A stretch of 64,000 nt of DNA from the NCBI RefSeq assembly GCF_028369105.1, contig NZ_JAQNDO010000001.1, forward strand, positions 12,742,501 through 12,806,500, in the 5' to 3' direction. The notes beneath the pieces are model-generated. The model was not told the origin of the DNA. It searched no databases and worked only from the letters and a program-made list of their open reading frames with translations. Made by a program: the position numbers and the translations under genes. The stretch is from Polyangium mundeleinium. Lineage in GTDB: Bacteria > Myxococcota_A > Polyangia > Polyangiales > Polyangiaceae. Numbering within the stretch: the stretch's first letter is position 1; every line of letters starts with the position of its first letter. Shown piece by piece: positions 1-64,000 of the stretch.

Positions 1-1
1 G

Positions 2-1930
2 GCCGGCCTCGCGGGCGAGCGCGCGCTCTTCGACTCCCTCGCGCGGCTCGAACGACGCCTCGTCGACGGCGACGCCACTGCCCTCGTCGACGCGCGTGCG
101 GTCCTCTCCATCGCGGGCGACGCCCTCGCTGCGGGCCGCCCCATCCCGGCGCCTGCATGGCCCGAGCCTCCGTGGGATCTCCGCGGACGCCCGGCGCCGC
201 CCGAAAAACGCGCGCGTTATGCGGCGGAAATGAGCGATCGCCTCGCGCGGGTCGACGAGCTCCTCGCGGGTGAGCTCCCCGAGCCGCACGCCATCGCCGG
301 CATCTTCCGCGAGGTGCACGCCATGAAGGCCGCCGCGCTCGCGGCCGGCGACGACGCCACCGCGTGGTTTTGCCATGGCCTCGAAGATCGCGCGCGCGAC
401 GCGAGCCGCAGCGACGTCGAGGCGCGCCGGGCCATCGGCGAAATCGCGCGCTGGCGGGGCCTGCTCGGCGAGCTCGTCGCCGCGCCCGATCGTGCGGTCG
501 AAGTCCTCCGCCGCCTCGCGTACGGCGCTCGTTCGAGCTCGCAGCCCCCGCCCTCCTACAGCACGCCCGATCAGCCTCCGCACAGCACCCCCGAGCCCTC
601 GCTCGATCCTCGCGCCGCGCGCCTCTCCGGCGACACCCTCCGCGTCTCCACCGCCGCTCTCGATCGCCTCCTCGATCGTGTCCGCTCCCTCGAACGCGCC
701 GAATCCGCCATCGCCGCGGCCGGCCGTGAGCTCGGCGTCCTTGCCACCCGCGCGCGTCGCGTCCGCAGCTCCCTCGCCGAGACCCGCGGCCCGCACGACG
801 CCCTCCCTCGCCGCGCGAAACGCCTCCGCAAGGCCACCGCTGCCGTCGCGGCTCTCTCCGACGCCCTCGACGCCGAGGCTGCCACGCTCCTCGGCATCGC
901 CGAGCGCTCGCGCTTCGAGGCGGCCTCCGCGCACGCCGACATCGCGCTCATGCGCACCACCACCGTCGCGACCCTCTTCGATCGTGTCGTCTCCGCGGCG
1001 ATCGCGCAGGCCCGCAGGCTCGGCCGTGACGTCCGTGTCCTCGCGCGCGGCGGCGAAACCCTCATCGATCGCCGTGTCGCCGAGGGCCTCTTCGACCCGC
1101 TCCTCCAGCTCGTCCAGAACGCCATCGTCCACGGCATCGAGCCCGAGATCACGCGCGCGCATCACGGCAAACCTCCCGCCGGCCGCGTCGAGATCTCCGC
1201 CGAGCAGCGCGGCGCCGCGCTCCGCATCGTCGTGCGGGATGACGGCGCCGGCGTCGACATCGAGCGCGTGCGTTCACGTGCCGTCTCGCGTGGCGCCATC
1301 GCCTCGGCGCGTGCTGTCACGGCCGATCACAAAGCGCTCCTCGGCCTCCTCTTCGTCCCGGGCTTCACCTTGCGCGAGAACGTCGACCTCCTCGCGGGCC
1401 GTGGCCTCGGCCTTGGCCTCGTGCGTGAGTCCGTGCGCCGCCTCGGCGGCACCGTGCGCCTCGCGAGCCGACCTTCCGAAGGCCTCACGGCCACCCTCGA
1501 CGTCCCGCTCGAGCGCGGCCTCGTGCGTGTCCTGTGGGTCCGCGCGGGCGAGGACGTCTATGCGATCCCGGCGCGCCTCGTTCGACGCATCGCCTTTGGC
1601 GCCGACCTCCCGAACATGCTCGCGTTTCCGCTCGCGGCTTGCGTGCGTGGGCTCGGCGCGCTCGAGACCGGCGAGGCGCTTGGCCCCGACGATGGACCTT
1701 CGTACCTCCTCGAGCTCGATCCGGGCCGCGAGGACGAGCCTTCCTTCTTCGTCTCGGTCACGTCCGTCGGCGAGATCGAGGAGGCCTCGTTGCATGCGGC
1801 TCCGCCGCTCGTCGCGCTCGCGGGCCCGTACAACGGCGCGATCGTGCGAGGCGACACCGTGCGCTTGTGCCTCGACGTCCACGCGCTGGCGGAGCTCGTG
1901 TACCTGGTGCAGGGACGGCGCGCGCCCTGA
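2..1930 (+). CDS. CheA-like chemotaxis-type histidine kinase (5' end outside window)
   Basis: The reading frame is open from the first bases of the window, so the N-terminus is missing; an internal ATG at 230 is not a convincing start because coding-like sequence continues upstream of it. An HPt-like segment (FREVHAMKAAA) carries the candidate phospho-acceptor His. It is followed by helical linker, then a HATPase core with an N box (LVQNAIVHGIEPE), a G1 box (DDGAGVD) and a G2 box (GRGLGLGLV). The C-terminal ~130 residues resemble a CheW-like coupling domain. This order matches CheA kinases, which autophosphorylate on the HPt His and pass phosphate to CheY-type regulators. The usual Gly after the HPt Lys (HxxKG) is Ala here. 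Its partners would lie upstream of the window. Family assignment is fairly sure; the pathway is unknown. Confidence 0.85.
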   Translation, partial: AGLAGERALFDSLARLERRLVDGDATALVDARAVLSIAGDALAAGRPIPAPAWPEPPWDLRGRPAPPEKRARYAAEMSDRLARVDELLAGELPEPHAIAGIFREVHAMKAAALAAGDDATAWFCHGLEDRARDASRSDVEARRAIGEIARWRGLLGELVAAPDRAVEVLRRLAYGARSSSQPPPSYSTPDQPPHSTPEPSLDPRAARLSGDTLRVSTAALDRLLDRVRSLERAESAIAAAGRELGVLATRARRVRSSLAETRGPHDALPRRAKRLRKATAAVAALSDALDAEAATLLGIAERSRFEAASAHADIALMRTTTVATLFDRVVSAAIAQARRLGRDVRVLARGGETLIDRRVAEGLFDPLLQLVQNAIVHGIEPEITRAHHGKPPAGRVEISAEQRGAALRIVVRDDGAGVDIERVRSRAVSRGAIASARAVTADHKALLGLLFVPGFTLRENVDLLAGRGLGLGLVRESVRRLGGTVRLASRPSEGLTATLDVPLERGLVRVLWVRAGEDVYAIPARLVRRIAFGADLPNMLAFPLAACVRGLGALETGEALGPDDGPSYLLELDPGREDEPSFFVSVTSVGEIEEASLHAAPPLVALAGPYNGAIVRGDTVRLCLDVHALAELVYLVQGRRAP

Positions 1931-1962
1931 CGCGCTCTTCGTTCCTGCTTCCTGTTCGTGGC

Positions 1963-2052
1963 TGGCGGAGAGAGAGGGATTCGAACCCTCGGATCAGTTT
2001 CCCGATCGCACGCTTAGCAAGCGTGTGCCTTAAGCCACTCGGCCATCTCTCC
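1963..2052 (-). tRNA. tRNA-Ser (anticodon GCT)
   Basis: Read on the minus strand this folds as a class II tRNA: acceptor GGAGAGA pairing with TCTCTCC, discriminator G, genomically encoded CCA (1963-1965), T-loop GGTTCGAATCC, and anticodon loop with GCT (CTTGCTAAG context). The long variable arm is typical of tRNA-Ser. It decodes AGC/AGU serine codons. It lies between the kinase gene and the convergent regulator gene. Confidence 0.95.
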
Positions 2053-2216
2053 AGCCTCCAGACGACGAGCCCATCGGCCGTGACCGTTTGGTCGTACGGC
2101 CTTGGACGCGCGCCCAAAGCGCCACCGAGGTAGCACGGCTCTTCCTCCCGAGCCAACCCCAAACGGGAAGGCCGGCGCGTTTCCCGGTGCTTTTTGTCTC
2201 GACGGGGGGCTTCGCG

Positions 2217-2600
2217 TCAGCGCGTGGCCCTCGGCGCCCGGCCGCGGAGGATCAACGCGAGGAGCGCCTTGACGTCGCGGTGCGCCTCGATCGGGTGCCG
2301 CAGCGGCTTGTCCGGATGCACCTCGTACAGGTTCCGCCGCCCCACCCGCTCTCGTGTCACGAACCCCTCCCCTTCCAGGTCCGTCACGATCCGCTGCACT
2401 GCGCGCTCCGTGATCCCCACCCGCTCGGCCACGTCGCGCAGCCGCACCTCCGGATCCTCGGCCAGACAGAACAGCACGTGCGCGTGGTTCGTCAGGAACG
2501 TCCACCCCGCCGCTTCTTCGGGCGGGGCCGCGCGACGCCTCGACGGCGCACGGGCCGCGCTCCCCGACACGCGACGTTCGTTTCGTGATTTCTTGATCAT
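2217..2600 (-). CDS. Winged helix-turn-helix transcriptional regulator
   Basis: A 127-residue protein with a basic N-terminal tail followed by a winged-helix DNA-binding domain (residues ~30-105). The recognition region reads RLRDVAERVGITERAVQRI and the wing region GFVTRERVGRRNLYEV, a layout of MarR/ArsR-like regulators. No ligand or metal-binding cysteines are visible. It is divergent from the NDH-2 gene about 200 bp away, so control of that gene is possible but only inferred. The target genes and the signal cannot be read from the sequence. Confidence 0.75.
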   Translation of the reverse strand: MIKKSRNERRVSGSAARAPSRRRAAPPEEAAGWTFLTNHAHVLFCLAEDPEVRLRDVAERVGITERAVQRIVTDLEGEGFVTRERVGRRNLYEVHPDKPLRHPIEAHRDVKALLALILRGRAPRATR

Positions 2601-2804
2601 GCACGACCGGCGCTCGCCATCGGGCGCGGCGCCCCCCGCAAGCGGAATGGTAAGTCATGAATCGGGACGACGCCCATCACCTCCGCTTGCTACGCGTGCC
2701 CTCTCGCCTCCGCATGTCCCCTTCCCTACGGAGTCGTCGAAAAGACTTCCGTTCCGCGACGCGCCCGGGCTCTACTCGAACCCGGGCCGCCTGGGAGGTG
2801 CCGC

Positions 2805-4157
2805 ATGGCCGATCGCAAGGACATGCCTCATGTGGTGATCGTTGGTGGTGGATTCGGCGGGCTCAACGCCGCCATGTCGCTCGCGGGCGCGCCCGTCCGC
2901 GTCACGCTCGTCGACCGGACCAACCACCACCTCTTCCAGCCCTTGCTCTACCAGGTCGCGACCGCGGGCCTCTCCCCGGCCGACATCGCGGTCCCCATCC
3001 GCTCGGTCTTCTCGCGCCAGCGGAACGTCCGCGTCCTCCTCGCCGAGGCGAACGGCGTCGACCTCCCGGGCAAGCGCCTTTTGCTCGACAAGGGCGAGCT
3101 CCGCTACGATTACCTCGTCCTCGCCGTCGGCGCGACGCACAACTTCTTTGGCCACGACGAGTGGGGCACGCACGCGCTCGGCCTGAAGACGCTCGACGAG
3201 GCGCTCCGCATTCGCGAGCGAATGCTCCTCGCGTTCGAGGGCGCCGAACGCACGACCGACCCCGAGGCACGCAAGCGCCTGCTCACCTTCGTCGTCATTG
3301 GCGGCGGCCCCACGGGCGTCGAAATGGCCGGCGCCTTCTCCGAGCTCGCCACACACGTCCTCTCCAAGGACTTTCGCGCCATCGACCCCTCCCAGGCGCG
3401 CGTCGTCCTCGTCGAGGCCGGCCCGCGTATCCTCGCGGCGTTCCCCGAGGACCTCGGAAAGCGCGCCGAAGCCCAGCTCGCCTCCCTCGGCGTCACCGTC
3501 GAAAAAGGCCGGCCCGTCGCGCGCATCGACGACGATGGCATTGCGTTCGGGGATGGCGAGCGTATCGACGCCGCCACCGTCGTCTGGGCTGCGGGCGTCC
3601 GCGGCACCAAGCTCTCGCGTGCGCTCGGCGTCGAGCTCGACCGCGGCGGCCGGGTCAAGGTCTCCTCGGATTGCTCCCTCCCGGACCACCCCGAGGTCTT
3701 CGCGATCGGCGACATGGCTGCTTGCCGCGACAAACACGGCGTCGACGTCCCCGGCCTCTGCCCTGCGGCCATTCAGCAGGGAAAATACGTCGCGCGCACC
3801 ATTCGCGCCGAGGTCCGGGGAAAACCGCGCGAGCCTTTTGTGTACCTCGACAAGGGCACGATGGCCACCGTGGGCCGCAAGCGCGCCATTGCGATGATGG
3901 GAAAGCTGGAGCTCGCGGGCTTCCTCGCCTGGCTCGCGTGGATGGCCGTCCACGTCTTCTTCCTGATCGGCTTCAAGAACCGCTTCCTCGTCATGTTCAA
4001 CTGGATCTGGCAATACTTCACGTGGAAGCGCGGCGCGCGGCTCATCACCACGCATACCGGCGTCGAGCCGCAGCTCCTGCTCGCCGCCGCGCCCGACGGG
4101 CCCGTGCCTTCTTTGCGCGCGGCCGACGCTGCCTCGAAGCCGGCGTCGACGCGCTGA
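2805..4157 (+). CDS. ndh: Type II NADH dehydrogenase (NDH-2)
   Basis: A 450-residue FAD enzyme of the NDH-2 family. It oxidises NADH and reduces membrane quinone without pumping protons. The FAD dinucleotide-binding motif GGGFGG is near residues 14-19, and a second NAD-binding motif (VIGGGPTGVEMAG) lies near residue 165. The HLFQPLLYQVATAGLSP segment and the EVFAIGDMA motif near the C-terminal part are characteristic. The tail (LAWLAWMAVHVFFLIGF, FNWIWQYFTW) is a hydrophobic membrane-attachment region as in ndh proteins. Length is normal. The start is preceded by GGGAGGTG, a good ribosome site. It appears monocistronic. Confidence 0.93.
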   Translation: MADRKDMPHVVIVGGGFGGLNAAMSLAGAPVRVTLVDRTNHHLFQPLLYQVATAGLSPADIAVPIRSVFSRQRNVRVLLAEANGVDLPGKRLLLDKGELRYDYLVLAVGATHNFFGHDEWGTHALGLKTLDEALRIRERMLLAFEGAERTTDPEARKRLLTFVVIGGGPTGVEMAGAFSELATHVLSKDFRAIDPSQARVVLVEAGPRILAAFPEDLGKRAEAQLASLGVTVEKGRPVARIDDDGIAFGDGERIDAATVVWAAGVRGTKLSRALGVELDRGGRVKVSSDCSLPDHPEVFAIGDMAACRDKHGVDVPGLCPAAIQQGKYVARTIRAEVRGKPREPFVYLDKGTMATVGRKRAIAMMGKLELAGFLAWLAWMAVHVFFLIGFKNRFLVMFNWIWQYFTWKRGARLITTHTGVEPQLLLAAAPDGPVPSLRAADAASKPASTR

Positions 4158-4542
4158 CGGCACGTCCTGGGCGTCTGCGACGCGCGGAAACGACGCACCC
4201 CTCCCCTCTCTTCGTGCCCCCTCCAGGTCTCCAGGTCTCCTCACCACCTGGATATTCGCCGCAATGACGCAGCCGTGATGATCGCGGAATCGGCTTGATA
4301 GCCGAGCCTCCACGGCTAGATTGTAACGGTATGAATTGACGCGGGGTCTGGCGGACCGGTGCGTCGCGGACGCGCGTGCGCCGCGAATCCGCGCACGACG
4401 AGGCCGCGCCTCATCGATCGAACCGAGCCGCGCGAGCCTCCGCGTCCCTTATGGCACGTGCATGGGGGGACGTGCCGTCATGCACGGCGCGCCACCGTCA
4501 CGCTCTTGGCAATCGTCTTCACGGAAGCGAGGTACAATTTCC
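4158..4542. other. Intergenic region upstream of the first TSP3 lipoprotein gene
   Basis: No gene is supported here. The frame of the downstream lipoprotein is open back to about 4336, but that extension is Arg-rich and lacks a signal sequence, so it is not taken as coding. The stretch presumably holds the promoter of the lipoprotein gene; I see no clear -35/-10 pair, riboswitch or terminator. Confidence 0.5.
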
Positions 4543-5835
4543 ATGAATCCAAGGAATGGCTTCCATTACGCGACGGGATTCTTCACCGCGATGATCCTGG
4601 CCGGCTGCATGGATTTCGGCGGCCACGGCGAGGACCTGGAGTCGTCCCAGGACAACCTGGTCGCGCCGCCGGTGACCTGCCCGGATCGCGACTTCGATGG
4701 AATCTGCGACAACGTCGACAACTGCCCCGACGACGAAAATCCGGACCAGCAAGACACCGACGGCAACGGCCTCGGCGACGTCTGCGATTGTCCGGACATC
4801 GACGGCGATTTCATCTGCAACTTCGCGGACAACTGCCCTGCTTGGAAAAACCCCGACCAGAAGGACACCGACGGCGACGGCATCGGCGACGCCTGCGATT
4901 CGGCCTGCCCCGACATCGATGGCGATAAAATCTGCAACGACGTCGACAACTGCCCGGAGTGGGGAAATCCCTTCCAGGAGGACACCGACGGCGACGGCAT
5001 CGGCGACGCCTGCGAATGCCCCGACGCCGACAAGGACACGATCTGCGACCCCGACGACAACTGCCCGCACCACCCGAACCTGGGCCAGGAAGACGTGGAC
5101 CTCGACGGCCTCGGCGACGTGTGTGACGCCTGCGTCGACGGGGACGGCGATCTCATCTGCGATATCGATGATATTTGCCCCGCCGTCCCGAACCCCGACC
5201 AGCTCGACACCGATGGCGACGGCATCGGCGACGTTTGCGAAGAGCTCCCGCCTCCGCCGCCCCCGCCTCCTTGCTCGGACGTGGACGCCGATCTCGTTTG
5301 CGACATCGACGACAATTGCCTCGACGTCCCGAACCCCGATCAGTTCGACGGCGATCTCGACGGCTTCGGCGACGCCTGCGAACCGCCCCTGCCCCCGCCT
5401 CCGCCGCCCCCGCCTCCTTGCTCGGACGTGGACGCCGATCTCGTCTGCGACATCGACGACAATTGCCTCGACGTCCCGAACCCCGATCAGCTCGATGGGG
5501 ATCTCGACGGCTTCGGCGACGCGTGTGATTGCATCGACAAGGACCGTGACTTCATCTGCGACGTGGACGATTTCTGCCCATTCACCGTCATCCCGGAGTT
5601 GACCGTGCCGGCCGTCTTGCTCTGGTACAACCGCTATGCCCTCGTCGACAATGACCCCGTCTTCGACTCGGGCGGCTTGAAGGGCCAACCCGCGCCGCGC
5701 CTTTATACCCTCGAAGACACCCGCGGCTGCTCCTGCGAGCAGATCGTCGCGGCGCTCAACCTCGGCCAGGGAGTGCTCGACCACGGCTGCAGCATCAGCA
5801 CCATGGAATACTGGATTTCCGTGATGCACCCCTAG
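4543..5835 (+). CDS. Lipoprotein with thrombospondin type 3 repeats (first of three paralogues)
   Basis: A 430-residue predicted lipoprotein. The start at 4543 is chosen because it yields a signal peptide with lipobox ILAGC (Cys22) and has GAGGT upstream. About seven thrombospondin type 3-like units follow, each of the form DNCPxxxNPDQxDxDGDGxGDxCD, rich in Asp and paired Cys, known in this family to bind many calcium ions. Two proline runs (8-9 Pro) separate the later units. The last ~70 residues form a distinct module with GCSCEQI and DHGCS, shared with the two downstream paralogues. It is probably exported to the cell surface. The stop codon TAG lies inside the CTAG target duplication of the adjacent IS element, so the protein is intact but its downstream sequence was displaced. 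No partner or function is known. Confidence 0.85.
   Translation: MNPRNGFHYATGFFTAMILAGCMDFGGHGEDLESSQDNLVAPPVTCPDRDFDGICDNVDNCPDDENPDQQDTDGNGLGDVCDCPDIDGDFICNFADNCPAWKNPDQKDTDGDGIGDACDSACPDIDGDKICNDVDNCPEWGNPFQEDTDGDGIGDACECPDADKDTICDPDDNCPHHPNLGQEDVDLDGLGDVCDACVDGDGDLICDIDDICPAVPNPDQLDTDGDGIGDVCEELPPPPPPPPCSDVDADLVCDIDDNCLDVPNPDQFDGDLDGFGDACEPPLPPPPPPPPPCSDVDADLVCDIDDNCLDVPNPDQLDGDLDGFGDACDCIDKDRDFICDVDDFCPFTVIPELTVPAVLLWYNRYALVDNDPVFDSGGLKGQPAPRLYTLEDTRGCSCEQIVAALNLGQGVLDHGCSISTMEYWISVMHP
5251..5525 (+). repeat. Internal tandem duplication (two ~130-bp units, 147-bp period)
   Basis: Units starting at 5251 and 5398 both begin CCTCCGCCGCCCCCGCCTCC and continue with nearly identical sequence coding for a polyproline run plus one TSP3 unit (CSDVDADLVCDIDDNC). 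Only scattered single-base differences separate them, which points to a recent in-frame duplication within the lipoprotein gene. Confidence 0.8.
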
Positions 5836-5848
5836 CACTACTCTGCCA
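5836..5848. repeat. IS701-family terminal inverted repeat, left
   Basis: The 13-bp sequence cactactctgcca matches the reverse complement of 7335-7347 perfectly; similarity further inside is only partial. Confidence 0.85.
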
Positions 5849-5966
5849 CCACCAACCACACCTTCATATCGGCACGAGCGCCCGCACCGTCGCTCCGCAC
5901 CGCGCGCATCTCATGGGCGCAGCGAGCCTTTGAATCAGTCGCCGCCGGATCTCCGGTAGCGACGGT

Positions 5967-7304
5967 TCAGGCGGTGGGCCGCTGTGCCCAAGCTTTTTTT
6001 TCGGCGTTGCGTAGGTGCTGAAGGAAGGCGAAGGCCATCATTGTCAGGAGCGCGTGATGATGCAGCGCGTGCCAGGAGCGGCACTCGACATGGTCGAGTC
6101 CGAGCTCCTCTTTCATCTGCTGATGTGCTTGCTCGCAAGCCCAGCGCGCCTTGATCACCGAGGCGAGCGTTCCGAGTTCGGTGTCGGGCGGGTAGTTCGA
6201 AAGGTAATATTTCCGCACGCCGTTCGCGCGCTTTTCGCAGACGAGCCAGGCTTCTTCGCCTGGCCCACGATTGTGTCCGATGACCTTCGGCCCATCAGCC
6301 ACACGCACGCGGATGGCGGCAAACGACGCGGAGAGCGGGCCTTTCGTCCCGTCACGCCATTGTACCTCCTTGAAGCCGTTCTTTGCGCGCGTCGAGAATA
6401 CCTCCTGCGCCTTCCTCGGAGCAGCCGACACCTTCCCACGCTTTGGCGGACGCCCGCCTGGTCGTGTTCGCTCGGGCGCGGCCACACGAACGGACTTCGG
6501 ATAGACGAGCTGGTTCGGATTCACGCCCACTGCCCACTTCAGCTTCAACTCCGAAAGCCCACGCCGGAACGCGGCGCACGCGCCGTACCCCGCGTCCGCC
6601 AAGACATCGCCGAACTCGATGCCGCTGCGCATGATGCGCTCGATCTCGGCGAGCGCGATCTGCCACTTCGTCCGGAATACCACGTCCTCGGGTACCTTCG
6701 CGCGTCGCCGTCGCTCTGGATCGCGCGCCCATTCCTTCGGGAGGTAAAGCCGGAGCGCGACCGGGACGGGCACCTCGTCACGCGCAAGCGTGATGGAGAC
6801 GAGAGCCTGGCAGTTGGCGTTCTTGCCGAGTTGCCCGCAGTACTGATGCGCGACGCCGACCGAGTGCGTTCCCTTCTTTGGAATTGCGGTGTCGTCAATG
6901 ATGAGGTGGGCGTTCTTGCCGCCGACGAGCGCTCCAGCCTTCTCGAGGAGCACGCGCTCGTGCCCGGCCGTGTCCCAGCGAGAGGTCGAGATGAAGGGGT
7001 GAAGCTGCTGCGTCTCACCTGGGCAAACTCGCGCGGCCATCGGCTCGATGCTCTTGCGGTCGCCTGGCCCGAGCAGCCCACGTAGGTAGACCGGCCCCCA
7101 CTTCTGCTGGGACGGGTAGCCGAACTCGTGCAGGAACGGTGCAAACCAGTGCTCGAACTCGCGCTCCCAGTGTTCCTCAGGAAGTTCGTCACTCTCGAAT
7201 GTGGGTTTGACGGCGGTCACGCGGGCAAACCAGCGCAAGGGAAGACGCTGGGCCAAATTTTTCGCCACGGCAGACCACGAAGGGCCGTAGATCAAGCTCG
7301 GCAC
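5967..7304 (-). CDS. IS701-family DDE transposase
   Basis: A 445-residue transposase. The signature LIIDDTAIPKKGTHSVG (around residues 134-150), followed by QYCGQLGKNANCQ, is typical of the IS701 family; the Asp pair at 137-138 includes the first catalytic Asp. VLADAGYG carries the second Asp, and WACEQAHQQMKEELGLDH the catalytic Glu region. The enzyme cuts and rejoins the ends of the surrounding element. The frame is uninterrupted and the terminal repeats are intact, so the element may still be active. An alternative internal start is possible, because the first ~30 residues are not conserved in the family as I know it. Confidence 0.92.
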   Translation of the reverse strand: MPSLIYGPSWSAVAKNLAQRLPLRWFARVTAVKPTFESDELPEEHWEREFEHWFAPFLHEFGYPSQQKWGPVYLRGLLGPGDRKSIEPMAARVCPGETQQLHPFISTSRWDTAGHERVLLEKAGALVGGKNAHLIIDDTAIPKKGTHSVGVAHQYCGQLGKNANCQALVSITLARDEVPVPVALRLYLPKEWARDPERRRRAKVPEDVVFRTKWQIALAEIERIMRSGIEFGDVLADAGYGACAAFRRGLSELKLKWAVGVNPNQLVYPKSVRVAAPERTRPGGRPPKRGKVSAAPRKAQEVFSTRAKNGFKEVQWRDGTKGPLSASFAAIRVRVADGPKVIGHNRGPGEEAWLVCEKRANGVRKYYLSNYPPDTELGTLASVIKARWACEQAHQQMKEELGLDHVECRSWHALHHHALLTMMAFAFLQHLRNAEKKAWAQRPTA

Positions 7305-7334
7305 GCGTCAGGTCGCGGGCAGGGTCGGTCAGGA

Positions 7335-7347
7335 TGGCAGAGTAGTG
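7335..7347. repeat. IS701-family terminal inverted repeat, right
   Basis: The 13-bp sequence tggcagagtagtg is the exact reverse complement of the left terminus at 5836-5848; it is followed by CTAG, the second copy of the target duplication. Confidence 0.85.
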
Positions 7348-7351
7348 CTAG

Positions 7352-7802
7352 CCGATCGAATGCCGCGCGCGGCCGTCTGGTCACTCCGCTGACCACCCGC
7401 TGCTCCATAGCGCGGACCCCCTTCCCGATCCTCCAGACAATCATTCGAGCGACGGGAAAAACCCCGGCGTTCTCGACGACCGCGCCTTTTCGCCGACGGA
7501 GCGGGTTCGTCGCGGCTTTGCGCCCTTCCCTACTCGCCTCGACCTCCCGATTTCTTCTTGATGACCACCCCTCCGTGATGAATAGTGCGGCACGAATTCG
7601 ACGCCGGGGCGGTGCTCCTGATTGTACCGACCTTCGTGGAGGCGGGAAAGCCACACACGGAGGGGTACTGCCACCACCGGCCTCGCGTCGCGCGTTCCGC
7701 CTCCGTGTGTCGGGCTGAACAGCGCGTGAGCATTTCAATGTTCGGCGCCGAGCGAAGCGCCGGGCTCGGCCATGACCGTCGAACGAGAGGGGTGGGTCTC
7801 GC
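7352..7802. other. Intergenic region between the IS element and the second TSP3 lipoprotein gene
   Basis: Before the insertion this stretch directly followed the stop codon of the first lipoprotein gene. Open frames on both strands are Arg/Pro/Ser-rich with no recognisable domain, so none is called. The last bases (gagaggggtgggtctcgc) supply a plausible ribosome site for the gene at 7803. Confidence 0.5.
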
Positions 7803-8314
7803 ATGAAACGAATCCATGGCTTCCACTACGTGACTGCTTTCTTCGGCATGCTCGTCGCCGTCGGTTGCATGGAATCCGTGACGCGTGAAGAGGACGAGAA
7901 TGTCGATACGGTCGACGGGCGACTGCTCTTTTGCGTGGACGCCGACAACGACAAAGTGTGCAGCACGGACGACAACTGCCCGACGGTCGCCAATTACAAT
8001 CAGAAGGACATCGACGGGGACGGCATCGGCGACGCCTGCGACAACTGCGTCACCGTGGACAATCCCGATCAGGCGGACAGCGATAACGACGACGTCGGCG
8101 ACGCCCCCAGCTGGCCAAGACGGGGGACACGGCGTTCACGGTCGGGGACTTGGGGAACGGCGACCCCTCCAAGTTCTTCTTCACTGTGGAGCAGACCCGC
8201 GGGTGCTCCTGCAAGCAGATCCTTTTCAAGCTCGGCGTTAACGGCCAAGGCCCGCTGAAGCACGGCTGCCCGCCCGGCATCATGCAGCATTGGATCAACC
8301 TTGTGAACAAGTGA
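7803..8314 (+). pseudogene. TSP3-repeat lipoprotein paralogue, single-base frameshift
   Basis: The start at 7803 gives MKRIHGFHYVTAFFGMLVAVGC, a signal peptide with Cys22 as lipid site, closely like the first paralogue. Two TSP3 units follow (DDNCPTVANYNQKDIDGDG, DNCVTVDNPDQADSD). At about 8104-8108 (a run of five C) the frame breaks. The family C-terminal module continues in the next frame from about 8105 to the TGA at 8312: a TRGCSCKQI motif, then LKHGCPPGIMQHWI. Read without the shift, translation ends at 8258 with a non-conserved tail. Either the gene is broken, the assembly has a 1-2 base error, or a frameshift is tolerated. It also has fewer TSP3 units than its neighbours. Confidence 0.75.
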
Positions 8315-8370
8315 CTCGCCAATAGTGCACTTCCGTGCCAGCTTCGCACGAAAAGAGGGGCGTGTTTCGC

Positions 8371-9185
8371 ATGAAACGAAAGAATGCTTTCTACTCGTTG
8401 ACCGCTGTCTTGACGACGCTCATCGCGGTGGGCTGCATGAACGCCGCGACCCCCGAAGACGAGGCGCAGGAGCTCGGGACGGCCGAAGGTCGTCTGGATT
8501 GCGCGGACGTCGACTACGATTACGTGTGCACAGCTTACGACAACTGCCCGTACGTGGCGAACGCGAACCAGGCGGACATCGATTACGACAAGGTCGGCGA
8601 CGTCTGCGACAACTGCAAGTACGTCGCAAACGCGGACCAGGCGGACGCCGATTACGACGGCATCGGAGACGCCTGCGACAACTGCCCGGGCACGGCGAAC
8701 AAGGACCAGTACGACGCCGATTACGACGGCATCGGCGACGCCTGCGACAACTGCAAGTACACGCAGAACCCCTACCAGGAAGACGCCGATTACGACAGGT
8801 CGGCGATGTCTGCGACAACTGCGTGTACGTGGCGAACCCCGCGCAGAGGGACGACGACGACGACGGCATCGGCAACGCCTGCGAGTACGGCTGCACGGGC
8901 GACAGCGATTACGACGGCGTCTGCAACAACGTCGACGAGTGTCCCTACACGAAGTACGACACGGCGCCCGACGGCCTGAACCCGAACAACTCCATCTGGA
9001 CGAGCAAGAGCGGCCTGAAGTTCGAAATCGGCGCGCCGAATGGCCCCAACTTCGACTTCACCATGAAGGACACCGCGGGCTGCTCCTGCGCGCAGATCAT
9101 CAAGGAGCTCAACCTCGGCGCGGGCCACAAGAAGCACGGCTGCAGCCCGAGCGCCATGCAGACCTGGATCGGGTCCGTCTACTGA
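8371..9185 (+). pseudogene. TSP3-repeat lipoprotein paralogue, single-base deletion
   Basis: The start at 8371 gives [22 protein letters not shown] (lipobox Cys22), with the start context cgcatgaaacga shared with the second paralogue. Several units of the form DNCxYxxNxxQxDxDYDxxGDxCD follow, with Asp-Tyr replacing Asp-Gly in many loops. At 8791-8800 the sequence gattacgacaggtcggcg should read gattacgacaaggtcggcg, as it does at 8581-8597 in the same gene. One A is therefore missing. Beyond it the family sequence resumes in the other frame to the TGA at 9183 (GDVCDNC ... GCSCAQI ... KKHGCSPSAMQTWI). The protein would be truncated unless the shift is an assembly error or is bypassed. Confidence 0.75.
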
Positions 9186-9210
9186 CGCACTCTCGATCCT
9201 CCTGAATCAA

Positions 9211-9239
9211 CGCGCGGGGCGGCAAGACTGCCCCGCGCG
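9211..9239. terminator. GC-rich hairpin between convergent genes
   Basis: A perfect 10-bp stem, cgcgcggggc pairing with gccccgcgcg, with a 9-nt loop. It lies between the stop codons of the third TSP3 gene and the convergent Nudix gene and could serve both strands. No T-run follows, so intrinsic termination is likely but not certain. Confidence 0.6.
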
Positions 9240-9243
9240 CCCT

Positions 9244-9663
9244 TCACCCGCGCGCCCGCGCCGCGAGCGCGATCCTCCCGAGCTGCGCCACGTTCGGCGG
9301 CCCGCCGACGTCGTCGAAATGCGTCACCCAGCGCCACTCCTCGAATTCGTCATTCGGGTGCACCTCGTCCGTGTCCACGTCGGCCACGAACACGAAGTTC
9401 AAGTGAATCCCCTTGCTCCCGGCCGGGTGCTCCTCGTAGCCGATGAACCCCGGCGGCGTCCCGTCGACGTCGCTCACCACGGGAAACCGACCGACGAGCC
9501 CCGTCTCTTCGCGCAGCTCGCGCGCGGCCGCTTCGAGCGGCGTCTCGTCGGGCAGCATCTCTCCGCCCGGCGGCAGCCAGATTCCGAGCCGCCGGTGGCG
9601 GATCAAGAGAATGCGGCCTTCATACCGCGGATACACGGCGACGGAAAATGCGCGGCGGGTCAT
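9244..9663 (-). CDS. Nudix hydrolase
   Basis: A 139-residue single-domain Nudix protein. The Nudix box is complete (GX5EX7REUXEEXGU): it begins GGEMLPDE, runs through [12 protein letters not shown], and supplies the metal-binding glutamates. Such enzymes hydrolyse nucleoside diphosphates linked to another group. The substrate cannot be told from the sequence. The gene converges on the TSP3 gene across a hairpin and is 16 bp downstream of the lipoprotein gene at 9680, so the two are probably cotranscribed. Confidence 0.9.
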
Positions 9664-9679
9664 TCGCTCGTCCTCCCCT

Positions 9680-10285
9680 TCATTTTCCGTGCACGATCGT
9701 GGCGGCGCAATGCCCTTCGAGCACCGGTTTTCCCCCGGAGAGCGCTCGCTCGACGCACGCCTTCACCTTCGGGCTGCCCGCTGCTTGCACTTCGGCCACC
9801 TTCCCGCCGCGCGCCTTCCATACCACGCGCGTCTCCGTCCCGGCGGGCGCGCACGCGTCGAGCGCTTTTTTCTGCGGCGACATCCATGCAGTCACCAGCA
9901 CCGCCCCGAGCAGCGCCATTCCGCCGCCCTCGGTCTTGCACTGAATGTCCTTCGCCATGAGCCCGTCCGCTTCGAGCTGCCCGATCGACAGGTTCGCGCC
10001 CGGCACGTCCGACGCTGCCGCGGCTTTGCCGTCCGCCGGGGGTGCGGGTTTTTCCTCGGTCGTCGGGGATGCCTTGGGGCTCGGTTTGTCTTCGCTCGCC
10101 GCGGGGCTCTCTCCGGGCTCCGGCCCGTGATCGGCCTCGGGAGGCGGGGGCGGCGCTTCTTCTCGCTCCGCGGCGCTGCTCGACGGTGCGAACTCCGGCG
10201 GCGGAGACGACGCACTCTCACCGCCGCAGGCGGGAAACAGACAACCAGCAACGGCCAAAACGATTCCGGGGGCTCGAAGGTTCAT
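9680..10285 (-). CDS. Putative lipoprotein of unknown function
   Basis: A 201-residue protein with a short N-terminal hydrophobic stretch and two possible lipobox cysteines (VAGC at 15, FPAC at 20). Residues ~25-85 are a low-complexity Pro/Glu/Ala/Ser linker of the kind that spans periplasm or cell wall. The C-terminal ~110 residues form a small domain with four cysteines (in IQCKTE, LDACAP, VKACVE and EGHCAA), compatible with two disulfides. No known family is recognised. The start has GAACC-type context only; divergence from the gene at 10327 is across about 40 bp, so promoters must overlap. Confidence 0.65.
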
Positions 10286-10326
10286 GAGGGCGTCCGCAGC
10301 CTACCAGCCCGTGCCATGATTGGGCC

Positions 10327-10914
10327 ATGAGAATGACCCTTGCCCTTCCTTCGCTCCTCCTCGCCCTCGCGGCGTCGACCACGACGAGCACCTCGGCGCG
10401 CGCCGACGACGCCCCCGATGTCGACGTCGACGACCTGCGCACCTTCAAACGCCGCCGGTTTCCGCTCCTGCCCACCGCCGGCCTCGTCCTCGGCCCGAGC
10501 TTCGGCGCTCCGACGACGCGCTTCCTCGGCGGCGCCTGGCTCGGCGCGGCCCACTACCCCATGTCGGGACCCCATACGTTTTTCTGGTCCCTCGCCGGGG
10601 CCCTCGAGGTCCAGAGCGCCGGCGACGAGATCGCCTTGCCTTGGGGCGTCGACCTCCGTATCGGCTCCGCCTGGTTCAGCGCGACGCGCCGTTATCTCCT
10701 CCAGGGCACCGTCTACCTCCTCGGCGGCTACCGCTTCGCCTCGGCCCTCGACATCGGCTCGGCGCGTTTCGGCATCGGCGCCTCCTCCCCGGCGTTTTTC
10801 CTGAGCGCGGTGCGCACGATCTTCCTGCCGGTCCCCTCCACGCTGGAGCTCGTCGGCGTCGTGCCCCGCGACGCGCCCGCGCGGTTCGAGCTCCGCTTCG
10901 GCTGGTCTTACTGA
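10327..10914 (+). CDS. Secreted protein, possible small outer-membrane beta-barrel
   Basis: A 195-residue protein with a Sec signal peptide (cleavage likely after SARA, residue ~25). The mature part has alternating aromatic/small segments and ends in FELRFGWSY; a C-terminal aromatic after a beta strand is typical of outer-membrane barrels. No named family is recognised. The divergent lipoprotein gene lies 41 bp upstream. Barrel structure is inferred from composition only. Confidence 0.6.
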   Translation: MRMTLALPSLLLALAASTTTSTSARADDAPDVDVDDLRTFKRRRFPLLPTAGLVLGPSFGAPTTRFLGGAWLGAAHYPMSGPHTFFWSLAGALEVQSAGDEIALPWGVDLRIGSAWFSATRRYLLQGTVYLLGGYRFASALDIGSARFGIGASSPAFFLSAVRTIFLPVPSTLELVGVVPRDAPARFELRFGWSY

Positions 10915-11331
10915 TCACGCCCGAGGCTTCGCCCACGACCTTCGAGAACGCGTCACGGACCGCCGCAGCACGCGGACGAGCAGCGCGTCAACGGCCATGA
11001 GGCCCTTCAAGCAGAAGACCGAGCCTCGCGCGGCGGCCCCTGTTGCATGTATCAAAAACCACACACGTTCCCCGGATCCGGGTCGTCGCGAGCAATCATT
11101 GCAGCACATACAAAACGTCCGTCCCTGGTGCAGCAATCTGCTTCTGATCGGCCTGTGGCCCGCATTCCGAATGCGCGCGCAGACGGCTGTGCACTTGCCG
11201 GCTCGGCAAACCATCGAATCAACCGAGGCCAACGATGGGACGCGCGCCGGGCGCGCGAGCACGCTTCTGCTCGATGCAAAGTGGTTCCCGCCCGCCGCGG
11301 CTCCAGGTAAGCTCTTCGCTGGAGAACCTTC
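10915..11331. other. Intergenic region
   Basis: No gene, RNA or repeat is supported. Short frames in this stretch lack domain-like sequence. The part next to 11332 (ctggagaaccttc) presumably contains the leader of the beta-helix lipoprotein gene. Confidence 0.45.
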
Positions 11332-12471
11332 ATGATCGTCAGAAACTCGCGCACTTCTTCGTTGATCCGGTCGTTCCTTTCGGGCTCGGGTGTCGTCTCC
11401 TTGACGGCCCTCTTGCTCGCGCTCCCCATCGTCTCCGCGTGTGGGGATGGCTCGAGTGGTGCGGGGGGTTCGGGCGCCACCGGCGCCTCGGGCGGCGCGG
11501 GTGGCATAGGAGGATCCGGCGGCATGGGCGGCGAGGGCGGCATGGGCGGTGGTCCGCCGGCCGATCCTTGCAAGTGGCCGCATGACGTCGTGGTCGAGGT
11601 CGCCGACGCGGCCGCCTTGACAGACGCGCTCTCCAAGGCCACGCCCGGCCAGCTCATCCGCCTCGCGCCGGGCACCTATGCCGACACGTTCGACCTCGAG
11701 CTCGTGAGCGGAACCGCGGAAAAACCCATCGTCGTCTGCGGCCCGCGCGACGCGATCCTCGACACGAGCGCCATGCCCTCGAACACCGGCCTCCGCTTGC
11801 TCCAGGTGAACCATTGGGTCGTCTCGGGCATCACGATCATGGGCGGCCGCAAGGGCATCTACGTCGACGGATCGAGCGACAACATCCTCTCGAACCTCTT
11901 CGTGCACGACGTCGGAGAAATGGCCATTCAGCTCCGCAATGGGGCCAGCCGCAACACGATCGAGTATTGCGAAATCACGAACACGGGCCGCACCGTGCCG
12001 GATTCGGCGGAGGGCGTCTACGTGGGCAGCGACGACAGCGCCTGGCCGTCTCCGGACATGCCGGACGCCTGCGACGGCACGAAGATCCTCTGGAACAAGT
12101 TCGGCCCCGGGATCCAGACCGAGCACGTCGACCTCAAGGAGGGCACGCAGGGCGGCGAGATCCGCGGAAATACCTTCGACGGCGAGGGCCTCACGCCCGA
12201 CGGCTCGGAGGACGCATGGGTGGCCGTCACGGGCAACAAGTACCTCTTCGCGGAGAACATCGGCGACAAGAGCCCGAAGGACGGCTTCGTCGTGCGCCAG
12301 GCGACGATGGGCTGGGGCAACGACAACGTGTTCGAGAAAAACACGGCCAATGGCATCAACAATCCGAACCTCGGCATCAACATCGGTCCTGGCACGACGG
12401 GCTCGATCGTGAAATGCGACAACAAGTTCACCGGCACGGGCATGCTCTCGAACATCGAATGCACGAATTGA
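11332..12471 (+). CDS. Lipoprotein with Gly-rich linker and right-handed parallel beta-helix
   Basis: A 379-residue protein with a signal peptide and lipobox cysteine (VSAC, Cys37). A ~35-residue Gly/Ala/Met-rich linker follows. From residue ~85 come regular coils of 20-25 residues with short beta segments (LAPGTYADTF, VSGITIMGGRKGIYVDG, LSNLFVHDVGEMAIQL, NTIEYCEITNTGR) that mark a parallel beta-helix, as in polysaccharide lyases and carbohydrate-binding surface proteins. Lyase activity is possible but no catalytic triad can be assigned. It stands alone between two intergenic gaps. Surface anchorage on the cell is the likely location. Confidence 0.8.
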   Translation: MIVRNSRTSSLIRSFLSGSGVVSLTALLLALPIVSACGDGSSGAGGSGATGASGGAGGIGGSGGMGGEGGMGGGPPADPCKWPHDVVVEVADAAALTDALSKATPGQLIRLAPGTYADTFDLELVSGTAEKPIVVCGPRDAILDTSAMPSNTGLRLLQVNHWVVSGITIMGGRKGIYVDGSSDNILSNLFVHDVGEMAIQLRNGASRNTIEYCEITNTGRTVPDSAEGVYVGSDDSAWPSPDMPDACDGTKILWNKFGPGIQTEHVDLKEGTQGGEIRGNTFDGEGLTPDGSEDAWVAVTGNKYLFAENIGDKSPKDGFVVRQATMGWGNDNVFEKNTANGINNPNLGINIGPGTTGSIVKCDNKFTGTGMLSNIECTN

Positions 12472-12590
12472 GGCGCGCCGCGCCCATTTCGACGCCCCTC
12501 CCGGGTCCGGCTCGCTGGATCGCTCTGCGCGGGATCCTCCTTGCGCCGATCGAGCGAGCCGGGTAAAACCCTCGCCGAGACGTCCCCGTC

Positions 12591-13094
12591 ATGAAGGCGA
12601 AACACCTGCGCATCCGGATCGAGCAATGCTTGGCCCTCGCCAAGGCGTCGAACTGCCCCCGCCGCAAGTTCGGCGCCCTCCTGCTCGACCCCGACCGCAA
12701 CGTCATCCTGATGGACGGCTACAACGGCGGCCCGCGCGGCGGCGGCGACCTCTGCGGCGGCGACGTGTGCCTGCGAGACAGCATGCAGATCCCGAGCGGC
12801 ACGCGCATGGAGATCGGCTGCCACCACGCCGAGATGAACGTCGTCTGCAACGCTGCCGCGAGCGGCGTGGCCACGCGGGGCGCCTGGATCATCGTCACGG
12901 GCGAGCCGTGCATCCTGTGTGCCAAGCTCATCCACCACGCGGGCATCACGAAGGTCATCGTGGTGGCCGAGGGGTATGCGGGCGAGAACGGCGTGGAGTA
13001 TTTGACCCGCCATGGAATCGCCGTGGAAACGACGGAGGGCCCGAAAGATCCGCGCCTCTTGGGCGCGACCGAGGGCGAGGGCGGCCCCGCTTGA
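12591..13094 (+). CDS. Deoxycytidylate (dCMP) deaminase family protein
   Basis: A 167-residue zinc-dependent deaminase. The HAE motif (residues 79-81, in HHAEMNVV) and the PCILC motif (Cys107, Cys110) supply the three zinc ligands and the catalytic Glu. The KASNCPRRKFGALLLD and YNGGPRG segments near the N-terminus are typical of dCMP deaminases of the ComEB type, which turn dCMP into dUMP for thymidylate synthesis. A cysteine-rich insert (DLCGGDVCLRD) is also usual in this group. Length is normal. The following gene starts 45 bp downstream and may be cotranscribed. Confidence 0.88.
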   Translation: MKAKHLRIRIEQCLALAKASNCPRRKFGALLLDPDRNVILMDGYNGGPRGGGDLCGGDVCLRDSMQIPSGTRMEIGCHHAEMNVVCNAAASGVATRGAWIIVTGEPCILCAKLIHHAGITKVIVVAEGYAGENGVEYLTRHGIAVETTEGPKDPRLLGATEGEGGPA

Positions 13095-13139
13095 CGGGCC
13101 GTTGACGGCCGCGCGGCCTGGGCTCTATCGTTATCTTTG

Positions 13140-14369
13140 ATGGGCCCGAACGACTTCGACAAGACCGCCGCCGACGCAACCATCGCGACGATCGAGCGCC
13201 TCCTCGCGCGCCACACCGATCGGACCGAGGAGGCGCGGATCCTCGACCTCCTCCGCGACGCCCGCCCCCGCGAGCTCGACCATCTCCTCGGGCGCCTCCC
13301 GCTCCAAAGGCTCGTCTCCAGCATCGACGACCGTGTCGTTGGTCCGGACAACCGCACCGCCCTCTTTCGCCTGCTCTGCGAGGAGCGGCTCGGCGACCTC
13401 TCCATCTCGACCCGCGCGGCGCTGATCTTCGCCCTCCAGCGGGGCCGCACCGACACCGCCGACGAAACGGCCCTCGGCCGCATCCTCCTCGGCACGCGTG
13501 GCGCGGAGCTCACCGACCTGAAGAACGCCATCGACGACGGCGGCGATTACCGCGACCTCCAGCAGCTCTTTTTTCGCGATCTCGACGACGACCTCCTCCG
13601 CGAAAAGCTCTTCGAGCATTTCCGCGTCGCGGCGACCCCCCGCGCCGATCTGAAGGTCCTCTCCGACATCGACGACACGCTCTATCCGAACTGGAAAGAC
13701 GCCCGTTATCCCCGCACGAAAGAACCCCGCCCCTACCCCGGCGTGCGCGCCTTCTACAACGAGCTCGACCTCGCGTTCTCCCCGCACGGCGACCTCGGCG
13801 ACCTCACCTTTCTCACGGCCCGCCCTGGTGATCGTGTCGGCTTCGGCGAGGGAATCACGCGCAAGCACCTTACGGCGCTCGGTCTCCCTCATGCCAAGGT
13901 CCTCACCGGCGATTTCGGCCACCTCGCCACGCACGACCTCATGGCCGACAAGAAATACGGAAGCTTCATCGAATACCGCAAGCTCTTCCCCGAATACACG
14001 TTCGTCTTTTGCGGCGACAGCGGCCAGGGCGACGCCATCGCCGGCGCTCGCATGATGGAGCACCCCGGCGACGGCATGCGGGCCGTCTTCATTCACGACG
14101 TCGTGAACACGGACGCGGAAGGCCGCGCCGCCTGGCGCGCGAAAGGCGTCGCCTTCAATGACACCTACATCGGCCACGCGCTCGACGCCCACGCGCTCGG
14201 CCTCCTCGATCGCGCCGCCCTCCGCCGCGTTGCCGACGCCGCCCTCCGCGACCTCCACGACGTCCCCTTCGACGACCTCGGCCAGCGCGAAGCCCGGTGG
14301 ACCGAGTTTCGCCGCGACATCGCGCGCGTGAATGCGCTCTTGCCGGAGGACGAACACCTCTCCCCTTAG
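13140..14369 (+). CDS. App1-like (DUF2183) phosphatase-domain protein
   Basis: A 409-residue protein counted from the ATG at 13140; a TTG immediately before it is a less likely start. The C-terminal half carries a HAD-type DxDxT signature, SDIDDT (residues 175-180), followed by PYPGVRAFY, LTFLTARP and FCGDSGQGDA. These match the App1/DUF2183 catalytic domain, known in yeast as a phosphatidate phosphatase. The N-terminal ~160 residues are helical and contain no recognised domain. Substrate in bacteria is unknown; lipid phosphate is an inference from the family. The gene is 45 bp after the dCMP deaminase gene. Confidence 0.8.
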   Translation: MGPNDFDKTAADATIATIERLLARHTDRTEEARILDLLRDARPRELDHLLGRLPLQRLVSSIDDRVVGPDNRTALFRLLCEERLGDLSISTRAALIFALQRGRTDTADETALGRILLGTRGAELTDLKNAIDDGGDYRDLQQLFFRDLDDDLLREKLFEHFRVAATPRADLKVLSDIDDTLYPNWKDARYPRTKEPRPYPGVRAFYNELDLAFSPHGDLGDLTFLTARPGDRVGFGEGITRKHLTALGLPHAKVLTGDFGHLATHDLMADKKYGSFIEYRKLFPEYTFVFCGDSGQGDAIAGARMMEHPGDGMRAVFIHDVVNTDAEGRAAWRAKGVAFNDTYIGHALDAHALGLLDRAALRRVADAALRDLHDVPFDDLGQREARWTEFRRDIARVNALLPEDEHLSP

Positions 14370-14410
14370 CCGCATTGCGGCATGCGGATCCCCCGTGATA
14401 CGGTCCGCGC

Positions 14411-17149
14411 ATGTTCGCCCGCTCGCTTCGCCTCGTTGGGGTTCTTCCTGCCGCACCGCTCCTCGGGCTCCTCGCCTGCGGGGGCGCGCCGCCTGCGCCC
14501 CCGCCCACGCCGCCCTCGTCCGTCGCCAAACCCGCCCCGCCCACGCCGCCCCCGGCGACCCCTTGCGAGACCGCGGACGCGCTGCGAAAGAAGGTCCCCG
14601 CGCTCCTGGGCAAAGGAAAGCTCGACCGCGCCGCGCGCGTGATGGCGCGCGTGCGAGAACTCTGCCCCGAACCGGCTCCGGAGGTGCTGGCCGAGGATCT
14701 GACGACGAGCGCCGAGCTCGCCGTCGAGCTGTACGATTTCACGTCCGCATACAAGCTCGCAACGAAGCTGCTCAGCATCCCCGGCGTGAGCGACGCCCAT
14801 AAGCAGCGATGGCAGACGGCCCGCGCGGCGGCCAACAAAACCGAAAAGAAGCTCGCGTCCCTGTCCGCGCCCGACATCACGAAGGTCGCGCTGCCGCTCG
14901 TCGCGCAAGCCGATGCCCTCGCGGCCAAGGGCGACGAGGCCTCGCTCCGCGCCGCGCGCGAGGCGTACCTCGGCGCCTTCGCGGCGCACCCGAATGGCCA
15001 GGCCGCGCTCGGCGCGGCCCTGGTGACGCGCAGGCTCGGCGACGCGGCCGAGGCGCAGAAACTCTTCGATCGTGCCTTCGGGCTGCTCGCCAGGACCGAA
15101 AAACGAACGCCCACGGTCGTCCTGCCAAACCGTTCCCTCGTCACGAGCTGGCTCGATTGGTCGAGCGACGGCCGCTTCCTCGCGCTCTCGCAAGGCGAGG
15201 CCGTCGGCGGTGGTGACATCGAGATCTCCCTCCTCGACGCGGAGACGAATCGCGAGCACCTCCACCTCTTTTTGCCCTGGGGCCAGGAGGACCACGTCGC
15301 GTTGTCGAGCGACGGCAAGCTCCTCGGCGCGAAGACCTCCTCGAAGGGGTTCGTCCTCGATATCGCCTCGCGCTTCATCGTGCGCGATCTCGACAATCTC
15401 CCCGTCTCGTACACGACCGCATTTTCGCCCGACCTCGGGCGCCTTGCGGCGGTGAAATACGACGAGGCCCTGATCCGCCAGTTCGCGCCGTGGTCCACGA
15501 TCGAGGTGAAGGACGGCTTGCCCGGCGAGGACGAGGAGGCGCGGCCCATCAGCGCAACGTTCTCTCCGGATGGCAAGACGCTCGCCATTCCCTACACCGA
15601 CGAGAAGGTCCGCCTCTGGAACATCGAAAAGCGCCGCGTCTCCGCGATCCTCGGGGGAAATCGTGGGCCCATCTGGCAGACGGCCTTTTCGCGAGATGGG
15701 AGCACCGTCGCCATTTCCACCGACAAGGGCGACGTGCAGCTCTCGGATCCGCGTAGCGGGGCCACGAAAAAGACGATCTCGGTCGCCGCGGACGACCCCG
15801 TCCATACGCTCGCCCTCTCGCCGGATGGCTCCCTCGTCGCCACGGCCAACATCGGCGGCGTCTCCGTGTGGGATGCAAAGACCGGGTCTGTCCGGACGAA
15901 ACTCGAGCAGTTCGTGTATTACGGGGACATTGCCTTCTCGCCCGACGGCCGCCGCCTCGCGGTCACCTGCGAGTCCGGTCCGGTCTGCGTGGTCGACGCG
16001 AACAACGGCGCCCTCTTGAAGAAGCTTCGCTTGCAAGACGCGGGCATAGGAGCGCTGTCGATTTCCACCGACGGAAAGACCCTGGTCGCGCGGCCCTGGG
16101 ACGGCGCCTTGCGGATCCTCGATCTCGAAAAGGGGACCCTGCGGAGCACCCAGCCGCTCTCCGACGACGAAGGCAACGTGGTCCTCTCGGGCGACGGAAA
16201 GCTCCTTGGCGGGGCGGGGAAGGGCATGCGCGTCTGGAACGCCGCGACGGGCGCCACGGTCCGCGAGGAGAAGTTCGTCGATCCTGCCCAGGCCTTCGCA
16301 TTCTCGCCCGATGGCACGTGGGCCGCCGTCGACATGGGCGATGCGATCCTCCTTTTTTCTCTGACGAAGACGAAGGCGCCGGCACGCTCTTTCCAGGGGC
16401 ACACGGGCTCGATCCGGGCCCTCTCGTTTTCCCTCGATGGAAAATACCTCGCCTCCGGCTCGCGCGACAAGACCGTGCGGATCTGGGATGTCGCCGCGGG
16501 CACCGAAAAACTCCGCTTGCCGGAGCACGGCGACGCCGTGACGGCCGTCGCGTTCTCCCCCGACGGAAAACTCCTCGCTTCGGGCTCCGCCGACAAGTCC
16601 GCGCGGGTATGGGACGCGACAACGGGTACGTCTCGCCAAACCTTTGTGGACAAGCACGCAGGCCGCACGGAGAGCGTCAACGAGCTCGCGTTCTCCCCCG
16701 ATGGCACACAGCTCGCCGTGGGCGGGTCCGACAATACCCTCCGGCTCTGGGACCTCGCGACTGGCGAGCCACGCGCCATGCAGAAGGCAGGCGCGAGCGT
16801 CTATTCCCTGGCCTTCACGCCCGACGGCCAATGGCTCGTCACGGGCTGGAGCGACGGGACGCTCCTTTTCCAGCGCTCCACGGGCGAGGGCCCGACTGCC
16901 AGGATCCATTTCCTCGACAAAGAGGACGCGGCCCACGTCCTCGACGGCGAAGGCCACGCCGATTTCCTCGGCAAAAACCCCTGCGCCGCCCGCGCCCGCC
17001 TCCACTGCCGCGCCGGCCGCTTCGGAATGCCGTTCGACCTCTGCGAGGAGCGCGCGTTCACGAGCGGCCTGCTCGCCACGATCCTCGCCGGAAAGCCCGC
17101 CGGAGGCGACCCCTCGCACGAGGACGATCCCCCGCGTTGCGCCCGCTGA
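14411..17149 (+). CDS. WD40-repeat lipoprotein
   Basis: A 912-residue protein with a lipoprotein signal (LLAC, Cys23) and a Pro/Ala-rich linker. A helical region of ~180 residues resembling tetratricopeptide-like packing precedes a long array of WD40-like blades. Recurrent blade motifs include AFSPDGxxLA and the classical SGSRDKTVRIWD and SGSADKSARVWD near the C-terminal third. Two seven-bladed propellers would fit the length. The last ~60 residues contain five cysteines (segments KNPCAARARLHC and FDLCEERAF), as in other myxobacterial WD40 proteins. It probably serves as a surface or periplasmic protein scaffold. The SWIM-protein gene starts 88 bp downstream, so it could head that operon, but this is unproven. 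Confidence 0.82.
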   Translation: MFARSLRLVGVLPAAPLLGLLACGGAPPAPPPTPPSSVAKPAPPTPPPATPCETADALRKKVPALLGKGKLDRAARVMARVRELCPEPAPEVLAEDLTTSAELAVELYDFTSAYKLATKLLSIPGVSDAHKQRWQTARAAANKTEKKLASLSAPDITKVALPLVAQADALAAKGDEASLRAAREAYLGAFAAHPNGQAALGAALVTRRLGDAAEAQKLFDRAFGLLARTEKRTPTVVLPNRSLVTSWLDWSSDGRFLALSQGEAVGGGDIEISLLDAETNREHLHLFLPWGQEDHVALSSDGKLLGAKTSSKGFVLDIASRFIVRDLDNLPVSYTTAFSPDLGRLAAVKYDEALIRQFAPWSTIEVKDGLPGEDEEARPISATFSPDGKTLAIPYTDEKVRLWNIEKRRVSAILGGNRGPIWQTAFSRDGSTVAISTDKGDVQLSDPRSGATKKTISVAADDPVHTLALSPDGSLVATANIGGVSVWDAKTGSVRTKLEQFVYYGDIAFSPDGRRLAVTCESGPVCVVDANNGALLKKLRLQDAGIGALSISTDGKTLVARPWDGALRILDLEKGTLRSTQPLSDDEGNVVLSGDGKLLGGAGKGMRVWNAATGATVREEKFVDPAQAFAFSPDGTWAAVDMGDAILLFSLTKTKAPARSFQGHTGSIRALSFSLDGKYLASGSRDKTVRIWDVAAGTEKLRLPEHGDAVTAVAFSPDGKLLASGSADKSARVWDATTGTSRQTFVDKHAGRTESVNELAFSPDGTQLAVGGSDNTLRLWDLATGEPRAMQKAGASVYSLAFTPDGQWLVTGWSDGTLLFQRSTGEGPTARIHFLDKEDAAHVLDGEGHADFLGKNPCAARARLHCRAGRFGMPFDLCEERAFTSGLLATILAGKPAGGDPSHEDDPPRCAR

Positions 17150-17237
17150 ACCGGTTCGTCCTCGCCCGGACTTTTCCTGTCACACCTCTCCAAACTCCCC
17201 CTCCCCACGTCGGCGTCCTTCTGGTACGGTCCGATGC

Positions 17238-18746
17238 ATGGCTGTGGTCGTCACCGAGCAATCGATCGCCGAGTGGGCGCCGAACGAGAAGGTGCTCATC
17301 GACGCGAGGGCGCTCTTGCGGAAAGGCGCGCTGAAGAAGCTCGCCAAGAACGACGATGGGACCCTCGCCTTCGGCCACTGCGACGGCTCTGGCAGGTCGC
17401 CTTATGCGGTCTCCATGGACCTCACGACCGGAGCGGACAAACCCACCGTCCGATGCTCCTGCCCTTCGCGCCTCTTCCCTTGCAAGCACGGGCTCGCGCT
17501 CCTGCTCGCGTACGCGCAAAAAGGCGCGCTCTTCCCCGTCGAGGAGCCGCCGAAGGACCTTGTCCAAAAGCGCGAAAAGCAGGCGCAAAAGGCGGCCGCC
17601 GAAAAGAAGCCGGCCGCGGCCGCCGCGGCCCCGCGCAGCGTGAACAAGACCGCGCTCGCGAAAAAAGCCAAGGAGCAGAGCGACGCCCTCGATACCCTGG
17701 AGACGTTCCTCGTCGACCTCGTCTCGGGCGGGCTCGGCGGCCTCTCCAGCAAGAGCATCGAAGCGATCGAGCACCAGGCGAAGCGCATGGCCGACGCGGA
17801 CATGAAGCGCACGGCCGGCGTGCTCACGCGCCTCGCGGCGTACGTATCCGGCGATTGGCTCGGCGACGAGGACGACGAAGATGCCCCCGGCGTGCGGGAC
17901 GTCGCGCGAGGCCTCGGCGAAGCGCAGGAGGCGCGCATCGCCTTCATGCTCACGCAGCTCTACACCACCGTTCGCCGCGGAAAGAAGGCGCTCGAAGGGA
18001 AATTCGTCGAAGAGGGCACGACGCAGAGCGAGGCCGACGCGCAGCTCGAATCGATCCTCGGCAAGGCCTGGCGATTGCCCGAGCTCCGCGAGGCCGGCTA
18101 CTGGGTCAAGAATCGCAGGTTCCTGGAGCTCGCGCACGAGCGCTCCGACGACGAGATCAACCAGTTCGCCACGGCGATCGGCTTCCTGGTCGACCTCGAC
18201 GACGGCTCGGTCGTCTGCGAGGTCACGTCGCTCCCGTTCCACACCCTGCCTTTCACGAAGCTCCGCGCGTCGCGCCTCGGCACGCTCGAAATCGCGGAAG
18301 CCGCGCTGTATCCGGGCGACCTCGTGAACCGCCGCGTCCGCTGGGACGAAAAGGTCGAGGGCGCCGTGCGCGAGCGGCCGCGCGAGGCCGCCGATTACGA
18401 GGCCGTGCACCGCCACGGAAAACCGCTCGACCCGGTGCTGCGCGCGATGCGCAATCAGCTCAAGAACCCGCTCCACCCGCTCGACGCGGTGTTTCTGGTC
18501 GCGGCGAAAAAGTTCGGCGACGTGGGCGGCGAGCTCGTGCTCGAGGACGAGGCGGGCATGCGGCTCGTCCTCCGCAACACGAACGACGGCAGGCTCCCGA
18601 GCACCGACGCGCTTCGCCACGCGGCCGCGGCATTCGGCCCGGGCACGCTCGCCGTCCGCCTCCATTACGACCTCCTGGCGCGCGCCATCTACGGCGACCC
18701 GCTCGCGCTCTTCGTGGGCGCCGAGCACCTGCGCCTCCGCGCCTGA
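17238..18746 (+). CDS. SWIM zinc-finger protein, first gene of a SWIM-HEAT-MoxR-DUF5682-VWA operon
   Basis: A 502-residue protein. The start at 17238 is chosen because it begins the conserved N-terminus; the frame upstream overlaps the WD40 gene and is not coding. The SWIM motif CxCx6CxH is at residues 73-84 (CSCPSRLFPCKH), a zinc-binding fold used for nucleic-acid or protein contact. An Ala/Lys-rich linker follows at ~110-150, then a helical C-terminal region without known domains. The next gene is 13 bp downstream. SWIM proteins often sit next to MoxR/VWA gene sets in bacteria, and the tight spacing here supports one operon. It probably acts as the recognition part of the system; that is inference. 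Confidence 0.85.
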   Translation: MAVVVTEQSIAEWAPNEKVLIDARALLRKGALKKLAKNDDGTLAFGHCDGSGRSPYAVSMDLTTGADKPTVRCSCPSRLFPCKHGLALLLAYAQKGALFPVEEPPKDLVQKREKQAQKAAAEKKPAAAAAAPRSVNKTALAKKAKEQSDALDTLETFLVDLVSGGLGGLSSKSIEAIEHQAKRMADADMKRTAGVLTRLAAYVSGDWLGDEDDEDAPGVRDVARGLGEAQEARIAFMLTQLYTTVRRGKKALEGKFVEEGTTQSEADAQLESILGKAWRLPELREAGYWVKNRRFLELAHERSDDEINQFATAIGFLVDLDDGSVVCEVTSLPFHTLPFTKLRASRLGTLEIAEAALYPGDLVNRRVRWDEKVEGAVRERPREAADYEAVHRHGKPLDPVLRAMRNQLKNPLHPLDAVFLVAAKKFGDVGGELVLEDEAGMRLVLRNTNDGRLPSTDALRHAAAAFGPGTLAVRLHYDLLARAIYGDPLALFVGAEHLRLRA

Positions 18747-18759
18747 TCGAAGGGGAACG

Positions 18760-20643
18760 ATGATGGCCAAGGATACCCTGAAGCAACTCGACCGTGACGT
18801 CGACCGCTGGCTCTTCGCCGGCGCGCAGATTGCCCGGACAGACCCGAACCTCGCTGGCGCGAGGGACACGCTCGCCCCGCTCGCCGCGCGCGCGCCCGCG
18901 CTCGGCAAGGTCACCGACCAGATCGAAAAACTCCAGAGCGCCACGGGCAAAGCCGCGGCGTCCGAGCTCCTCGCGCTCGCCTCCCTCATGGCGCAGGTGC
19001 GCGGCGCGCAGGCGACGCCGGCCCTGCCCGAGGCGAGCGGCGACATGCAGCCGCTCCCGCCGGCGCGGAAAATCGGCACGCCGCTCACGCCCACGGAGCT
19101 CAATACGCTCGTCGGCGCCCTGACGAACGCGCCGGATTCGCGCCAGCGCTCCCGCATCATCCGCGATTACGCGACGTCGGATCGCGGCGCGGCGCGGGAC
19201 CTGCGCATCCTGCCGCTCGTCCTTCCGGCGCTCTCGGACGGCGCCATCGCCGAGGTGGTCGTGCAATACCTCGTGCCGGCGCTCGGCGAGGCGATCGTGC
19301 CGAGCCTTCAAAAGCACCTCGACCTCGAAAAGGGCCGCGCGCTCGACGTGCGGCTGCTCCGCGCCATTGCGCAGATCGAGGGGGCGAAGGCCACGAACAT
19401 GCTCCGCGAAGCCATCGAAAAGGGCGGGCCGGACATCCGCGCCGCGGCGATCGCCCAGCTTGGCCGAATCGATCCCCTCGCGGCCGAGCCCATTGCGATC
19501 GTGCTCTCAGACAAGGATCGGTCGAAGGACGTGCGCGTCGCGGCCGTGCATGCCCTCGCCGGGGCCCCGAGCGACGAGGCGCTCGACGTGCTCCTCCGCG
19601 CCTTCGGGGGCACGGCGGAAATGCGCTCGGCCGCCGAAAGCTCGCTCGCCGTGAGCAAGCACCCACGCGCGAACGAGCGGATCCTCGCGCTCTTCACGCC
19701 TGAGCTCCGCGACCTCGGCCATTTCCGGATCAAGAAGACCACGACGAAAGAGGAAAAGGACGCGGCCACGAAGGCGCAGAAGGCCCATACGAACCAGATC
19801 GAATACCTCGTCGACCTCGTCGACCTCCTCACCACGCGCGGCACGGACGAGGGGGCGAACCTCGTGCTCGAAACGTTCCGCCACCACAAGGTCAAGGAAG
19901 TGCGCGACGCGGCGGCGCGTGCGCTCTTGCGGATCGGTTTTCCCGGCGCATGGGAGGAGCTCATGCCGTCGCTCTACGACGCGCCCGACGCCACGAGGGA
20001 CGATTTCGTCGGCGGCGTCATCGCCCTCGACGCGGCGAAGGCTCACGACCGCCTCGCGCGTTTCTTCGAGCCGGCGGCGCTCGCGCGGAAAAATGGCATC
20101 CATCTCGCGCAGGGTATCCTCACGCGGATCGCGAACCATTTCGTGGAGATGGAAGAGGGGGATGACGGCGCGCTGGACACCGGGGAAGCGGCCGAGGCCA
20201 TCGCGGTGATCAGAAAAGACGAGCGCTGGGTGGATCTCGGGGCCGCCATGCTCGAACAGGAGGGACTGCGCGCTCCTGCGCTCACCCTGCTCTTGCATGC
20301 GAACTCGCCGAAGACGCTCGGCGACGAGCTGTCGATCTCGCGCCAGGAGGGTCTGCCCAGCGACGAGGCCCTGCTCGTCTTCGAGTACCTCGGCAAGCAG
20401 CGGGATTCGCGCATCCTGCACGCGTTCATTCGCCTCCTCGAGCCCTTGCATGGCAGCTACGAATACGGCCGCGCCTGCAACGTCATGATCGCGTACGACG
20501 ATCCGGCCCTGGCCCCGATGCTCCGGAGCTGGCTCGACGCGAAGCAAAAGAGGAAGCGCCTCTCGCGCGCCGAGGCGACGCCCTTCGAGGAATGCCTGCG
20601 CTTCCTCGAACGAGCCCGGACGGCGGCGTCCACGGACGATTGA
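18760..20643 (+). CDS. HEAT-repeat protein of the MoxR/VWA operon
   Basis: A 627-residue, all-helical soluble protein with no signal peptide. From residue ~130 onward helical pairs of HEAT/armadillo type repeat, for instance DIRAAAIAQLGRIDPLAAEP, VRVAAVHALAGAPSDEALDV and VRDAAARALLRIGFPGAW. Such solenoids bind other proteins. AAGGGG-type ribosome site (aaggggaacg) just before the ATG. It is 13 bp after the SWIM gene and 48 bp before the AAA+ gene. In comparable clusters this position often holds a large helical protein of unknown function (for example DUF5691 proteins, as I recall); whether this is a divergent member cannot be settled by eye. Confidence 0.8.
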   Translation: MMAKDTLKQLDRDVDRWLFAGAQIARTDPNLAGARDTLAPLAARAPALGKVTDQIEKLQSATGKAAASELLALASLMAQVRGAQATPALPEASGDMQPLPPARKIGTPLTPTELNTLVGALTNAPDSRQRSRIIRDYATSDRGAARDLRILPLVLPALSDGAIAEVVVQYLVPALGEAIVPSLQKHLDLEKGRALDVRLLRAIAQIEGAKATNMLREAIEKGGPDIRAAAIAQLGRIDPLAAEPIAIVLSDKDRSKDVRVAAVHALAGAPSDEALDVLLRAFGGTAEMRSAAESSLAVSKHPRANERILALFTPELRDLGHFRIKKTTTKEEKDAATKAQKAHTNQIEYLVDLVDLLTTRGTDEGANLVLETFRHHKVKEVRDAAARALLRIGFPGAWEELMPSLYDAPDATRDDFVGGVIALDAAKAHDRLARFFEPAALARKNGIHLAQGILTRIANHFVEMEEGDDGALDTGEAAEAIAVIRKDERWVDLGAAMLEQEGLRAPALTLLLHANSPKTLGDELSISRQEGLPSDEALLVFEYLGKQRDSRILHAFIRLLEPLHGSYEYGRACNVMIAYDDPALAPMLRSWLDAKQKRKRLSRAEATPFEECLRFLERARTAASTDD

Positions 20644-20691
20644 CACGACAACCCACGTATCTTCATCGAACGCACGGTCGGGGACAAGAGC

Positions 20692-21822
20692 ATGGCGACG
20701 AAAAAGGACACCCAAAAGGCGGACGGCGGCGAGGGCGCTGTGAAATCGGACGTGCTCCGCGAGCCGGCGGAGCGGCTCTATGCGAGCGAGCTCGAGGCCA
20801 TCGCGGCGGTCGACAAATTCGAAAAGCCAGCGGGCTGGCGGCTCTCGCCGAAGGCCGTGCTCCTCTACATCATGGGCGGCAAGGTCGGCGAGACGAACAT
20901 CACGCCGAAATACGTGGGCGCGTCGCGCATCGTGGAGATCGCGATCGCCACGCTCGCCACGGACCGCGCGCTCCTGCTGATCGGCGAGCCGGGCACCGCG
21001 AAGAGCTGGCTCTCGGAGCACCTCGCGGCGGCCATCTGCAATGACTCGCAGCTCCTCGTCCAGGGCACGGCGGGCACCACCGAAGAGCAGATTCGGTATA
21101 CGTGGAATTACGCGCTCCTCCTCGCGGAGGGGCCGAGCCCGAAGGCGCTCGTGCCCTCGCCCATTCACCGTGGACTCGAAACGGGCAAGCTCGTCCGATT
21201 CGAAGAAATCACGCGTTGCCCCTCGGAGGTGCAGGACGCGCTGATCACGCTCCTCAGCGAGAAGGTCCTCGCCGTGCCCGAGCTCGGCTTGCACGTGCAG
21301 GCGAAGCGCGGGTTCAACGTGATCGCCACGGCGAACACGCGCGACCGCGGCGTCAATGACATGAGCGCAGCCTTGAAGCGACGCTTCAACATCGTCGTGC
21401 TCCCCGTGCCGAGCGACATCGACACCGAGGTCGCCATCGTGGCCCGCCGCGTCCGCGAGATTGGATCGAGCCTGCAATTGCCCGCAGCGCCGCCGGCCGA
21501 GGAGGCCGTGCGTCGTGTGGTGCAGGTCTTCCAGGAGCTCCGGCGAGGCCAGACGATCGACGGCAAGCAAAAGCTGAAGAGCCCCTCGGGCGTCCTCTCC
21601 ACGGCCGAGGCCATCTCGGTGCTCGGCAATGGAATGGCCCTCGCCGGCCATTTCGGCACCGGCCGCGTGAGCGACCGCGACCTTGCCGCGAGCCTGCTCG
21701 GCGCGGTCGTCAAGGAGGATTCGAAGGACGAGGCGGTGTTCGTCGAGTACCTCGAAAACGTGATGAAGAAGCGCGGCGGCGCCTGGGAGCCGCTTTATAC
21801 GGCCTGCAAGGAGCTCGTGTAG
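20692..21822 (+). CDS. MoxR-type AAA+ ATPase
   Basis: A 376-residue AAA+ protein. Walker A GEPGTAKS is at 98-105. The Walker B/acidic segment is VRFEEITRCP and sensor 1 is IATANTRD. The ALKRRFN segment contains the arginine finger typical of MoxR/RavA-like ATPases. These proteins act with VWA-domain partners as ATP-driven chaperones or metal/assembly factors. The VWA partner is encoded two genes downstream (24234) and the intervening gene is only 6 bp away. All catalytic residues seem intact. Confidence 0.92.
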   Translation: MATKKDTQKADGGEGAVKSDVLREPAERLYASELEAIAAVDKFEKPAGWRLSPKAVLLYIMGGKVGETNITPKYVGASRIVEIAIATLATDRALLLIGEPGTAKSWLSEHLAAAICNDSQLLVQGTAGTTEEQIRYTWNYALLLAEGPSPKALVPSPIHRGLETGKLVRFEEITRCPSEVQDALITLLSEKVLAVPELGLHVQAKRGFNVIATANTRDRGVNDMSAALKRRFNIVVLPVPSDIDTEVAIVARRVREIGSSLQLPAAPPAEEAVRRVVQVFQELRRGQTIDGKQKLKSPSGVLSTAEAISVLGNGMALAGHFGTGRVSDRDLAASLLGAVVKEDSKDEAVFVEYLENVMKKRGGAWEPLYTACKELV

Positions 21823-21828
21823 ACAGCC

Positions 21829-24228
21829 ATGGCGGCGAGGAAGGCAAACCTCGGGGCGGTGACGACGGTGGTGCCGGGAAAAACCACACCCACCGCGGGG
21901 CCGCTCGCCCGTATCTTCGGCGTGCGCCACCTCTCGCCGATGGGGGCCTGGCACGTCGAGCGATTCCTCGAACAGGTCGATCCCACGGCCGTGCTCGTCG
22001 AAGGCCCGAGCGACGCGACCGACGAGATCGCGCACCTCCTCGACAAACGCACGAAGCCTCCGGTTGCGCTGCTTGCCTTCACGCAGAAGCGACCCGTCCG
22101 CTCCGTCCTGTTCCCCCTCGCCGCTTATTCGCCCGAGTGGGTGGCGCTCCGCTGGGCGCTCCAGAAAAGCCGCGTGGCCCGCTTCATCGACCTCCCCGCC
22201 TCGGTCTACCTCGCCCGCAGCGAGCCCGCGCCCGAGCACACGCACGAAGACGAATCCGGCGAGGCGGAGGAAAAACAAGAGACGGACACGCAGCGTTACC
22301 TCGGCGATCCCTACGAGGCCATTGCGCAGCTCTCGGGCGATCCGGACCACGACACCTGGTGGGAGCGCTATTTCGAGCACTCGATGACGCCGGATTCCTA
22401 TCGCCTGAGCATCTTCGAGCTCGGCCGCGAGCTCCGCGCGCTCGAATACGAGTCGCCGCGGCGGCGCGAGGAGACGCTCGTGCGCGAGGCGTTCATGCGC
22501 CGTCGGATCCGCGATACGATCGCCGAAGGGCACGATCCGGACCGGATCGTCGTCATCTGCGGTGCCTATCACGCGCCGGTGCTCGTCGCCGAGGAGCCGG
22601 CGATGACGGACGAGGAAATCGAAAAGCTCCCGGCTGTACCGGTCACGCGCACGCTGATGCCGTACAGCTTCTTTCGATTGAGTTCACAATCGGGATACGG
22701 CGCGGGCAACAAGGCGCCCGGGTATTTCCAGACGCTTTACGAGGAGGCCCAGGAGGGCTCGACGGCGCGGCTCGGGACGCGATTCCTCGCGGAGGTCGCT
22801 GGCAGGTTGCGCAAGGCGGGCATGGTGCGATCGAGCGCGGAGGTCATCGAGGCCGTACGGCTCGCCGAAGGCATGGCCTCCCTGCGCGACGCGCACGCGC
22901 CGACGCTGCGCGACCTCGAAGACGCAGCCGCGACCTGCCTCGGCCAAGGCGAGCCTCTGAACGTCGCGCGGTTTATTAACGATGTCGCGGTCGGCGACGC
23001 GCTCGGCAAGGTGCCCCCGGGCGTCTTGCGCACTTCGATTCAGGACGATTTTTATCGCTGGGTGAAGGATCTGCGCCTGGAGGAGTACCTCAAGGACAAG
23101 GAACAGATCATCAAGGGGTCGACGAACAAGGACTGGCTCGACCTCCGGCAAGACCGTTTCGCGAAATCGGAGGACGCGGCGCATCGGGATCGCAATCGCT
23201 CCATCTTCCTGCACCGCCTCACCGCGCTCGGCATCGGATTCGCGGCGAACAAGACGAGCGCGGAGGATCGGACGCAGAGCACGTACAAGGAAATATGGGC
23301 CGCGCGCTGGACGCCCGATTGCGAGATCCAGCTCGTCGAGAACGCGCTCCGGGGCGATACGATCGAGATCGCGGCGGCGCGCTCCATCGGCGAAGCACTC
23401 GAAGCGGCCGAGAACGTGCACGCCGCGGCGAACCTCGCGCGAAGGAGCGTGGAGTGCGACCTCTCGGACGCGACGGCGGCGGCACTCGCCCGCGTCTCAT
23501 CGCTCGCCGTCGACGACGGGGATTTCGTGGCCGTCGCGGGGGCCGCCCTCGAATTGAGCCACCTCGTCGCCTACAAGGACGTACGCAAGATCGACGTCAC
23601 GCCGCTCGAACCGCTCGTCGCCCAGCTCTTTTTGCGCGGCGCGCTCCTCGCGCCCGAGGCCTCGCGCTGCAACGAGGAAGCCTCGCGAAACGTCGGCACC
23701 GCGCTCGGGCACCTGCACCGCGTAGGGCTGATGTTCCCCGACAAACTCGACGGTGATCGTTTCGCGAGCATGCTCGACGCGCTCGCCGACGACGACCTCG
23801 CCTCGGCGCACGTCGCGGGCGTCGCGAGCGCGATCCTCCTCGAACGTGGCGTCCTAAAGGACGACGTCCTCGACCGCCGCATCTCGCGCCGCCTCTGCCC
23901 CGGCGTCTCGCCGAGCGAAGGCGCGGGGTTTTTCGAAGGGCTCGCGACGCGAAACCGGTATGCCTTGCTCTCGCGCCGCTCGCTCTGGGCCGCCATGAGC
24001 ACGTTCGTCGAAGCAATGGACCACGACGATTTCCGGCGCGCCGTCGTCGCGCTCCGCCGCGCATTCGGCTCGTTCGAGACGAGCGAGGCGCGAAAGATCG
24101 CGGCGTTGCTCGCGGAGCTTTGGGGCGGCAACGAAAAAGAGCTGCTCCGGGCCATCGAGACCAAGGTGGACGACGCCGAACTCGCGGCCCTCCAGGATGA
24201 CCTCGTCGATCTGGATCTGGACCTGTAA
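21829..24228 (+). CDS. DUF5682-family protein
   Basis: A 799-residue soluble protein. The start region RIFGVRHLSPMGAWHVERFL, then VEGPSD and a segment reading LLAFTQKRPVRSVLFPLAAY, matches the uncharacterised DUF5682 family, which is regularly found between MoxR ATPase and VWA genes. An acidic stretch (~residues 125-155, HTHEDESGEAEEKQE) and a segment IVVICGAYHAPVL are visible. The HLSP...E and ICGAYH parts recall TraB/ChaN-like folds with conserved His and Glu, so a hydrolase or protease role is conceivable; this is speculation. Overlaps in expression are suggested by gaps of 6 and 5 bp to its neighbours. Confidence 0.82.
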   Translation: MAARKANLGAVTTVVPGKTTPTAGPLARIFGVRHLSPMGAWHVERFLEQVDPTAVLVEGPSDATDEIAHLLDKRTKPPVALLAFTQKRPVRSVLFPLAAYSPEWVALRWALQKSRVARFIDLPASVYLARSEPAPEHTHEDESGEAEEKQETDTQRYLGDPYEAIAQLSGDPDHDTWWERYFEHSMTPDSYRLSIFELGRELRALEYESPRRREETLVREAFMRRRIRDTIAEGHDPDRIVVICGAYHAPVLVAEEPAMTDEEIEKLPAVPVTRTLMPYSFFRLSSQSGYGAGNKAPGYFQTLYEEAQEGSTARLGTRFLAEVAGRLRKAGMVRSSAEVIEAVRLAEGMASLRDAHAPTLRDLEDAAATCLGQGEPLNVARFINDVAVGDALGKVPPGVLRTSIQDDFYRWVKDLRLEEYLKDKEQIIKGSTNKDWLDLRQDRFAKSEDAAHRDRNRSIFLHRLTALGIGFAANKTSAEDRTQSTYKEIWAARWTPDCEIQLVENALRGDTIEIAAARSIGEALEAAENVHAAANLARRSVECDLSDATAAALARVSSLAVDDGDFVAVAGAALELSHLVAYKDVRKIDVTPLEPLVAQLFLRGALLAPEASRCNEEASRNVGTALGHLHRVGLMFPDKLDGDRFASMLDALADDDLASAHVAGVASAILLERGVLKDDVLDRRISRRLCPGVSPSEGAGFFEGLATRNRYALLSRRSLWAAMSTFVEAMDHDDFRRAVVALRRAFGSFETSEARKIAALLAELWGGNEKELLRAIETKVDDAELAALQDDLVDLDLDL

Positions 24229-24233
24229 AAGCC

Positions 24234-25544
24234 ATGGCCAAAAAGAAGGCGCCTCCCGCCCCCACCCCTTCTGCGACGAACCCGCCCGCCGCGACGCCCG
24301 CGCCCGCGGGGCCGATGACGTTCGACCGGCACCAGCGCTGGCGGCTGATCCTCGGCAAGCGTGTCGAGGACCAATTGTGCGGCGGCGGGGGCGCGGGCAT
24401 GGGTGGCCGCGGCGGCAGCGGGCTCCTCACGCGCGAGATGGCGGAAATGGACGCCGCGCTCGGCGCCCTTTACGACATCGAGGAGACCGATCCTGGGAAT
24501 GGGAGCGGCAGCAGCAACAAACGCAGCGCGGGGCTCGGCGCGAGCCGCCCGAAGCTCGCGGCGTGGCTCGGCGACGTGCGCAAGTATTTCGAGCAGGACG
24601 TGGTCGCCGTCATTCAGCAGGACGCGATCGAGAAAAAGGGCTGGAAAGAGCTGCTCTTCGAGCCTGAGTCGCTCGCGCAGATCACGCCGAGCGTCGAGCT
24701 CGTGGGCACGCTGCTCACGATGAAAGACATGATCCCGGACCGGGCCAAGGACGCCGCGCGCGAGATCGTCCGGGCCGTCGTGGAGGAGATCAAGAAGCGA
24801 ATGCAAGGCGAGCTCGAACGCGCGGTGCGCGGCGCGCTCGACCGCTCGCGCCACCAGCCCATCCCGAGCCTGCCGAACCTCGACTGGCGGCGTACGATCG
24901 GAAAAAACCTCAAGAACTATCAAAAGGAGCGCCGTACGATCGTCCCCGATCGGTTCTTCTTTTTCGCTCGGCAGCACCGGCGGCGGGAGTGGAACGTGAT
25001 CGTCGCGATGGACCAGTCCGGCTCGATGGCGAGCAGCGTCGTCTACGGCGGCGTGATGGGCTCGATCCTGGCAAGCTTGCCCGCGCTCGAAACGCACGTG
25101 GTGGCCTTCGACACGGAGGTCGTGGATCTAACGCCGCGGCTCGTGGATCCGGTGGACCTCATCTTCGGCATCCAGCTCGGCGGCGGGACGGACATCAACC
25201 GCGCGGTCGGGTATTGTCAGGGCCTCGTCTCGAACCCGCGCCGGACGCTCTTCATTCTGCTGACGGATCTTTACGAAGGCGGCAATCAGGAGCAGATGGT
25301 GAAGCGCATGGAGGAGATGGTGCAGAGTGGCGTACGCGCGATGTGCCTCCTCGCGCTCGACGATTCGGGGACGCCGATGTACGACGCGGAACTCGCGAAG
25401 AAACTCGCGAAGCTCGGCGTGCCTTGTTTCGCGTGCACGCCGAATGCACTGCCGCCGATGCTGGAGGCGGCGCTCAAGGGGCACGATCTGGAGATGATCG
25501 CGCGGCGGTTCGACGCGCGGAAGGCGGAGGGGCGCGACGCGTAG
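24234..25544 (+). CDS. VWA-domain protein, partner of the MoxR ATPase
   Basis: A 436-residue protein. The N-terminal ~30 residues are Ala/Pro/Lys-rich, then a helical region. The C-terminal von Willebrand A domain starts near residue 252. Its metal-ion-dependent adhesion site is complete: DQSGSMASS (260-268), GGGTD (Thr319, Asp320) and TDLYEGG (Asp345). In MoxR systems the VWA protein is the adaptor that links the AAA+ ring to its target. It closes an operon of five genes with gaps of 13, 48, 6 and 5 bp. No signal peptide; cytoplasmic. Confidence 0.9.
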   Translation: MAKKKAPPAPTPSATNPPAATPAPAGPMTFDRHQRWRLILGKRVEDQLCGGGGAGMGGRGGSGLLTREMAEMDAALGALYDIEETDPGNGSGSSNKRSAGLGASRPKLAAWLGDVRKYFEQDVVAVIQQDAIEKKGWKELLFEPESLAQITPSVELVGTLLTMKDMIPDRAKDAAREIVRAVVEEIKKRMQGELERAVRGALDRSRHQPIPSLPNLDWRRTIGKNLKNYQKERRTIVPDRFFFFARQHRRREWNVIVAMDQSGSMASSVVYGGVMGSILASLPALETHVVAFDTEVVDLTPRLVDPVDLIFGIQLGGGTDINRAVGYCQGLVSNPRRTLFILLTDLYEGGNQEQMVKRMEEMVQSGVRAMCLLALDDSGTPMYDAELAKKLAKLGVPCFACTPNALPPMLEAALKGHDLEMIARRFDARKAEGRDA

Positions 25545-25628
25545 CCTCGGCGCTCTCAGCGGGTTGCCACGCCGGGTCTCCTCATGTCATGATGCTTGGG
25601 TTCCAAACGAACGCAGGGAGGAGATCCA

Positions 25629-25994
25629 GTGGCGAAAATCACGATCTACGAGACGTTCACGAAGGCCGACATCGACGCGCTCCTCACGGTCGGCGCCCAT
25701 CTCGCGCTGGCATTCGATGCATCCCATCCGCACGCGGTAAAATCCGTCCACCTCGAGCTCGGCATGCAGATCTCGGCGACCCAGATCGTCGACCTCGAAT
25801 CGCGGTTCCACTCCACGTACATCAAGCTCAAGGGCGGCCTGATGCACGGCGAGGGGAAGTACAAGCTCGAAGCGCACCACTTCGAGCAGGACATCGTGGA
25901 CGCGTCGCCGAAGTCCTACGAGATCCGGAAGAACCGCGCCATCGTCAAGCACGGCGACGTGGGCGGGATGGTCGCCGATATCGGCTGGTGGTGA
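25629..25994 (+). CDS. Conserved-looking small protein, function unknown
   Basis: A 121-residue protein starting at the GTG at 25629, chosen because GGGAGGAGA lies 8 bp upstream; the frame extends to a TTG at 25596 but that extension looks non-coding. It has no signal peptide, no cysteine and no recognised motif. Composition (balanced acidic/basic, several aromatic residues, His-rich middle) is that of a real folded protein. Its last 50 bp overlap the 3' end of the convergent membrane-protein gene. Cotranscription with the VWA operon, 84 bp upstream, is possible. Confidence 0.6.
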   Translation: MAKITIYETFTKADIDALLTVGAHLALAFDASHPHAVKSVHLELGMQISATQIVDLESRFHSTYIKLKGGLMHGEGKYKLEAHHFEQDIVDASPKSYEIRKNRAIVKHGDVGGMVADIGWW

Positions 25995-26355
25995 CGGCGA
26001 CGATCACGAGCACGGCCACGAGCGGCGCGAGCCCCTCCAAAACGATCGTGCCCAGCCAAACCCGCGCCTCCCCCGCAGAGAGCTCCACGCGGATGTACGG
26101 CCCCACGTCGTCCGAGAACCACTCATCCCCGCCGATCCGATAGAGCGCCCACAAGAGCGCGATCACGAAGCCGCTCGCGCGCCGCGTCTTCTTCGCGGAG
26201 AGGGCAAGCGCGACCGTGACGGCGAGCACGACGAGCGTGCAGCCGAGGACGAACGGCTCCCACGGCGGCGCGACCTTGTCGAGCACCTCCGCCCGCGCCA
26301 CGCACGGGAAAGCGAGCACGAGCAAACCTGCGGCCCACCGGATCCATCGAGGCAC
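25945..26355 (-). CDS. Small membrane protein
   Basis: A 136-residue protein with an N-terminal signal sequence or first membrane segment (AAGLLVLAFPCVARA), then two or three further hydrophobic stretches (FVLGCTLVVLAVTVALAL, GFVIALLWALYRIG, LEGLAPLVAVLVIVAV). A basic C-terminal tail follows. No family is recognised. It is convergent with, and overlaps by 50 bp, the gene at 25629. The hydrophobic pattern supports a real gene. Confidence 0.6.
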   Translation of the reverse strand: MPRWIRWAAGLLVLAFPCVARAEVLDKVAPPWEPFVLGCTLVVLAVTVALALSAKKTRRASGFVIALLWALYRIGGDEWFSDDVGPYIRVELSAGEARVWLGTIVLEGLAPLVAVLVIVAVTTSRYRRPSRPRRRA

Positions 26356-26521
26356 GAGATCGCTCCTTCGCAGAGATTATCCTTTTACGCAGGACCTTCC
26401 AAGCGCGGGGCGCGCGGCCCTCGCTCGGGCTCCTCGGCGAAGCGAACGAAGCCGCGCCCGCAAACCTTCCACATCCCCCAGGTTGTGCTAGACGGCTGCG
26501 CGGACGAGGAGCCTACCCACC

Positions 26522-29503
26522 ATGCCCATCTACCGGCTCGAGATCGAGAACCGGCCGGCCGTTCCGGACGCGCTCGCCACGAAAACCGCGCAGACGCTCT
26601 CGGCCTGGCTCGGCCTCTCTCCGGCGCGGATTCGCACGCGCAAGGTATACCTCTGTGATCTCGACATGTCCGAGGCCGAGGCCCACAAGGTCCTCGCCGC
26701 CATCGCCGACCCCGTCATCGAGGTCGCGGCCCTCGGCGTACTGCCCGATGGCGAGCCCGGCGATCCGCCCGTGATCCTGACCGTCTCCTTTATGCCTGGC
26801 GTGACGGACGCAGTCGGCAAGAGCGTCAAGACCGCATGCGAGGACGCGCTCGGGCGCGCGCTCGCGGGCCAGGTGTACACGGGCACGATGTACCTCGTTT
26901 GGGGCCTCGCGCGGGCCGACGTCGAGCGCGCCGCGGCCGAGGTCCTGCACAACCCGCTCATTCAGCGCATCCGCATCGACGAGCCGCCGCGCAGGCCCGA
27001 CCTCGGCGTCCCACGCGCCGGCGCGACCTCGACGCCGCGGACCGAGGTCGTCACGCTGCGTGGCCTCTCCGACGAGGCGCTCGAACGGCTCTCGCACACG
27101 CGGCTCCTCGCGCTCTCGGTGCCCGAGATGCACGCGACACGCGCCCATTTCGAGGCGGAAGGCCGCGAGCCCACGGACGCCGAGCTCGAGTGCATCGCGC
27201 AGACGTGGAGCGAGCACTGCAAGCACAAGATTTTCAACGCGCCGATCGATTACACCGATCCGGAAGGGAACACGCGGCGCATCGAGCGGGGCGTGTTCAA
27301 GACGTACGTCGTCGCCGCGACCGAGGACGTGCGCAAGGCCCGGGCGTCGTCGGGGATCGACGGGGACGCGGGCGATTTCCTGGTCTCCGTCTTCAGCGAC
27401 AACGCGGGCGTCGTGCGCTTCACGGAGGAATGCCACCTCGTCTACAAGGTCGAGACGCACAACTCGCCCTCGGCGCTCGATCCGTACGGCGGCGCGATGA
27501 CCGGCATCGTGGGCGTCAACCGTGACAGCTTCGGCTGCGGGCTCGGAGCGGACCTGCTCGCGAACGTATGGGGGTATTGTTTGGGCAAGCCAAACCATAC
27601 CGGCACGCTCCCGAAGGGCCTCATGCCCCCGCGGCGCATTCGCGACGGCGTCCACCACGGCGTCATCGACGGCGGCAACCAGTCCGGCATCCCGTACATG
27701 CGCGGATTCGAATTGTTCGACGACCGGTTCACGGGCAAACCGCTCGTCTATTGCGGCACCGTCGCGGCGATGCCCGTGACGACGGCAGGAAGGCCCACGC
27801 ACGAAAAATTCACGGCGCCTGGGGATCGGATCGTCATGATCGGCGGGCGTGTGGGCAAGGACGGCATTCACGGGGCCACGTTCTCCAGCGTCGAGCTCAA
27901 TGAGAGCTCGCCCGTTCAGGCGGTGCAGATCGGCGACCCGATCACGCAGAAGATGATGTTCGACATGCTCGCCGAGGCGCGGGATCGGGGCCTCTACAGC
28001 GGCATCACGGACAACGGCGCCGGTGGGCTGTCGAGCAGCGTCGGCGAGATGGCCGAGGCTTCCGGCGGCGCGGAGATCGACCTCGCCCGCGTGCCGCTCA
28101 AATACCCGGGCCTCGCCCCCTGGGAGATCCTCGTCAGCGAGGCGCAGGAGCGGATGACGGTCGCCGTGCCTCCGGAAAAACTCGAAGCATTCTTCGCGCT
28201 CGCCGCGCGGCGTGAGGTGGAGGCCACCGAGATCGGCACGTTCACGAATTCGGGGAGGCTCGTCGTAAGGTACGGCGAGGAGAAGGCCTGTGATCTCCCG
28301 CTCGCATTCCTGCACGGTGGGCTGCCGAAGGTCGTGCGAACGGCGCGCTGGAGCCCGCCCACGCGGGCGTTCGCGACCGCCGCGGACCGGGACAAGGCGC
28401 TCGCCGCACGGCCCCTCGGCGATCTCGTGGTGTCGATGCTCGCGCAGCCGAACATCCGCAGCGGCGAGCGGTACGCGCGCCATTACGATCACGAGGTGAA
28501 GGGGCTCGCCGTGGTCAAGCCGTTCGTGGGCGTTTTTCGGGACGTACCGTCCACGGCCACGGTCATGCGCGTGCGGCACGGGCGCGACGAGGGCGTGGTG
28601 CTCGGCGAGGGGATCCACCCGCATTACAGCGACCTCGACGCGCACGCGATGGCACTCGCCTGCGCGGACGAGGGCGTGCGGCGTATCCTCTGCGCCGGCG
28701 CGCGGATCGATCGCATGGCCGCGCTCGACAACTTCTGCTGGCCCGACCCCATCAAGAGCGCGACCACGCCCGACGGCGAGCACAAGCTCGCGCAGCTCGT
28801 GCGCGCCTGCGAGGGCCTGTACGAGGCGTGCGTGGCGTACGGGCTGCCGCTGATCTCGGGCAAGGACTCGATGAAAAACGACGCCACGATGGGCGGCGTG
28901 AAGATCTCGGTGCCGCCGACGTTGCTCGTCAGCGTCATCGGGCAAATGAAGGACGTGCGGCGCGCGCTCACGCTTTCGCCGCGCGCCCCGGGCGACGTCG
29001 TGTATCTGCTCGGCGAGACCGAGGATACGTGCGGCGAGAGCGAGCTTTCACGGCTGCTCGGGCTCTCGCTCGAAGGCGTCCCGCGGACGTACCCGAAGCG
29101 CTTTGCGGCCCGGTATCACGCGTTCGCCGCGGCGCACGAGGCGGGCCTCGTCCGATCGGCGCACGTGCTCTCGCGCGGCGGACTCGCGGTTGCGCTCTCG
29201 CACCTGGTGATGGCGAGTGAGCTTGGTTTGTCGATCTCGCTCGATGCCATGGGCCAAGGGCTCGCTCCGGCGATCGCGCTGTTCAGCGAATCGACGGGGC
29301 GCATCCTGCTCACCACCCGGGCCGAGGACGCCGCCGCGCTCGAAGCGCGCCTCGCGCCACACGCGCTCGTCCGGCTCGGCGCGGTCGAGCCCGGTGCGTC
29401 AGGTCGGGGGTATGTACGTATTCGTCATGGAGGACAAACGCTCGTCGAGCTCGGCTCGGACGCGCTCCGCCGCGCTTTCCAGGAGGAATCCCATGCCGTC
29501 TGA
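26522..29503 (+). CDS. purL: Phosphoribosylformylglycinamidine synthase, PurL subunit with fused PurS-like N-terminus
   Basis: A 993-residue PurL that makes FGAM from FGAR, ATP and glutamine-derived ammonia in purine synthesis. Conserved segments include WSEHCKHK, ETHNSPSALDPYGGAMTG, DNGAGGLSSSVGEMA and ISGKDSMKND. The first ~160 residues contain two PurS-like segments (the start of the protein and VSFMPGVTDAVGKSV), so the PurS function appears fused rather than encoded separately. At 993 residues it is longer than PurL of the PurS-dependent type (~740) and shorter than the one-chain enzyme of enterobacteria (~1300), because the glutaminase is a separate gene. The purQ start overlaps its 3' end by 11 bp. 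Confidence 0.93.
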   Translation: MPIYRLEIENRPAVPDALATKTAQTLSAWLGLSPARIRTRKVYLCDLDMSEAEAHKVLAAIADPVIEVAALGVLPDGEPGDPPVILTVSFMPGVTDAVGKSVKTACEDALGRALAGQVYTGTMYLVWGLARADVERAAAEVLHNPLIQRIRIDEPPRRPDLGVPRAGATSTPRTEVVTLRGLSDEALERLSHTRLLALSVPEMHATRAHFEAEGREPTDAELECIAQTWSEHCKHKIFNAPIDYTDPEGNTRRIERGVFKTYVVAATEDVRKARASSGIDGDAGDFLVSVFSDNAGVVRFTEECHLVYKVETHNSPSALDPYGGAMTGIVGVNRDSFGCGLGADLLANVWGYCLGKPNHTGTLPKGLMPPRRIRDGVHHGVIDGGNQSGIPYMRGFELFDDRFTGKPLVYCGTVAAMPVTTAGRPTHEKFTAPGDRIVMIGGRVGKDGIHGATFSSVELNESSPVQAVQIGDPITQKMMFDMLAEARDRGLYSGITDNGAGGLSSSVGEMAEASGGAEIDLARVPLKYPGLAPWEILVSEAQERMTVAVPPEKLEAFFALAARREVEATEIGTFTNSGRLVVRYGEEKACDLPLAFLHGGLPKVVRTARWSPPTRAFATAADRDKALAARPLGDLVVSMLAQPNIRSGERYARHYDHEVKGLAVVKPFVGVFRDVPSTATVMRVRHGRDEGVVLGEGIHPHYSDLDAHAMALACADEGVRRILCAGARIDRMAALDNFCWPDPIKSATTPDGEHKLAQLVRACEGLYEACVAYGLPLISGKDSMKNDATMGGVKISVPPTLLVSVIGQMKDVRRALTLSPRAPGDVVYLLGETEDTCGESELSRLLGLSLEGVPRTYPKRFAARYHAFAAAHEAGLVRSAHVLSRGGLAVALSHLVMASELGLSISLDAMGQGLAPAIALFSESTGRILLTTRAEDAAALEARLAPHALVRLGAVEPGASGRGYVRIRHGGQTLVELGSDALRRAFQEESHAV

Positions 29504-30356
29504 AGTCACGACCAGGCCCGCGCCGAAGGAGGCGCGCGACGTGCGTGTCCTCGTGCTCACGGGCTACGGGCTGAACTGCGAGGCCGAGACGGCCGCCGGG
29601 TTTTCCCGCGCGGGCGCGACGGTCGATCTCCTTCACCTGAGCGAGATCCTCGATCGCGGCGCGCGGGCCGACGCGCTCGCGGGGTATCACATCCTCGCGT
29701 TCATCGGCGGGTTTTCCTTCGGTGATCACATCCAGAGCGGGCGCGTGTTCGCCAATCGCCTGCGCTTCCGGCTCGGCGAGGCGCTCTGCCGGTTCGTGGA
29801 CGACGGCGGCCTCGCGCTCGGGGTCTGCAATGGATTCCAGACATTGGTTTGTCTCGGCCTGCTGCCGGGCGTGAACCGCGCGCGCGGCACGCCGCTCGCC
29901 ACGCAACAAGCAGCGCTCGTGCACAACGACCGGCTCGGGTATTTCGATACCTGGGTGAAGCTCGCCGTCGACGCCGAAAGCCCCTGCGTGTGGACGCGCG
30001 GCGTCGGCCCCACGATCGAGATGCCGAGCCGCCACGGCGAAGGCAAGCTGCTCTTCCTCGACGAATCGCTCCGCGACGAAATCCTCGCCTCGCGCCTCGT
30101 ACCCGTGCGATACGCGGACGCGAGCGGGGCGGCGACGGAGGTCTGGCCGGACAACCCCAACGGCTCGCCGGGCGGCGTCGCGGGGCTCTGCGATCCGACG
30201 GGGCGCATCTTCGGGCTCATGCCGCACCCCGACGCGTATCTTTACCCGGAAAACCACCCCGACTGGATCCGGCAACACGACGCGGGGACACTCCCGGCCG
30301 CGGGCCTTGGCCTCCGCATCTTCGAGAATGGGGTGCGGGCCGCGCTCGCGGGGTAG
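29493..30356 (+). CDS. purQ: Phosphoribosylformylglycinamidine synthase, PurQ glutaminase subunit
   Basis: A 287-residue class I glutamine amidotransferase that feeds ammonia to PurL. The start at 29493 follows a strong AGGAGGA site and overlaps purL by 11 bp, so translation is coupled. The nucleophile Cys is in LGVCNGFQTLV; the His is in GLMPHPDAYLYPENHP. The residue two after that His, usually Glu in PurQ (HPE), is Asp here. This may still work as the acidic triad member but is unusual. The protein is longer than the ~227-residue PurQ of Bacillus, as in PurQ proteins of other delta-type bacteria. Confidence 0.92.
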   Translation: MPSEVTTRPAPKEARDVRVLVLTGYGLNCEAETAAGFSRAGATVDLLHLSEILDRGARADALAGYHILAFIGGFSFGDHIQSGRVFANRLRFRLGEALCRFVDDGGLALGVCNGFQTLVCLGLLPGVNRARGTPLATQQAALVHNDRLGYFDTWVKLAVDAESPCVWTRGVGPTIEMPSRHGEGKLLFLDESLRDEILASRLVPVRYADASGAATEVWPDNPNGSPGGVAGLCDPTGRIFGLMPHPDAYLYPENHPDWIRQHDAGTLPAAGLGLRIFENGVRAALAG

Positions 30357-30436
30357 AACATCCTCGCACCATCGCCATTCTCCTTTTGCCGGCCCGGGGG
30401 CGTTCGTGCTCTCATGCCCGGGAGGAGAGGTTTTGT

Positions 30437-32569
30437 ATGGCGATGCGGCGTGTCCGTGGGCTGTTCTTCGGGGTCGGTTTGTCGGCCCTCGTTTCCTGCG
30501 GCGGCGCGGCCGTGCAGACGCCGCCCGAGCAAGCGGACGAGCGGGTCGACGTGGCGGCGCCCGCGCCCACCCCTACCGCCGCCGCCGCGCCGCCCAAAGA
30601 CACGGCGCTCGAGCCGCCGCAGAAGGTCGATTCGCTCCTCCGCCTCGTGCCGCGGGACGCCGTGCTCGTGGCGAACGTACCGCCGCCCGAGAAGGCGCTC
30701 GCGGCGATGGATCCGGGGCTGCGGGCGGGGCTGCTCTCCGAGCTCGCGGGGGGTCTCTCGGGGAAGCTCGGGCTCGACCCGACGCTCGTCGCCGATCTCA
30801 TGAAATCCTTCGAGGGCGCCGTCGTGTTCGCGGGCCCGGCCACGCCCGATGGTCCGCCCGAGCCGATGGACAGGTTTTGTTATGCGGCCCGGATGAGCGA
30901 CGGGGCGCTCGTGACGAAGGCGCTCGACGCGCTCGGGGCGGAAAAAAGGGAGCGTGGCGTCTTCGTCGTCCGCTCGCCGAAAGGTCTCGAAGTCCTGCAT
31001 GGAGCGTGGATCGAGGGGCCACGCGTGCTCGCCGCCTGCCTGCAAAAGGAGCACCTCCGCGACGCGTTCGAGGTCGGTCATGGGCGCGCTCCCTCGGCCG
31101 AGGGCTCGGCGCTCCTCGTGAAAGAGCGCGCGAGCGATCCGTTCATCGCGGTCGATCTGCATGGAATGGGGGCCGGTACGAAATCGCCGCCGGAGCCGGG
31201 CTCACGCCTCTTCGTCGCGCTCGTGGGGCAACCGCAGGGGCTCGGGCTCGATGTGCGATTCTCGGGGTACGGGCCCGATTTTCCGGCGCTCGGCTCGGTG
31301 CTCGACGCGGCGCCGCAGGTCGTCATGCCGAAGCTGCCGGACGGGGCGCTCGCCGCCATTGGTTTGTCGACGCAACGTTCGTCCGGAAAAACCGTGGAGG
31401 ACGTTCTGGAGGTGGTGCTCGGGCGCTCGACATCGCCTGGTTCCGCGCAGAGGTTGTTGAAGCGGGGGCTCGGTGACATCGGGATCGAGCTCGCGGACTT
31501 CGAAAAGGCGCTCGGCGGTGAGGTCGTGGTCGGATTGTACCGGGATCCGAAGCGGCCGTTTTCGTTCGACGACGCGAGCGACGATCCCGCGAAGGACATG
31601 GCGGCGCTCGTGGTGATTGCGACGAAGGATGCGGACGCGCAAAAAAAGAGCTTTTCGAGCTTCCACGTGGGTGTAAAGCCGGACAAGAAGGACACGCTCA
31701 GAGGGAATACGTTCACGCGGGATACGGGGGACGGCTCCATCCTCCACATCGAAATGCGGCCGGGGTTCGCCGTCATCGGGCTCGGCAACAAAAAGGTCGC
31801 GCTCGACGCCGTGCGGCGGTTCGGGAAAGACACGAATACGCTGGCCACGAATCCAGCGTTCCTCACGGCGCGCGCGAAAGAAAAAGCGGCGTCGCATGCG
31901 CTGCTTTTCTTCGATCCGGCGCTCGCCCGGTTGATCGCCGATCCGACGTCGGGCGCGAAGCCCGGAACGCGGGTCGGGGGCGGATCGATGCTCTCGCTCG
32001 TGCTTTTCCCGAGTGATCGGGGTCTCGAGCTCACCGCGACCGGAGACGGCGCCGCGGAGCTCCTGGGGATCGGCGCGGCGCTCGCGGTGAACAGCGTCCG
32101 GCGGTACACGGCGAGCGCGAAAGCGGTCGAGGCCAGGAGCACGGTGAGCATGATTGCGCGCGCGGCCGTGGCTGCGTACGAGCGCGAACAGGCCGACGCA
32201 AAGCCAGGGACGCACAGGTTGTGCAAATCGGCGACGCCGGTGCCGAGCGTCGTGCCCCGGGACACGACGTATCTGCCCTCGGGGAAGCCGGGGCAGGATT
32301 TCGAGCAGGGCGATACGACCTCGGGCTGGCGTTGCCTCCAGGTCTCGCTCGTGCAGCCGATCCGGTACCAGTACGAATACCGTGCGGGGGGGAACTACAA
32401 AGGGCCGAAGCGCGGCGGGCCCGATCCGGGCAAGGACGGGTTCGAAGTCTCCGCCGAGGGTGACCTCGACGGCGACGGCAAGACGAGCCTGTTCACCATG
32501 ACTGGAAAAATTCAGAATGGGACGGTCGTCCTGTCCACACAGATGTTCTTATCGGATCAGCTCGAATGA
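30437..32569 (+). CDS. Lipoprotein with pilin-like C-terminal region
   Basis: A 710-residue predicted lipoprotein (lipobox ALVSC, Cys21) with an Ala/Pro linker. The start at 30437 follows GGAGGAGAGG. Residues ~60-540 form a long alpha/beta region, rich in LRLVPRDAVLVAN-like segments, that recalls DUF3352-type surface proteins; the match is loose. The C-terminal ~190 residues contain SAKAVEARSTVSMIARAAVA followed by LCKSATPVP, GWRCLQ and an EGDLDGDGKTS segment. That order resembles the globular half of type IV pilin-like proteins common in myxobacteria, but without the N-terminal pilin helix or prepilin peptidase site. The fusion is unusual. No operon partner is obvious; purQ ends 80 bp upstream. 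Confidence 0.7.
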   Translation: MAMRRVRGLFFGVGLSALVSCGGAAVQTPPEQADERVDVAAPAPTPTAAAAPPKDTALEPPQKVDSLLRLVPRDAVLVANVPPPEKALAAMDPGLRAGLLSELAGGLSGKLGLDPTLVADLMKSFEGAVVFAGPATPDGPPEPMDRFCYAARMSDGALVTKALDALGAEKRERGVFVVRSPKGLEVLHGAWIEGPRVLAACLQKEHLRDAFEVGHGRAPSAEGSALLVKERASDPFIAVDLHGMGAGTKSPPEPGSRLFVALVGQPQGLGLDVRFSGYGPDFPALGSVLDAAPQVVMPKLPDGALAAIGLSTQRSSGKTVEDVLEVVLGRSTSPGSAQRLLKRGLGDIGIELADFEKALGGEVVVGLYRDPKRPFSFDDASDDPAKDMAALVVIATKDADAQKKSFSSFHVGVKPDKKDTLRGNTFTRDTGDGSILHIEMRPGFAVIGLGNKKVALDAVRRFGKDTNTLATNPAFLTARAKEKAASHALLFFDPALARLIADPTSGAKPGTRVGGGSMLSLVLFPSDRGLELTATGDGAAELLGIGAALAVNSVRRYTASAKAVEARSTVSMIARAAVAAYEREQADAKPGTHRLCKSATPVPSVVPRDTTYLPSGKPGQDFEQGDTTSGWRCLQVSLVQPIRYQYEYRAGGNYKGPKRGGPDPGKDGFEVSAEGDLDGDGKTSLFTMTGKIQNGTVVLSTQMFLSDQLE

Positions 32570-32753
32570 CGTGATTTTCGAACTTTACGCCGTGCGTCAT
32601 CGTTGCTCGGGACAGACACGGCGTACCAGAGCGTCACTCGCACTTGCACCCGGCGCCCAATCAACGTACGCCTCCATATTCGTATCCTTGCCTCGGCATC
32701 GCGTCCCGAAGGCTCACTCGATCCCACCCCGGAAACGAAGAAGGGTTCAAGCC

Positions 32754-34373
32754 ATGAGACGTCTGCTTTGTCTGCTGATGTTCGCGCCCGTGCTTTCTGC
32801 CTCTGTCATGCTCTCCGGCTGCAGCGGCGAAGAAGGCTCCGGCGAGGGGGACGCCACGCTGATTCCCGGTGAAGCGGCCGGTAGCCCTACCGCTGGGATG
32901 CACCCTTATCAGCTCCATTTCGACGCCGCCGCGAAGGAGTTCTCCGTACCCGCCTCGCTCCTCGTGGCGATCGGATACGCCGAGACGCAGCTCTATCATG
33001 TGCCCGGTGATACCTCCGAATTCGATGGTATCCCGGCTGCGTATGGCGTGATGGCTCTGCGCGGCGATGCGCTCGCGAAAGGCGCGTCGCTCGTGGGCAT
33101 GAGCGAGGAGGAGGTCCAATCGGAGCCCGAGGCCAACATTCGCGCGGCGGCGGCGCTGCTCGACGCGCAGGCAAAGGAGCTCGGCTTCGACCGCGCGGAC
33201 ATCGGCGCGTGGGCGCCCGCGGTGGCGGCGTACTTCAACCATCCGAGCCTCGACGCACAGGCGCATTTCGTCCATGACGAGGTCTACCGCCACCTGCGCG
33301 AGGGCATCGCGGCGCCCGAGGACAGCGGGATCGACGAGATCCTGGCGGCGAACCCCGAGGCCACGCCGAAGTTCCCGAAGCCCCAGTTCGTGGGCAAGCC
33401 CGGGCCCGCGAACGCCGTGTATTCCGGCTCCGTCTGGCGTGCGGCGCCGTCGTCGAACTACACGTCGGGCCGCGGCGGGAAAAAGGCCGAGCTGCTCGTC
33501 ATCCACACCTGCGCCGGCACGTATTCGGGGTGCTGGGGCTGGCTGACAACGCCGTACCCGACGAACCCCAACAAGACGAGCGCGCATTACGTCGTCAACG
33601 AGAGCGGCAGCGAGATCTCGGCGCTCGTCGACGAGGTGAACACGGCGCACCACGTCGGCGCGTCGTGGAATGGCCTGCCCACGAACCCGCGCTCGGTCGG
33701 CATCGAGCATGGCGGGTATCCGTACACCAGCGCGAACCCGTGGAAAGAGGGGCAGATCGCGGCCTCGGCCAAGCTCTCCTGCGATATCGTGAAGCGGCAG
33801 AACATCATCCGCGACCGGCAGCACATCATCGGCCATTACCAGCCGGATCCGGTGAACCGCGCGAACGACCCGGGGACCGGTTTCCCCTGGGCCGATTACA
33901 TGAACCGCATCAACACCTGCGTCGATGGCGGCGGTGGCGGCGGCAGCACGACCATCACGGTCGACAGCAACAATGCGAACAACAACAGCGCGGTGGCGCG
34001 CATCGTGGCGCCCTCGGCGAACTGGACATCGTCCACGAACGTGTCCGGGTATTACGGCACGGGGTATTATGCCGCGCCCACGGCGGCGATCTCCGACGGC
34101 GCGACGTTCGAGTTCTACCTGGCCGCGGCGGGCTCGAAGCAGGTCTACGCGTGGTGGACCTCGGCCTCCGACCGGTCGACGACGACGCCCTTCGTCATGT
34201 TCAACGCGAGCGGCACGAACCTCGGCACCGTGAGCAAGAACCAGCAGACGGGCGGCGGCGCGTGGCAGCTCCTCGGCACGTACAACTTCACGGCCGGCTG
34301 GAACAAGGTCGTCGTCTCGCGCTGGACGACGACCGGCTATCAGGTCATCGCTGACGCCGTGCAGATCCGCTGA
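32754..34373 (+). CDS. N-acetylmuramoyl-L-alanine amidase lipoprotein with lytic-transglycosylase-like and golvesin-type domains
   Basis: A 539-residue protein with lipobox MLSGC (Cys23); the start at 32754 is chosen for this signal peptide. Residues ~50-190 resemble a lytic transglycosylase-like helical domain (SLLVAIGYAETQLYHVPG contains the Glu-type region). The amidase_2 domain occupies ~215-385 with zinc ligands in LVIHTCAG and HIIGHYQPDP, plus SAHYVVNESG and SVGIEHGGY. A Gly6 linker leads to a C-terminal golvesin/Xly-type beta domain (SGYYGTGYYAAP, ending ADAVQIR) that often binds cell-wall carbohydrate. It cuts the amide bond between muramic acid and the peptide. An 11-bp hairpin follows the stop. 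It may remodel own or prey peptidoglycan. Confidence 0.88.
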   Translation: MRRLLCLLMFAPVLSASVMLSGCSGEEGSGEGDATLIPGEAAGSPTAGMHPYQLHFDAAAKEFSVPASLLVAIGYAETQLYHVPGDTSEFDGIPAAYGVMALRGDALAKGASLVGMSEEEVQSEPEANIRAAAALLDAQAKELGFDRADIGAWAPAVAAYFNHPSLDAQAHFVHDEVYRHLREGIAAPEDSGIDEILAANPEATPKFPKPQFVGKPGPANAVYSGSVWRAAPSSNYTSGRGGKKAELLVIHTCAGTYSGCWGWLTTPYPTNPNKTSAHYVVNESGSEISALVDEVNTAHHVGASWNGLPTNPRSVGIEHGGYPYTSANPWKEGQIAASAKLSCDIVKRQNIIRDRQHIIGHYQPDPVNRANDPGTGFPWADYMNRINTCVDGGGGGGSTTITVDSNNANNNSAVARIVAPSANWTSSTNVSGYYGTGYYAAPTAAISDGATFEFYLAAAGSKQVYAWWTSASDRSTTTPFVMFNASGTNLGTVSKNQQTGGGAWQLLGTYNFTAGWNKVVVSRWTTTGYQVIADAVQIR

Positions 34374-34385
34374 ACCTCTCTCCAA

Positions 34386-34414
34386 GGCCCGCGGCGTCAC
34401 GCGCGCCGCGGGCC
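34386..34414 (+). terminator. Hairpin terminator after the amidase gene
   Basis: A perfect 11-bp stem (ggcccgcggcg / cgccgcgggcc) with a 7-nt loop, followed by ctttcc, 12 bp after the amidase stop and 14 bp before the next start codon. It fits an intrinsic terminator with a weak U-run. Confidence 0.7.
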
Positions 34415-34427
34415 CTTTCCAATACGC

Positions 34428-35726
34428 ATGCCGCATCCTTCCCTGCCCCGCCTCTCCCGCCTCGCGCCCGTCCTCCTCGCTCTCCTCGCGGCGACGTCCT
34501 GCACGAAAAAAGAAAAAGAACCGGACAATGCATGGCCGTCGCGCTCTGCAATGCCGGGAACCAGCACGAGCGCGAATCTGATTGAGGGAAAACCACCTGT
34601 CCCGACAACCGACAACAAATCGGATGTCCCGACAACCAAGGACAAACCATTGCCGTCGGAATCGGCGAAACAGGGGGGCGCGGGGCCAAAACAGGCGACG
34701 GGCGCCGAAATACCCCCCGAAGAGCGGCAAAAAATCGCGGGAAAGATCGGGTTCATCTCGGAGCGCGATGGGAACCGCGAGATCTACGTGATCGGCGCGG
34801 ATGGCAAAGGGGAAGAGCGGCTCACGAAGAGCCCGCACGCCGATTACAATGGCCCCGCCTCGCCGGATGGCCGCGCGCTGCTCGTGATTCGCGTCGAAGG
34901 CGAGGAAGGACCGCAACAACTCCTGCTCCAACCCCTCGACGGAAGCCCCCCAAAACCCCTCGGACCCCTGGCAGGGCGCGTACGCTTTCCTACATTCTCG
35001 CCGGACGGGCGCTTCGTCGTCTACGAGTCGAACGGCGGGAAGGTGGACCCGGCCCATTTTTCCGATCTCTACCGGGTGGGCAGCGACGGCAGCGGCTTCA
35101 AGCGCATCACGAAGAACGACGAAGGGAACTTCGAGCCCGCGTTCTCGCCGAAAGGCGATGCGATCGTCTTCCTTTCGAGCCGTGACCGCGTGGCCGAGCT
35201 TTATCGCATGCGGCCGGACGGGAGTGAGCCCGTCCGCCTGACGAATACGGATCGCGACGAATGGGGCGCGCGGTATTCACCCGACGGCAAGGTGCTGGTG
35301 TTCGTGAGCGATCGGGAAGGCGCGGATCGCGTATGGCTGATGCCCTCATCCGGGGGCGAGGCGCGCCGCCTGACGCAAATGCGGCCCGCGCCGCGGATCG
35401 TCGAGGACAAGCCGACCTGGTCCCCGACGGGGAAACAAATCGCCTACGTGCTGAGCGCCCCCGAGGAGCCGTCACGCGTGGGGCTCGTCGCCATGGAGGA
35501 CGGGAAAGAGACGTTCGTGCGCGGGCCCGGGGGCGCGGGACAAGTGGGTGAGCCCGCGTGGTCGCCCGACGGGCGCTACCTGGCCGTGACCGTGACCCGC
35601 GGGTCCGAGCAGCAGATATGGATCGTGCGGGCCGATGGGACCGGCATGACGAGGCTGACGAGCTCTTCGGGCGGGAACTGGAATCCTATCTGGATACCGC
35701 CGAGCAAAGGGAAAGGCGGCAAGTAG
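34428..35726 (+). CDS. TolB-like beta-propeller lipoprotein
   Basis: A 432-residue protein with signal peptide and lipobox AATSC (Cys25), then a Lys/Glu/Pro-rich linker to residue ~105. The rest is a six-bladed PD40/TolB-type propeller; blade signatures are GFISERDGNREIYV, TFSPDGRFVVYES, AFSPKGDAIVFLSSRD, RYSPDGKVLVFVSDRE, TWSPTGKQIAYV and AWSPDGRYLAVT. TolB itself is a periplasmic soluble protein; a lipid-anchored form is probably periplasmic too, facing the outer or inner membrane. No tol/pal genes are nearby, so a role in the Tol system is not implied. Confidence 0.85.
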   Translation: MPHPSLPRLSRLAPVLLALLAATSCTKKEKEPDNAWPSRSAMPGTSTSANLIEGKPPVPTTDNKSDVPTTKDKPLPSESAKQGGAGPKQATGAEIPPEERQKIAGKIGFISERDGNREIYVIGADGKGEERLTKSPHADYNGPASPDGRALLVIRVEGEEGPQQLLLQPLDGSPPKPLGPLAGRVRFPTFSPDGRFVVYESNGGKVDPAHFSDLYRVGSDGSGFKRITKNDEGNFEPAFSPKGDAIVFLSSRDRVAELYRMRPDGSEPVRLTNTDRDEWGARYSPDGKVLVFVSDREGADRVWLMPSSGGEARRLTQMRPAPRIVEDKPTWSPTGKQIAYVLSAPEEPSRVGLVAMEDGKETFVRGPGGAGQVGEPAWSPDGRYLAVTVTRGSEQQIWIVRADGTGMTRLTSSSGGNWNPIWIPPSKGKGGK

Positions 35727-35833
35727 CACGACGAGCGGCCTGATCCGCAAAACGGGTGGTGTCCCACCTCTGCAATGGCAAGATCCTCGAGCGCGCGCTC
35801 CGCTTCCGCGAGCGCCGCCCAAGGAAACGGCGA

Positions 35834-38065
35834 ATGAGACAAAAAACGGGCCACTGGGAGCAACGGCATTTCCAGGCGCTCGGTACGGCCGGCGCTCTGA
35901 TTGCGGTCGCATTCGTCGCGTGCCAGGGCGACGGCGAGGGTCCGGACCGGACCGCGGCGACGGCGAGAGTCCTCGACGGGCGGCCGCTTTCGAGCGTCGT
36001 CGGATTCACATTCGCGGACAATCTCGGCACGGGGGCGGCGGATCTCGGGCAATACGTCCGGACGCGCGTCGATCAGGTCGCGCGAGGCACGCTGCCGAAA
36101 GGCGTGGAGTTCCCGCTTCCGAATACGTCGACGGACAACGTGCGGGCGATCGCGGGGCTCTCGCCGAACATTGTGGTGTCGTGGTTCGATCCGCTGACGT
36201 TCGATCGGAGCCCCGCGGCGCCGCGGTTCGGGACGAACAACGATTACATCGCGTTTTTCGGGGATCGATGGAACGACGTGCCTGGAGATGCGCCGCAATG
36301 GCACGGCAGCGGCACGTCGGCGTGGATGTGGGTGAACCACGAGTCGATCTCGAATGAGGCTCCGACATGGACAACGGCGCCGACGGGCCAGCACCTCACG
36401 CTCGCGAAGTACCTCGCGGCGGAGAAGGTGCTGACGAACGACGTGACGGCAAACCGATGGTCAGACGCGGATCTCGCGACGTACCTGCGGGAGGCCAAGC
36501 GCCAGGTCGGCGGTTCGTGGTTTCACGTGGTGCAGGATCCGGCGGGGACATGGCGCGTCGATCGCGGCGCCGGGGCCGTTCGATACGACGCGACGAGCAA
36601 GACGCTCGCGCGCCTTACGGGGATCACGCCGCTCGAAATCGATCACGACGACGAGGGCCACGCGCTCCCGCCCGGCGTCGTGAGCGGCATCATGTCCGAT
36701 TGCTCGGGCGGTCAGACGCCGTGGGGCACGGTGATCACGGCGGAGGAAAACGTGCAGGACTTCCATGGGGACATGGAGGTGTTCTGGACGAGCGAGCAAA
36801 AGCTCGTCCTCGGCGCAGGCGCGGATCCGGGCGGGCCAATCACGTTCGATACGAGGCCGAGTCCTACGAGCTTGTTCGGGATGTCGCCGGATGCGAGATC
36901 ACGCCACGCGAAGGATCTGTACGGCTACCTCGTGGAGATCGATCCGGGCAAAGCGTCCGACGAATACGAGGGAAAAACCGCGGCGGGCGTGGGGCACAAG
37001 AAGCTCGGCGCGATGGGCCGCGCGCGGTGGGAGAACACGTCGTTCGTGGTCGACGCGGACTGGAAGCTCCTGCCCAACGAGCCCATCGTCCTCTACGCGG
37101 GGGACGATCGGCGGAGCGGCCGCGTGTACAAGTTCGTCTCGAAAAACGTATACGATCCCGGCATGACGCGGGCCGAGACGCGCGCGCTGCTCGACGAAGG
37201 GAAGGTCTACGCCGCGCATTTCGCCGGCCTCGACAACACGACGGGCGTGACGATGCTCGCGACGGGCGAGGCGCCGACGGAGGCGCAGCCGGGGATCGGG
37301 CAATGGATCGAGCTCGGCACGGCGAGCACGGCCATCGCCCCGAACGCGGCCGCGCTCGGCGAGCCGGGCAAGACCGTGGGCGAAGCGCTCTCCGACCTGG
37401 ACTACAACGGGCTCGGCGGCTTTGCGAGCGACGACGACGTGCGCCGCGCGCTGTTCACGGCGAGCGCGAAGGTCGGGATCATGGAGCTGAACCGGCCCGA
37501 GGACGTCGAGTACAACCCGCGGGATCCGAGCGGCACGCCGAGGATCTACGTGTCGTTCACGAACCACGGGCACAAGACGCAGCTCGATCAGGCGGGCAGG
37601 CTGATCGATCCAGCGGTGCACGAGCAGGCGTCGGTGAAGCGTCCCGACATGATCGGCAATCTGTTCGCGTTGCAGGATTCGAATGCGAAGAGCCCCGGGG
37701 CGTCGGCGACGTTCGTATTCTTCCGCGCCTGGGCCGGTACGAATGCGACGGGGCCGTACGATGCATCGAACCCCGACAACATTCTGATCGATCACGAGGG
37801 CGGCGTGTGGTTCGGCACGGATGGGAACTTCGCGACGAACCAGCGCGCCGATGCGGTGTACTTCCTCGACCTCGATCGCGCGCACGCTGCAGGCGCGTCG
37901 GGCGTCGCGTCGCCGACGTTCGGCAAGGCGTTCCGCATCGTGGCGCTGCCGAGCGATGCGGAGGCCACGGGGCCGACGCTCGCTGCGGACATGCGCACGC
38001 TCTTCGTGAGCGTGCAGCACCCGGGCGAGCACGTGCAGAGCGTGTGGCCCCACGGGACGCGGTGA
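35834..38065 (+). CDS. PhoX-type phosphatase (DUF839) lipoprotein
   Basis: A 743-residue protein starting at 35834 (aggaaacggcga upstream); the predicted export signal contains AFVAC (Cys30), so it may be lipidated. PhoX features include TPWGTVITAEENVQDF, DLYGYLVEIDP, GRVYKFVS, NRPEDVEYNP and HEGGVWFGTDGNF. These carry acidic residues of the calcium/iron active site of PhoX alkaline phosphatases. The enzyme would release phosphate from organic esters outside the cytoplasm. The stop TGA (38063-38065) overlaps the GTG start of the cytochrome gene by three bases, so the two are translationally coupled, an unusual pairing. Confidence 0.85.
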   Translation: MRQKTGHWEQRHFQALGTAGALIAVAFVACQGDGEGPDRTAATARVLDGRPLSSVVGFTFADNLGTGAADLGQYVRTRVDQVARGTLPKGVEFPLPNTSTDNVRAIAGLSPNIVVSWFDPLTFDRSPAAPRFGTNNDYIAFFGDRWNDVPGDAPQWHGSGTSAWMWVNHESISNEAPTWTTAPTGQHLTLAKYLAAEKVLTNDVTANRWSDADLATYLREAKRQVGGSWFHVVQDPAGTWRVDRGAGAVRYDATSKTLARLTGITPLEIDHDDEGHALPPGVVSGIMSDCSGGQTPWGTVITAEENVQDFHGDMEVFWTSEQKLVLGAGADPGGPITFDTRPSPTSLFGMSPDARSRHAKDLYGYLVEIDPGKASDEYEGKTAAGVGHKKLGAMGRARWENTSFVVDADWKLLPNEPIVLYAGDDRRSGRVYKFVSKNVYDPGMTRAETRALLDEGKVYAAHFAGLDNTTGVTMLATGEAPTEAQPGIGQWIELGTASTAIAPNAAALGEPGKTVGEALSDLDYNGLGGFASDDDVRRALFTASAKVGIMELNRPEDVEYNPRDPSGTPRIYVSFTNHGHKTQLDQAGRLIDPAVHEQASVKRPDMIGNLFALQDSNAKSPGASATFVFFRAWAGTNATGPYDASNPDNILIDHEGGVWFGTDGNFATNQRADAVYFLDLDRAHAAGASGVASPTFGKAFRIVALPSDAEATGPTLAADMRTLFVSVQHPGEHVQSVWPHGTR

Positions 38066-39699
38066 AGGCGCGTCTGCCCTCGTCTGTGCTCGCGTGCGGG
38101 CTCCTCGTGGCCCTCGCGGCGGCCACCTGCGGGCGACGCGAGGAGCGGGCTGCCGAGGGCCTCTACGACCCTCTCGCGCGCGCCCGCGAGGCCGCTGGAA
38201 GGGTGAACAACCCCGAAGCCTCGGTGCCGCCGCTCTGTTACACGAAGACCGGTGGGACCTCGAATCCGTGCTGGGTCTGCCACACGAGCGCGCACGGCAC
38301 GAACGTGCGCGCGGACGCGCATTTGCAGGAGGAATACGCGTTTTCGGACGTGGCGCGCGAGAACCACTACGAGAACTTGTTCGTCGATCGGAGCGCGGAG
38401 ATCGCGCAGATGTCGGACGAAGAGATCCTCCGCTACGTGCGCGAGGACAACTACACGCCGCTGCGGCGCGCGCTCGCGAGTGCACGCGGGTACGAAGGGT
38501 ACGTGCCGGATCTCGACCTCGATCGCGGTTTCGACGACGAGGGGTTTGCGCGTGATGGGAGTGGCTTTCGCGCCGTTCGATTCAAGCCGTTTCCCGGTAC
38601 GTTCTGGCCCACGAACGGGAGCACGGACGATGTGTTCATCCGCTTGCCCGAGGCGTTTCGCACGGACGAACACGGAAAGCCGTCACGCGCAATCTACGCG
38701 CTGAATCTGTCGCTGCTCGAAGCCGCGATCACGACGGATCCCGACGCGAAGGCGGAGCGGATCGACCGCGTGATCGAGTCGGTGGACGAGCGGCTCCTCG
38801 GGGAGGATCTCGACGGCGATGGAGCGCTCTCCGCGGGCGTGACGCGCGTGCGGCGCTTGCCCCGCACGTACGCCGGCGCCGCGTCGAGTGAGCCGCTCGA
38901 ACGCGGGATCTATCCGCGGGGCGTGGAGTTCTTGCATTCGGTTCGCTACCTGGATCCGGGCGCGCCCGGATACGTCGCGCGGCGCATGAAGGAGGTACGC
39001 TATTCACGCAAGGTGCTGAAGCTCGACCGATGGGCGCTCCTCCGGGCCTACGAAAGAGAGCAAGACGAGAAGGACGAGGGGCTCCTGCCCGTGTACACGG
39101 GGTCGGCGACGAGCGGGCTGCGCAATGCATTCGGCTGGCAACTGCAGGGGTTCATCGAGGACGCCGAGGGGCGGCTGCGGCTGTCGACGGACGAGGAGCA
39201 TCGATTCTGCATGGGCTGCCATTCGGGCCTCGGGGTGACGGTCGATCAGACGTTTGCCCTCGCGCGCAAGGTGCCGGGGAGGGAAGGCTGGCGGGTGCAA
39301 GACCTCCGCGGCATGCACGACGTCCCTGAGCTCGGGCACGCGGATCCCGAAGTGCTCACGTACCTGCGTCGCGTGGGCGGGGGCGACGAGCTGCGCGCGA
39401 ACGACGAGATGCTCGCGCGCTTTTTCCCGGGCGGGGTCCTCGCGGAATCCGAGCTGCGACGCGCAGCCCCCGGCGGCGATCGGGATCTCGCATTCCTGCT
39501 CCTGCCGTCACGCGAGCGCGCGCTCGTGCTCGACAAGGCGTATCGGGTGATCGTTCGAGGTCAACGCTTTGATCTCGGCCGCGACGCGCTGCTCCGGCCC
39601 GCGGTGAACGTGCACAGGGCGATCGAGAACGGGTCGACGGACCTCGGCAAGGCAGACCGGGTTTACACGGACGGACGGCTGCGACTCGATTGGCGATAG
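38062..39699 (+). CDS. Di-haem c-type cytochrome-like lipoprotein
   Basis: A 545-residue protein starting at the GTG at 38062, which overlaps the PhoX stop (GTGA). A short signal with AATC (Cys23) suggests lipidation. Two CxxCH haem c sites are present, CWVCH (70-74) and CMGCH (383-387), with a large region between them that has no recognised domain (motifs PFPGTFWPTNGSTDDVF and GYVARRMKEVRYSRKV). Such widely spaced sites occur in periplasmic electron-transfer proteins. No cytochrome-maturation genes are in the window. Function with the phosphatase gene is unknown; the coupling suggests a joint complex or joint export. Confidence 0.78.
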   Translation: MKARLPSSVLACGLLVALAAATCGRREERAAEGLYDPLARAREAAGRVNNPEASVPPLCYTKTGGTSNPCWVCHTSAHGTNVRADAHLQEEYAFSDVARENHYENLFVDRSAEIAQMSDEEILRYVREDNYTPLRRALASARGYEGYVPDLDLDRGFDDEGFARDGSGFRAVRFKPFPGTFWPTNGSTDDVFIRLPEAFRTDEHGKPSRAIYALNLSLLEAAITTDPDAKAERIDRVIESVDERLLGEDLDGDGALSAGVTRVRRLPRTYAGAASSEPLERGIYPRGVEFLHSVRYLDPGAPGYVARRMKEVRYSRKVLKLDRWALLRAYEREQDEKDEGLLPVYTGSATSGLRNAFGWQLQGFIEDAEGRLRLSTDEEHRFCMGCHSGLGVTVDQTFALARKVPGREGWRVQDLRGMHDVPELGHADPEVLTYLRRVGGGDELRANDEMLARFFPGGVLAESELRRAAPGGDRDLAFLLLPSRERALVLDKAYRVIVRGQRFDLGRDALLRPAVNVHRAIENGSTDLGKADRVYTDGRLRLDWR

Positions 39700-39718
39700 T
39701 GCTACGCTCGGGGACGTC

Positions 39719-40621
39719 ATGTCCCACGAGCGCCCGAGCCTGACGGCCAAGAAGATTGCACGGTTCCTGATCCTGATCGACGCCGTGCCCCGATTCGCCG
39801 GCCTTTTGCCTGCAGATGCGGCAACCACGGCGGAGGCCATCCTGCGCGCCTCCGGGGCCGTCGGGCGGCGACACATCGACATGATGCGCGCGCCGTGGAC
39901 ACAACGATTCTACGAGATCGCGGAGGCATGGACGGCCCGCGGGCAGCTCGTCTGGTTCGGGCTGCGAAAGCGGTGGATGTCGGATGCCGTGGAGGAGGCG
40001 ATCGCAGCGGGAGCGACGCAGCTTCTGGTGGTGGGCGCAGGGTTCGATCCGCTGGCCACGATCATCGCGCGGCGTCATCCGAAGGTGACGTGCGTGGAGA
40101 TCGACGCGCCGGCGACGGCAGCGCCGAAGCAAGAAGGGGTGCGCGGCGCGGGGTTTGAACGGACGAACCTGCATCTCTGCGCGGCGGATCTGTCGAAGCG
40201 ATCCCTCGGCGAGGTGTTACGCGAGACGCCGTGGCGGAGCGACGCGCAAAGCGTGGTCGTGGCCGAGGGGCTGCTCATGTATCTGGACGTGAAGGACGTG
40301 AAGGCGTTTTTCCGGGCAGTCCACGAGCACACGGGGGCCGGGAGCCGCGTGGCCTTCTCGTACGTGGATGGAGACGACGCCGGGCGGCCACATCTCGGGA
40401 CGCTGGATTGGCTGATCCGCACGTCGCTGCGATTGGCCGGAGAGCGAATGCGGTGGGGAATCCGGCCCGAACGGCTGCGGGGATTCGCGGAGGAAGCGGG
40501 GCTTTTCGTGGTCGAGCAGGTGGACGGGGAGGCGTTGCGGAAGGAGTATCTCGCGCCCATCGGTTTGCCCGAGGAGCCGGTGGCGGCGTATGAATATCTG
40601 GCATTGATGGAGCGGGGATGA
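39719..40621 (+). CDS. SAM-dependent methyltransferase of the TIGR00027/leucine carboxyl methyltransferase type
   Basis: A 300-residue methyltransferase. Motif I is QLLVVGAGFDPLA, followed by a post-I acidic residue in VTCVEIDAP and a motif VVVAEGLLMYLD, all typical of the TIGR00027-type (LCM-like) family. Substrates of these actinobacterial and myxobacterial enzymes are mostly unknown; several act in secondary metabolism. It lies 19 bp after the cytochrome gene on the same strand, and its stop is 3 bp from the convergent STAS-protein gene. No further hint to the substrate. Confidence 0.85.
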   Translation: MSHERPSLTAKKIARFLILIDAVPRFAGLLPADAATTAEAILRASGAVGRRHIDMMRAPWTQRFYEIAEAWTARGQLVWFGLRKRWMSDAVEEAIAAGATQLLVVGAGFDPLATIIARRHPKVTCVEIDAPATAAPKQEGVRGAGFERTNLHLCAADLSKRSLGEVLRETPWRSDAQSVVVAEGLLMYLDVKDVKAFFRAVHEHTGAGSRVAFSYVDGDDAGRPHLGTLDWLIRTSLRLAGERMRWGIRPERLRGFAEEAGLFVVEQVDGEALRKEYLAPIGLPEEPVAAYEYLALMERG

Positions 40622-40624
40622 TTC

Positions 40625-42247
40625 CTACCGCGCCGGCGCCTTCGGGCGGGCGTGGCGGCCTGAACGCCCCATGGCGTGCGCGACGCCTTGTTCCAGGCTG
40701 CTCATCGTTTTGATGCCGCGCATGTCGATCCCGATTTCCACGAGCGTTCGCGCCGCCGCGGGGCGCACGCCCGTCAGGACCACCTCCGCGCCGAGCAATC
40801 CCGCCGCCTGCGCCGCCTGCACGAGGCCGAGCGCGACGCCCGTGTCCACCGTGCGAACGCCGGTGATGTCGAGGATCGCGACGTCGGCGCGATGCGCGAC
40901 GACGCCCTGGAGCAACGCCTCGAGCACGAGCGCCGCCCGTCCTTCGTCGATGGCGCCGACGAGCGGCATGAGCACGACGCCCGGGGCAATCGGCAAGAGC
41001 GGCGTCGACAGCTCGCGCAAGGTTTCGCGTTGCGCCGCAATGAGCCGGTCCTGGAACGTCGCCTGCTCCGCCTCGGCACGCCGGAGGTCGGTGACGTCGG
41101 AGCCAATGGCGCAAACCGCATAAGGTTTGCCCTGCGCGTCGAACAGCGGGAACTTCGACCCGAGAAAGATGCGCGGGCCGTTTTTTGTGGGAATCTCCAC
41201 TTCGAGCTGGACCGGCACGCCCCCGTCGAAGACGCGCCGGTCATCCGCGCGATTCCTCGCGACGACGTCAGGCGGAAAGACATCGGCGTCCAATTTGCCC
41301 ACGGCGCAGCCCGGTTCAAAGCCCAACCCTTCGTCGAAGCCGCGGTTCGTCAAGGTATAACGTCCCTCGATGTCCTTGACGAAGAGGAAGATGGGCGCGT
41401 TGGAGATGACCGCTTGGAGGATCGCCTCGCTCCGCTCGCGCGCCTCGCGGTCCCGTTTCTGCTCGGTGATGTCATGGCCGCTGGCCACGACCGCGGTCGG
41501 TCGTCCCTCGCCGTCGAGCAGACGCCCGACGTTCCATTGCAGGATATGTACAGCCCCGTCCCGCGACGCGACCGGGTTCTCGAAGCCGCGCGTCTCCTCG
41601 CCCCCGAGCACCTTGCGCATGTCGGCCGCGACTTCAGCCCACGCCTCGGGCAGCACGAACATTTCGAGGTAGTTTTTCCCGAGGATCTCCTCCCTCGACC
41701 ACCCGTAGACGCGCTCGGCCTCGGTGTTCCATTCGAGAATGGTGCCGTCCTCGCCAATGAGCATCACGACGCTCTTGACGGCGTTCATCAGGCTACGAAA
41801 ACGCGCGTCGCCATCGCAGCGAACGGCAGCGGTGGCGGAGACGGCGCACCGCGCGAGCGCGTACGTCGCTTCGTCGAAGACGGCGAGCAACCTGTCGAGC
41901 GCGTCGGCGTGGGTCGCGGCGTCGCCCCCGGATGCAATCCACGCGCGGAGCACGCGCTGGAAATGGCGGCGGGCCTTGGAGAGCGCGTGGTGCACCTCGT
42001 CGGCGGGCGCGCCGCGACGCCCGAGGCCGAGCGCGGCCGCCGTGACGCGCTCGGCGGCCGCATCGTCTCCGAGGAGCGCGTCGATCGTCGCGCTCACGAG
42101 GGCCTCGGACCACGCAGCGACCTCCGCCGTCGTCGCCTTGCCGAGGCACGCGACCTCGGTCGTGGCGTCGCCGGCAATCACCAGCGCCAAGTCGCGCGCC
42201 TGGCTTTCGAGAAACGCGCGATACGTGGTCGCCCCCTGGTCGCTCAT
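40625..42247 (-). CDS. RsbR-like PAS-PAS-STAS sensor/regulator
   Basis: A 540-residue cytoplasmic protein; the start at 42247 follows AGGAGAG. Residues ~1-150 are helical without clear homology, perhaps an RsbR N-terminal type domain. Two PAS domains follow (~155-275, with SRDGAVHILQWN; ~285-405, with EIPTKNGPRIFLGSK, each ending in a PAC-like DITEQ or DVTDL segment). The C-terminal STAS domain (~425-535) has VAILDITGVRTVD with the phosphorylatable Thr region and VVLTGVRPAAARTLVEIGID. RsbR proteins form stressosomes with RsbS and RsbT; no kinase gene is nearby. A paralogue lies at 43856-45154, on the other side of the SDR/TetR pair. Confidence 0.85.
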   Translation of the reverse strand: MSDQGATTYRAFLESQARDLALVIAGDATTEVACLGKATTAEVAAWSEALVSATIDALLGDDAAAERVTAAALGLGRRGAPADEVHHALSKARRHFQRVLRAWIASGGDAATHADALDRLLAVFDEATYALARCAVSATAAVRCDGDARFRSLMNAVKSVVMLIGEDGTILEWNTEAERVYGWSREEILGKNYLEMFVLPEAWAEVAADMRKVLGGEETRGFENPVASRDGAVHILQWNVGRLLDGEGRPTAVVASGHDITEQKRDREARERSEAILQAVISNAPIFLFVKDIEGRYTLTNRGFDEGLGFEPGCAVGKLDADVFPPDVVARNRADDRRVFDGGVPVQLEVEIPTKNGPRIFLGSKFPLFDAQGKPYAVCAIGSDVTDLRRAEAEQATFQDRLIAAQRETLRELSTPLLPIAPGVVLMPLVGAIDEGRAALVLEALLQGVVAHRADVAILDITGVRTVDTGVALGLVQAAQAAGLLGAEVVLTGVRPAAARTLVEIGIDMRGIKTMSSLEQGVAHAMGRSGRHARPKAPAR

Positions 42248-42336
42248 GTCGCTCTCCTCTGTCCGCCCGTGACGGAGAACACGACACCTCACCTTTCCAG
42301 GAACGTCAAGCGCTTGGACGAACCATCCTGCTACCC

Positions 42337-43086
42337 TCAGATCTGCGCGTACCCGCCGTCGACGAAGAGCTCGGCGCCGTTGACGAAGCTGCTCGCGTCG
42401 GAGGCGAGGAACACGGCGGCCTTGCCGACTTCGTCCGGATCACCGAGCCGGCCGAGGGGAATCGTGGTGGCGAGGCCCTGAAGAAGCGCCTTTGCCTGCT
42501 CCTCTGTCGGCGCGAGCGAAGCGAGGCCCGGGGTCTTGATGGGTCCGGGGCTGATCACGTTCACGCGAATGCGGCGCGCCTTGAGGTCGAGAATCCAGCT
42601 TCGTGCGAAATTTCGCACGGCCGCTTTGGTCGCGCTGTACACGCTGAAGGACTCGGTGCCCATCGTCGACGTGGTCGAGGCGTTCAGGATGATCGAGCCG
42701 CCGTCGACCAGAAGAGGCAATGCCTTCTGCACCGTGAAGAGCACGCCCTTCACGTTCGTGTTGAAGGTCCTGTCGTAATGCTCCTCGGTGATCGCGCCGA
42801 GCGGGAGGAACTCTCCACCACCGGCATTCGCGAACACGACGTCGATGCGGCCCGCCTGCTCGCGGACGACGTCATAGAGGCGGTCGAGATCCGCGAGGTT
42901 CGACGAATCGGCGCGGACGCCGATGGCGCTGCTCCCGATCGCCGCGACGGCGGCGTCGAGCTCGGCCTGGCGCCGGCCCGTGATGAAAACGCGCGCGCCT
43001 TCCGAGGCGAACCGTTTGGCCGCGGCGAATCCGATGCCCGTGCTCCCGCCCGTGACGACGGCAACTTTTCCTTCGAGTGCACCCAT
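42337..43086 (-). CDS. Short-chain dehydrogenase/reductase (SDR)
   Basis: A 249-residue classical SDR. The cofactor motif TGGSTGIG is near residue 12 and NAG is in VFANAGGG. The catalytic Ser lies in the ILNASTTSTMG region, and YSATK supplies Tyr and Lys. The C-terminus has the usual SPGPIKTPG and VDGGYAQI ends. Arg/Gly in the GRRQAE segment after beta 2 suggests NADP(H) use. The gene is divergent from the TetR gene at 43254 across 167 bp containing a palindromic operator over a plausible promoter, so TetR repression is likely. Substrate unknown. Confidence 0.9.
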   Translation of the reverse strand: MGALEGKVAVVTGGSTGIGFAAAKRFASEGARVFITGRRQAELDAAVAAIGSSAIGVRADSSNLADLDRLYDVVREQAGRIDVVFANAGGGEFLPLGAITEEHYDRTFNTNVKGVLFTVQKALPLLVDGGSIILNASTTSTMGTESFSVYSATKAAVRNFARSWILDLKARRIRVNVISPGPIKTPGLASLAPTEEQAKALLQGLATTIPLGRLGDPDEVGKAAVFLASDASSFVNGAELFVDGGYAQI

Positions 43087-43203
43087 GATCATTCTCCCGT
43101 TTCTTTGAGATCCGCTCGGTTTGGTTCGCCGGGCACGCGCTCCGACGTGGTAGGACATGCCGCCGCCGAGGAGGACGTCCGCGTCGGCGTTGTTGACCAC
43201 GTG

Positions 43204-43236
43204 GTCCAGTATTGGACTTGTGGACCGATCGGTCAA
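43204..43236. promoter_or_regulatory. TetR operator palindromes overlapping the SDR promoter
   Basis: A perfect 12-bp palindrome gaccgatcggtc (43223-43234) and a second inverted repeat gtcca-N4-tggac (43204-43217) lie between the divergent SDR and TetR genes. On the minus strand, ttgacc (43236-43231) and aatact (43213-43208) with a 17-bp spacer form a good -35/-10 pair for the SDR gene; the palindrome covers the -35 and spacer. This is the classic layout for repression by the adjacent TetR protein, which probably also represses its own gene. Confidence 0.72.
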
Positions 43237-43253
43237 GTACCATAGAGAGAGGT

Positions 43254-43877
43254 ATGGGTCGTCCACGTAAGTTCGAGGTGGAACAGGTGCTCGAGGCCGC
43301 GCGGGACCAGTTCTGGGAGAAGGGGTACGCGGCGACGTCGCTCGACGACCTGATGCGGGCGACGGGGCTCGGAAAAGGCAGTCTTTACGCGGCATTCGGC
43401 GACAAGCACCAGCTCTTCCTCGCCGTGCTCGACGCCTACGCCGCCTGGCGCCTCGACGCCATGCGCGCCGCGCTCGGCGGCGACGCGCCCGCGATCGACC
43501 GCCTTCGTGGCCTCTTCCGGATGGACCTTCCGGCCCCCGAAACAGCCGCCGTCTGCGACCGGGGGTGTTTGCTGGTCAACAGCGCCTCGGAGCTCGCGTC
43601 CCACGACCCCGAGGTGCGCCAGCGGGCACGGGAGACGTTCGGCGCGCTCGAAGACCTACTCGTCGGGCTGGTGGCGGAGGCGCGCGACGCGGGGGATCTG
43701 CCGCCGGACACGGACGCGTGCGAAGTCGGCCGGCTGCTGCTCGCGGTCCTGCAAGGAATGGAGTTTCTCGCCAAGACGGGGATGGAACGCGAGGCGCTCG
43801 GACGAATCGGCGAGGCGGCCGTGGCGAGGCTGCTCGGCGCTGCCCCGGCGCGGCGTCAGCGCCGTCGACCACCCTGA
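43254..43877 (+). CDS. TetR-family transcriptional repressor
   Basis: A 207-residue TetR regulator. The N-terminal helix-turn-helix is clear: KGYAATSLDDLMRATGLGKG then SLYAAFGDKHQLFLAVLD. The start at 43254 is chosen over an earlier in-frame ATG because it gives MGRPRKF, a standard TetR beginning, and follows gagagag. The C-terminal ligand domain contains CDRGCLLVNSASE, common to the subgroup near SDR genes. It ends 22 bp inside the convergent PAS/STAS gene. Its likely target is the SDR promoter described at 43204-43236. Confidence 0.92.
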   Translation: MGRPRKFEVEQVLEAARDQFWEKGYAATSLDDLMRATGLGKGSLYAAFGDKHQLFLAVLDAYAAWRLDAMRAALGGDAPAIDRLRGLFRMDLPAPETAAVCDRGCLLVNSASELASHDPEVRQRARETFGALEDLLVGLVAEARDAGDLPPDTDACEVGRLLLAVLQGMEFLAKTGMEREALGRIGEAAVARLLGAAPARRQRRRPP

Positions 43878-45154
43878 CCGGTGGCGTAGGCGATGCCGCT
43901 CGCCAGCGTGCCGCGAACGACCAGCGACGCGAGGGAGACATCGAGCTCGACCAGGGTTCGCGCGACATCCGACCGGATGCCCGTCAGCACGACGTCCGCA
44001 CCGACGAGCCCGAGCGCCTGCGCCGTGCGCAGGATCGTATTGGCGACGTGGGCATCCACCTGTTTGACGCCGGTGATATCGATGATCACGACCCGCGTCT
44101 GCTTGCCCACGGCCGCATGCAGCACCGTCTCCAGCATCTGGTCGGCGCGCCTTGCGTCGACGACGCCGATGAGCGGCATGACCATGATGTCCTCGCGGAT
44201 GGGGATGAGGGGCGTGGACAGCTCTTCGAGGAGCGCGCGCTGCACGCGGATCACCTCGTCCTGCAGGGCAGCACGCGCTTGCTCGGCCTGCTCGCGCGCC
44301 GCGAGCTCTTGCTCGAGGCGCCCCGCCTGGAGGCGAATGATATCCGCGGACTGTCTGCGCTCCGTGATGTCCTGCACGGTGCCGAGCATCCGCAGCGGCG
44401 TGCCCGATTCGCTGTAAAAGACCTTGCCTTGCTCGTGGACGACGCGGATCCCGCCCGTCGGCAGCACGATGCGGTGCTCGATGCTGTAAGGGGCGCGCTC
44501 GTTCACGGTCTTGTTCACGGCCTCGATGACCATGGCCCGATCGTCGGGATGAATCGTGCCGATGAACGCCTGATAGCTGACGTCGAATGTGCGCGGCTCG
44601 TAACCAAAGATGCGGAAGATCTGGTCGGACCAGGTCAAGCCCCCCGTGGGAATGTCCCAATCCCAATTGCCCATGTTCCCGATCTGCTGCGCCCATAGCA
44701 GACCTTCTTCACTCGCGCGGAGCGCGCTTTCCGTCTTTTTGTGCGCCGTCACCTCGCGAAGATGGACGAGCGCCCCGCCCTCCGGGTCGACCTGGCACGG
44801 CGTCACGACGAGCGAAAACCATCGCTGCGCCTCGTTCGCAGCGTGGCTCGTCCCGAGCTCCAGGTCGAAGCGCGCGCGGCTGCCCGCGATCACCTCGCCG
44901 ATGCCGACGCGCATCGCCTCTCGGTCCGTCTCGTGCATGTCGAGCATGGCTGCGGGCGCCGTACCTGCGGTGAGCTCACGGCTCCGTCGCCCCGGCTCGC
45001 TGTCGCCGGCGAGCCGATACCATGCGAGATTGGCGTACCGAATTCCCCCGCGCGCGTCGACGAGCGCAACCGGATCCGTGAGCGCATCGAGCGCAGACCA
45101 CGGCCCCTCGGCCAAATGGGACGAACTCCCGGACGACGGCGTGTCCTTCAGCAT
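43856..45154 (-). CDS. RsbR-like PAS-PAS-STAS sensor/regulator (paralogue)
   Basis: A 432-residue protein; the start at 45154 follows GGGGGGAAG. The N-terminal PAS-like domain (~20-130) and a second PAS/PAC (~150-265, GNWDWDIPTGGLTWSD, HPDDRAMV, VQDITERRQ) precede a short coiled-coil-like stretch (RLEQELAAREQAEQARA). The STAS domain (~310-425) has VIIDITGVKQVDAHVANTI and VVLTGIRSDVARTLVELDV. It is shorter than the neighbour at 40625 and lacks its N-terminal helical region. The HPDD PAS_3 type fold suggests small-molecule or light/redox sensing, ligand unknown. Confidence 0.85.
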   Translation of the reverse strand: MLKDTPSSGSSSHLAEGPWSALDALTDPVALVDARGGIRYANLAWYRLAGDSEPGRRSRELTAGTAPAAMLDMHETDREAMRVGIGEVIAGSRARFDLELGTSHAANEAQRWFSLVVTPCQVDPEGGALVHLREVTAHKKTESALRASEEGLLWAQQIGNMGNWDWDIPTGGLTWSDQIFRIFGYEPRTFDVSYQAFIGTIHPDDRAMVIEAVNKTVNERAPYSIEHRIVLPTGGIRVVHEQGKVFYSESGTPLRMLGTVQDITERRQSADIIRLQAGRLEQELAAREQAEQARAALQDEVIRVQRALLEELSTPLIPIREDIMVMPLIGVVDARRADQMLETVLHAAVGKQTRVVIIDITGVKQVDAHVANTILRTAQALGLVGADVVLTGIRSDVARTLVELDVSLASLVVRGTLASGIAYATGQGGRRR

Positions 45155-45303
45155 GTAACTTCCCCCCGAAACCCGAGCCCCGGCCCTGGCCCCCCGACGG
45201 CCAAAACCGTGAGCTTGCGCGCCTGCGCGTCTTGGGGATGAAGTTACCGGGTGGGCGTGCTTGCCGTCAAGCTCGGAGGAACGACCGCGTCGACGGTACC
45301 GTG

Positions 45304-46158
45304 CTATTTCTGCTGCGACGCGAACGCCTTGAATGCCTCGGCGTAGTCGGGGTGCCACCGCGAGAGCGGCGGGCGGTTCTCGACGATGTCGCCGGCCGCC
45401 CAGAGAATCCGGCGCTCGTCGAGGGAGCGCGGGACCTCGTTGTCAGGGCAGAGAATGTAGAAATCATTCGCGGCCAGACGCTCCATCATGAAGTCGATCG
45501 TCTGCTCCGGCGTCCACGCCCCCGCCGGTTTGTCGGTACGGCCGGACGCGGTGAGCTCCGTGAAGACGAATCCCGGAATGAGCAGGTGCGCGCTGACCTG
45601 GCAACCCGGGGTGTTGCGAAGCTCATGCTGAAGCGCCTCGGTGAATGCCTTCACGCCAGCCTTCGAGACATTGTATGCCGGGTTGCCGGGCGGCGTGGTG
45701 ATGCCTTGTTTCGAGCCGGTGTTGATCACGAGGCCGGGCCGCCCTTGCTCGATCATCCGAGGCACGAAGACCTGCGTGCCGTGGATGACGCCCCAGAGGT
45801 TCACGTCGATCGTGCGCGCCCAGCTCTCCGCGGGTCCGAGCACGGTGCTTCGAGGGCCGATGCCGGCGTTGTTCAAGAGGACGTTCGTTCCGCCAAACCG
45901 CGCGGTGACGGCGGCTTCGAGCGCGACGAGCGCCTCCACGCGGCTGACGTCGGTCTCGGAGGCCATCACGTCGGCGTCGCCGCCTTTCGCCACGGCCACG
46001 ACCGCCTCACGCGACCGTGCGAGCCGATCTGCGCCGAGGTCGGCGATGCAAACACGAAGGCCGAGCGATGCGAGTTTCTTCGCGGCCGCGAGCCCGATAC
46101 CCGAGGCGCCGCCCGTGACGACGGCAACGGCGCCCGGAAGGAAAGCGGGGTGCATCAT
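45304..46158 (-). CDS. Short-chain dehydrogenase/reductase (SDR)
   Basis: A 284-residue classical SDR. Cofactor motif TGGASGIG, then the DLGADR segment with Asp after beta 2, which favours NAD(H). NNAG in VLLNNAGIG, catalytic Ser in INTGSKQG and YNVSK with Tyr and Lys are all present. The C-terminal ~60 residues are longer than the classical family and carry YILCPDNEVPRSLDERR, which is shared with a group of uncharacterised myxobacterial SDRs as far as I recall. The glutathione peroxidase gene lies 32 bp upstream on the same strand, so an operon is likely. Confidence 0.88.
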   Translation of the reverse strand: MMHPAFLPGAVAVVTGGASGIGLAAAKKLASLGLRVCIADLGADRLARSREAVVAVAKGGDADVMASETDVSRVEALVALEAAVTARFGGTNVLLNNAGIGPRSTVLGPAESWARTIDVNLWGVIHGTQVFVPRMIEQGRPGLVINTGSKQGITTPPGNPAYNVSKAGVKAFTEALQHELRNTPGCQVSAHLLIPGFVFTELTASGRTDKPAGAWTPEQTIDFMMERLAANDFYILCPDNEVPRSLDERRILWAAGDIVENRPPLSRWHPDYAEAFKAFASQQK

Positions 46159-46190
46159 GTCATCTCCTGCGGTGAGAATCGCGGGGGTTT

Positions 46191-46745
46191 TCAGGTCTGC
46201 GCGAGCGCGCGCTCGATCGCGGCCACGAGGAGGTCGGCATCGGGCGGGACGTCGGGCGAGAACCGGTCGACGACCTCGCCGTTGCGATCGACGAGGAATT
46301 TCTCGAAGTTCCAGAGGATCTCGTGCGGCGCACCCGGGTCGATGCCGTAGCCGACGAGCCGCGCCCGGAAATCACTGCCAGGGAGCGCGCGCGCCTCGGG
46401 CTTGGCCGACGTGAGCGCGCCATAGAGCGGGTGCTGGCCCTCGCCCTTGACGACGATCTTGGAGAAGAGCGGGAAGGTGACGTCGTACGAGGTGGAGCAA
46501 AACGACTGGATCTCCGCGTCGGTCCCGGGCTCCTGCGCGCCGAACTCGTTCGCAGGGAAGGCGAGGACCTCCAACCCCTGGTCCTTGTACTTGCGATAGA
46601 GGGCCTCGAGCGCCGTGTACTGAGGCGTGAGCCCGCACCGCGAGGCGACGTTGACGACGAGGCGAACTTTGCCGCTGTACGCGCCAAGCGAGGAGGGACG
46701 GCCATCGATGGTGTTGACGGGGATCCGTTCGAGGGGAGATGCCAT
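46191..46745 (-). CDS. Glutathione peroxidase family protein
   Basis: A 184-residue thiol peroxidase. The active-site segment VNVASRCGLT has the peroxidatic Cys37 (Cys, not selenocysteine). FPANEFGAQEPG and WNFEKFLVDRNGEVV contain the conserved Gln and Trp of the catalytic tetrad. In bacteria these enzymes usually use thioredoxin rather than glutathione. It reduces hydrogen or lipid peroxides. It is cotranscribed, probably, with the SDR gene downstream on the minus strand. Confidence 0.93.
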   Translation of the reverse strand: MASPLERIPVNTIDGRPSSLGAYSGKVRLVVNVASRCGLTPQYTALEALYRKYKDQGLEVLAFPANEFGAQEPGTDAEIQSFCSTSYDVTFPLFSKIVVKGEGQHPLYGALTSAKPEARALPGSDFRARLVGYGIDPGAPHEILWNFEKFLVDRNGEVVDRFSPDVPPDADLLVAAIERALAQT

Positions 46746-46804
46746 GAGGTGGCATTACTCGGGCCGGACACGGGGCGCAATCCGGGACCTGCCCCCCGAG
46801 GCGG

Positions 46805-48544
46805 CTACAGTGGCGGCAAGCGCCTCGGTGATGCACGACGCGACCGCACCCAGGCGCGCTTGCCCGAAAAGACGACCGCGATCTGATGGATGGGCTTCGC
46901 GCCTCGCTCGCGCAGATCCTGTGCGTACTCGAGCGTCTCGATCTGCAAGAGCGCGGCCTCCAGCGTGGCCTCGACCTTTGCCTTGCTGGGCACCCTTGAG
47001 CCTCGCGCCGGCAGGACCTTGAGCTCCATCACCACACCAGGCAAGCCCGGCCTCTTCGGGATCAGCATCACGTCGTATCGCCCATACCCCGATTCACGGT
47101 TCGATTTTATCTCGAAGATTCGCCCTTCGAGCGTGATGAGCAATCCCATGAGGAACACGTGATAATGCGCTTCGATTTCTTTCGGCGCGCGATCGTAGGT
47201 GGATAATTTGAGCAGGAAGCCCTCCAGGAGGACGGCGAGCCGCTCCGCGTTCCCCTCGAAAAGGGACATCTCGAGCTCGGCAAGCCCCGGCTTGCCACCG
47301 ATGCCAGCCTCCATCCACCGCTTGAAGATGCGCGTGAACTTCCCCCGGACCTCTCGGTTCGGGAAAAACAGCTTGCAGATCGGCTCGCCGTCCTCGTCTT
47401 CTTCGCGCTGTGCGATCACCTCGGCCCGCAGGTAGCCGGCCATCACCAAAATGCTCCACACCGTTTCTTGGTGGCTCGTCGCGTCCCGCAGCGCGATGTG
47501 GTCCTGAATGGGCTTCTCGATGGCCTCGTCGCGCAGGAGCTTCTCGAAGTCCTCGTAACATTGGGTGAACCACCGGGCGATGAGCTCTTCGGAGATGTCG
47601 CTCGGGCTCTCCCTCGCCCAGTAATCGAGAAACCGTACGTCGCTCTGGCGCACGAAATTGAGCACCGACCATGGATTGAAGATCGACTGCTTGCCAAACA
47701 GATACCCCTGATACCACCTGCGCACCCGCTCGAGCTGATCGTACGTCTCGGCGTCACGGAGGATCCTCGTCGTCTCCTCCTCCGTGAACCCGAACGACGT
47801 CGCGCACTCCGAACACAGGATCGAATACGTCACGACGTTGTTGAGCCCCGAGAAGATGCTCTCGTTGGAGACCCGGAGAATGCCCGTCAGGACGCCCTTG
47901 AACAGGTGGGGGTTGTCCTTGATGCCAGAATGAAGAAACTTTCGAATCAGGTCGACGGTCTCGGCGAACGATTTGTGCACATGAGACAGGTGCAGGGGCG
48001 CGTCGTATTCATCCACGAGGATGACCACGCGCTTGCCATGGTACCGGTGCAGGAACCTGGACAAATCATCCAGCGCCGAGCACAACAGGGCCTCGTCTGC
48101 GCGACGCTCGAAGATCTCCAGAAAACGCGCTCGCTCGTGCGGCGTGAGGGCACCCTCGGTCAGGAGATACGAATGCGCCTCGTAGATCCGCCGAGCCTCC
48201 TCGCGGAGCGTCTCCCGGGCCTCCACGCGATCACCAGCCCACACGGTCCCGAGGCGCGTGTAGATGACCGGGTATTGCTGGAAATGAGCGAGCGCGTCCG
48301 GGTCGCGCATGACCGCGAGCCCCTCGAACAGCGGCCTCCGGTCCTCCGGGCTCCGCTCGAGGAAGCACTTGAGCATCGACAGGTTCAGCGACTTGCCGAA
48401 CCGCCTCGGCCGCGGGAACAGCAGCACCTGCGGCGGCGCCCGGAGGACCTCGCCGATGAACGCCGTCTTGTCGACGTAGTACTTGCCGCCCTCGCGCAAC
48501 GCCTTGAAGTCCGAAACCCCGATGGGAACATCAAGCGGTCGCAT
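46805..48544 (-). CDS. DUF1703-type protein: AAA-ATPase-like plus PD-(D/E)XK nuclease-like domain
   Basis: About 579 residues from the ATG at 48544, which follows GGGGGTG; an in-frame ATG at 48556 is an alternative. The N-terminal domain (PF09820 type) begins LDVPIGVSDFKALREGG, then YYVDKTAFI, PRRFGKSLNLS (Walker A-like RRFGKS) and VVILVDEYDAPL (Walker B-like). The C-terminal region matches the PD-(D/E)XK_9 type: RYDVMLIPKRPGLPGVVMELKV contains the D...ExK residues of the nuclease fold (shown here as YDVMLIP and VMELKV). These genes are found in many copies in some bacteria and their role is unknown; mobile or conflict-related use is proposed. Complete and uninterrupted. Confidence 0.82.
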   Translation of the reverse strand: MRPLDVPIGVSDFKALREGGKYYVDKTAFIGEVLRAPPQVLLFPRPRRFGKSLNLSMLKCFLERSPEDRRPLFEGLAVMRDPDALAHFQQYPVIYTRLGTVWAGDRVEARETLREEARRIYEAHSYLLTEGALTPHERARFLEIFERRADEALLCSALDDLSRFLHRYHGKRVVILVDEYDAPLHLSHVHKSFAETVDLIRKFLHSGIKDNPHLFKGVLTGILRVSNESIFSGLNNVVTYSILCSECATSFGFTEEETTRILRDAETYDQLERVRRWYQGYLFGKQSIFNPWSVLNFVRQSDVRFLDYWARESPSDISEELIARWFTQCYEDFEKLLRDEAIEKPIQDHIALRDATSHQETVWSILVMAGYLRAEVIAQREEDEDGEPICKLFFPNREVRGKFTRIFKRWMEAGIGGKPGLAELEMSLFEGNAERLAVLLEGFLLKLSTYDRAPKEIEAHYHVFLMGLLITLEGRIFEIKSNRESGYGRYDVMLIPKRPGLPGVVMELKVLPARGSRVPSKAKVEATLEAALLQIETLEYAQDLRERGAKPIHQIAVVFSGKRAWVRSRRASPRRLPPL

Positions 48545-49000
48545 GAACACCCCCATGCACGCGCGTGCCCTGACGAACCACGACGGTTCGGCGCAGGACG
48601 ACGGAAAAACCTTGCGTTTGACCAGGCGTCCAGAAGATGAGCGGTTTCCGGCGGGACTTCGCCATGGGTCGTGCTCCTGGCGGGGTTGTCTCCAGGTCCG
48701 TTTGCCATGTACGCCGGTCCGCGGCCAAACTCAAGGGGCGAACGCTCTGCCGTTCAGCCCGAACGTCGGTTTTTGCCCGTGCGCGAGTTCCTGGCGGCTC
48801 TCGGCGACGCGTACGAACGAACCGGCACACGAGCGTCAGGGCTACCAAACCGCGCCCCGACGGCCCGCGCTCGTCCCTCCTCACCGCGGCAAGAACTCGT
48901 GCCCGGAGGAGTCCGTGTCGAAGCCCCGGAGGGAGCGGTTTGTCCGCTCTTGCAGTTTGCCTCGGAACATGCGAAATCTGGCGTCGCCGGGACTGTTGCT
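48545..49000. other. Divergent intergenic region
   Basis: Lies between the divergent DUF1703 gene and the hypothetical gene at 49001. No gene or RNA is supported; open frames here are Arg/Pro-rich extensions of the neighbouring genes. It must contain both promoters but no clear -35/-10 pair stands out to me. Confidence 0.45.
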
Positions 49001-50143
49001 ATGAGCGAGTATCAATATTACGAATTTCAAGCCATTGACAGAGCTCTCACCGAAAAGGAGATGGCCGAGCTGCGTTCCTACTCCACGCGCGCCCGCATCA
49101 CGCCGGCGAGCTTCGTCAACCATTACGAGTGGGGGAACTTCAAGGGCGACGAGGACGCCTGGATGTTCCGCTACTTCGACGTGTTCCTCTACCTCGCGAA
49201 TTGGGGCACACACGTATTCAAAGTACGCCTGCCCCTGCAGCTCCTCAACCCCGCCGATGTGCGTCCGTATTGCACGGGAAACTGCCTCGCCACGCGCAAG
49301 GACAAAGACCAGATCGTCCTGACCTTCACCTCGCAGGACGATGATGCCGAGGATTGGGACACCGGCGAGGGCATCCTCTCCTCCCTCATCGCAATTCGCG
49401 CGGAGCTCGCCAGGCGCGATCGCAGGGCGCTGTACCTCGGCTGGTTGCTCGCCGTGCAGGCCGACGACCTCGATGACGACGAGCTGGAGCCGCCCGTGCC
49501 GCCAGGGCTTGGGCAGCTCAGCGCTTCGCTCGAGGCGCTGGTCGAGTTTCTGCGTATCGACCCAGATTGGCTTCGTGCGGCCGCCGATGCAAGCGCGCAG
49601 ATGTCCAACCCCTCGCCCAGCCGGAAAGAGCTCATGGCGTGGCTCGCCACCATTCCGCTGGCGGCAAAGGATGCGTGGCTCGCGCGCGTGTTTGCCGAGG
49701 ACACGCGGTCCGTGCCAGCAGAGCTCCATCGTCGGTTCTTGCAGGACCAAGCCCCGGGCAAGGCGAGCCCGGCGGCGCCGCAACGGCGAACCGTCGGCGA
49801 GCTTCGCCGCATCGCCGAGACGTACGCCGCGGATCGAAGGAAGACCGCCGAACGAAAAGCGGCTGCCAAGGCGGAGAGACTTCAGCGAGAAGCAGCGCGT
49901 GAGCGGGCGCAGCATCTGGACGCGCTGGCGGGCAAGGAGACGCAACTCTGGGCGGATGTCGAGGCGCTCGTCGCGGCAAAACAGCCCAAGAAATACCTCG
50001 CAGCGGTGAAGGTCCTCGTGGACCTTCGCGACCTCGCTGCAAGATCGGGAGCGGTCGACTTCCAGGCATTGCTCGAGGGTTTTCGAACCCGGCACGCGCG
50101 CAAAGCAGCGCTCTTGAAGTGGCTCTCGGAGGCCGGCGTGTAG
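49001..50143 (+). CDS. Conserved hypothetical protein with C-terminal coiled coil
   Basis: A 380-residue soluble protein. The start at 49001 gives MSEYQYYEFQAIDRALTEKE, a well-formed N-terminus; earlier frame is not coding-like. The N-terminal ~190 residues form a compact domain (segments RITPASFVNHYEWGNFKGD, RYFDVFLYLANWGTH, LYLGWLLAVQA). Residues ~255-330 are strongly charged and helical (RRKTAERKAAAKAERLQREA), a coiled coil. I recall similar proteins in other bacteria near SWIM-type genes, but I cannot confirm it and no function is known. It is the last chromosomal-type gene before the mobile scar at 50.2 kb. Confidence 0.7.
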   Translation: MSEYQYYEFQAIDRALTEKEMAELRSYSTRARITPASFVNHYEWGNFKGDEDAWMFRYFDVFLYLANWGTHVFKVRLPLQLLNPADVRPYCTGNCLATRKDKDQIVLTFTSQDDDAEDWDTGEGILSSLIAIRAELARRDRRALYLGWLLAVQADDLDDDELEPPVPPGLGQLSASLEALVEFLRIDPDWLRAAADASAQMSNPSPSRKELMAWLATIPLAAKDAWLARVFAEDTRSVPAELHRRFLQDQAPGKASPAAPQRRTVGELRRIAETYAADRRKTAERKAAAKAERLQREAARERAQHLDALAGKETQLWADVEALVAAKQPKKYLAAVKVLVDLRDLAARSGAVDFQALLEGFRTRHARKAALLKWLSEAGV

Positions 50144-50217
50144 AAGCGCGCCTTTTCCTCAGCAGCGATGGATATCGCGGGAACAGCGCGTCCTGAGCGA
50201 ACGCAGGTGTCTTGATC

Positions 50218-50274
50218 TAGCGGAGGAGAAGGGATTCGAACCCCTGGTACCCTTCCGGGTACGGCGGTTTTCAA
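50218..50274 (-). pseudogene. 3' fragment of tRNA-Ser (anticodon TGA), possible att site
   Basis: Read on the minus strand, this stretch is the 3' part of a tRNA-Ser: it begins inside the anticodon loop at TTGAAA (TGA anticodon). It continues with a variable arm (TACCC-GGAA-GGGTA), a perfect T-loop GGTTCGAATCC and the acceptor strand CTCCTCC with discriminator G. The end reads CTA instead of CCA. The 5' half is absent: after the anticodon loop the plus strand departs from any tRNA sequence. A tRNA cut at the anticodon with its 3' end kept is the typical product of integrase-mediated insertion into tRNA genes. The partner copy would be outside the window. Confidence 0.7.
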
Positions 50275-50434
50275 AAACGAGGGTGCTGGTGGGGGTGGCA
50301 TGGGTTTAGTGAGTGGTTTCGAGGGGTTGGGGGTGGCAAGGAACCGCGGAAGGGGGCGTTTGCCAGGAATTCGCGGTCGCGGTAGGGACGGCCCTTCCTC
50401 GATGTCACCACCGACTCGGGCCGCCCCCCGCGCA

Positions 50435-50467
50435 GATCCGAGCGTGCGCTGCTAACGCACTCGGCTC
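50435..50467 (-). ncRNA. Group II intron domain V (first, orphaned intron)
   Basis: On the minus strand the sequence begins GAGCCGAGTGCGTTAGCAGC and ends GCACGCTCGGATC. It folds into the conserved 33-34 nt catalytic hairpin of group II introns, directly followed by a domain VI-like stem and CTACCGCGACC. It lies at the end of the truncated reverse transcriptase at 50452-51306, whose intron 3' end would be near 50378. Confidence 0.75.
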
Positions 50468-51306
50468 CTGCCTTGGGTACGGACGTCGAAGCGATCGAAG
50501 GGCCAGGGGTGCAGGATTCTCGGGGTCGGGATCCATCGTTTTGACAGCTTGCGCATCTTCTCCCAGTTCGGCCGGCCTCGCTGGCTGCGTCGCGCGAGCG
50601 CGAATCGCCAGTGCCGCTCGGCCTGGGTTCGAAAGGCTTGCAGTGCCTCGATGTTGGCCGGGACCGCGTGATACGCGTAATAGCCGCGCACCACCTGCCC
50701 CAACCACCTCCCCTGCTCCGGGATCGGTAAGTGGCGCCTTTGCATCAGCTCGCCCTTGAGCTCCCTGAGCTTGGCGCGCAGCCGGTCCCGCATCGTCCGC
50801 CGCATGAGAAGAAACTTGCCTTTCCTCGTCTTACCGCAGATGTGCGTGACGCCGAGGAAATTGAAAGTCTCCGGTTTGCCCTTCAAGCCACGCTCTTCTC
50901 GCTTACTGGCTGCGAACAGCCCGAAGGAGATCAGTCGCGTCTTTTTGGGATGCAGATCCAGCGAGAAGCCGCGCAATCGCTCGCGTAGCCCCTCGAGAAA
51001 CCGCACCGCATCGGCGTGACGCTGGAAGCCCACGATGAAGTCATCGGCATAACGCACGACGATCATGTCGCCGGTGGCGTACCGCGTTCTCCACTGCTGG
51101 ATCCACAGGTCGAGTACGTAGTGCAAGTAGATGTTCGCCAGGAGCGGCGATATCGTCGCCCCCTGTGGCGTACCCACCTTGCCCTCCGTCCACGTACCAT
51201 CCTCCATCACACCTGCTCTCAGCCATTTGCGGACGAGCCGCAGGGTTTTCCTATCCGCAATCCTGTGCTCGACGAATCTGAGTAGCCATCCGTGGTCGAT
51301 GGCATG
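50452..51306 (-). pseudogene. Group II intron reverse transcriptase, 5'-truncated
   Basis: Only the middle and end of the RT remain. From AIDHGWLLRFVEHRI it runs through GTPQGATISPLLANIYLHYV, the catalytic YADD motif (VVRYADDFIVG), and the maturase/thumb region, to the end near domain V at 50435. The frame is open for another 75 codons upstream, to 51531, but that stretch is domains V and VI of the second intron, not RT. The first half of the RT (fingers, up to roughly DIRxFFD) is missing; the cut point coincides with the 3' end of the second group II intron. Confidence 0.8.
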
Positions 51307-51355
51307 GTGGGTAGGGACGGGCCCTTGGTTTCCCTTGGGCTCGTCCCCCCTCGCA

Positions 51356-51388
51356 GAACCCGCCGTGCGGTTTTCCCGCAACGGGCTC
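51356..51388 (-). ncRNA. Group II intron domain V (second, complete intron)
   Basis: Minus-strand sequence starts GAGCCCGTTGCGGGAAAACC and ends GCACGGCGGGTTC. It has the AGC/GTT catalytic base pattern, a GAAA tetraloop and a two-base bulge typical of domain V. It starts 28 nt after the RT stop codon. Confidence 0.82.
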
Positions 51389-51416
51389 CCCAGAGCACGA
51401 TCGCGGCGAAGCTCCA

Positions 51417-52706
51417 TCAGACCGCCGGGTGAAGCAGCTTGGGATGCGGAAGGTGGAACCACGATTTTGCTTCGAGGTATGCCCAGTGCGAACGACTGCG
51501 CTGTCCGCACCGTCGAATCGCCCGGCGCCACTGCCGCTTCACCTCGCCGAGGACCCAGAAGAGCTTCGGCAGGGTGTGCGACAGCGCAAAGTACTGGTAG
51601 AAGCCGCGCAACCGTGACGCGAGCTCGCGTTGCTGGTCACGCCGCCGCCAGTGCATGTGTCTCCGAAGGCATTCGTGTATTCGGTCCAGAAACTTGCGAC
51701 AGCTCTTCGTGCTAGGAATACGCACGACGGCGGCCTTGCCATTGCGGTCGACGCCGCATACGTGCTTGAAGCCGAGGAACTCGAAGGTCTCCGGCTTCTT
51801 GCCGTATTCGGCCATCTGTCCGCGTGCAAACCGCCCAAAGAGCAGCATCCGGGTCTTCTCACGGGCCAGCTCCAGCCCGAATTTCCCCATCCTCTTCGTC
51901 AGGATGCGGTCGAGGCGTTCGGCGTCTCGCTTGTATTGGAAGCATACGACGAAATCGTCGGCGAACCTCGTCAGGTACGCCTCCCCCTGACACCACGCTT
52001 TGAACTTCCTCTCGAACCAGAGGTCGAGCACGTAGTGCAGGTAGATATTCGCGAGCACGGGGCTGATCGGCCCCCCTTGCGGGGAGCCTTCGTGCACGCG
52101 AACGACGATGCCATCCAGCATCACGCCAGCCCGGAGCCACCGCCCGATGAGGCGAAGGATCACGGGGTCGGCAATGCGGTGGGCCACCATCTTCCGCAGC
52201 CAGTCGTGATTGATGTGGTTGAAGTACCCGCGGATGTCGGCCTCGTACACGTGCCGCACCTTTCCCGCCACGACGTGGCTTCGCAGCGCACGCAGCGCCT
52301 GATGCGGTTTGCGCCCGGGCCGAAATCCATACGAACAGCCCAGAAAGTCCTGCTCGTAGATCGCGCTGAGGATCCGCGCCACGGCGCGCTGAACGAGGCG
52401 GTCTTCTACCGTCGGGATCCCGAGCGGTCGCGTCTTGCCGTCGCCCTTGGGGATCTCCACCCGTCGCACGGGAGGCGGCCGATATTGGCCCGCCCGTAGC
52501 CGCGCGTGGAGCCCATCGATCCTCGCTTCCAGATCGCGTTCAAACTCCTGCATCGTCTCGCCATCCACCCCGCCCGCGCCACGTCGATTCATTTGCTTCC
52601 ACGTCTCGAGCAGAAACTCGGGCGTGAGCAGATGCGCCAGTGACGTGAAGCGGACCTTCCGATCGGCCTTTGCCTTCTCCGCGATGCGCGACAGTCCTGT
52701 TGTCAT
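51417..52706 (-). CDS. ltrA: Group II intron reverse transcriptase/maturase
   Basis: A 429-residue RT. RT motifs occur in order: RPLGIPTVEDRLVQRAVARI, YGFRPGRKPHQAL, ADIRGYFNHINHDWL, QGGPISPVLANIYLHYVLD, the catalytic TRFADDFVV box (FADD rather than YADD) and EKTRMLLFGRFA. A maturase domain follows; no HNH endonuclease domain is seen, as in ORFs of bacterial group II introns lacking the C-terminal nuclease. It would make cDNA of the intron and help its splicing. It lies within the intron between domains III and V, intact, so the intron may be mobile. Confidence 0.92.
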   Translation of the reverse strand: MTTGLSRIAEKAKADRKVRFTSLAHLLTPEFLLETWKQMNRRGAGGVDGETMQEFERDLEARIDGLHARLRAGQYRPPPVRRVEIPKGDGKTRPLGIPTVEDRLVQRAVARILSAIYEQDFLGCSYGFRPGRKPHQALRALRSHVVAGKVRHVYEADIRGYFNHINHDWLRKMVAHRIADPVILRLIGRWLRAGVMLDGIVVRVHEGSPQGGPISPVLANIYLHYVLDLWFERKFKAWCQGEAYLTRFADDFVVCFQYKRDAERLDRILTKRMGKFGLELAREKTRMLLFGRFARGQMAEYGKKPETFEFLGFKHVCGVDRNGKAAVVRIPSTKSCRKFLDRIHECLRRHMHWRRRDQQRELASRLRGFYQYFALSHTLPKLFWVLGEVKRQWRRAIRRCGQRSRSHWAYLEAKSWFHLPHPKLLHPAV

Positions 52707-53218
52707 CCGATTCCTGCCTCTGCGTGCAGCGGATGTCTCCCCGCCGTGCGTGTTGCTCTGCGGCGCGCCTTCCCCCTGTACGCGGCTTTCCCGCGCTCCG
52801 AGTACTACGCACGCCTCCGACTCCTGCGCGAGCGTCCGTCTTCGTCAGGTATACGCCGTTCCTCCGACGTACTCCGTGGATTGGCACGTCCACGAAGACT
52901 CACGCAGGCCTCCCAGGTTCCTTGGCGCCTCCTTTTCGACGCGTGCCGTGCTCTCAGACCCCGCCGGGGTCTCCGGTCGCCCTCGCCTTGTCGGTCGACC
53001 TACCATGGCCTTCCAGGTTTTCGACCCTGTCGGCCCCCGGACCATTGTCACGAGGCTCAATCGCTTCACTTACGTTACGGCCCGCGTCTCGCTCTGCCTA
53101 CGCTTCGCTCATGTCGTCACCTCCACGAGCGCAAGGCTCGATTCCCGGTGGGGCGGCTCTTCCCCTTGCCGGAGCGGGAGTCTCACCCGCTGGAAGCGCC
53201 AGGCTTGGCCTGGCGCAC

Positions 53219-53288
53219 CGAAGGATTTGCGCATGTCGACGGGCTCTCGATATGCGTAGACCTTGACCTGCCGCGTCGAGCCGATCAC
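53219..53288 (-). pseudogene. 5' fragment of IS66 tnpB, cut by the group II intron
   Basis: A GTG start at 53288 overlaps the tnpA stop (GTGA) and gives IGSTRQVKVYAYREPVDMRK, the conserved beginning of IS66 TnpB. It stops making sense at ...KSF when the intron 5' end (53218) begins. The remainder of tnpB is not seen on the other side of the intron, where sequence of another RT appears instead. Confidence 0.78.
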
Positions 53289-53650
53289 GAAAGCCTCCGC
53301 AGGAGCTCGACGAGCGCATCGAGGTCGAGTCCCTCGACACGGAGTCCCGAGCGGTGCTGCACGACGAGAGGTCCGCCTGCACGCGTCGCCGGGATGTCCA
53401 TGATCTCAACGGGAGAAAACCCGACAGCCGGCAGTTCCGGCGGCGCTGCGCCCTTGGCCCAGCCGTACAACGTCCGCCAATGCAAGCCGATCTCGGGCCC
53501 GATTTCCACGACGGTGGCGCCCTCGCCGCGCCGCAACCAGAAGTACTCCGTCGCGCGCCGACGCACTTGCTCGGGGTAGGCGTTCCCGCGTCCGCGCACG
53601 CTCTGCTCGATCTCCGCACGAATGACAGCCGCTCGCTGATGGTTCCGCAT
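53285..53650 (-). CDS. IS66 family accessory protein TnpA
   Basis: A 121-residue protein from the ATG at 53650, which follows GAAGGGAG; a longer in-frame start at 53860 exists but is not conserved. The helix-turn-helix region TVVEIGPEIGLHWRTLYGWA is the hallmark of IS66 TnpA. Its stop overlaps the tnpB fragment by four bases, the usual IS66 arrangement. The large transposase tnpC is absent from the window, so the element is a remnant. Confidence 0.82.
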   Translation of the reverse strand: MRNHQRAAVIRAEIEQSVRGRGNAYPEQVRRRATEYFWLRRGEGATVVEIGPEIGLHWRTLYGWAKGAAPPELPAVGFSPVEIMDIPATRAGGPLVVQHRSGLRVEGLDLDALVELLRRLS

Positions 53651-53837
53651 CCAGTGCTCCCTTCGGGGCACCAGCGTCCAAGGAGCGCGCTGTCGGTGTT
53701 GTACTGCCTCTCTCGAAACAAGAGGGCCCCACGACATTGCTACGTACCCCTGCGCCCTCCGGAGCTCGAAGCCCCTGCCAGAGGCACTCCGTCTGCCCAT
53801 CGCCCGCGCATTCGCGGAACCGCCGCGCGCAGCAGAG

Positions 53838-53921
53838 GGCAACGTCGCGCCCGGAGCCATCCGCAGGCCGTTGCAGGCCAGGACTCTCGCCGCGAGGATG
53901 GCGAGGACGCGACGTTGCCCG
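53838..53921. repeat. 13-bp inverted repeat
   Basis: gggcaacgtcgcg (53838-53850) and its exact reverse complement cgcgacgttgccc (53909-53921), 58 bp apart, lie between the IS66 remnant and the RadC-like fragment. They could be the end of a small element or an RNA stem; no gene is contained. Confidence 0.5.
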
Positions 53922-53938
53922 GCGCGAGCACGATGGCA

Positions 53939-54550
53939 TCACGCTCTCGCGATGGGCCTCAAGCTCCGACCGTCCTTGCGTACCTCAACCGCGCGGACGT
54001 CCAGTTCACGGGGAACCAGTACACCTATCCGGTGATGATGGAGATGACCTGGGCGAGCACCGTGAGGACAGCAGCCCCGATACGCATCGCCTTGCTGACC
54101 AGCTTGGGGTCGCGGAGGCGGCTCAAGAACCGCGACATCATGATGACGTCCATGGTTGGTTCCCCCCGGATTGTTATACCGGGTCTCGTCAGTTATTTCC
54201 GCGCAGAGTCGGTTGCCCACTGGTTCGCCACGAACGAGCTGAAACGGCCCGACCCGGGGCTGGGCCCAGGCGACGACGTCGAGGCAGGAGGCGATCGAGG
54301 TGACGTCTGCGGCTTCGACGAACCGGCGGTGACCGAGCTCGAGAGTGGCGAAGAGACGGGTGGCTTCGTCGGGGGTGAGGGCGAAGCGCTCGGTGAGAGC
54401 GAGGGGGGACAGGCGGGCGAGGGAGGCAAGGTTGCCGAGCGATTCGAGGAGATGGGCTGCGACGCCGGGGCGTCCGAGCAGGAGGTCGATCAGGGATGCG
54501 GTGGAGAGCTGTTGGATGTCGGTAGGCGGAGTTTCGAGCGGATCTGCCAC
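53939..54550 (-). pseudogene. RadC-like N-terminal fragment
   Basis: The first ~80 codons resemble the helix-hairpin-helix part of RadC/JAB DNA-repair-like proteins: LIDLLLGRPGVAAHLLESLG, LASLARLSPLALTERF, TPDEATRLFATLELGHRR. After ~110 residues (AQPRVGPF) the similarity ends and the frame runs on in sequence rich in His, Gly and Arg. The catalytic HxH-D metalloprotease-like part is missing. It is a broken gene in a mobile-DNA region; RadC paralogues are common in such regions. Confidence 0.55.
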
Positions 54551-54739
54551 AGCTTCGGGCCTCCTTTCTTTGGGCCGTGGCTTTTATCCCTCTATGACCT
54601 TATCCATTTGCGGTTGGGTAAGCGTGTTCTGCCCCCTCGGAACGGGACAAACCTAACCGGTGGGTTCCCCACGACACGCGCGACGAGGTCGTGGACTTCG
54701 TCCCACAATACAACGCCTCCTTCAAGGCGACGTCGCACT

Positions 54740-54958
54740 TCATCCATCCTGCGCCTTTTGCGCTTCCGCCATCTTTTCACGCAGGCTTCGCGGGCGCATA
54801 TCGGTCCAGACCTCTTCGATGTAGGCGAGGCATTCTTGCTTCGACCCCCGCTTCCCCGCATCTCTCCAGCCCGCGGGGATCTCTCGGAGGGCGGGCCAGA
54901 TGGAATATTGCTCTTCGTGATTCACAACAACCAGGTACTCCGAGCTGTCTTCGGACAT
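54740..54958 (-). CDS. MbtH-like protein
   Basis: A 72-residue MbtH. All three family tryptophans are present: [17 protein letters not shown] and [14 protein letters not shown]. MbtH proteins bind and activate the adenylation domains of NRPS. It is the last gene of the leftward operon; TE II lies 28 bp upstream. The leading residues ([18 protein letters not shown]) depart from the usual NPFDD start but the core is intact. An open frame of 51 codons (54747 to 54592) overlaps its end; it is not called. Confidence 0.95.
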
Positions 54959-54986
54959 CGAACGCTCCTATGATGTTACGTTTCAG

Positions 54987-55727
54987 TTACCTACCACTCA
55001 CGAGGACGCTGCATATCAGTTCCAGCACCGAAGCTTCCTCGGTGCGGATGAACATGTGCCCTCCAGAAAAAAGATGGCATGCGTACGCACTCCGTGTGTG
55101 GTCACGCCAGCCCTCAAGAACGGACGCGGGCACGAGCGTGTCGTCGCGAGCGCCCATGATGGTCACGGGGATGTCGAGTGGGGCCTCGGGCATGGGTCGC
55201 CAGGCGTCCACGAGCGCGAGATCCGCGCGCAGGGCCGGCAGCGCGAGCTGCATGTATTCCGCGTTGTCCAGCACCCCTTCAGGCGTCCCACCCATGCTGC
55301 GCATCCATGCGATCAAGTCCGTGTCGGACAATCGCCGGGGAGGGGGGGAGTCGCTCTCAGGCGGCGGTGGCTCGCAGCCTGAGAGGATGAGATGCATCGG
55401 AGCGGCGTCACCGTGGCGACGTAGCCACCGGCAAAACTCGAACGCAAGTACTGCTCCCATGCTGTGTCCAAAGAACACGAACGGGACGCCCTGATACGGC
55501 AAGAATGCGCCCCGCAGCGCCTGGAACAGAGGCTCCAGCCGATCCACCGCAGGCTCCCGAAGCCGTGGCCCGCGGCCCGGTAACTGCAGAGCGACGACCT
55601 CCACGTCCGGCGGTACTCGGCTCGCCCACCCGCGGTACACGTTCGCGCCCGCTCCCGCGTAAGGAAAGCAGAACAATCGTATCCGGGGCGCCACCCGCGG
55701 GTGCGCGGCCCAGAACCAGGAGGTCAT
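54987..55727 (-). CDS. Type II thioesterase
   Basis: A 246-residue alpha/beta hydrolase. The nucleophile elbow is GHSMGA (Ser89); the acid lies in the LVDAWRP/GARDD region and the catalytic His in SGGHMF. The FCFPYAGAGANVYRGW start and LQLPGRG segment are typical of TE II enzymes that remove misprimed acyl groups from NRPS/PKS carrier proteins. It lies in a minus-strand operon with the oxygenases and MbtH. Confidence 0.93.
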   Translation of the reverse strand: MTSWFWAAHPRVAPRIRLFCFPYAGAGANVYRGWASRVPPDVEVVALQLPGRGPRLREPAVDRLEPLFQALRGAFLPYQGVPFVFFGHSMGAVLAFEFCRWLRRHGDAAPMHLILSGCEPPPPESDSPPPRRLSDTDLIAWMRSMGGTPEGVLDNAEYMQLALPALRADLALVDAWRPMPEAPLDIPVTIMGARDDTLVPASVLEGWRDHTRSAYACHLFSGGHMFIRTEEASVLELICSVLVSGR

Positions 55728-55752
55728 CGCCCGTGTTCCCGTCGGTCCTCGC

Positions 55753-56739
55753 TCATCGACCCTCAGGAGGCGGATTGAGTGTCGGCTGTGCGGCCTTGAT
55801 GGACTGGATCATTTCCTGCTGCACCTGCTCCCGCACGGCGCTCCCTAGCAGTTCCTCTGCATTCGCCTGCTCGAGCCAGGAGCCGAGCTCGCGTAGCTTC
55901 GCGCCGAGCTCGCGCATCAGATCGGCTGACGGCCCTGTGCCTTTCCAGGCCCTGGCCACCGGGCTGCGCCACGGCAGCTCGTGCATCAGCGGCGTATGCT
56001 TAAGGATGAACTGCAACACGTCCGACCAGATGGGCACTTGCGCTTGCACGACCCAGTGCAGCGAATCCTCGACGGTGTCGGTTTCGTGCCAATAACCGCG
56101 AGGAAGGAACATCACCGAGCCCGGCTGCATATCGACCGTGAGCGCATCCTCAGGGATATCTTGGGGGAGCGGGCCCTGAATTTGCTTGCGCAGGGTTGCG
56201 TTCGGCTCGCTGCCGACGAAGTAATTGTCCGAGGGGTAAGCCACGTGCTTGTTCGGTGCGATGCGCCAGCGCTTGTGGCCGCGCACCTGCACCATGAAGT
56301 TCTCCTGTGCATCGAAATGCGCGCGCGAGCCTGCCCCCGGCCGCGAAGCGAAAGCGGTCATGACGACCCCCCCAGGCGGAAGGTTCAGCTCCTCGGCCAG
56401 CGCCACTTTCCAGGCGTTGAACGCAGGCGAATCCACGTCGTAGACGTACAGCGTAAAACCAATTTGGTAGAGATGGTATGCCTCCTCGATGGAGGGGTTT
56501 TCTACGCTGAAGAACTGGGTGGACGAGCGATAATCTGCGCGACGGTAGGTGTGGCCGTGCTCAAGCAGCGCCCGCACATCCTCGGCGGCGGAGATGTCTG
56601 CAAAGCCGGTCAGTCGCTCGATCGGACCGTGGACCACCACGTGCCGGTCGGGCCAGCATTGATCGAGGAACGTGCGGGGATCATCGATCTGCAGCAGGGT
56701 ACGCAGGCCAGGTGAGAACGTGCTTGTCATGATGGTCAC
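55753..56739 (-). CDS. JmjC/cupin-type Fe(II)/2-oxoglutarate oxygenase
   Basis: A 328-residue protein. The GTG at 56739 overlaps the preceding gene's TAG (TAGTG); an ATG at 56730 is an alternative. The JmjC/cupin_4 core has the metal triad HFD (His141, Asp143) in SRAHFDAQENFMVQVRG and a distal His218 in RGYWHETDT; Lys156 is in GHKRWRI. These enzymes hydroxylate side chains. In an NRPS locus it probably oxidises an amino acid, free or bound to a carrier. The C-terminal ~80 residues are helical. Confidence 0.87.
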   Translation of the reverse strand: MTIMTSTFSPGLRTLLQIDDPRTFLDQCWPDRHVVVHGPIERLTGFADISAAEDVRALLEHGHTYRRADYRSSTQFFSVENPSIEEAYHLYQIGFTLYVYDVDSPAFNAWKVALAEELNLPPGGVVMTAFASRPGAGSRAHFDAQENFMVQVRGHKRWRIAPNKHVAYPSDNYFVGSEPNATLRKQIQGPLPQDIPEDALTVDMQPGSVMFLPRGYWHETDTVEDSLHWVVQAQVPIWSDVLQFILKHTPLMHELPWRSPVARAWKGTGPSADLMRELGAKLRELGSWLEQANAEELLGSAVREQVQQEMIQSIKAAQPTLNPPPEGR

Positions 56740-57623
56740 TAGGTGGCAAGGGTGGCGCGCTCGGTTCCGTCGGCGCCAGGCAGACCCCAGCCGTCACCGA
56801 TCAAGCGGGAAAGGAACGTGATGGCATCAATTTCCTGGGGAGTGAGCTCCGGGTGCCACACGTCCAGCAGAAGGCAGGTACGAGTCCGGTCGCTATGGTT
56901 CCAGGCCTCGTGGAGAAAGGTGTCGTCGAACATGAGGCACCGGCCCTCCTGCCAGGTGCGCGTTTCTGTGCCTACCTTGATGCCGCAATCAGGTGGGATG
57001 TCGAGGCCCAGGTGCACGGTGAGCTTGAGGTTGCTGTCGTCGTGATGCGGAGGCAGCGAGACGCCCGGTCGGAGCGTGGAGAAGAAGGCCTCGCCGGTGG
57101 AGGTCAGGTAGGGCTCGATTTCCTCGAGTACGGCGTAGGTGGCCGGACAGAACTCCCGCGTGGCCTCGATCATCTGGCCGTCGTGGCGCAGCGTAAACGA
57201 GGCCCATGCGTCCTGCTGCAGCGGGTGGAACTTGGCCAGTGCATACTCGCCGTCGATGTAGGGCGCCCAGGGCTCGGAGCGGCCCTGGAGCGCCTTCAGT
57301 TCATGGCGTATAGAAGGAAAGGCCTCCTCCAGCGCTCTCGTGAGCCGCCCGGTCGTCTCGTAGGAGGCCGGGTCGTACCAGGCCTTTGATGGCAGGCCAG
57401 GAAAGAAGATGAACGAGGGGCGTTGCAAGGGGTGGCCGTAGGTCGGTTCTTTAAGGCCGACGGCGATCTCGCAGCATTCCACGACGCGCGCCATCGCTTG
57501 CTCACCGTGACGGGCCAGAAGTTCCTCGAGTGCCTTCTGCACGCCCTCTCGCACCTCGGCAGCGGTGAGCCGTTGCTGCCGCTGCACGTCCAAAGCTTTT
57601 TTCGAAGGAGTGTGTTGGTTCAT
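56739..57623 (-). CDS. Aspartyl/asparaginyl beta-hydroxylase-like dioxygenase
   Basis: A 294-residue protein from the ATG at 57623; GAAGGAG lies upstream. The Asp_Arg_Hydrox fold is seen in LRPGVSLPPHHDDSNLKLTV with the metal His/Asp pair, LGLDIPPDCGIKVG, then FDDTFLHEAWNHSD with the distal His and RTRTCLLLDVWHP. The substrate is probably a carrier-bound or free amino acid, perhaps Asp/Asn, but this is inferred. It starts the leftward operon, 78 bp from the divergent gene at 57702. Confidence 0.88.
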   Translation of the reverse strand: MNQHTPSKKALDVQRQQRLTAAEVREGVQKALEELLARHGEQAMARVVECCEIAVGLKEPTYGHPLQRPSFIFFPGLPSKAWYDPASYETTGRLTRALEEAFPSIRHELKALQGRSEPWAPYIDGEYALAKFHPLQQDAWASFTLRHDGQMIEATREFCPATYAVLEEIEPYLTSTGEAFFSTLRPGVSLPPHHDDSNLKLTVHLGLDIPPDCGIKVGTETRTWQEGRCLMFDDTFLHEAWNHSDRTRTCLLLDVWHPELTPQEIDAITFLSRLIGDGWGLPGADGTERATLAT

Positions 57624-57701
57624 AGGACTGCTTGTCCTCTTACTACAGCAACGCACTTTTGTCACTTGCATCCAGAGAGGATGTGCTAATAGGCTCGAAG
57701 C

Positions 57702-57977
57702 ATGCCTACACTTGAACTGTACGGCTACTCCTCAGAGGAAGCCGAGCGCACGGTGGCCATGGCACGTGCTTTGCTTTTCGATCTTCCGTTTCGTAACGAT
57801 ATCGTCTTTGTGCTGCAAGGCCCCACACAGGTTATTGCCTGGGATGGGTCCCATCGACCATTTGTGAGAATTCTTACGCGGAGTCGAGAGCGTGCCGATA
57901 TGATCAAGGCGCGATTGACGCGGGAATGTGATCTCGAAGTGGTATTCATCGATTTCATCCCTCGCACCACGAATTGA
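57702..57977 (+). CDS. Small protein, first gene of the rightward NRPS operon
   Basis: A 91-residue protein with no cysteine and no signal. The MPTLELYGYSSEEAERT start recalls tautomerase-like or DUF1904 small proteins, which keep Pro as residue 2, but the resemblance is weak. It has alternating beta and alpha segments (DIVFVLQG, DLEVVFIDFI). The methyltransferase gene begins 39 bp downstream, so it is probably cotranscribed. It may be an accessory protein of the cluster. Confidence 0.65.
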   Translation: MPTLELYGYSSEEAERTVAMARALLFDLPFRNDIVFVLQGPTQVIAWDGSHRPFVRILTRSRERADMIKARLTRECDLEVVFIDFIPRTTN

Positions 57978-58016
57978 ACTCAACGCTACCTACCATCTGG
58001 GGATGGAGCCCCATCC

Positions 58017-59051
58017 ATGCTGCGCGTCGATTCCCTTGAACCTCGTCTCATCGAGGCCCTGCAGCCCATCCGTGGGTTTGCTTTCGCCACCACGTTGTAC
58101 CATTTCTTCGAGACTGGCCTCTTCGATTGCCTCCGCGACTCCGAGCTCGCTCTGGGCGAGCTGGCCGAGCGACACGGGATGGATCCCGCGCGGCTGGAGG
58201 CGCTTCTCTCGTTCCTGCAGAACGAGGGCATACTGAAGCAACACGAAGGCCGCTACGGATTGACCGCGCGGGGGCTGGGCCTCGAGGATTTTCGTGGCTG
58301 GTACACCATGCTCGTAGGTGGCTACGGGCAGACGTTTCTCCAAATGGGCGAGCGGTTGCAGCGAGGAAGCCCGCCGGCCACGCGGGATGCCGCACGGGTG
58401 GGCGTGGGGAGCTGCGCCATCAGCTATTTCGACGCTATCCCGCTCACGCGCTCGCTCATGGCTCGGATCCCGGGCAATCCGAACCGCCTCTTGGATCTCG
58501 GATGCGGGAATGCGCTCTACCTGGCGGAGTTCTGCACAGCGCTGCCGCAGGTCGAGGCGTGGGGCGTGGAGCCAGACCCCGAGGGCTACCAGGCCGCCGT
58601 CCGCGTGGTACGCAGTCGCGGGCTGGAGTCGCGCATCCGGCTCACCTGCAGCACCGCGCTGGACTTCTTCCGCGTCGTTGACACAACGTACCGGCCCGAT
58701 TTCATTGTACTGGGCTTCGTGCTGCATGAACTGCTCGGCCAGGGTGGCGAAGCGGCAGTGCTCGAGTTGCTGAGGGGCGCCACCGAGCGCTTCCAGGGCG
58801 TGCACCTGATCGTCATCGAGGTCGACCAGCAGATGAAGAACCCGCGCGTCATGCGGCACGGGCTGGCCATGGCCTACTACAATGCCTACTACCTGCTGCA
58901 TCCCTTCACCCAGCAGCGGCTGGAGACACGGGCGTTCTGGGACGATCTGTTCGCGCGCGCCGGGCTGGAAGTGCTGGCACGCCAGGATGTGGACCCAAGC
59001 GTGGACTCGACAGGGCTGGAGGTCGGGTATCTACTGCGCAAGAAATCGTGA
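58017..59051 (+). CDS. C-methyltransferase resembling alpha-keto-acid methyltransferases (MrsA/MppJ/GlmT group)
   Basis: A 344-residue SAM methyltransferase. The N-terminal ~95 residues form a helical/winged dimerisation domain (LYHFFETGLFDCLRD, LEALLSFLQNEGIL). Motif I LLDLGCGNALYLAE is at ~158-171. The WYTMLVGGYGQTFLQMGERL and VGVGSCAISYFDA segments are shared with 2-ketoarginine methyltransferase MrsA and its relatives, as I recall. These act on the beta carbon of an alpha-keto acid before transamination. The aminotransferase gene overlaps its end (GTGA), exactly the pairing needed. The specific substrate cannot be read off. Confidence 0.78.
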   Translation: MLRVDSLEPRLIEALQPIRGFAFATTLYHFFETGLFDCLRDSELALGELAERHGMDPARLEALLSFLQNEGILKQHEGRYGLTARGLGLEDFRGWYTMLVGGYGQTFLQMGERLQRGSPPATRDAARVGVGSCAISYFDAIPLTRSLMARIPGNPNRLLDLGCGNALYLAEFCTALPQVEAWGVEPDPEGYQAAVRVVRSRGLESRIRLTCSTALDFFRVVDTTYRPDFIVLGFVLHELLGQGGEAAVLELLRGATERFQGVHLIVIEVDQQMKNPRVMRHGLAMAYYNAYYLLHPFTQQRLETRAFWDDLFARAGLEVLARQDVDPSVDSTGLEVGYLLRKKS

Positions 59052-60226
59052 ATATGAACCGCGCAAATGCAGCGCGCCCGCGCTGCTCCGGCGTCGTCTC
59101 TGGCGATTCACCGCTCTCCACGCTGCAGCAAAGGCTGCTGTACATGGAGCGGTTCCCCGAGCGACGTTTCGTGAACATCGTCGAGAATGTACCGCAGTGG
59201 CCCAGCGTCGAGGGGGCGCCTGATTCCGCATGGCGGTACGTCCACAACTATGCCCCCTCGCGCGGGCAGCGCGATCTGCTGGAGCGCATCGCCGCGCGAG
59301 AGTCTCGGAGGCGCGAGAACGACGTCACGCTTGAGCAGATCCTGGTCACCAACGGAGCTCTGCATGCGCTCGCCATGATCTTTCGCCAGCACCAGCAGCC
59401 CGGTGCAGTGGCGCTTTGTCAGGCCCCGGTGCTAGGAGCGGTCCCCGAAATGCTGCGCAGCTATGGCTACCGCCCGGTCTTCTTCAAGTCGCTAGACGGC
59501 CGAGTGGACATCGCAGCATTGCGGCGCCTGCATTCCTCCGACGTTCGCATGATTTACCTCAACACGCCGCTCAATCCCAGCGGCGACATCCTTGCACCCG
59601 ATACGCTCGAACAGCTGTGCGCTCTCGCGCACGAGCTGGGGGCCATCCTGGTGGCCGACATGGTCTACGACAGCTATGCGTTCGATCATGCGCGCGTGAC
59701 GTCGCCGCAGGACCTTGGCGTGAGCTGGAAGAATGTATACGTCGTCAACTCGATGTCGAAGAACTTCGGCTCACCTGGGCTGCGCGTCGGCTGGCTCGTC
59801 TCGACGCCGGAGAACGTGCACGCGCTGCTGCGCGTCTTGGAGCTCGAGAACATCTCCGTTTGCGGATTGTCCCAGGCCATCGCGAGCGATCTCTTGGACC
59901 GGGGCAATGCCGTGCTGGTAGAGGCGGTCCGCGCGGGCCGGCAAATGCTCAGCGAGCGGCTGCCGCAGATCGCGGGTATCCGCTTCGACGTGCCTGCAGG
60001 AGGCACGCAGATCTTCGCAGAGCTGCCGGTCACGGACGTGGAAGAGTTCTGCGACTTCGCTCTGGCGGAGCTGGGACTCTGCCTGGTCTCCGCCTCCAAT
60101 TACGAGGGCGTGCAAGGGGCCTTCGTGCGGCTGCCCATGGGTGCGCCGCCCGGCACGCTCGAGAATGCACTCGCGCTGCTGGGCGCAGGCCTTGATGCCT
60201 ACCGCGAACGGACTCCCCTGCCGTAA
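59048..60226 (+). CDS. PLP-dependent aminotransferase (class I/II)
   Basis: A 392-residue aminotransferase from the GTG at 59048 (overlap with the methyltransferase stop); an ATG at 59054 is an alternative. Fold type I motifs: LVTNGALHAL, YLNTPLNPSG, LVADMVYDSYAF with cofactor Asp204 and Tyr207, and NSMSKNFGSPGLRVGW with the Schiff-base Lys238. With the methyltransferase it would convert an amino acid to its keto acid and back, giving a beta-methyl amino acid for the NRPS, as in the MrsB/MrsA pair. The NRPS gene starts 18 bp downstream. Confidence 0.88.
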   Translation: MNMNRANAARPRCSGVVSGDSPLSTLQQRLLYMERFPERRFVNIVENVPQWPSVEGAPDSAWRYVHNYAPSRGQRDLLERIAARESRRRENDVTLEQILVTNGALHALAMIFRQHQQPGAVALCQAPVLGAVPEMLRSYGYRPVFFKSLDGRVDIAALRRLHSSDVRMIYLNTPLNPSGDILAPDTLEQLCALAHELGAILVADMVYDSYAFDHARVTSPQDLGVSWKNVYVVNSMSKNFGSPGLRVGWLVSTPENVHALLRVLELENISVCGLSQAIASDLLDRGNAVLVEAVRAGRQMLSERLPQIAGIRFDVPAGGTQIFAELPVTDVEEFCDFALAELGLCLVSASNYEGVQGAFVRLPMGAPPGTLENALALLGAGLDAYRERTPLP

Positions 60227-60244
60227 CGAACCATAGCAATCGAT

Positions 60245-63200
60245 ATGTTCCTTCCCGAAGTGGATACCCTTGTGGACCTGCTGCGCGAGCGAGCCGCTCA
60301 CAAGCCCGATGCGCTCGCGCTGCGCTTCCTTGATGACGGAGAAATCGAGGGCGCCGCCTTCACCTACGGCGGTCTCGACGAGGCTGCCCGGGCCGTGGCC
60401 GCCACACTGCAGGAGGCTGGGCTCGCGGGAAAGCCCGTGCTGCTCCTCTTCCCCCCGGGGCTGGACTACGTCGCGGCGTTCTTCGGCTGCCTCTACGCGG
60501 GCTCCATCGCCGTGCCAGCGTATCCACCGGATCCGACACGCCTGAGCCGCTCGCTGCCGCGGCTCTCGACGATTGCACGCGATGCTGGCGCGAACGCGGT
60601 GTTGACCACGCAGGCGGTGCTCGCCCTGGCCACGTTCGCCTTCGAGCAGGCGCCCGAGCTTTCGAGGCTGCAATGGATGGCGACCGATACCATCCGTCGT
60701 GACCGCGCGAGTGCGTGGCGACCGCCGCGCATCGACGGGGAATCGGTGGCCTTCCTCCAATATACGTCGGGATCCACCGGAACGCCCAAAGGTGTGGTCC
60801 TGACCTACCGGAACATACTGCACAATCAGCTGCTCATCCAGCAGGGCTTCTGCCACGATGAGCAGAGCATCGTGGTCGGCTGGTTGCCGCTTTACCACGA
60901 CATGGGGCTCATCGGGAACGTGCTGCAGCCCCTGTACATGGGAATTCCGTGCATCCTCATGTCGCCCCTCGCTTGCCTGGCGCGACCGGTGCGCTGGCTA
61001 CAGGCCATCACCCGCTACCGGGCGACCACCAGTGGCGGACCCAACTTCGCCTACGAGTTATGCGTACGCAAGGTGAGCGAGGCAGAAAAGGCCGCGCTCG
61101 ACCTGAGCTCCTGGCAAGTGGCCTTCAATGGCGCCGAGCCTGTCCGCCCGGAGACGATCGAGCAGTTCAGCGCCGCATTCGCAGCATGCGGCTTCCGCCG
61201 CGAGGCCTTCTACCCCTGTTATGGCCTCGCCGAGGCAACCCTCATCGTCACCGGCAGCCAGCGCGGCCAGGGCATGGTGGTGGAGCGGATCGACCGCCAG
61301 GCGCTGGCGGAGGGCCGCATGGTGCTCGCTGCCGGCGAGGAGGGGACGCTGCGCCTCGTGTCATCGGGTCGGCCGCTCGGAGACCAGCGCGTGCTCATCG
61401 CCCATCCGGAGACGTGCGCCCCGTGCGCCCCCGGCGAGGTGGGGGAGATCTGGGTCGCCGGCTCGAGCGTGACCTCGGGCTACTGGAACCAGCCCGAGGA
61501 ATCGATCCGCACGTGCCGGGCGAAGCTCTCGGGCGTCGAGGGATTGGCCTGGCTGCGCACGGGGGATCTGGGGGTGTTGCACGATGGCGAACTCTTCGTC
61601 ACCGGCAGGGCCAAGGACCTCATCATCATCCGGGGGCGCAACCTCTACCCGCAGGACCTGGAGCGCACGATGGAGCGCAGCCACGCAGCGGCCCGCATGG
61701 GCTGCGGCGCGGCGTTCTCCGTGGAGGTGGAGCACGAAGAGCGGCTGGTCTTGGTCCAGGAACTGGACGCTCGGCGGTCCGCGGACCCCGAGGAGGTCGT
61801 AGCGAGCATCCGCCAGGCGGTAGCCGAGGAGCACGAGGTCGCCGTGCATGCCGTCGTGCTGCTGCCGGCGGGCAGCATCTCCAAGACCTCCAGCGGGAAG
61901 ATCCAGCGCCGCGCGTGCCGCGAGGATTACCTCTCCGGCCGGCTATCGACGCTCCACACGTGGCAGCAGCCTGCGAGCGCGGCGCCCACGGGCAGCCCGG
62001 AGGTGGACCCGCTGGCGGCGCTGGCGGCGAGGCATCTGCAGCTGCGCGCGGAGGAGATCTCGCGCGACGTGCCGCTCACCCGCTACGGTCTGGATTCGCT
62101 CGTGGCGCTGGAGCTCGCGCTGGAGCTCGAGCAAACTCTCGGCGCACCTGTATCGCCGGCCCAGTTACTCCAGGGGAGCACGCTTCACGAGCTGGCCGAG
62201 CTGCCCAGCTCGCACACTGCTCCCGGCCGCCTGCCGCCCGTGGAAAGCGCTTCCCACGCCGGCGCCGACGGCGTCCATCCGCTCTCGCCGGGACAGCAGG
62301 CGCTCTGGTTCTTGCATCAGCTGGATCCCGAAGGTGCGGTGTGCAACGTCGCGAGCGCGATTCGCATACACGGTGCGTTGCAGACGCAGGCGTTCGAGCG
62401 CGCGCTGAACACGCTCGTGCAACGGCACGCGGCGCTGCGGACCACATTCGCCGTCCATGAAGGGCGGCCCGTGCAGGTGGTGCACCAGCAAGCAACCCTG
62501 TGCCTGCAGCGGCATGACGCATCGGCATGGACGCAGGAGCAACTGCAGGAAACGCTCGCGGAGGAGGCGCATCGGTCCTTCGACTTGGAGCGCGGTCCGC
62601 TGCTGCGGTTTCACCTGCTGGAGCGCACGGTCTCCGAGCGCCTGTTGCTGCTTGTGGCCCACCACCTCATCACCGACCTGTGGTCCATCGGCGTGCTGCT
62701 GGAGGAGCTGGGGGCGCTCTACACCGAGTACACGGGAGGACCGCCTGCAAAGCTCGCGGCCCCGGCGGTCGAGCCTGCGGACGTGGCGCGGTGGCAGCAG
62801 AGGCTCGTCGACAGCCCGGAGGGCGAGCGTCTGTTCGCCTGGTGGCGCGAGCAGCTCGCAGGAGACCTGCATCCGCTGGACCTCTACACGGATTTCCCGC
62901 GCCCTTCCCTGCAAACCTTCCGTGGGGCGGTCGAGCATGCCACGCTGCCCGCTTCGCTGGTGTGCAGGTTACGCGAGGTAGCTGAATGCGAGAGCGCGAC
63001 GCAGTACACTGTGCTGCTGGCGGCCTGGCAGCTTCTGCTGCACCGCTACACGGGCCAAGACGATCTGGTGGTGGGCACCTCCATGGTCGGCCGTGTGCGT
63101 CCGGAGCTGAGGCGCACGGTGGGCTACCTCGTGAGTCCGGTGCCACTGCGCGCCCGTTTGGGCCAAAACCCGCGGTTTACCGAGCACCTCAAGGACGTAC

Positions 63201-64000
63201 GCGAGCGAGTGCTCGGCGCCATCGAGCACCAAGTCTACCCCTTCCCCCTGCTCGTCGAGCGCATGCAGCCTCGGCGGGATCCGAGCCGCTCGCCGATCTT
63301 TCAAGCGTACTTCGTCCTGCAGGATATGCCCACGCTGGGTGGAGGCGGCCTGCAGGGTCTTGCGCTTGGTGCCCCCGGAGCGTCCGTCTCGCTGGGATCG
63401 TTGCAGCTCGAGTCTTACCCGCTGCAACGCCGTTCGGCGCAGTTCGAACTACAGCTCTCCATGGCAAGCGTAGAGGAGGGGCTCGCGATTTCGCTCGAGT
63501 ACAATCGCGATCTTTTCGCCGCCTCGACGGTGCGTCGCATGGTGGCCCATCTACGCACGCTGCTGGAGGGCATTGCCGCTGATCCGCGCAAGCGCATCGG
63601 GGACTTGCCGCTGCTGACGCCCGAGGAGCTCCAGCGCTTGGTGCGCTGCGAGGTGCCGACCTTGCCTCCACCGCGGTGCCTGCACGTACGCTTCGAGGAG
63701 CAGTGCCGCACGCGGCCCGAATCGCGCGCCCTGACCCACGGCGACACGCATTGGACGTATGCCGAGCTCAACGCCCGCGCCAACCGATTGGCCCACCGGC
63801 TGCGCAAGCTCGGCGTGGGCGTCGAGAGCCGGGTCGGCCTGTGCCTGGAGCGATCCCCCGATCAGGTCGCCGCCGTGCTCGGCATCCTCAAAGCGGGCGG
63901 CGCTTACGTGCCCATGGACCCTGCCTATCCTCGCGAGCGTCTTGCCTTCCTGCTGGCGAATTCGCGTGTGTCGGTGATCGTGACAATGGAGCACCTCGTC
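60245..64000 (+). CDS. Nonribosomal peptide synthetase: FAAL - ACP - C - A ... (3' end outside window)
   Basis: The frame is open from 60245 to the window end (1252 residues visible). Residues ~1-580 are a fatty acyl-AMP ligase (YTSGSTGTPKG at 173-183, WLPLYHDMGLIG, GEIWVAGSSVTSGYW, TGRAKDLIIIRGRNLYPQD). The acyl carrier protein follows (YGLDSL, phosphopantetheine Ser618). The condensation domain (~675-1130) has HHLITDLWS at 806-814: the HHxxxD residues are kept but the usual final Gly is Leu, as in starter C domains fed by FAALs. An adenylation domain starts at ~1145 (TYAELNARANRLAHRLR, GILKAGGAYVPMDPAYP) and is cut off. Thus a fatty acid primes a lipopeptide. MbtH, TE II and tailoring genes are adjacent. 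Confidence 0.94.
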   Translation, partial: MFLPEVDTLVDLLRERAAHKPDALALRFLDDGEIEGAAFTYGGLDEAARAVAATLQEAGLAGKPVLLLFPPGLDYVAAFFGCLYAGSIAVPAYPPDPTRLSRSLPRLSTIARDAGANAVLTTQAVLALATFAFEQAPELSRLQWMATDTIRRDRASAWRPPRIDGESVAFLQYTSGSTGTPKGVVLTYRNILHNQLLIQQGFCHDEQSIVVGWLPLYHDMGLIGNVLQPLYMGIPCILMSPLACLARPVRWLQAITRYRATTSGGPNFAYELCVRKVSEAEKAALDLSSWQVAFNGAEPVRPETIEQFSAAFAACGFRREAFYPCYGLAEATLIVTGSQRGQGMVVERIDRQALAEGRMVLAAGEEGTLRLVSSGRPLGDQRVLIAHPETCAPCAPGEVGEIWVAGSSVTSGYWNQPEESIRTCRAKLSGVEGLAWLRTGDLGVLHDGELFVTGRAKDLIIIRGRNLYPQDLERTMERSHAAARMGCGAAFSVEVEHEERLVLVQELDARRSADPEEVVASIRQAVAEEHEVAVHAVVLLPAGSISKTSSGKIQRRACREDYLSGRLSTLHTWQQPASAAPTGSPEVDPLAALAARHLQLRAEEISRDVPLTRYGLDSLVALELALELEQTLGAPVSPAQLLQGSTLHELAELPSSHTAPGRLPPVESASHAGADGVHPLSPGQQALWFLHQLDPEGAVCNVASAIRIHGALQTQAFERALNTLVQRHAALRTTFAVHEGRPVQVVHQQATLCLQRHDASAWTQEQLQETLAEEAHRSFDLERGPLLRFHLLERTVSERLLLLVAHHLITDLWSIGVLLEELGALYTEYTGGPPAKLAAPAVEPADVARWQQRLVDSPEGERLFAWWREQLAGDLHPLDLYTDFPRPSLQTFRGAVEHATLPASLVCRLREVAECESATQYTVLLAAWQLLLHRYTGQDDLVVGTSMVGRVRPELRRTVGYLVSPVPLRARLGQNPRFTEHLKDVRERVLGAIEHQVYPFPLLVERMQPRRDPSRSPIFQAYFVLQDMPTLGGGGLQGLALGAPGASVSLGSLQLESYPLQRRSAQFELQLSMASVEEGLAISLEYNRDLFAASTVRRMVAHLRTLLEGIAADPRKRIGDLPLLTPEELQRLVRCEVPTLPPPRCLHVRFEEQCRTRPESRALTHGDTHWTYAELNARANRLAHRLRKLGVGVESRVGLCLERSPDQVAAVLGILKAGGAYVPMDPAYPRERLAFLLANSRVSVIVTMEHLV

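Follow-up and report, generated by a model that had tools for sequence, protein, structure and literature searches.

Do five adjoining genes in Polyangium mundeleinium form one molecular machine and, if so, what would it do? The genes lie in a stretch of 64,000 nucleotides, here called the window, and code for a SWIM zinc-finger protein, a HEAT-repeat protein, a MoxR AAA+ ATPase, a DUF5682 protein, and a VWA protein (Table 1). The gaps between them, exact from the ORF coordinates, are 13, 48, 6, and 5 bp. All five proteins matched Pfam families: SWIM (PF04434, 1.4e-5; 24.9 bits against a cut-off of 19.6), HEAT_2 (8e-11), AAA_5 (3.5e-37), DUF5682 (3.4e-155), and VWA_CoxE (4.1e-50). A first-pass annotation, made from the sequence alone, had given these genes, coordinates, gaps, and catalytic motifs and had proposed the profile search; ORF calls, Pfam matches, and a motif check bore it out. 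All five genes are under purifying selection, with dN/dS of 0.05-0.35 against four Polyangium loci.

Table 1. Features of the five-gene operon, in positions of the window
Feature	Position	Strand	Size and basis
SWIM zinc-finger gene	17238..18746	+	502 aa; ORF call, Pfam, SWIM motif, structure model
HEAT-repeat gene, adaptor position	18760..20643	+	627 aa; ORF call, Pfam
MoxR AAA+ ATPase gene, YehL type	20692..21822	+	376 aa; ORF call, Pfam, motifs
DUF5682 gene	21829..24228	+	799 aa; ORF call, Pfam, structure model
Predicted TraB/TIKI-like domain (DUF5682 residues 28-280)	21910..22668	+	H34, E58, R219, H248
VWA (CoxE-like) gene	24234..25544	+	436 aa; ORF call, Pfam, intact MIDAS

We retrieved 80 relatives, 64 of them with enough contig to judge gene order. 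The order SWIM-HEAT-MoxR-DUF5682-VWA is kept in 61 of these 64 loci (64/80 overall), counting as complete L064, in which MoxR is two overlapping ORFs, and L104, which has two HEAT genes. They represent the Myxococcota, Planctomycetota, Verrucomicrobiota, and Bacillota. The five genes are one conserved unit whose order is kept beyond chance. Co-occurrence had been claimed for them, and its failure in a neighborhood survey named as the finding that would count against a unit; as regards neighborhoods the claim holds, since the genes co-occur across phyla. Four loci within the DUF5682 clade of the window showed no SWIM gene: L046 and L082 lack both SWIM and HEAT despite room on the contig, and in L066 and L078 no SWIM gene was seen before the contig end. 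Occurrence within the class is patchy, at 54 of 192 genomes, and there are several copies per genome.

A further 40 regions were picked by hand from the places found in the class survey. MoxR, DUF5682, and VWA are all present in 39, with no VWA match in L126. The VWA gene is 2.0 to 4.6 kb away from DUF5682 in L115, L117, and L139, and MoxR is on the opposite strand in L128. In eight of the 40 regions DUF5682 and VWA lie in one open frame, which argues for direct contact between them. The constant core is MoxR-DUF5682-VWA, and the remaining genes vary by clade. Of the 40 regions, 24 showed a SWIM motif close to DUF5682; at least L118 and L140 are truncated by a contig end. In other clades HEAT is replaced by DUF5691 or WGR-DUF4132 proteins, so the HEAT protein is not obligatory; the interpretation in the first-pass annotation is supported in part. 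Homology of HEAT to DUF5691 (2.5% by hhalign) or to DUF4132 (1.0%) is unsupported, yet the HEAT profile matches one DUF4132 protein at E 1.6e-6.

These partner sets track the DUF5682 clades. On a quick tree of 65 rows, 15 of them unlabeled and the others labeled by hand from gene content, the five groups require four changes, the minimum possible, against a mean of 25.0 after shuffling. Left unlabeled were L131, in which a SWIM gene precedes the MoxR-DUF5682-VWA triad, L128, which has only a weak short DUF4132 match, two very small groups, and the four loci of the window's clade without SWIM; L041 was assigned to the HEAT group although its contig stops before SWIM. L131, L120, L139, and L004 have long branches.

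The MoxR of the window has the Walker A motif GEPGTAKS from residue 98 and the Walker B motif VRFEEI, with Glu-Glu instead of Asp-Glu; 115 of 118 MoxR matches likewise have Glu-Glu where the pattern first occurs. It also carries ATAN (sensor 1) and LKRRF (Arg finger). Among the 118, GE.G..K[ST] was found in 109, ATAN in 108, and LKRRF in 112, and the window has all three. The MIDAS of its VWA protein is intact (DQSGSM, GGTDI, LLTDL); D.SGS is present in 113/113 matches, the GGT pattern in 100/113, and the [ST]D pattern in 97/113, all of which the window has. The first-pass annotation was right that related MoxR/VWA sets are known and missed the homologues yehL, yehM, and yehP of Escherichia coli with the adjoining SWIM gene yehQ. 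YehL, of the one MoxR subfamily compared, is 42.6% identical to the window's MoxR over 359 residues, and YehM and YehP match the window's DUF5682 and VWA proteins with 28.1% and 35.8% identity. By its sequence the window's set is of the YehL type, having a YehL-homologous MoxR and an adjoining VWA protein with a MIDAS.

What the third core protein contributes is the central question. The structure model of DUF5682 has an alpha/beta domain at about residues 24-280 and an alpha-solenoid at about 297-791, which makes up over half of the protein. Its N-terminal domain carries the pattern of TraB proteins, GxxH...E...R...GxxH. In an alignment of 125 rows, many of them close relatives, H34 is found in 124, the exception (L040) being truncated by its contig, and E58, R219, G245, and H248 in all 125; the first GxxH begins with G in 106 rows and with P in 18. 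The DUF5682 profile matched a TraB profile, built from 23 of the 28 rows found, with 92.4% probability by hhalign (P 5.2e-7, 200 columns; control 0.2%). With VIA-align, model residues 21-257 matched 7w5z_E best (Z 9.7, rmsd 4.5, 197 residues), an entry deposited as a "TraB family protein" and the sole row covering the domain among the matches listed. The TraB link consists of one VIA-align row, the 92% profile match, and the motifs, by which the domain is like those of the TraB/TIKI superfamily in profile, predicted fold, and residues. This would be a new family assignment, and the residues suggest that the domain may be a hydrolase. The Pfam TraB model had no match in the window's genome. The 50 best of 629 Foldseek matches to the whole DUF5682 model were mostly repeat proteins, with no TraB and none at E <=0.001, and the DUF5682 and SWIM profiles gave nothing convincing against solved structures.

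The SWIM protein of the window has its motif, CSCPSRLFPCKH, from residue 73, and the CxC...CxH zinc ligands are present in 70 of 71 matches to its profile. Its model has an N-terminal SWIM domain, which superposes on ZSWIM8 (Z 11.9, rmsd 2.5, 98 residues), a helical middle, and a C-terminal half that perhaps forms two OB-like barrels (about residues 283-496). Foldseek matched this half to the tandem OB folds of RPA70, HIN, and TEBP, best to RPA70 with E 6.5e-4; the VIA Z scores for OB folds were at most 6.8, below the safe level of the tool. The protein may bind nucleic acid. SWIM proteins of other clades have little in common with it beyond the motif: YehQ scored an E of 0.12 in BLASTP, and hhalign put the YehQ-type alignment at 4.5%. 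The only clear homologue is that of the clade with SWIM downstream (99.6% by hhalign).

We also considered the flanking genes. Only in four named Polyangium loci does a WD40 homologue stand before the operon; it was not found in the region L135 of the same genus, and the WD40 matches in L052 and L140 are ORFs elsewhere in these regions. A beta-propeller protein is no constant part of the system. The WD40 gene also evolves faster (65.9-74.2% identity, dN/dS 0.47-0.54) than the operon genes. The upstream lipoprotein gene, whose membership had been left undecided, does not seem to belong to the unit. Beyond its stop codon there is a terminator-like site (17153-17172), though such sites are not enriched (11 against 7.3, sd 3.4, in shuffles). 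The downstream gene at 25629-25994 was likewise rejected as a member, having matches only in the four Polyangium loci and none in Pfam.

In Deinococcus taeanensis, a DdrO/RDRM-like palindrome stands right after a -10-like box and ends 20 bp before the SWIM gene. Upstream of the window's operon there are no SOS-type boxes. GAACN4GTTC was found in two of 70 other upstream regions (0.43 expected) and GTTCN7GTTC in one of 70 (1.5 expected), and we rejected such boxes as general regulation. The upstream regions of 39 Paenibacillus and Cohnella loci share no dyad except A/T runs. The 30 kb around yeh hold no exact CTGTN8ACAG site (0.28 expected); the molR-LexA statement drawn on here comes from PMC8533742. 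With SOS-type boxes rare and no dyad in Paenibacillus and Cohnella, the link to DNA damage is one plasmid case.

As the first-pass annotation had it, DUF5682 is without an established function: we found none in the open-licence literature, and none for yehL, yehM, yehP, and yehQ among the papers listed there. Our main reading, to which we give a probability of roughly 0.5, is that the operon encodes a YehL-type MoxR-VWA remodeling machine coupled to a TraB-like hydrolase, serving stress response or quality control and not phage defence. The MoxR ring would hydrolyze ATP, and the VWA protein would hold a partner through its metal-dependent MIDAS site. Together they would act on, or feed, the third core subunit of the complex, DUF5682, the first domain of which would be hydrolase-like and the second half an alpha-solenoid. 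Recognition, possibly of targets bound to nucleic acid, would fall to the SWIM and HEAT proteins as adaptors. Driven by ATP, the machine would remodel and hydrolyze a specific target, made of protein or of protein and nucleic acid, under stress or in quality control.

Client enzymes are often encoded next to MoxR genes. DUF5682 could be the client of a NorQD/CoxDE-like chaperone, its TraB-like domain receiving a metal or being activated, with SWIM and HEAT as helpers or substrates. The CoxE-like VWA protein of the window favors this, as do accounts of MoxR proteins for which maturation or activation of specific enzymes and cofactor insertion are known or proposed, several of them having VWA partners, and of TIKI-superfamily members that can depend on metal, though some do not. 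However, DUF5682 varies no more in its presence than MoxR and VWA and shares a frame with VWA in the eight regions above, which fits a subunit better than a client that changes; the solenoid also makes up over half of the protein. We consider the maturase possible, though on the doubtful side. That the TraB-like domain is a binding platform and not an enzyme has a precedent in at least one TIKI-superfamily protein, reported to have neither the catalytic motif nor the activity tested. Since 124-125 of the 125 sequences, drawn from several phyla, keep the His/Glu/Arg motif unchanged, a dead site is unlikely, and we think a mere scaffold very improbable.

The first-pass annotation had compared the operon to conflict systems, and an anti-phage role like that of the MoxR-vWA ternary systems (Kaur et al. 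2020, PMC7159879) would fit the related ATPase, the patchy occurrence, and the several copies per genome. With the bpMoxR model the ATPase scored 24.8 bits in the window, under the cut-off of 27, and 27.8 bits in D. taeanensis. Those systems too combine a MoxR, a vWA, and a third component. The terms SWIM, TIKI, YehM, YehL, and EreA, however, are absent, by term counts, from the text of PMC7159879. The best PADLOC matches of the five proteins were 0.0059 (HEAT, OloA) and 0.02 (MoxR, mad8). The yehLMPQ stretch matched 5301 of 5426 E. coli genomes, with 5320 of 5322 places chromosomal, and with the window's protein as query, 50,697 phage records gave one match and 72,556 plasmid records gave 37. 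A defence neighborhood was rejected as well. From 128 ORFs chosen by length around 32 operons we scanned 93, which represent 30 of the operons and do not include the longest ORFs, those of the two Polyangium loci, and certain others; few of them gave PADLOC matches. Among the 25 families listed of 36 matching, mad3 was found in three members and the rest, PD-T4-6, mad6, MkoA, and PglW among them, in one each, while the Pfam families listed (25 of 71 matching) are mostly of transport, metabolism, and regulation. With purifying selection on the operon genes in addition, the analogy has little in its favor and a conflict system is decidedly unlikely.

The hydrolase machine may be cast more broadly. 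The yehLMPQ genes and their relatives could be an unrecognized class of ATP-driven hydrolase machines and form a second type of AAA+ protease. In these the MoxR ring and VWA adaptor would pass substrates into the TraB/TIKI-type site of DUF5682; the substrates would be recognized on damaged or stalled nucleic acid, for genome maintenance, by a SWIM-OB protein together with an exchangeable adaptor (HEAT, DUF5691, or WGR-DUF4132). We regard this extension as speculative and rather unlikely. If true, the class would span nearly all E. coli and bacterial phyla. The five-gene set itself is kept in phyla that include Bacillota, Myxococcota, and Planctomycetota, and almost all E. coli chromosomes carry a related one. 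The putative TraB/TIKI assignment points to catalytic residues that can be tested in YehM of the laboratory strain K-12, and it suggests that MoxR-VWA motors may be coupled to a hydrolase.

How does the operon compare with known systems? We drew also on PMC3893208, PMC11432383, PMC7824862, PMC6254334, and PMC10060162. YehL is described in the literature as a separate MoxR subfamily. As in the window, yehL, yehM, yehP, and yehQ are adjoining MoxR, DUF5682, VWA, and SWIM genes in one direction, with L, M, and P clearly homologous. In contrast, the E. coli set has the DUF4132 gene yehI upstream and no HEAT gene, yehQ is last, codes for two SWIM motifs, and has no similarity detectable beyond the motif, and YehM belongs to a different DUF5682 clade. 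The SWIM-DUF5691-AAA-DUF5682-VWA operons of D. taeanensis, Rhizobium etli, and Methylosinus trichosporium (without VWA in the last, where the gene table is incomplete) share the order and have homologous SWIM, MoxR, DUF5682, and VWA proteins. They differ in having DUF5691, without detectable homology to HEAT, in the HEAT position, and a Walker A of GVPGTAKS or GLPGTAKS without the RFEE pattern of Walker B. The TraB/TIKI/erythromycin-esterase/ChaN superfamily has the GxxH, E, R, GxxH residues and predicted fold of the DUF5682 N-terminal domain, whereas in DUF5682 a long solenoid is attached and the gene accompanies those for an AAA+ ATPase and a VWA protein. Like the window, RavA-ViaA, NorQ-NorD, and CoxD-CoxE have a MoxR adjoining a CoxE-like VWA protein with a MIDAS; unlike them, the window has a constant third partner, DUF5682, together with SWIM and repeat proteins.

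On gene order and strand, the five-gene operon is a real unit. Scanning species genomes with a DUF5682 alignment gave at least 559 confirmed relatives, of which the best 80 were retained, a sample skewed to close relatives of the window's DUF5682. These 80 come from Myxococcota, Planctomycetota, Verrucomicrobiota, and Bacillota, the last with many Paenibacillus. All five genes lie in order on the same strand in 64 of the 80. Enough contig around DUF5682 (5.6 kb 5' and 1.5 kb 3') is likewise available in 64 of the 80, and the order is complete in 61 of these, in keeping with the single unit proposed by the first-pass annotation. Of the three exceptions, the sole VWA-like match of locus L038 is weak and 8.5 kb off, and loci L046 and L082 have neither SWIM nor HEAT despite contig room. 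The remaining 13 incomplete loci have too little contig by the same rule.

Coordinates of the operon, its neighbours, and related loci
Feature	Location	Strand	Remark
Window	contig 1: 12,742,501-12,806,500		genome of 13.25 Mb
WD40-repeat lipoprotein-like gene	window 14411-17149		5' of operon
SWIM	window 17238-18746	+	operon
HEAT	window 18760-20643	+	operon
MoxR	window 20692-21822	+	operon
DUF5682	window 21829-24228	+	operon
VWA	window 24234-25544	+	operon
Small gene	window 25629-25994		3' of operon
L114, window's genome	G000:C1:716001-736000		WGR-DUF4132-type protein, MoxR, DUF5682, VWA, double-SWIM protein
L115, third copy in window's genome	G000:C1:3335001-3355000		MoxR-DUF5682, VWA gene about 4.6 kb away
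D. taeanensis TTGACA/TACAAT pair and palindrome	L182:4708-4753		DdrO-site-like

Pfam and a motif check agree with the earlier description of the five open reading frames, their gaps, and their motifs. The Walker B of the window's MoxR is RFEEI, a Glu-Glu that departs from textbook MoxR proteins. Glu-Glu stands at the first Walker B pattern match in 115 of 118 MoxR hits, and a pattern search found no RFEE in the Deinococcus, Rhizobium, and Methylosinus relatives. Among the 80 relatives, Polyangium fumosum is the nearest named one by DUF5682 (96% identity). Against four Polyangium loci, all five genes are under purifying selection, strongest for VWA and MoxR (dN/dS 0.05-0.15) and weakest for HEAT (0.19-0.35). 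The WD40-repeat lipoprotein-like gene changes quickly from one Polyangium locus to another (dN/dS about 0.5), the operon 3' of it being well conserved. The small gene is without a Pfam match, and its hits among the loci searched are confined to the four named ones of Polyangium. RtcB RNA ligase accounts for 2 of 93 flanking proteins (alignment A7).

Three agreeing lines of middling to good strength, motif residues, a profile match, and a fold match of a predicted model, indicate that DUF5682 is TraB-like, a useful new result. In an alignment of 125 non-independent rows, E58, E103, D121, R219, M223, G245, and H248 (residues of the window's DUF5682) are invariant (125 each) and H34 is present in 124, the odd row being cut. 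The Pfam DUF5682 match begins at residue 43, past the first motif. TraB proteins of relatives have the pattern GTxH...E...R...GxxH, and hhalign of DUF5682 with the TraB profile (200 columns, 92.4%, P 5.2e-7; SWIM profile as control, 0.2%) aligns each motif element (the first H, E, R, and GxxH) with its counterpart. In the AlphaFold2 model (58 sequences, mean pLDDT 89.9), an alpha/beta domain precedes an alpha-solenoid. For model residues 21-257 the best VIA-align match is 7w5z_E (Z 9.7, rmsd 4.5, 197 residues), the only one among the matches listed to cover the TraB-like domain; it is not among the 50 Foldseek matches listed for the whole model. The depositors name it 'TraB family protein', and a paper on the ciliate supercomplex has a TraB-family subunit among complex IV components. 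Accounts of the TraB/TIKI superfamily report an essential His/Glu active site and varying metal dependence.

Around the MoxR-DUF5682-VWA core the partners vary. All three core genes are present in 39 of 40 regions hand-picked from DUF5682-positive genomes of the window's class; DUF5682 and VWA share a single open frame in 8 of the 40, and a SWIM motif lies close to DUF5682 in 24. The window's clade has SWIM and HEAT 5' of the triad and another clade has SWIM 3' of it. Other sets have a full-length WGR-DUF4132-type protein 5' (6 of 40, cf. yehI of E. coli), with a double SWIM 3' in several; the fused DUF5682-VWA form with a 1,600-residue protein 5' and SWIM 3'; or protein c8, adjoined by c9 in 5 of 7 loci, with a SWIM-like segment in c9 of L147. 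With labels assigned by hand (15 of 65 rows without one), the five larger sets occupy one clade each of the DUF5682 tree, requiring 4 changes, the minimum possible, versus 25.0 in shuffles. The Deinococcus and Rhizobium operons read SWIM-DUF5691-AAA-DUF5682-VWA; that of Methylosinus has the same order, VWA being absent from a gene table known to be incomplete. The window's genome encodes two further DUF5682 copies from other clades, L114 (E. coli type) and L115. Locus L117 also has MoxR-DUF5682, with a VWA gene about 4.1 kb away, and both L115 and L117 have an 859-868 aa ORF bearing a CDCP...CLH SWIM-like motif. L151, L152, and L153 combine MoxR and VWA genes with a highly divergent DUF5682-like protein, about 1,000 aa long, that retains H, E, R, and GxxH; CAP-domain and CBM9-like proteins are nearby in L151. 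L131, from the window's class, has the top Pfam score of any DUF5682 examined (846.7 bits) and a SWIM gene 5' of its triad, about 2.9 kb between.

Known or proposed roles of MoxR proteins, several of which have VWA partners, include remodelling and maturation of protein complexes. The main rival reading is that MoxR-VWA is a maturase for DUF5682. The TraB-like subunit equals the MoxR motor in constancy and in one clade is fused with VWA, which favours a machine whose motor and VWA would control or feed a hydrolase-like DUF5682, with the target perhaps chosen by SWIM and repeat proteins. A MoxR-vWA pair of jumbo phages, its vWA fused to a metallopeptidase domain, is a published precedent for a MoxR-vWA/peptidase tie. 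A conflict role would also fit the patchiness in the window's class (DUF5682 matches in 54 of 192 genomes, 50 above the family cut-off) and the several copies per genome, but the four-gene yeh stretch is near-universal in E. coli (5301 of 5426 genomes; at least 80% covered in 5162). The operon is probably not a defence system, because this near-universality is joined by purifying selection, by the lack of noteworthy PADLOC matches for the five proteins (best 0.0059), by rarity in phages and plasmids (1 of 50,697 and 37 of 72,556 records match the window's protein), and by flanks without a clear defence pattern among the families listed (Pfam, PADLOC; 93 proteins). The analogy to conflict systems drawn earlier loses ground.

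The SWIM protein likely has two OB-like barrels and could possibly bind nucleic acid, judging from its predicted model (42 sequences, mean pLDDT 90.1). Its SWIM part matches ZSWIM8 (Z 11.9, rmsd 2.5, 98 residues). Residues ~283-496 match mostly OB-type folds (Foldseek E from 6.5e-4), often tandem binders of ss- or dsDNA such as RPA70, HIN, and TEBP, but the VIA-align Z is at most 6.8.

SOS-like boxes are rare 5' of 70 operons (Gram-positive type, 2 versus 0.43 expected), a scarcity that counts against a general stress link. In Deinococcus taeanensis, a DdrO-site-like palindrome directly adjoins the 3' side of a TTGACA/TACAAT pair recognised by eye. The palindrome departs from the consensus of PMC8533742 at 2 positions when read on one strand and at 3 when read on the other. 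It ends 20 bp 5' of the annotated SWIM start of the SWIM-DUF5691-AAA-DUF5682-VWA operon. This place outweighs its score, since the 19.4 kb locus has 3 matches (at most 3 mismatches) versus 1.76 expected and 53 of 200 shuffles reach at least that many. The same source reports D. radiodurans DUF4132 or WGR proteins as up with mitomycin C, not without IrrE; these are domains of the alternative partner in other DUF5682 clades.

As the first-pass annotation held, no established function for the DUF5682 set was found in the open-licence literature, which yielded no mention of DUF5682. There, two or more of yehL, yehM, yehP, and yehQ appear together in only two papers, judged from the titles a genome announcement and a strain collection; YehL is named in MoxR subfamily lists without function. 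At the E. coli K-12 locus, yehF, both yehH pseudogene parts, and yehI (itself in the profile) match the WGR-DUF4132-type profile, so the yeh cluster seems to have several copies of this component, one broken. By BLASTP, yehL is homologous to the window's MoxR (E 5.8e-86), yehM to its DUF5682 (4.8e-25), and yehP to its VWA (2.6e-77). YehQ carries a SWIM annotation and is a relative of the L114-type double-SWIM proteins, but no significant similarity connects it with the SWIM protein of the window (E 0.12; YehQ-type group 4.5% by hhalign). The window's operon represents a variant, with HEAT, of the YehLMPQ-type MoxR-VWA system, which is widespread and unstudied.
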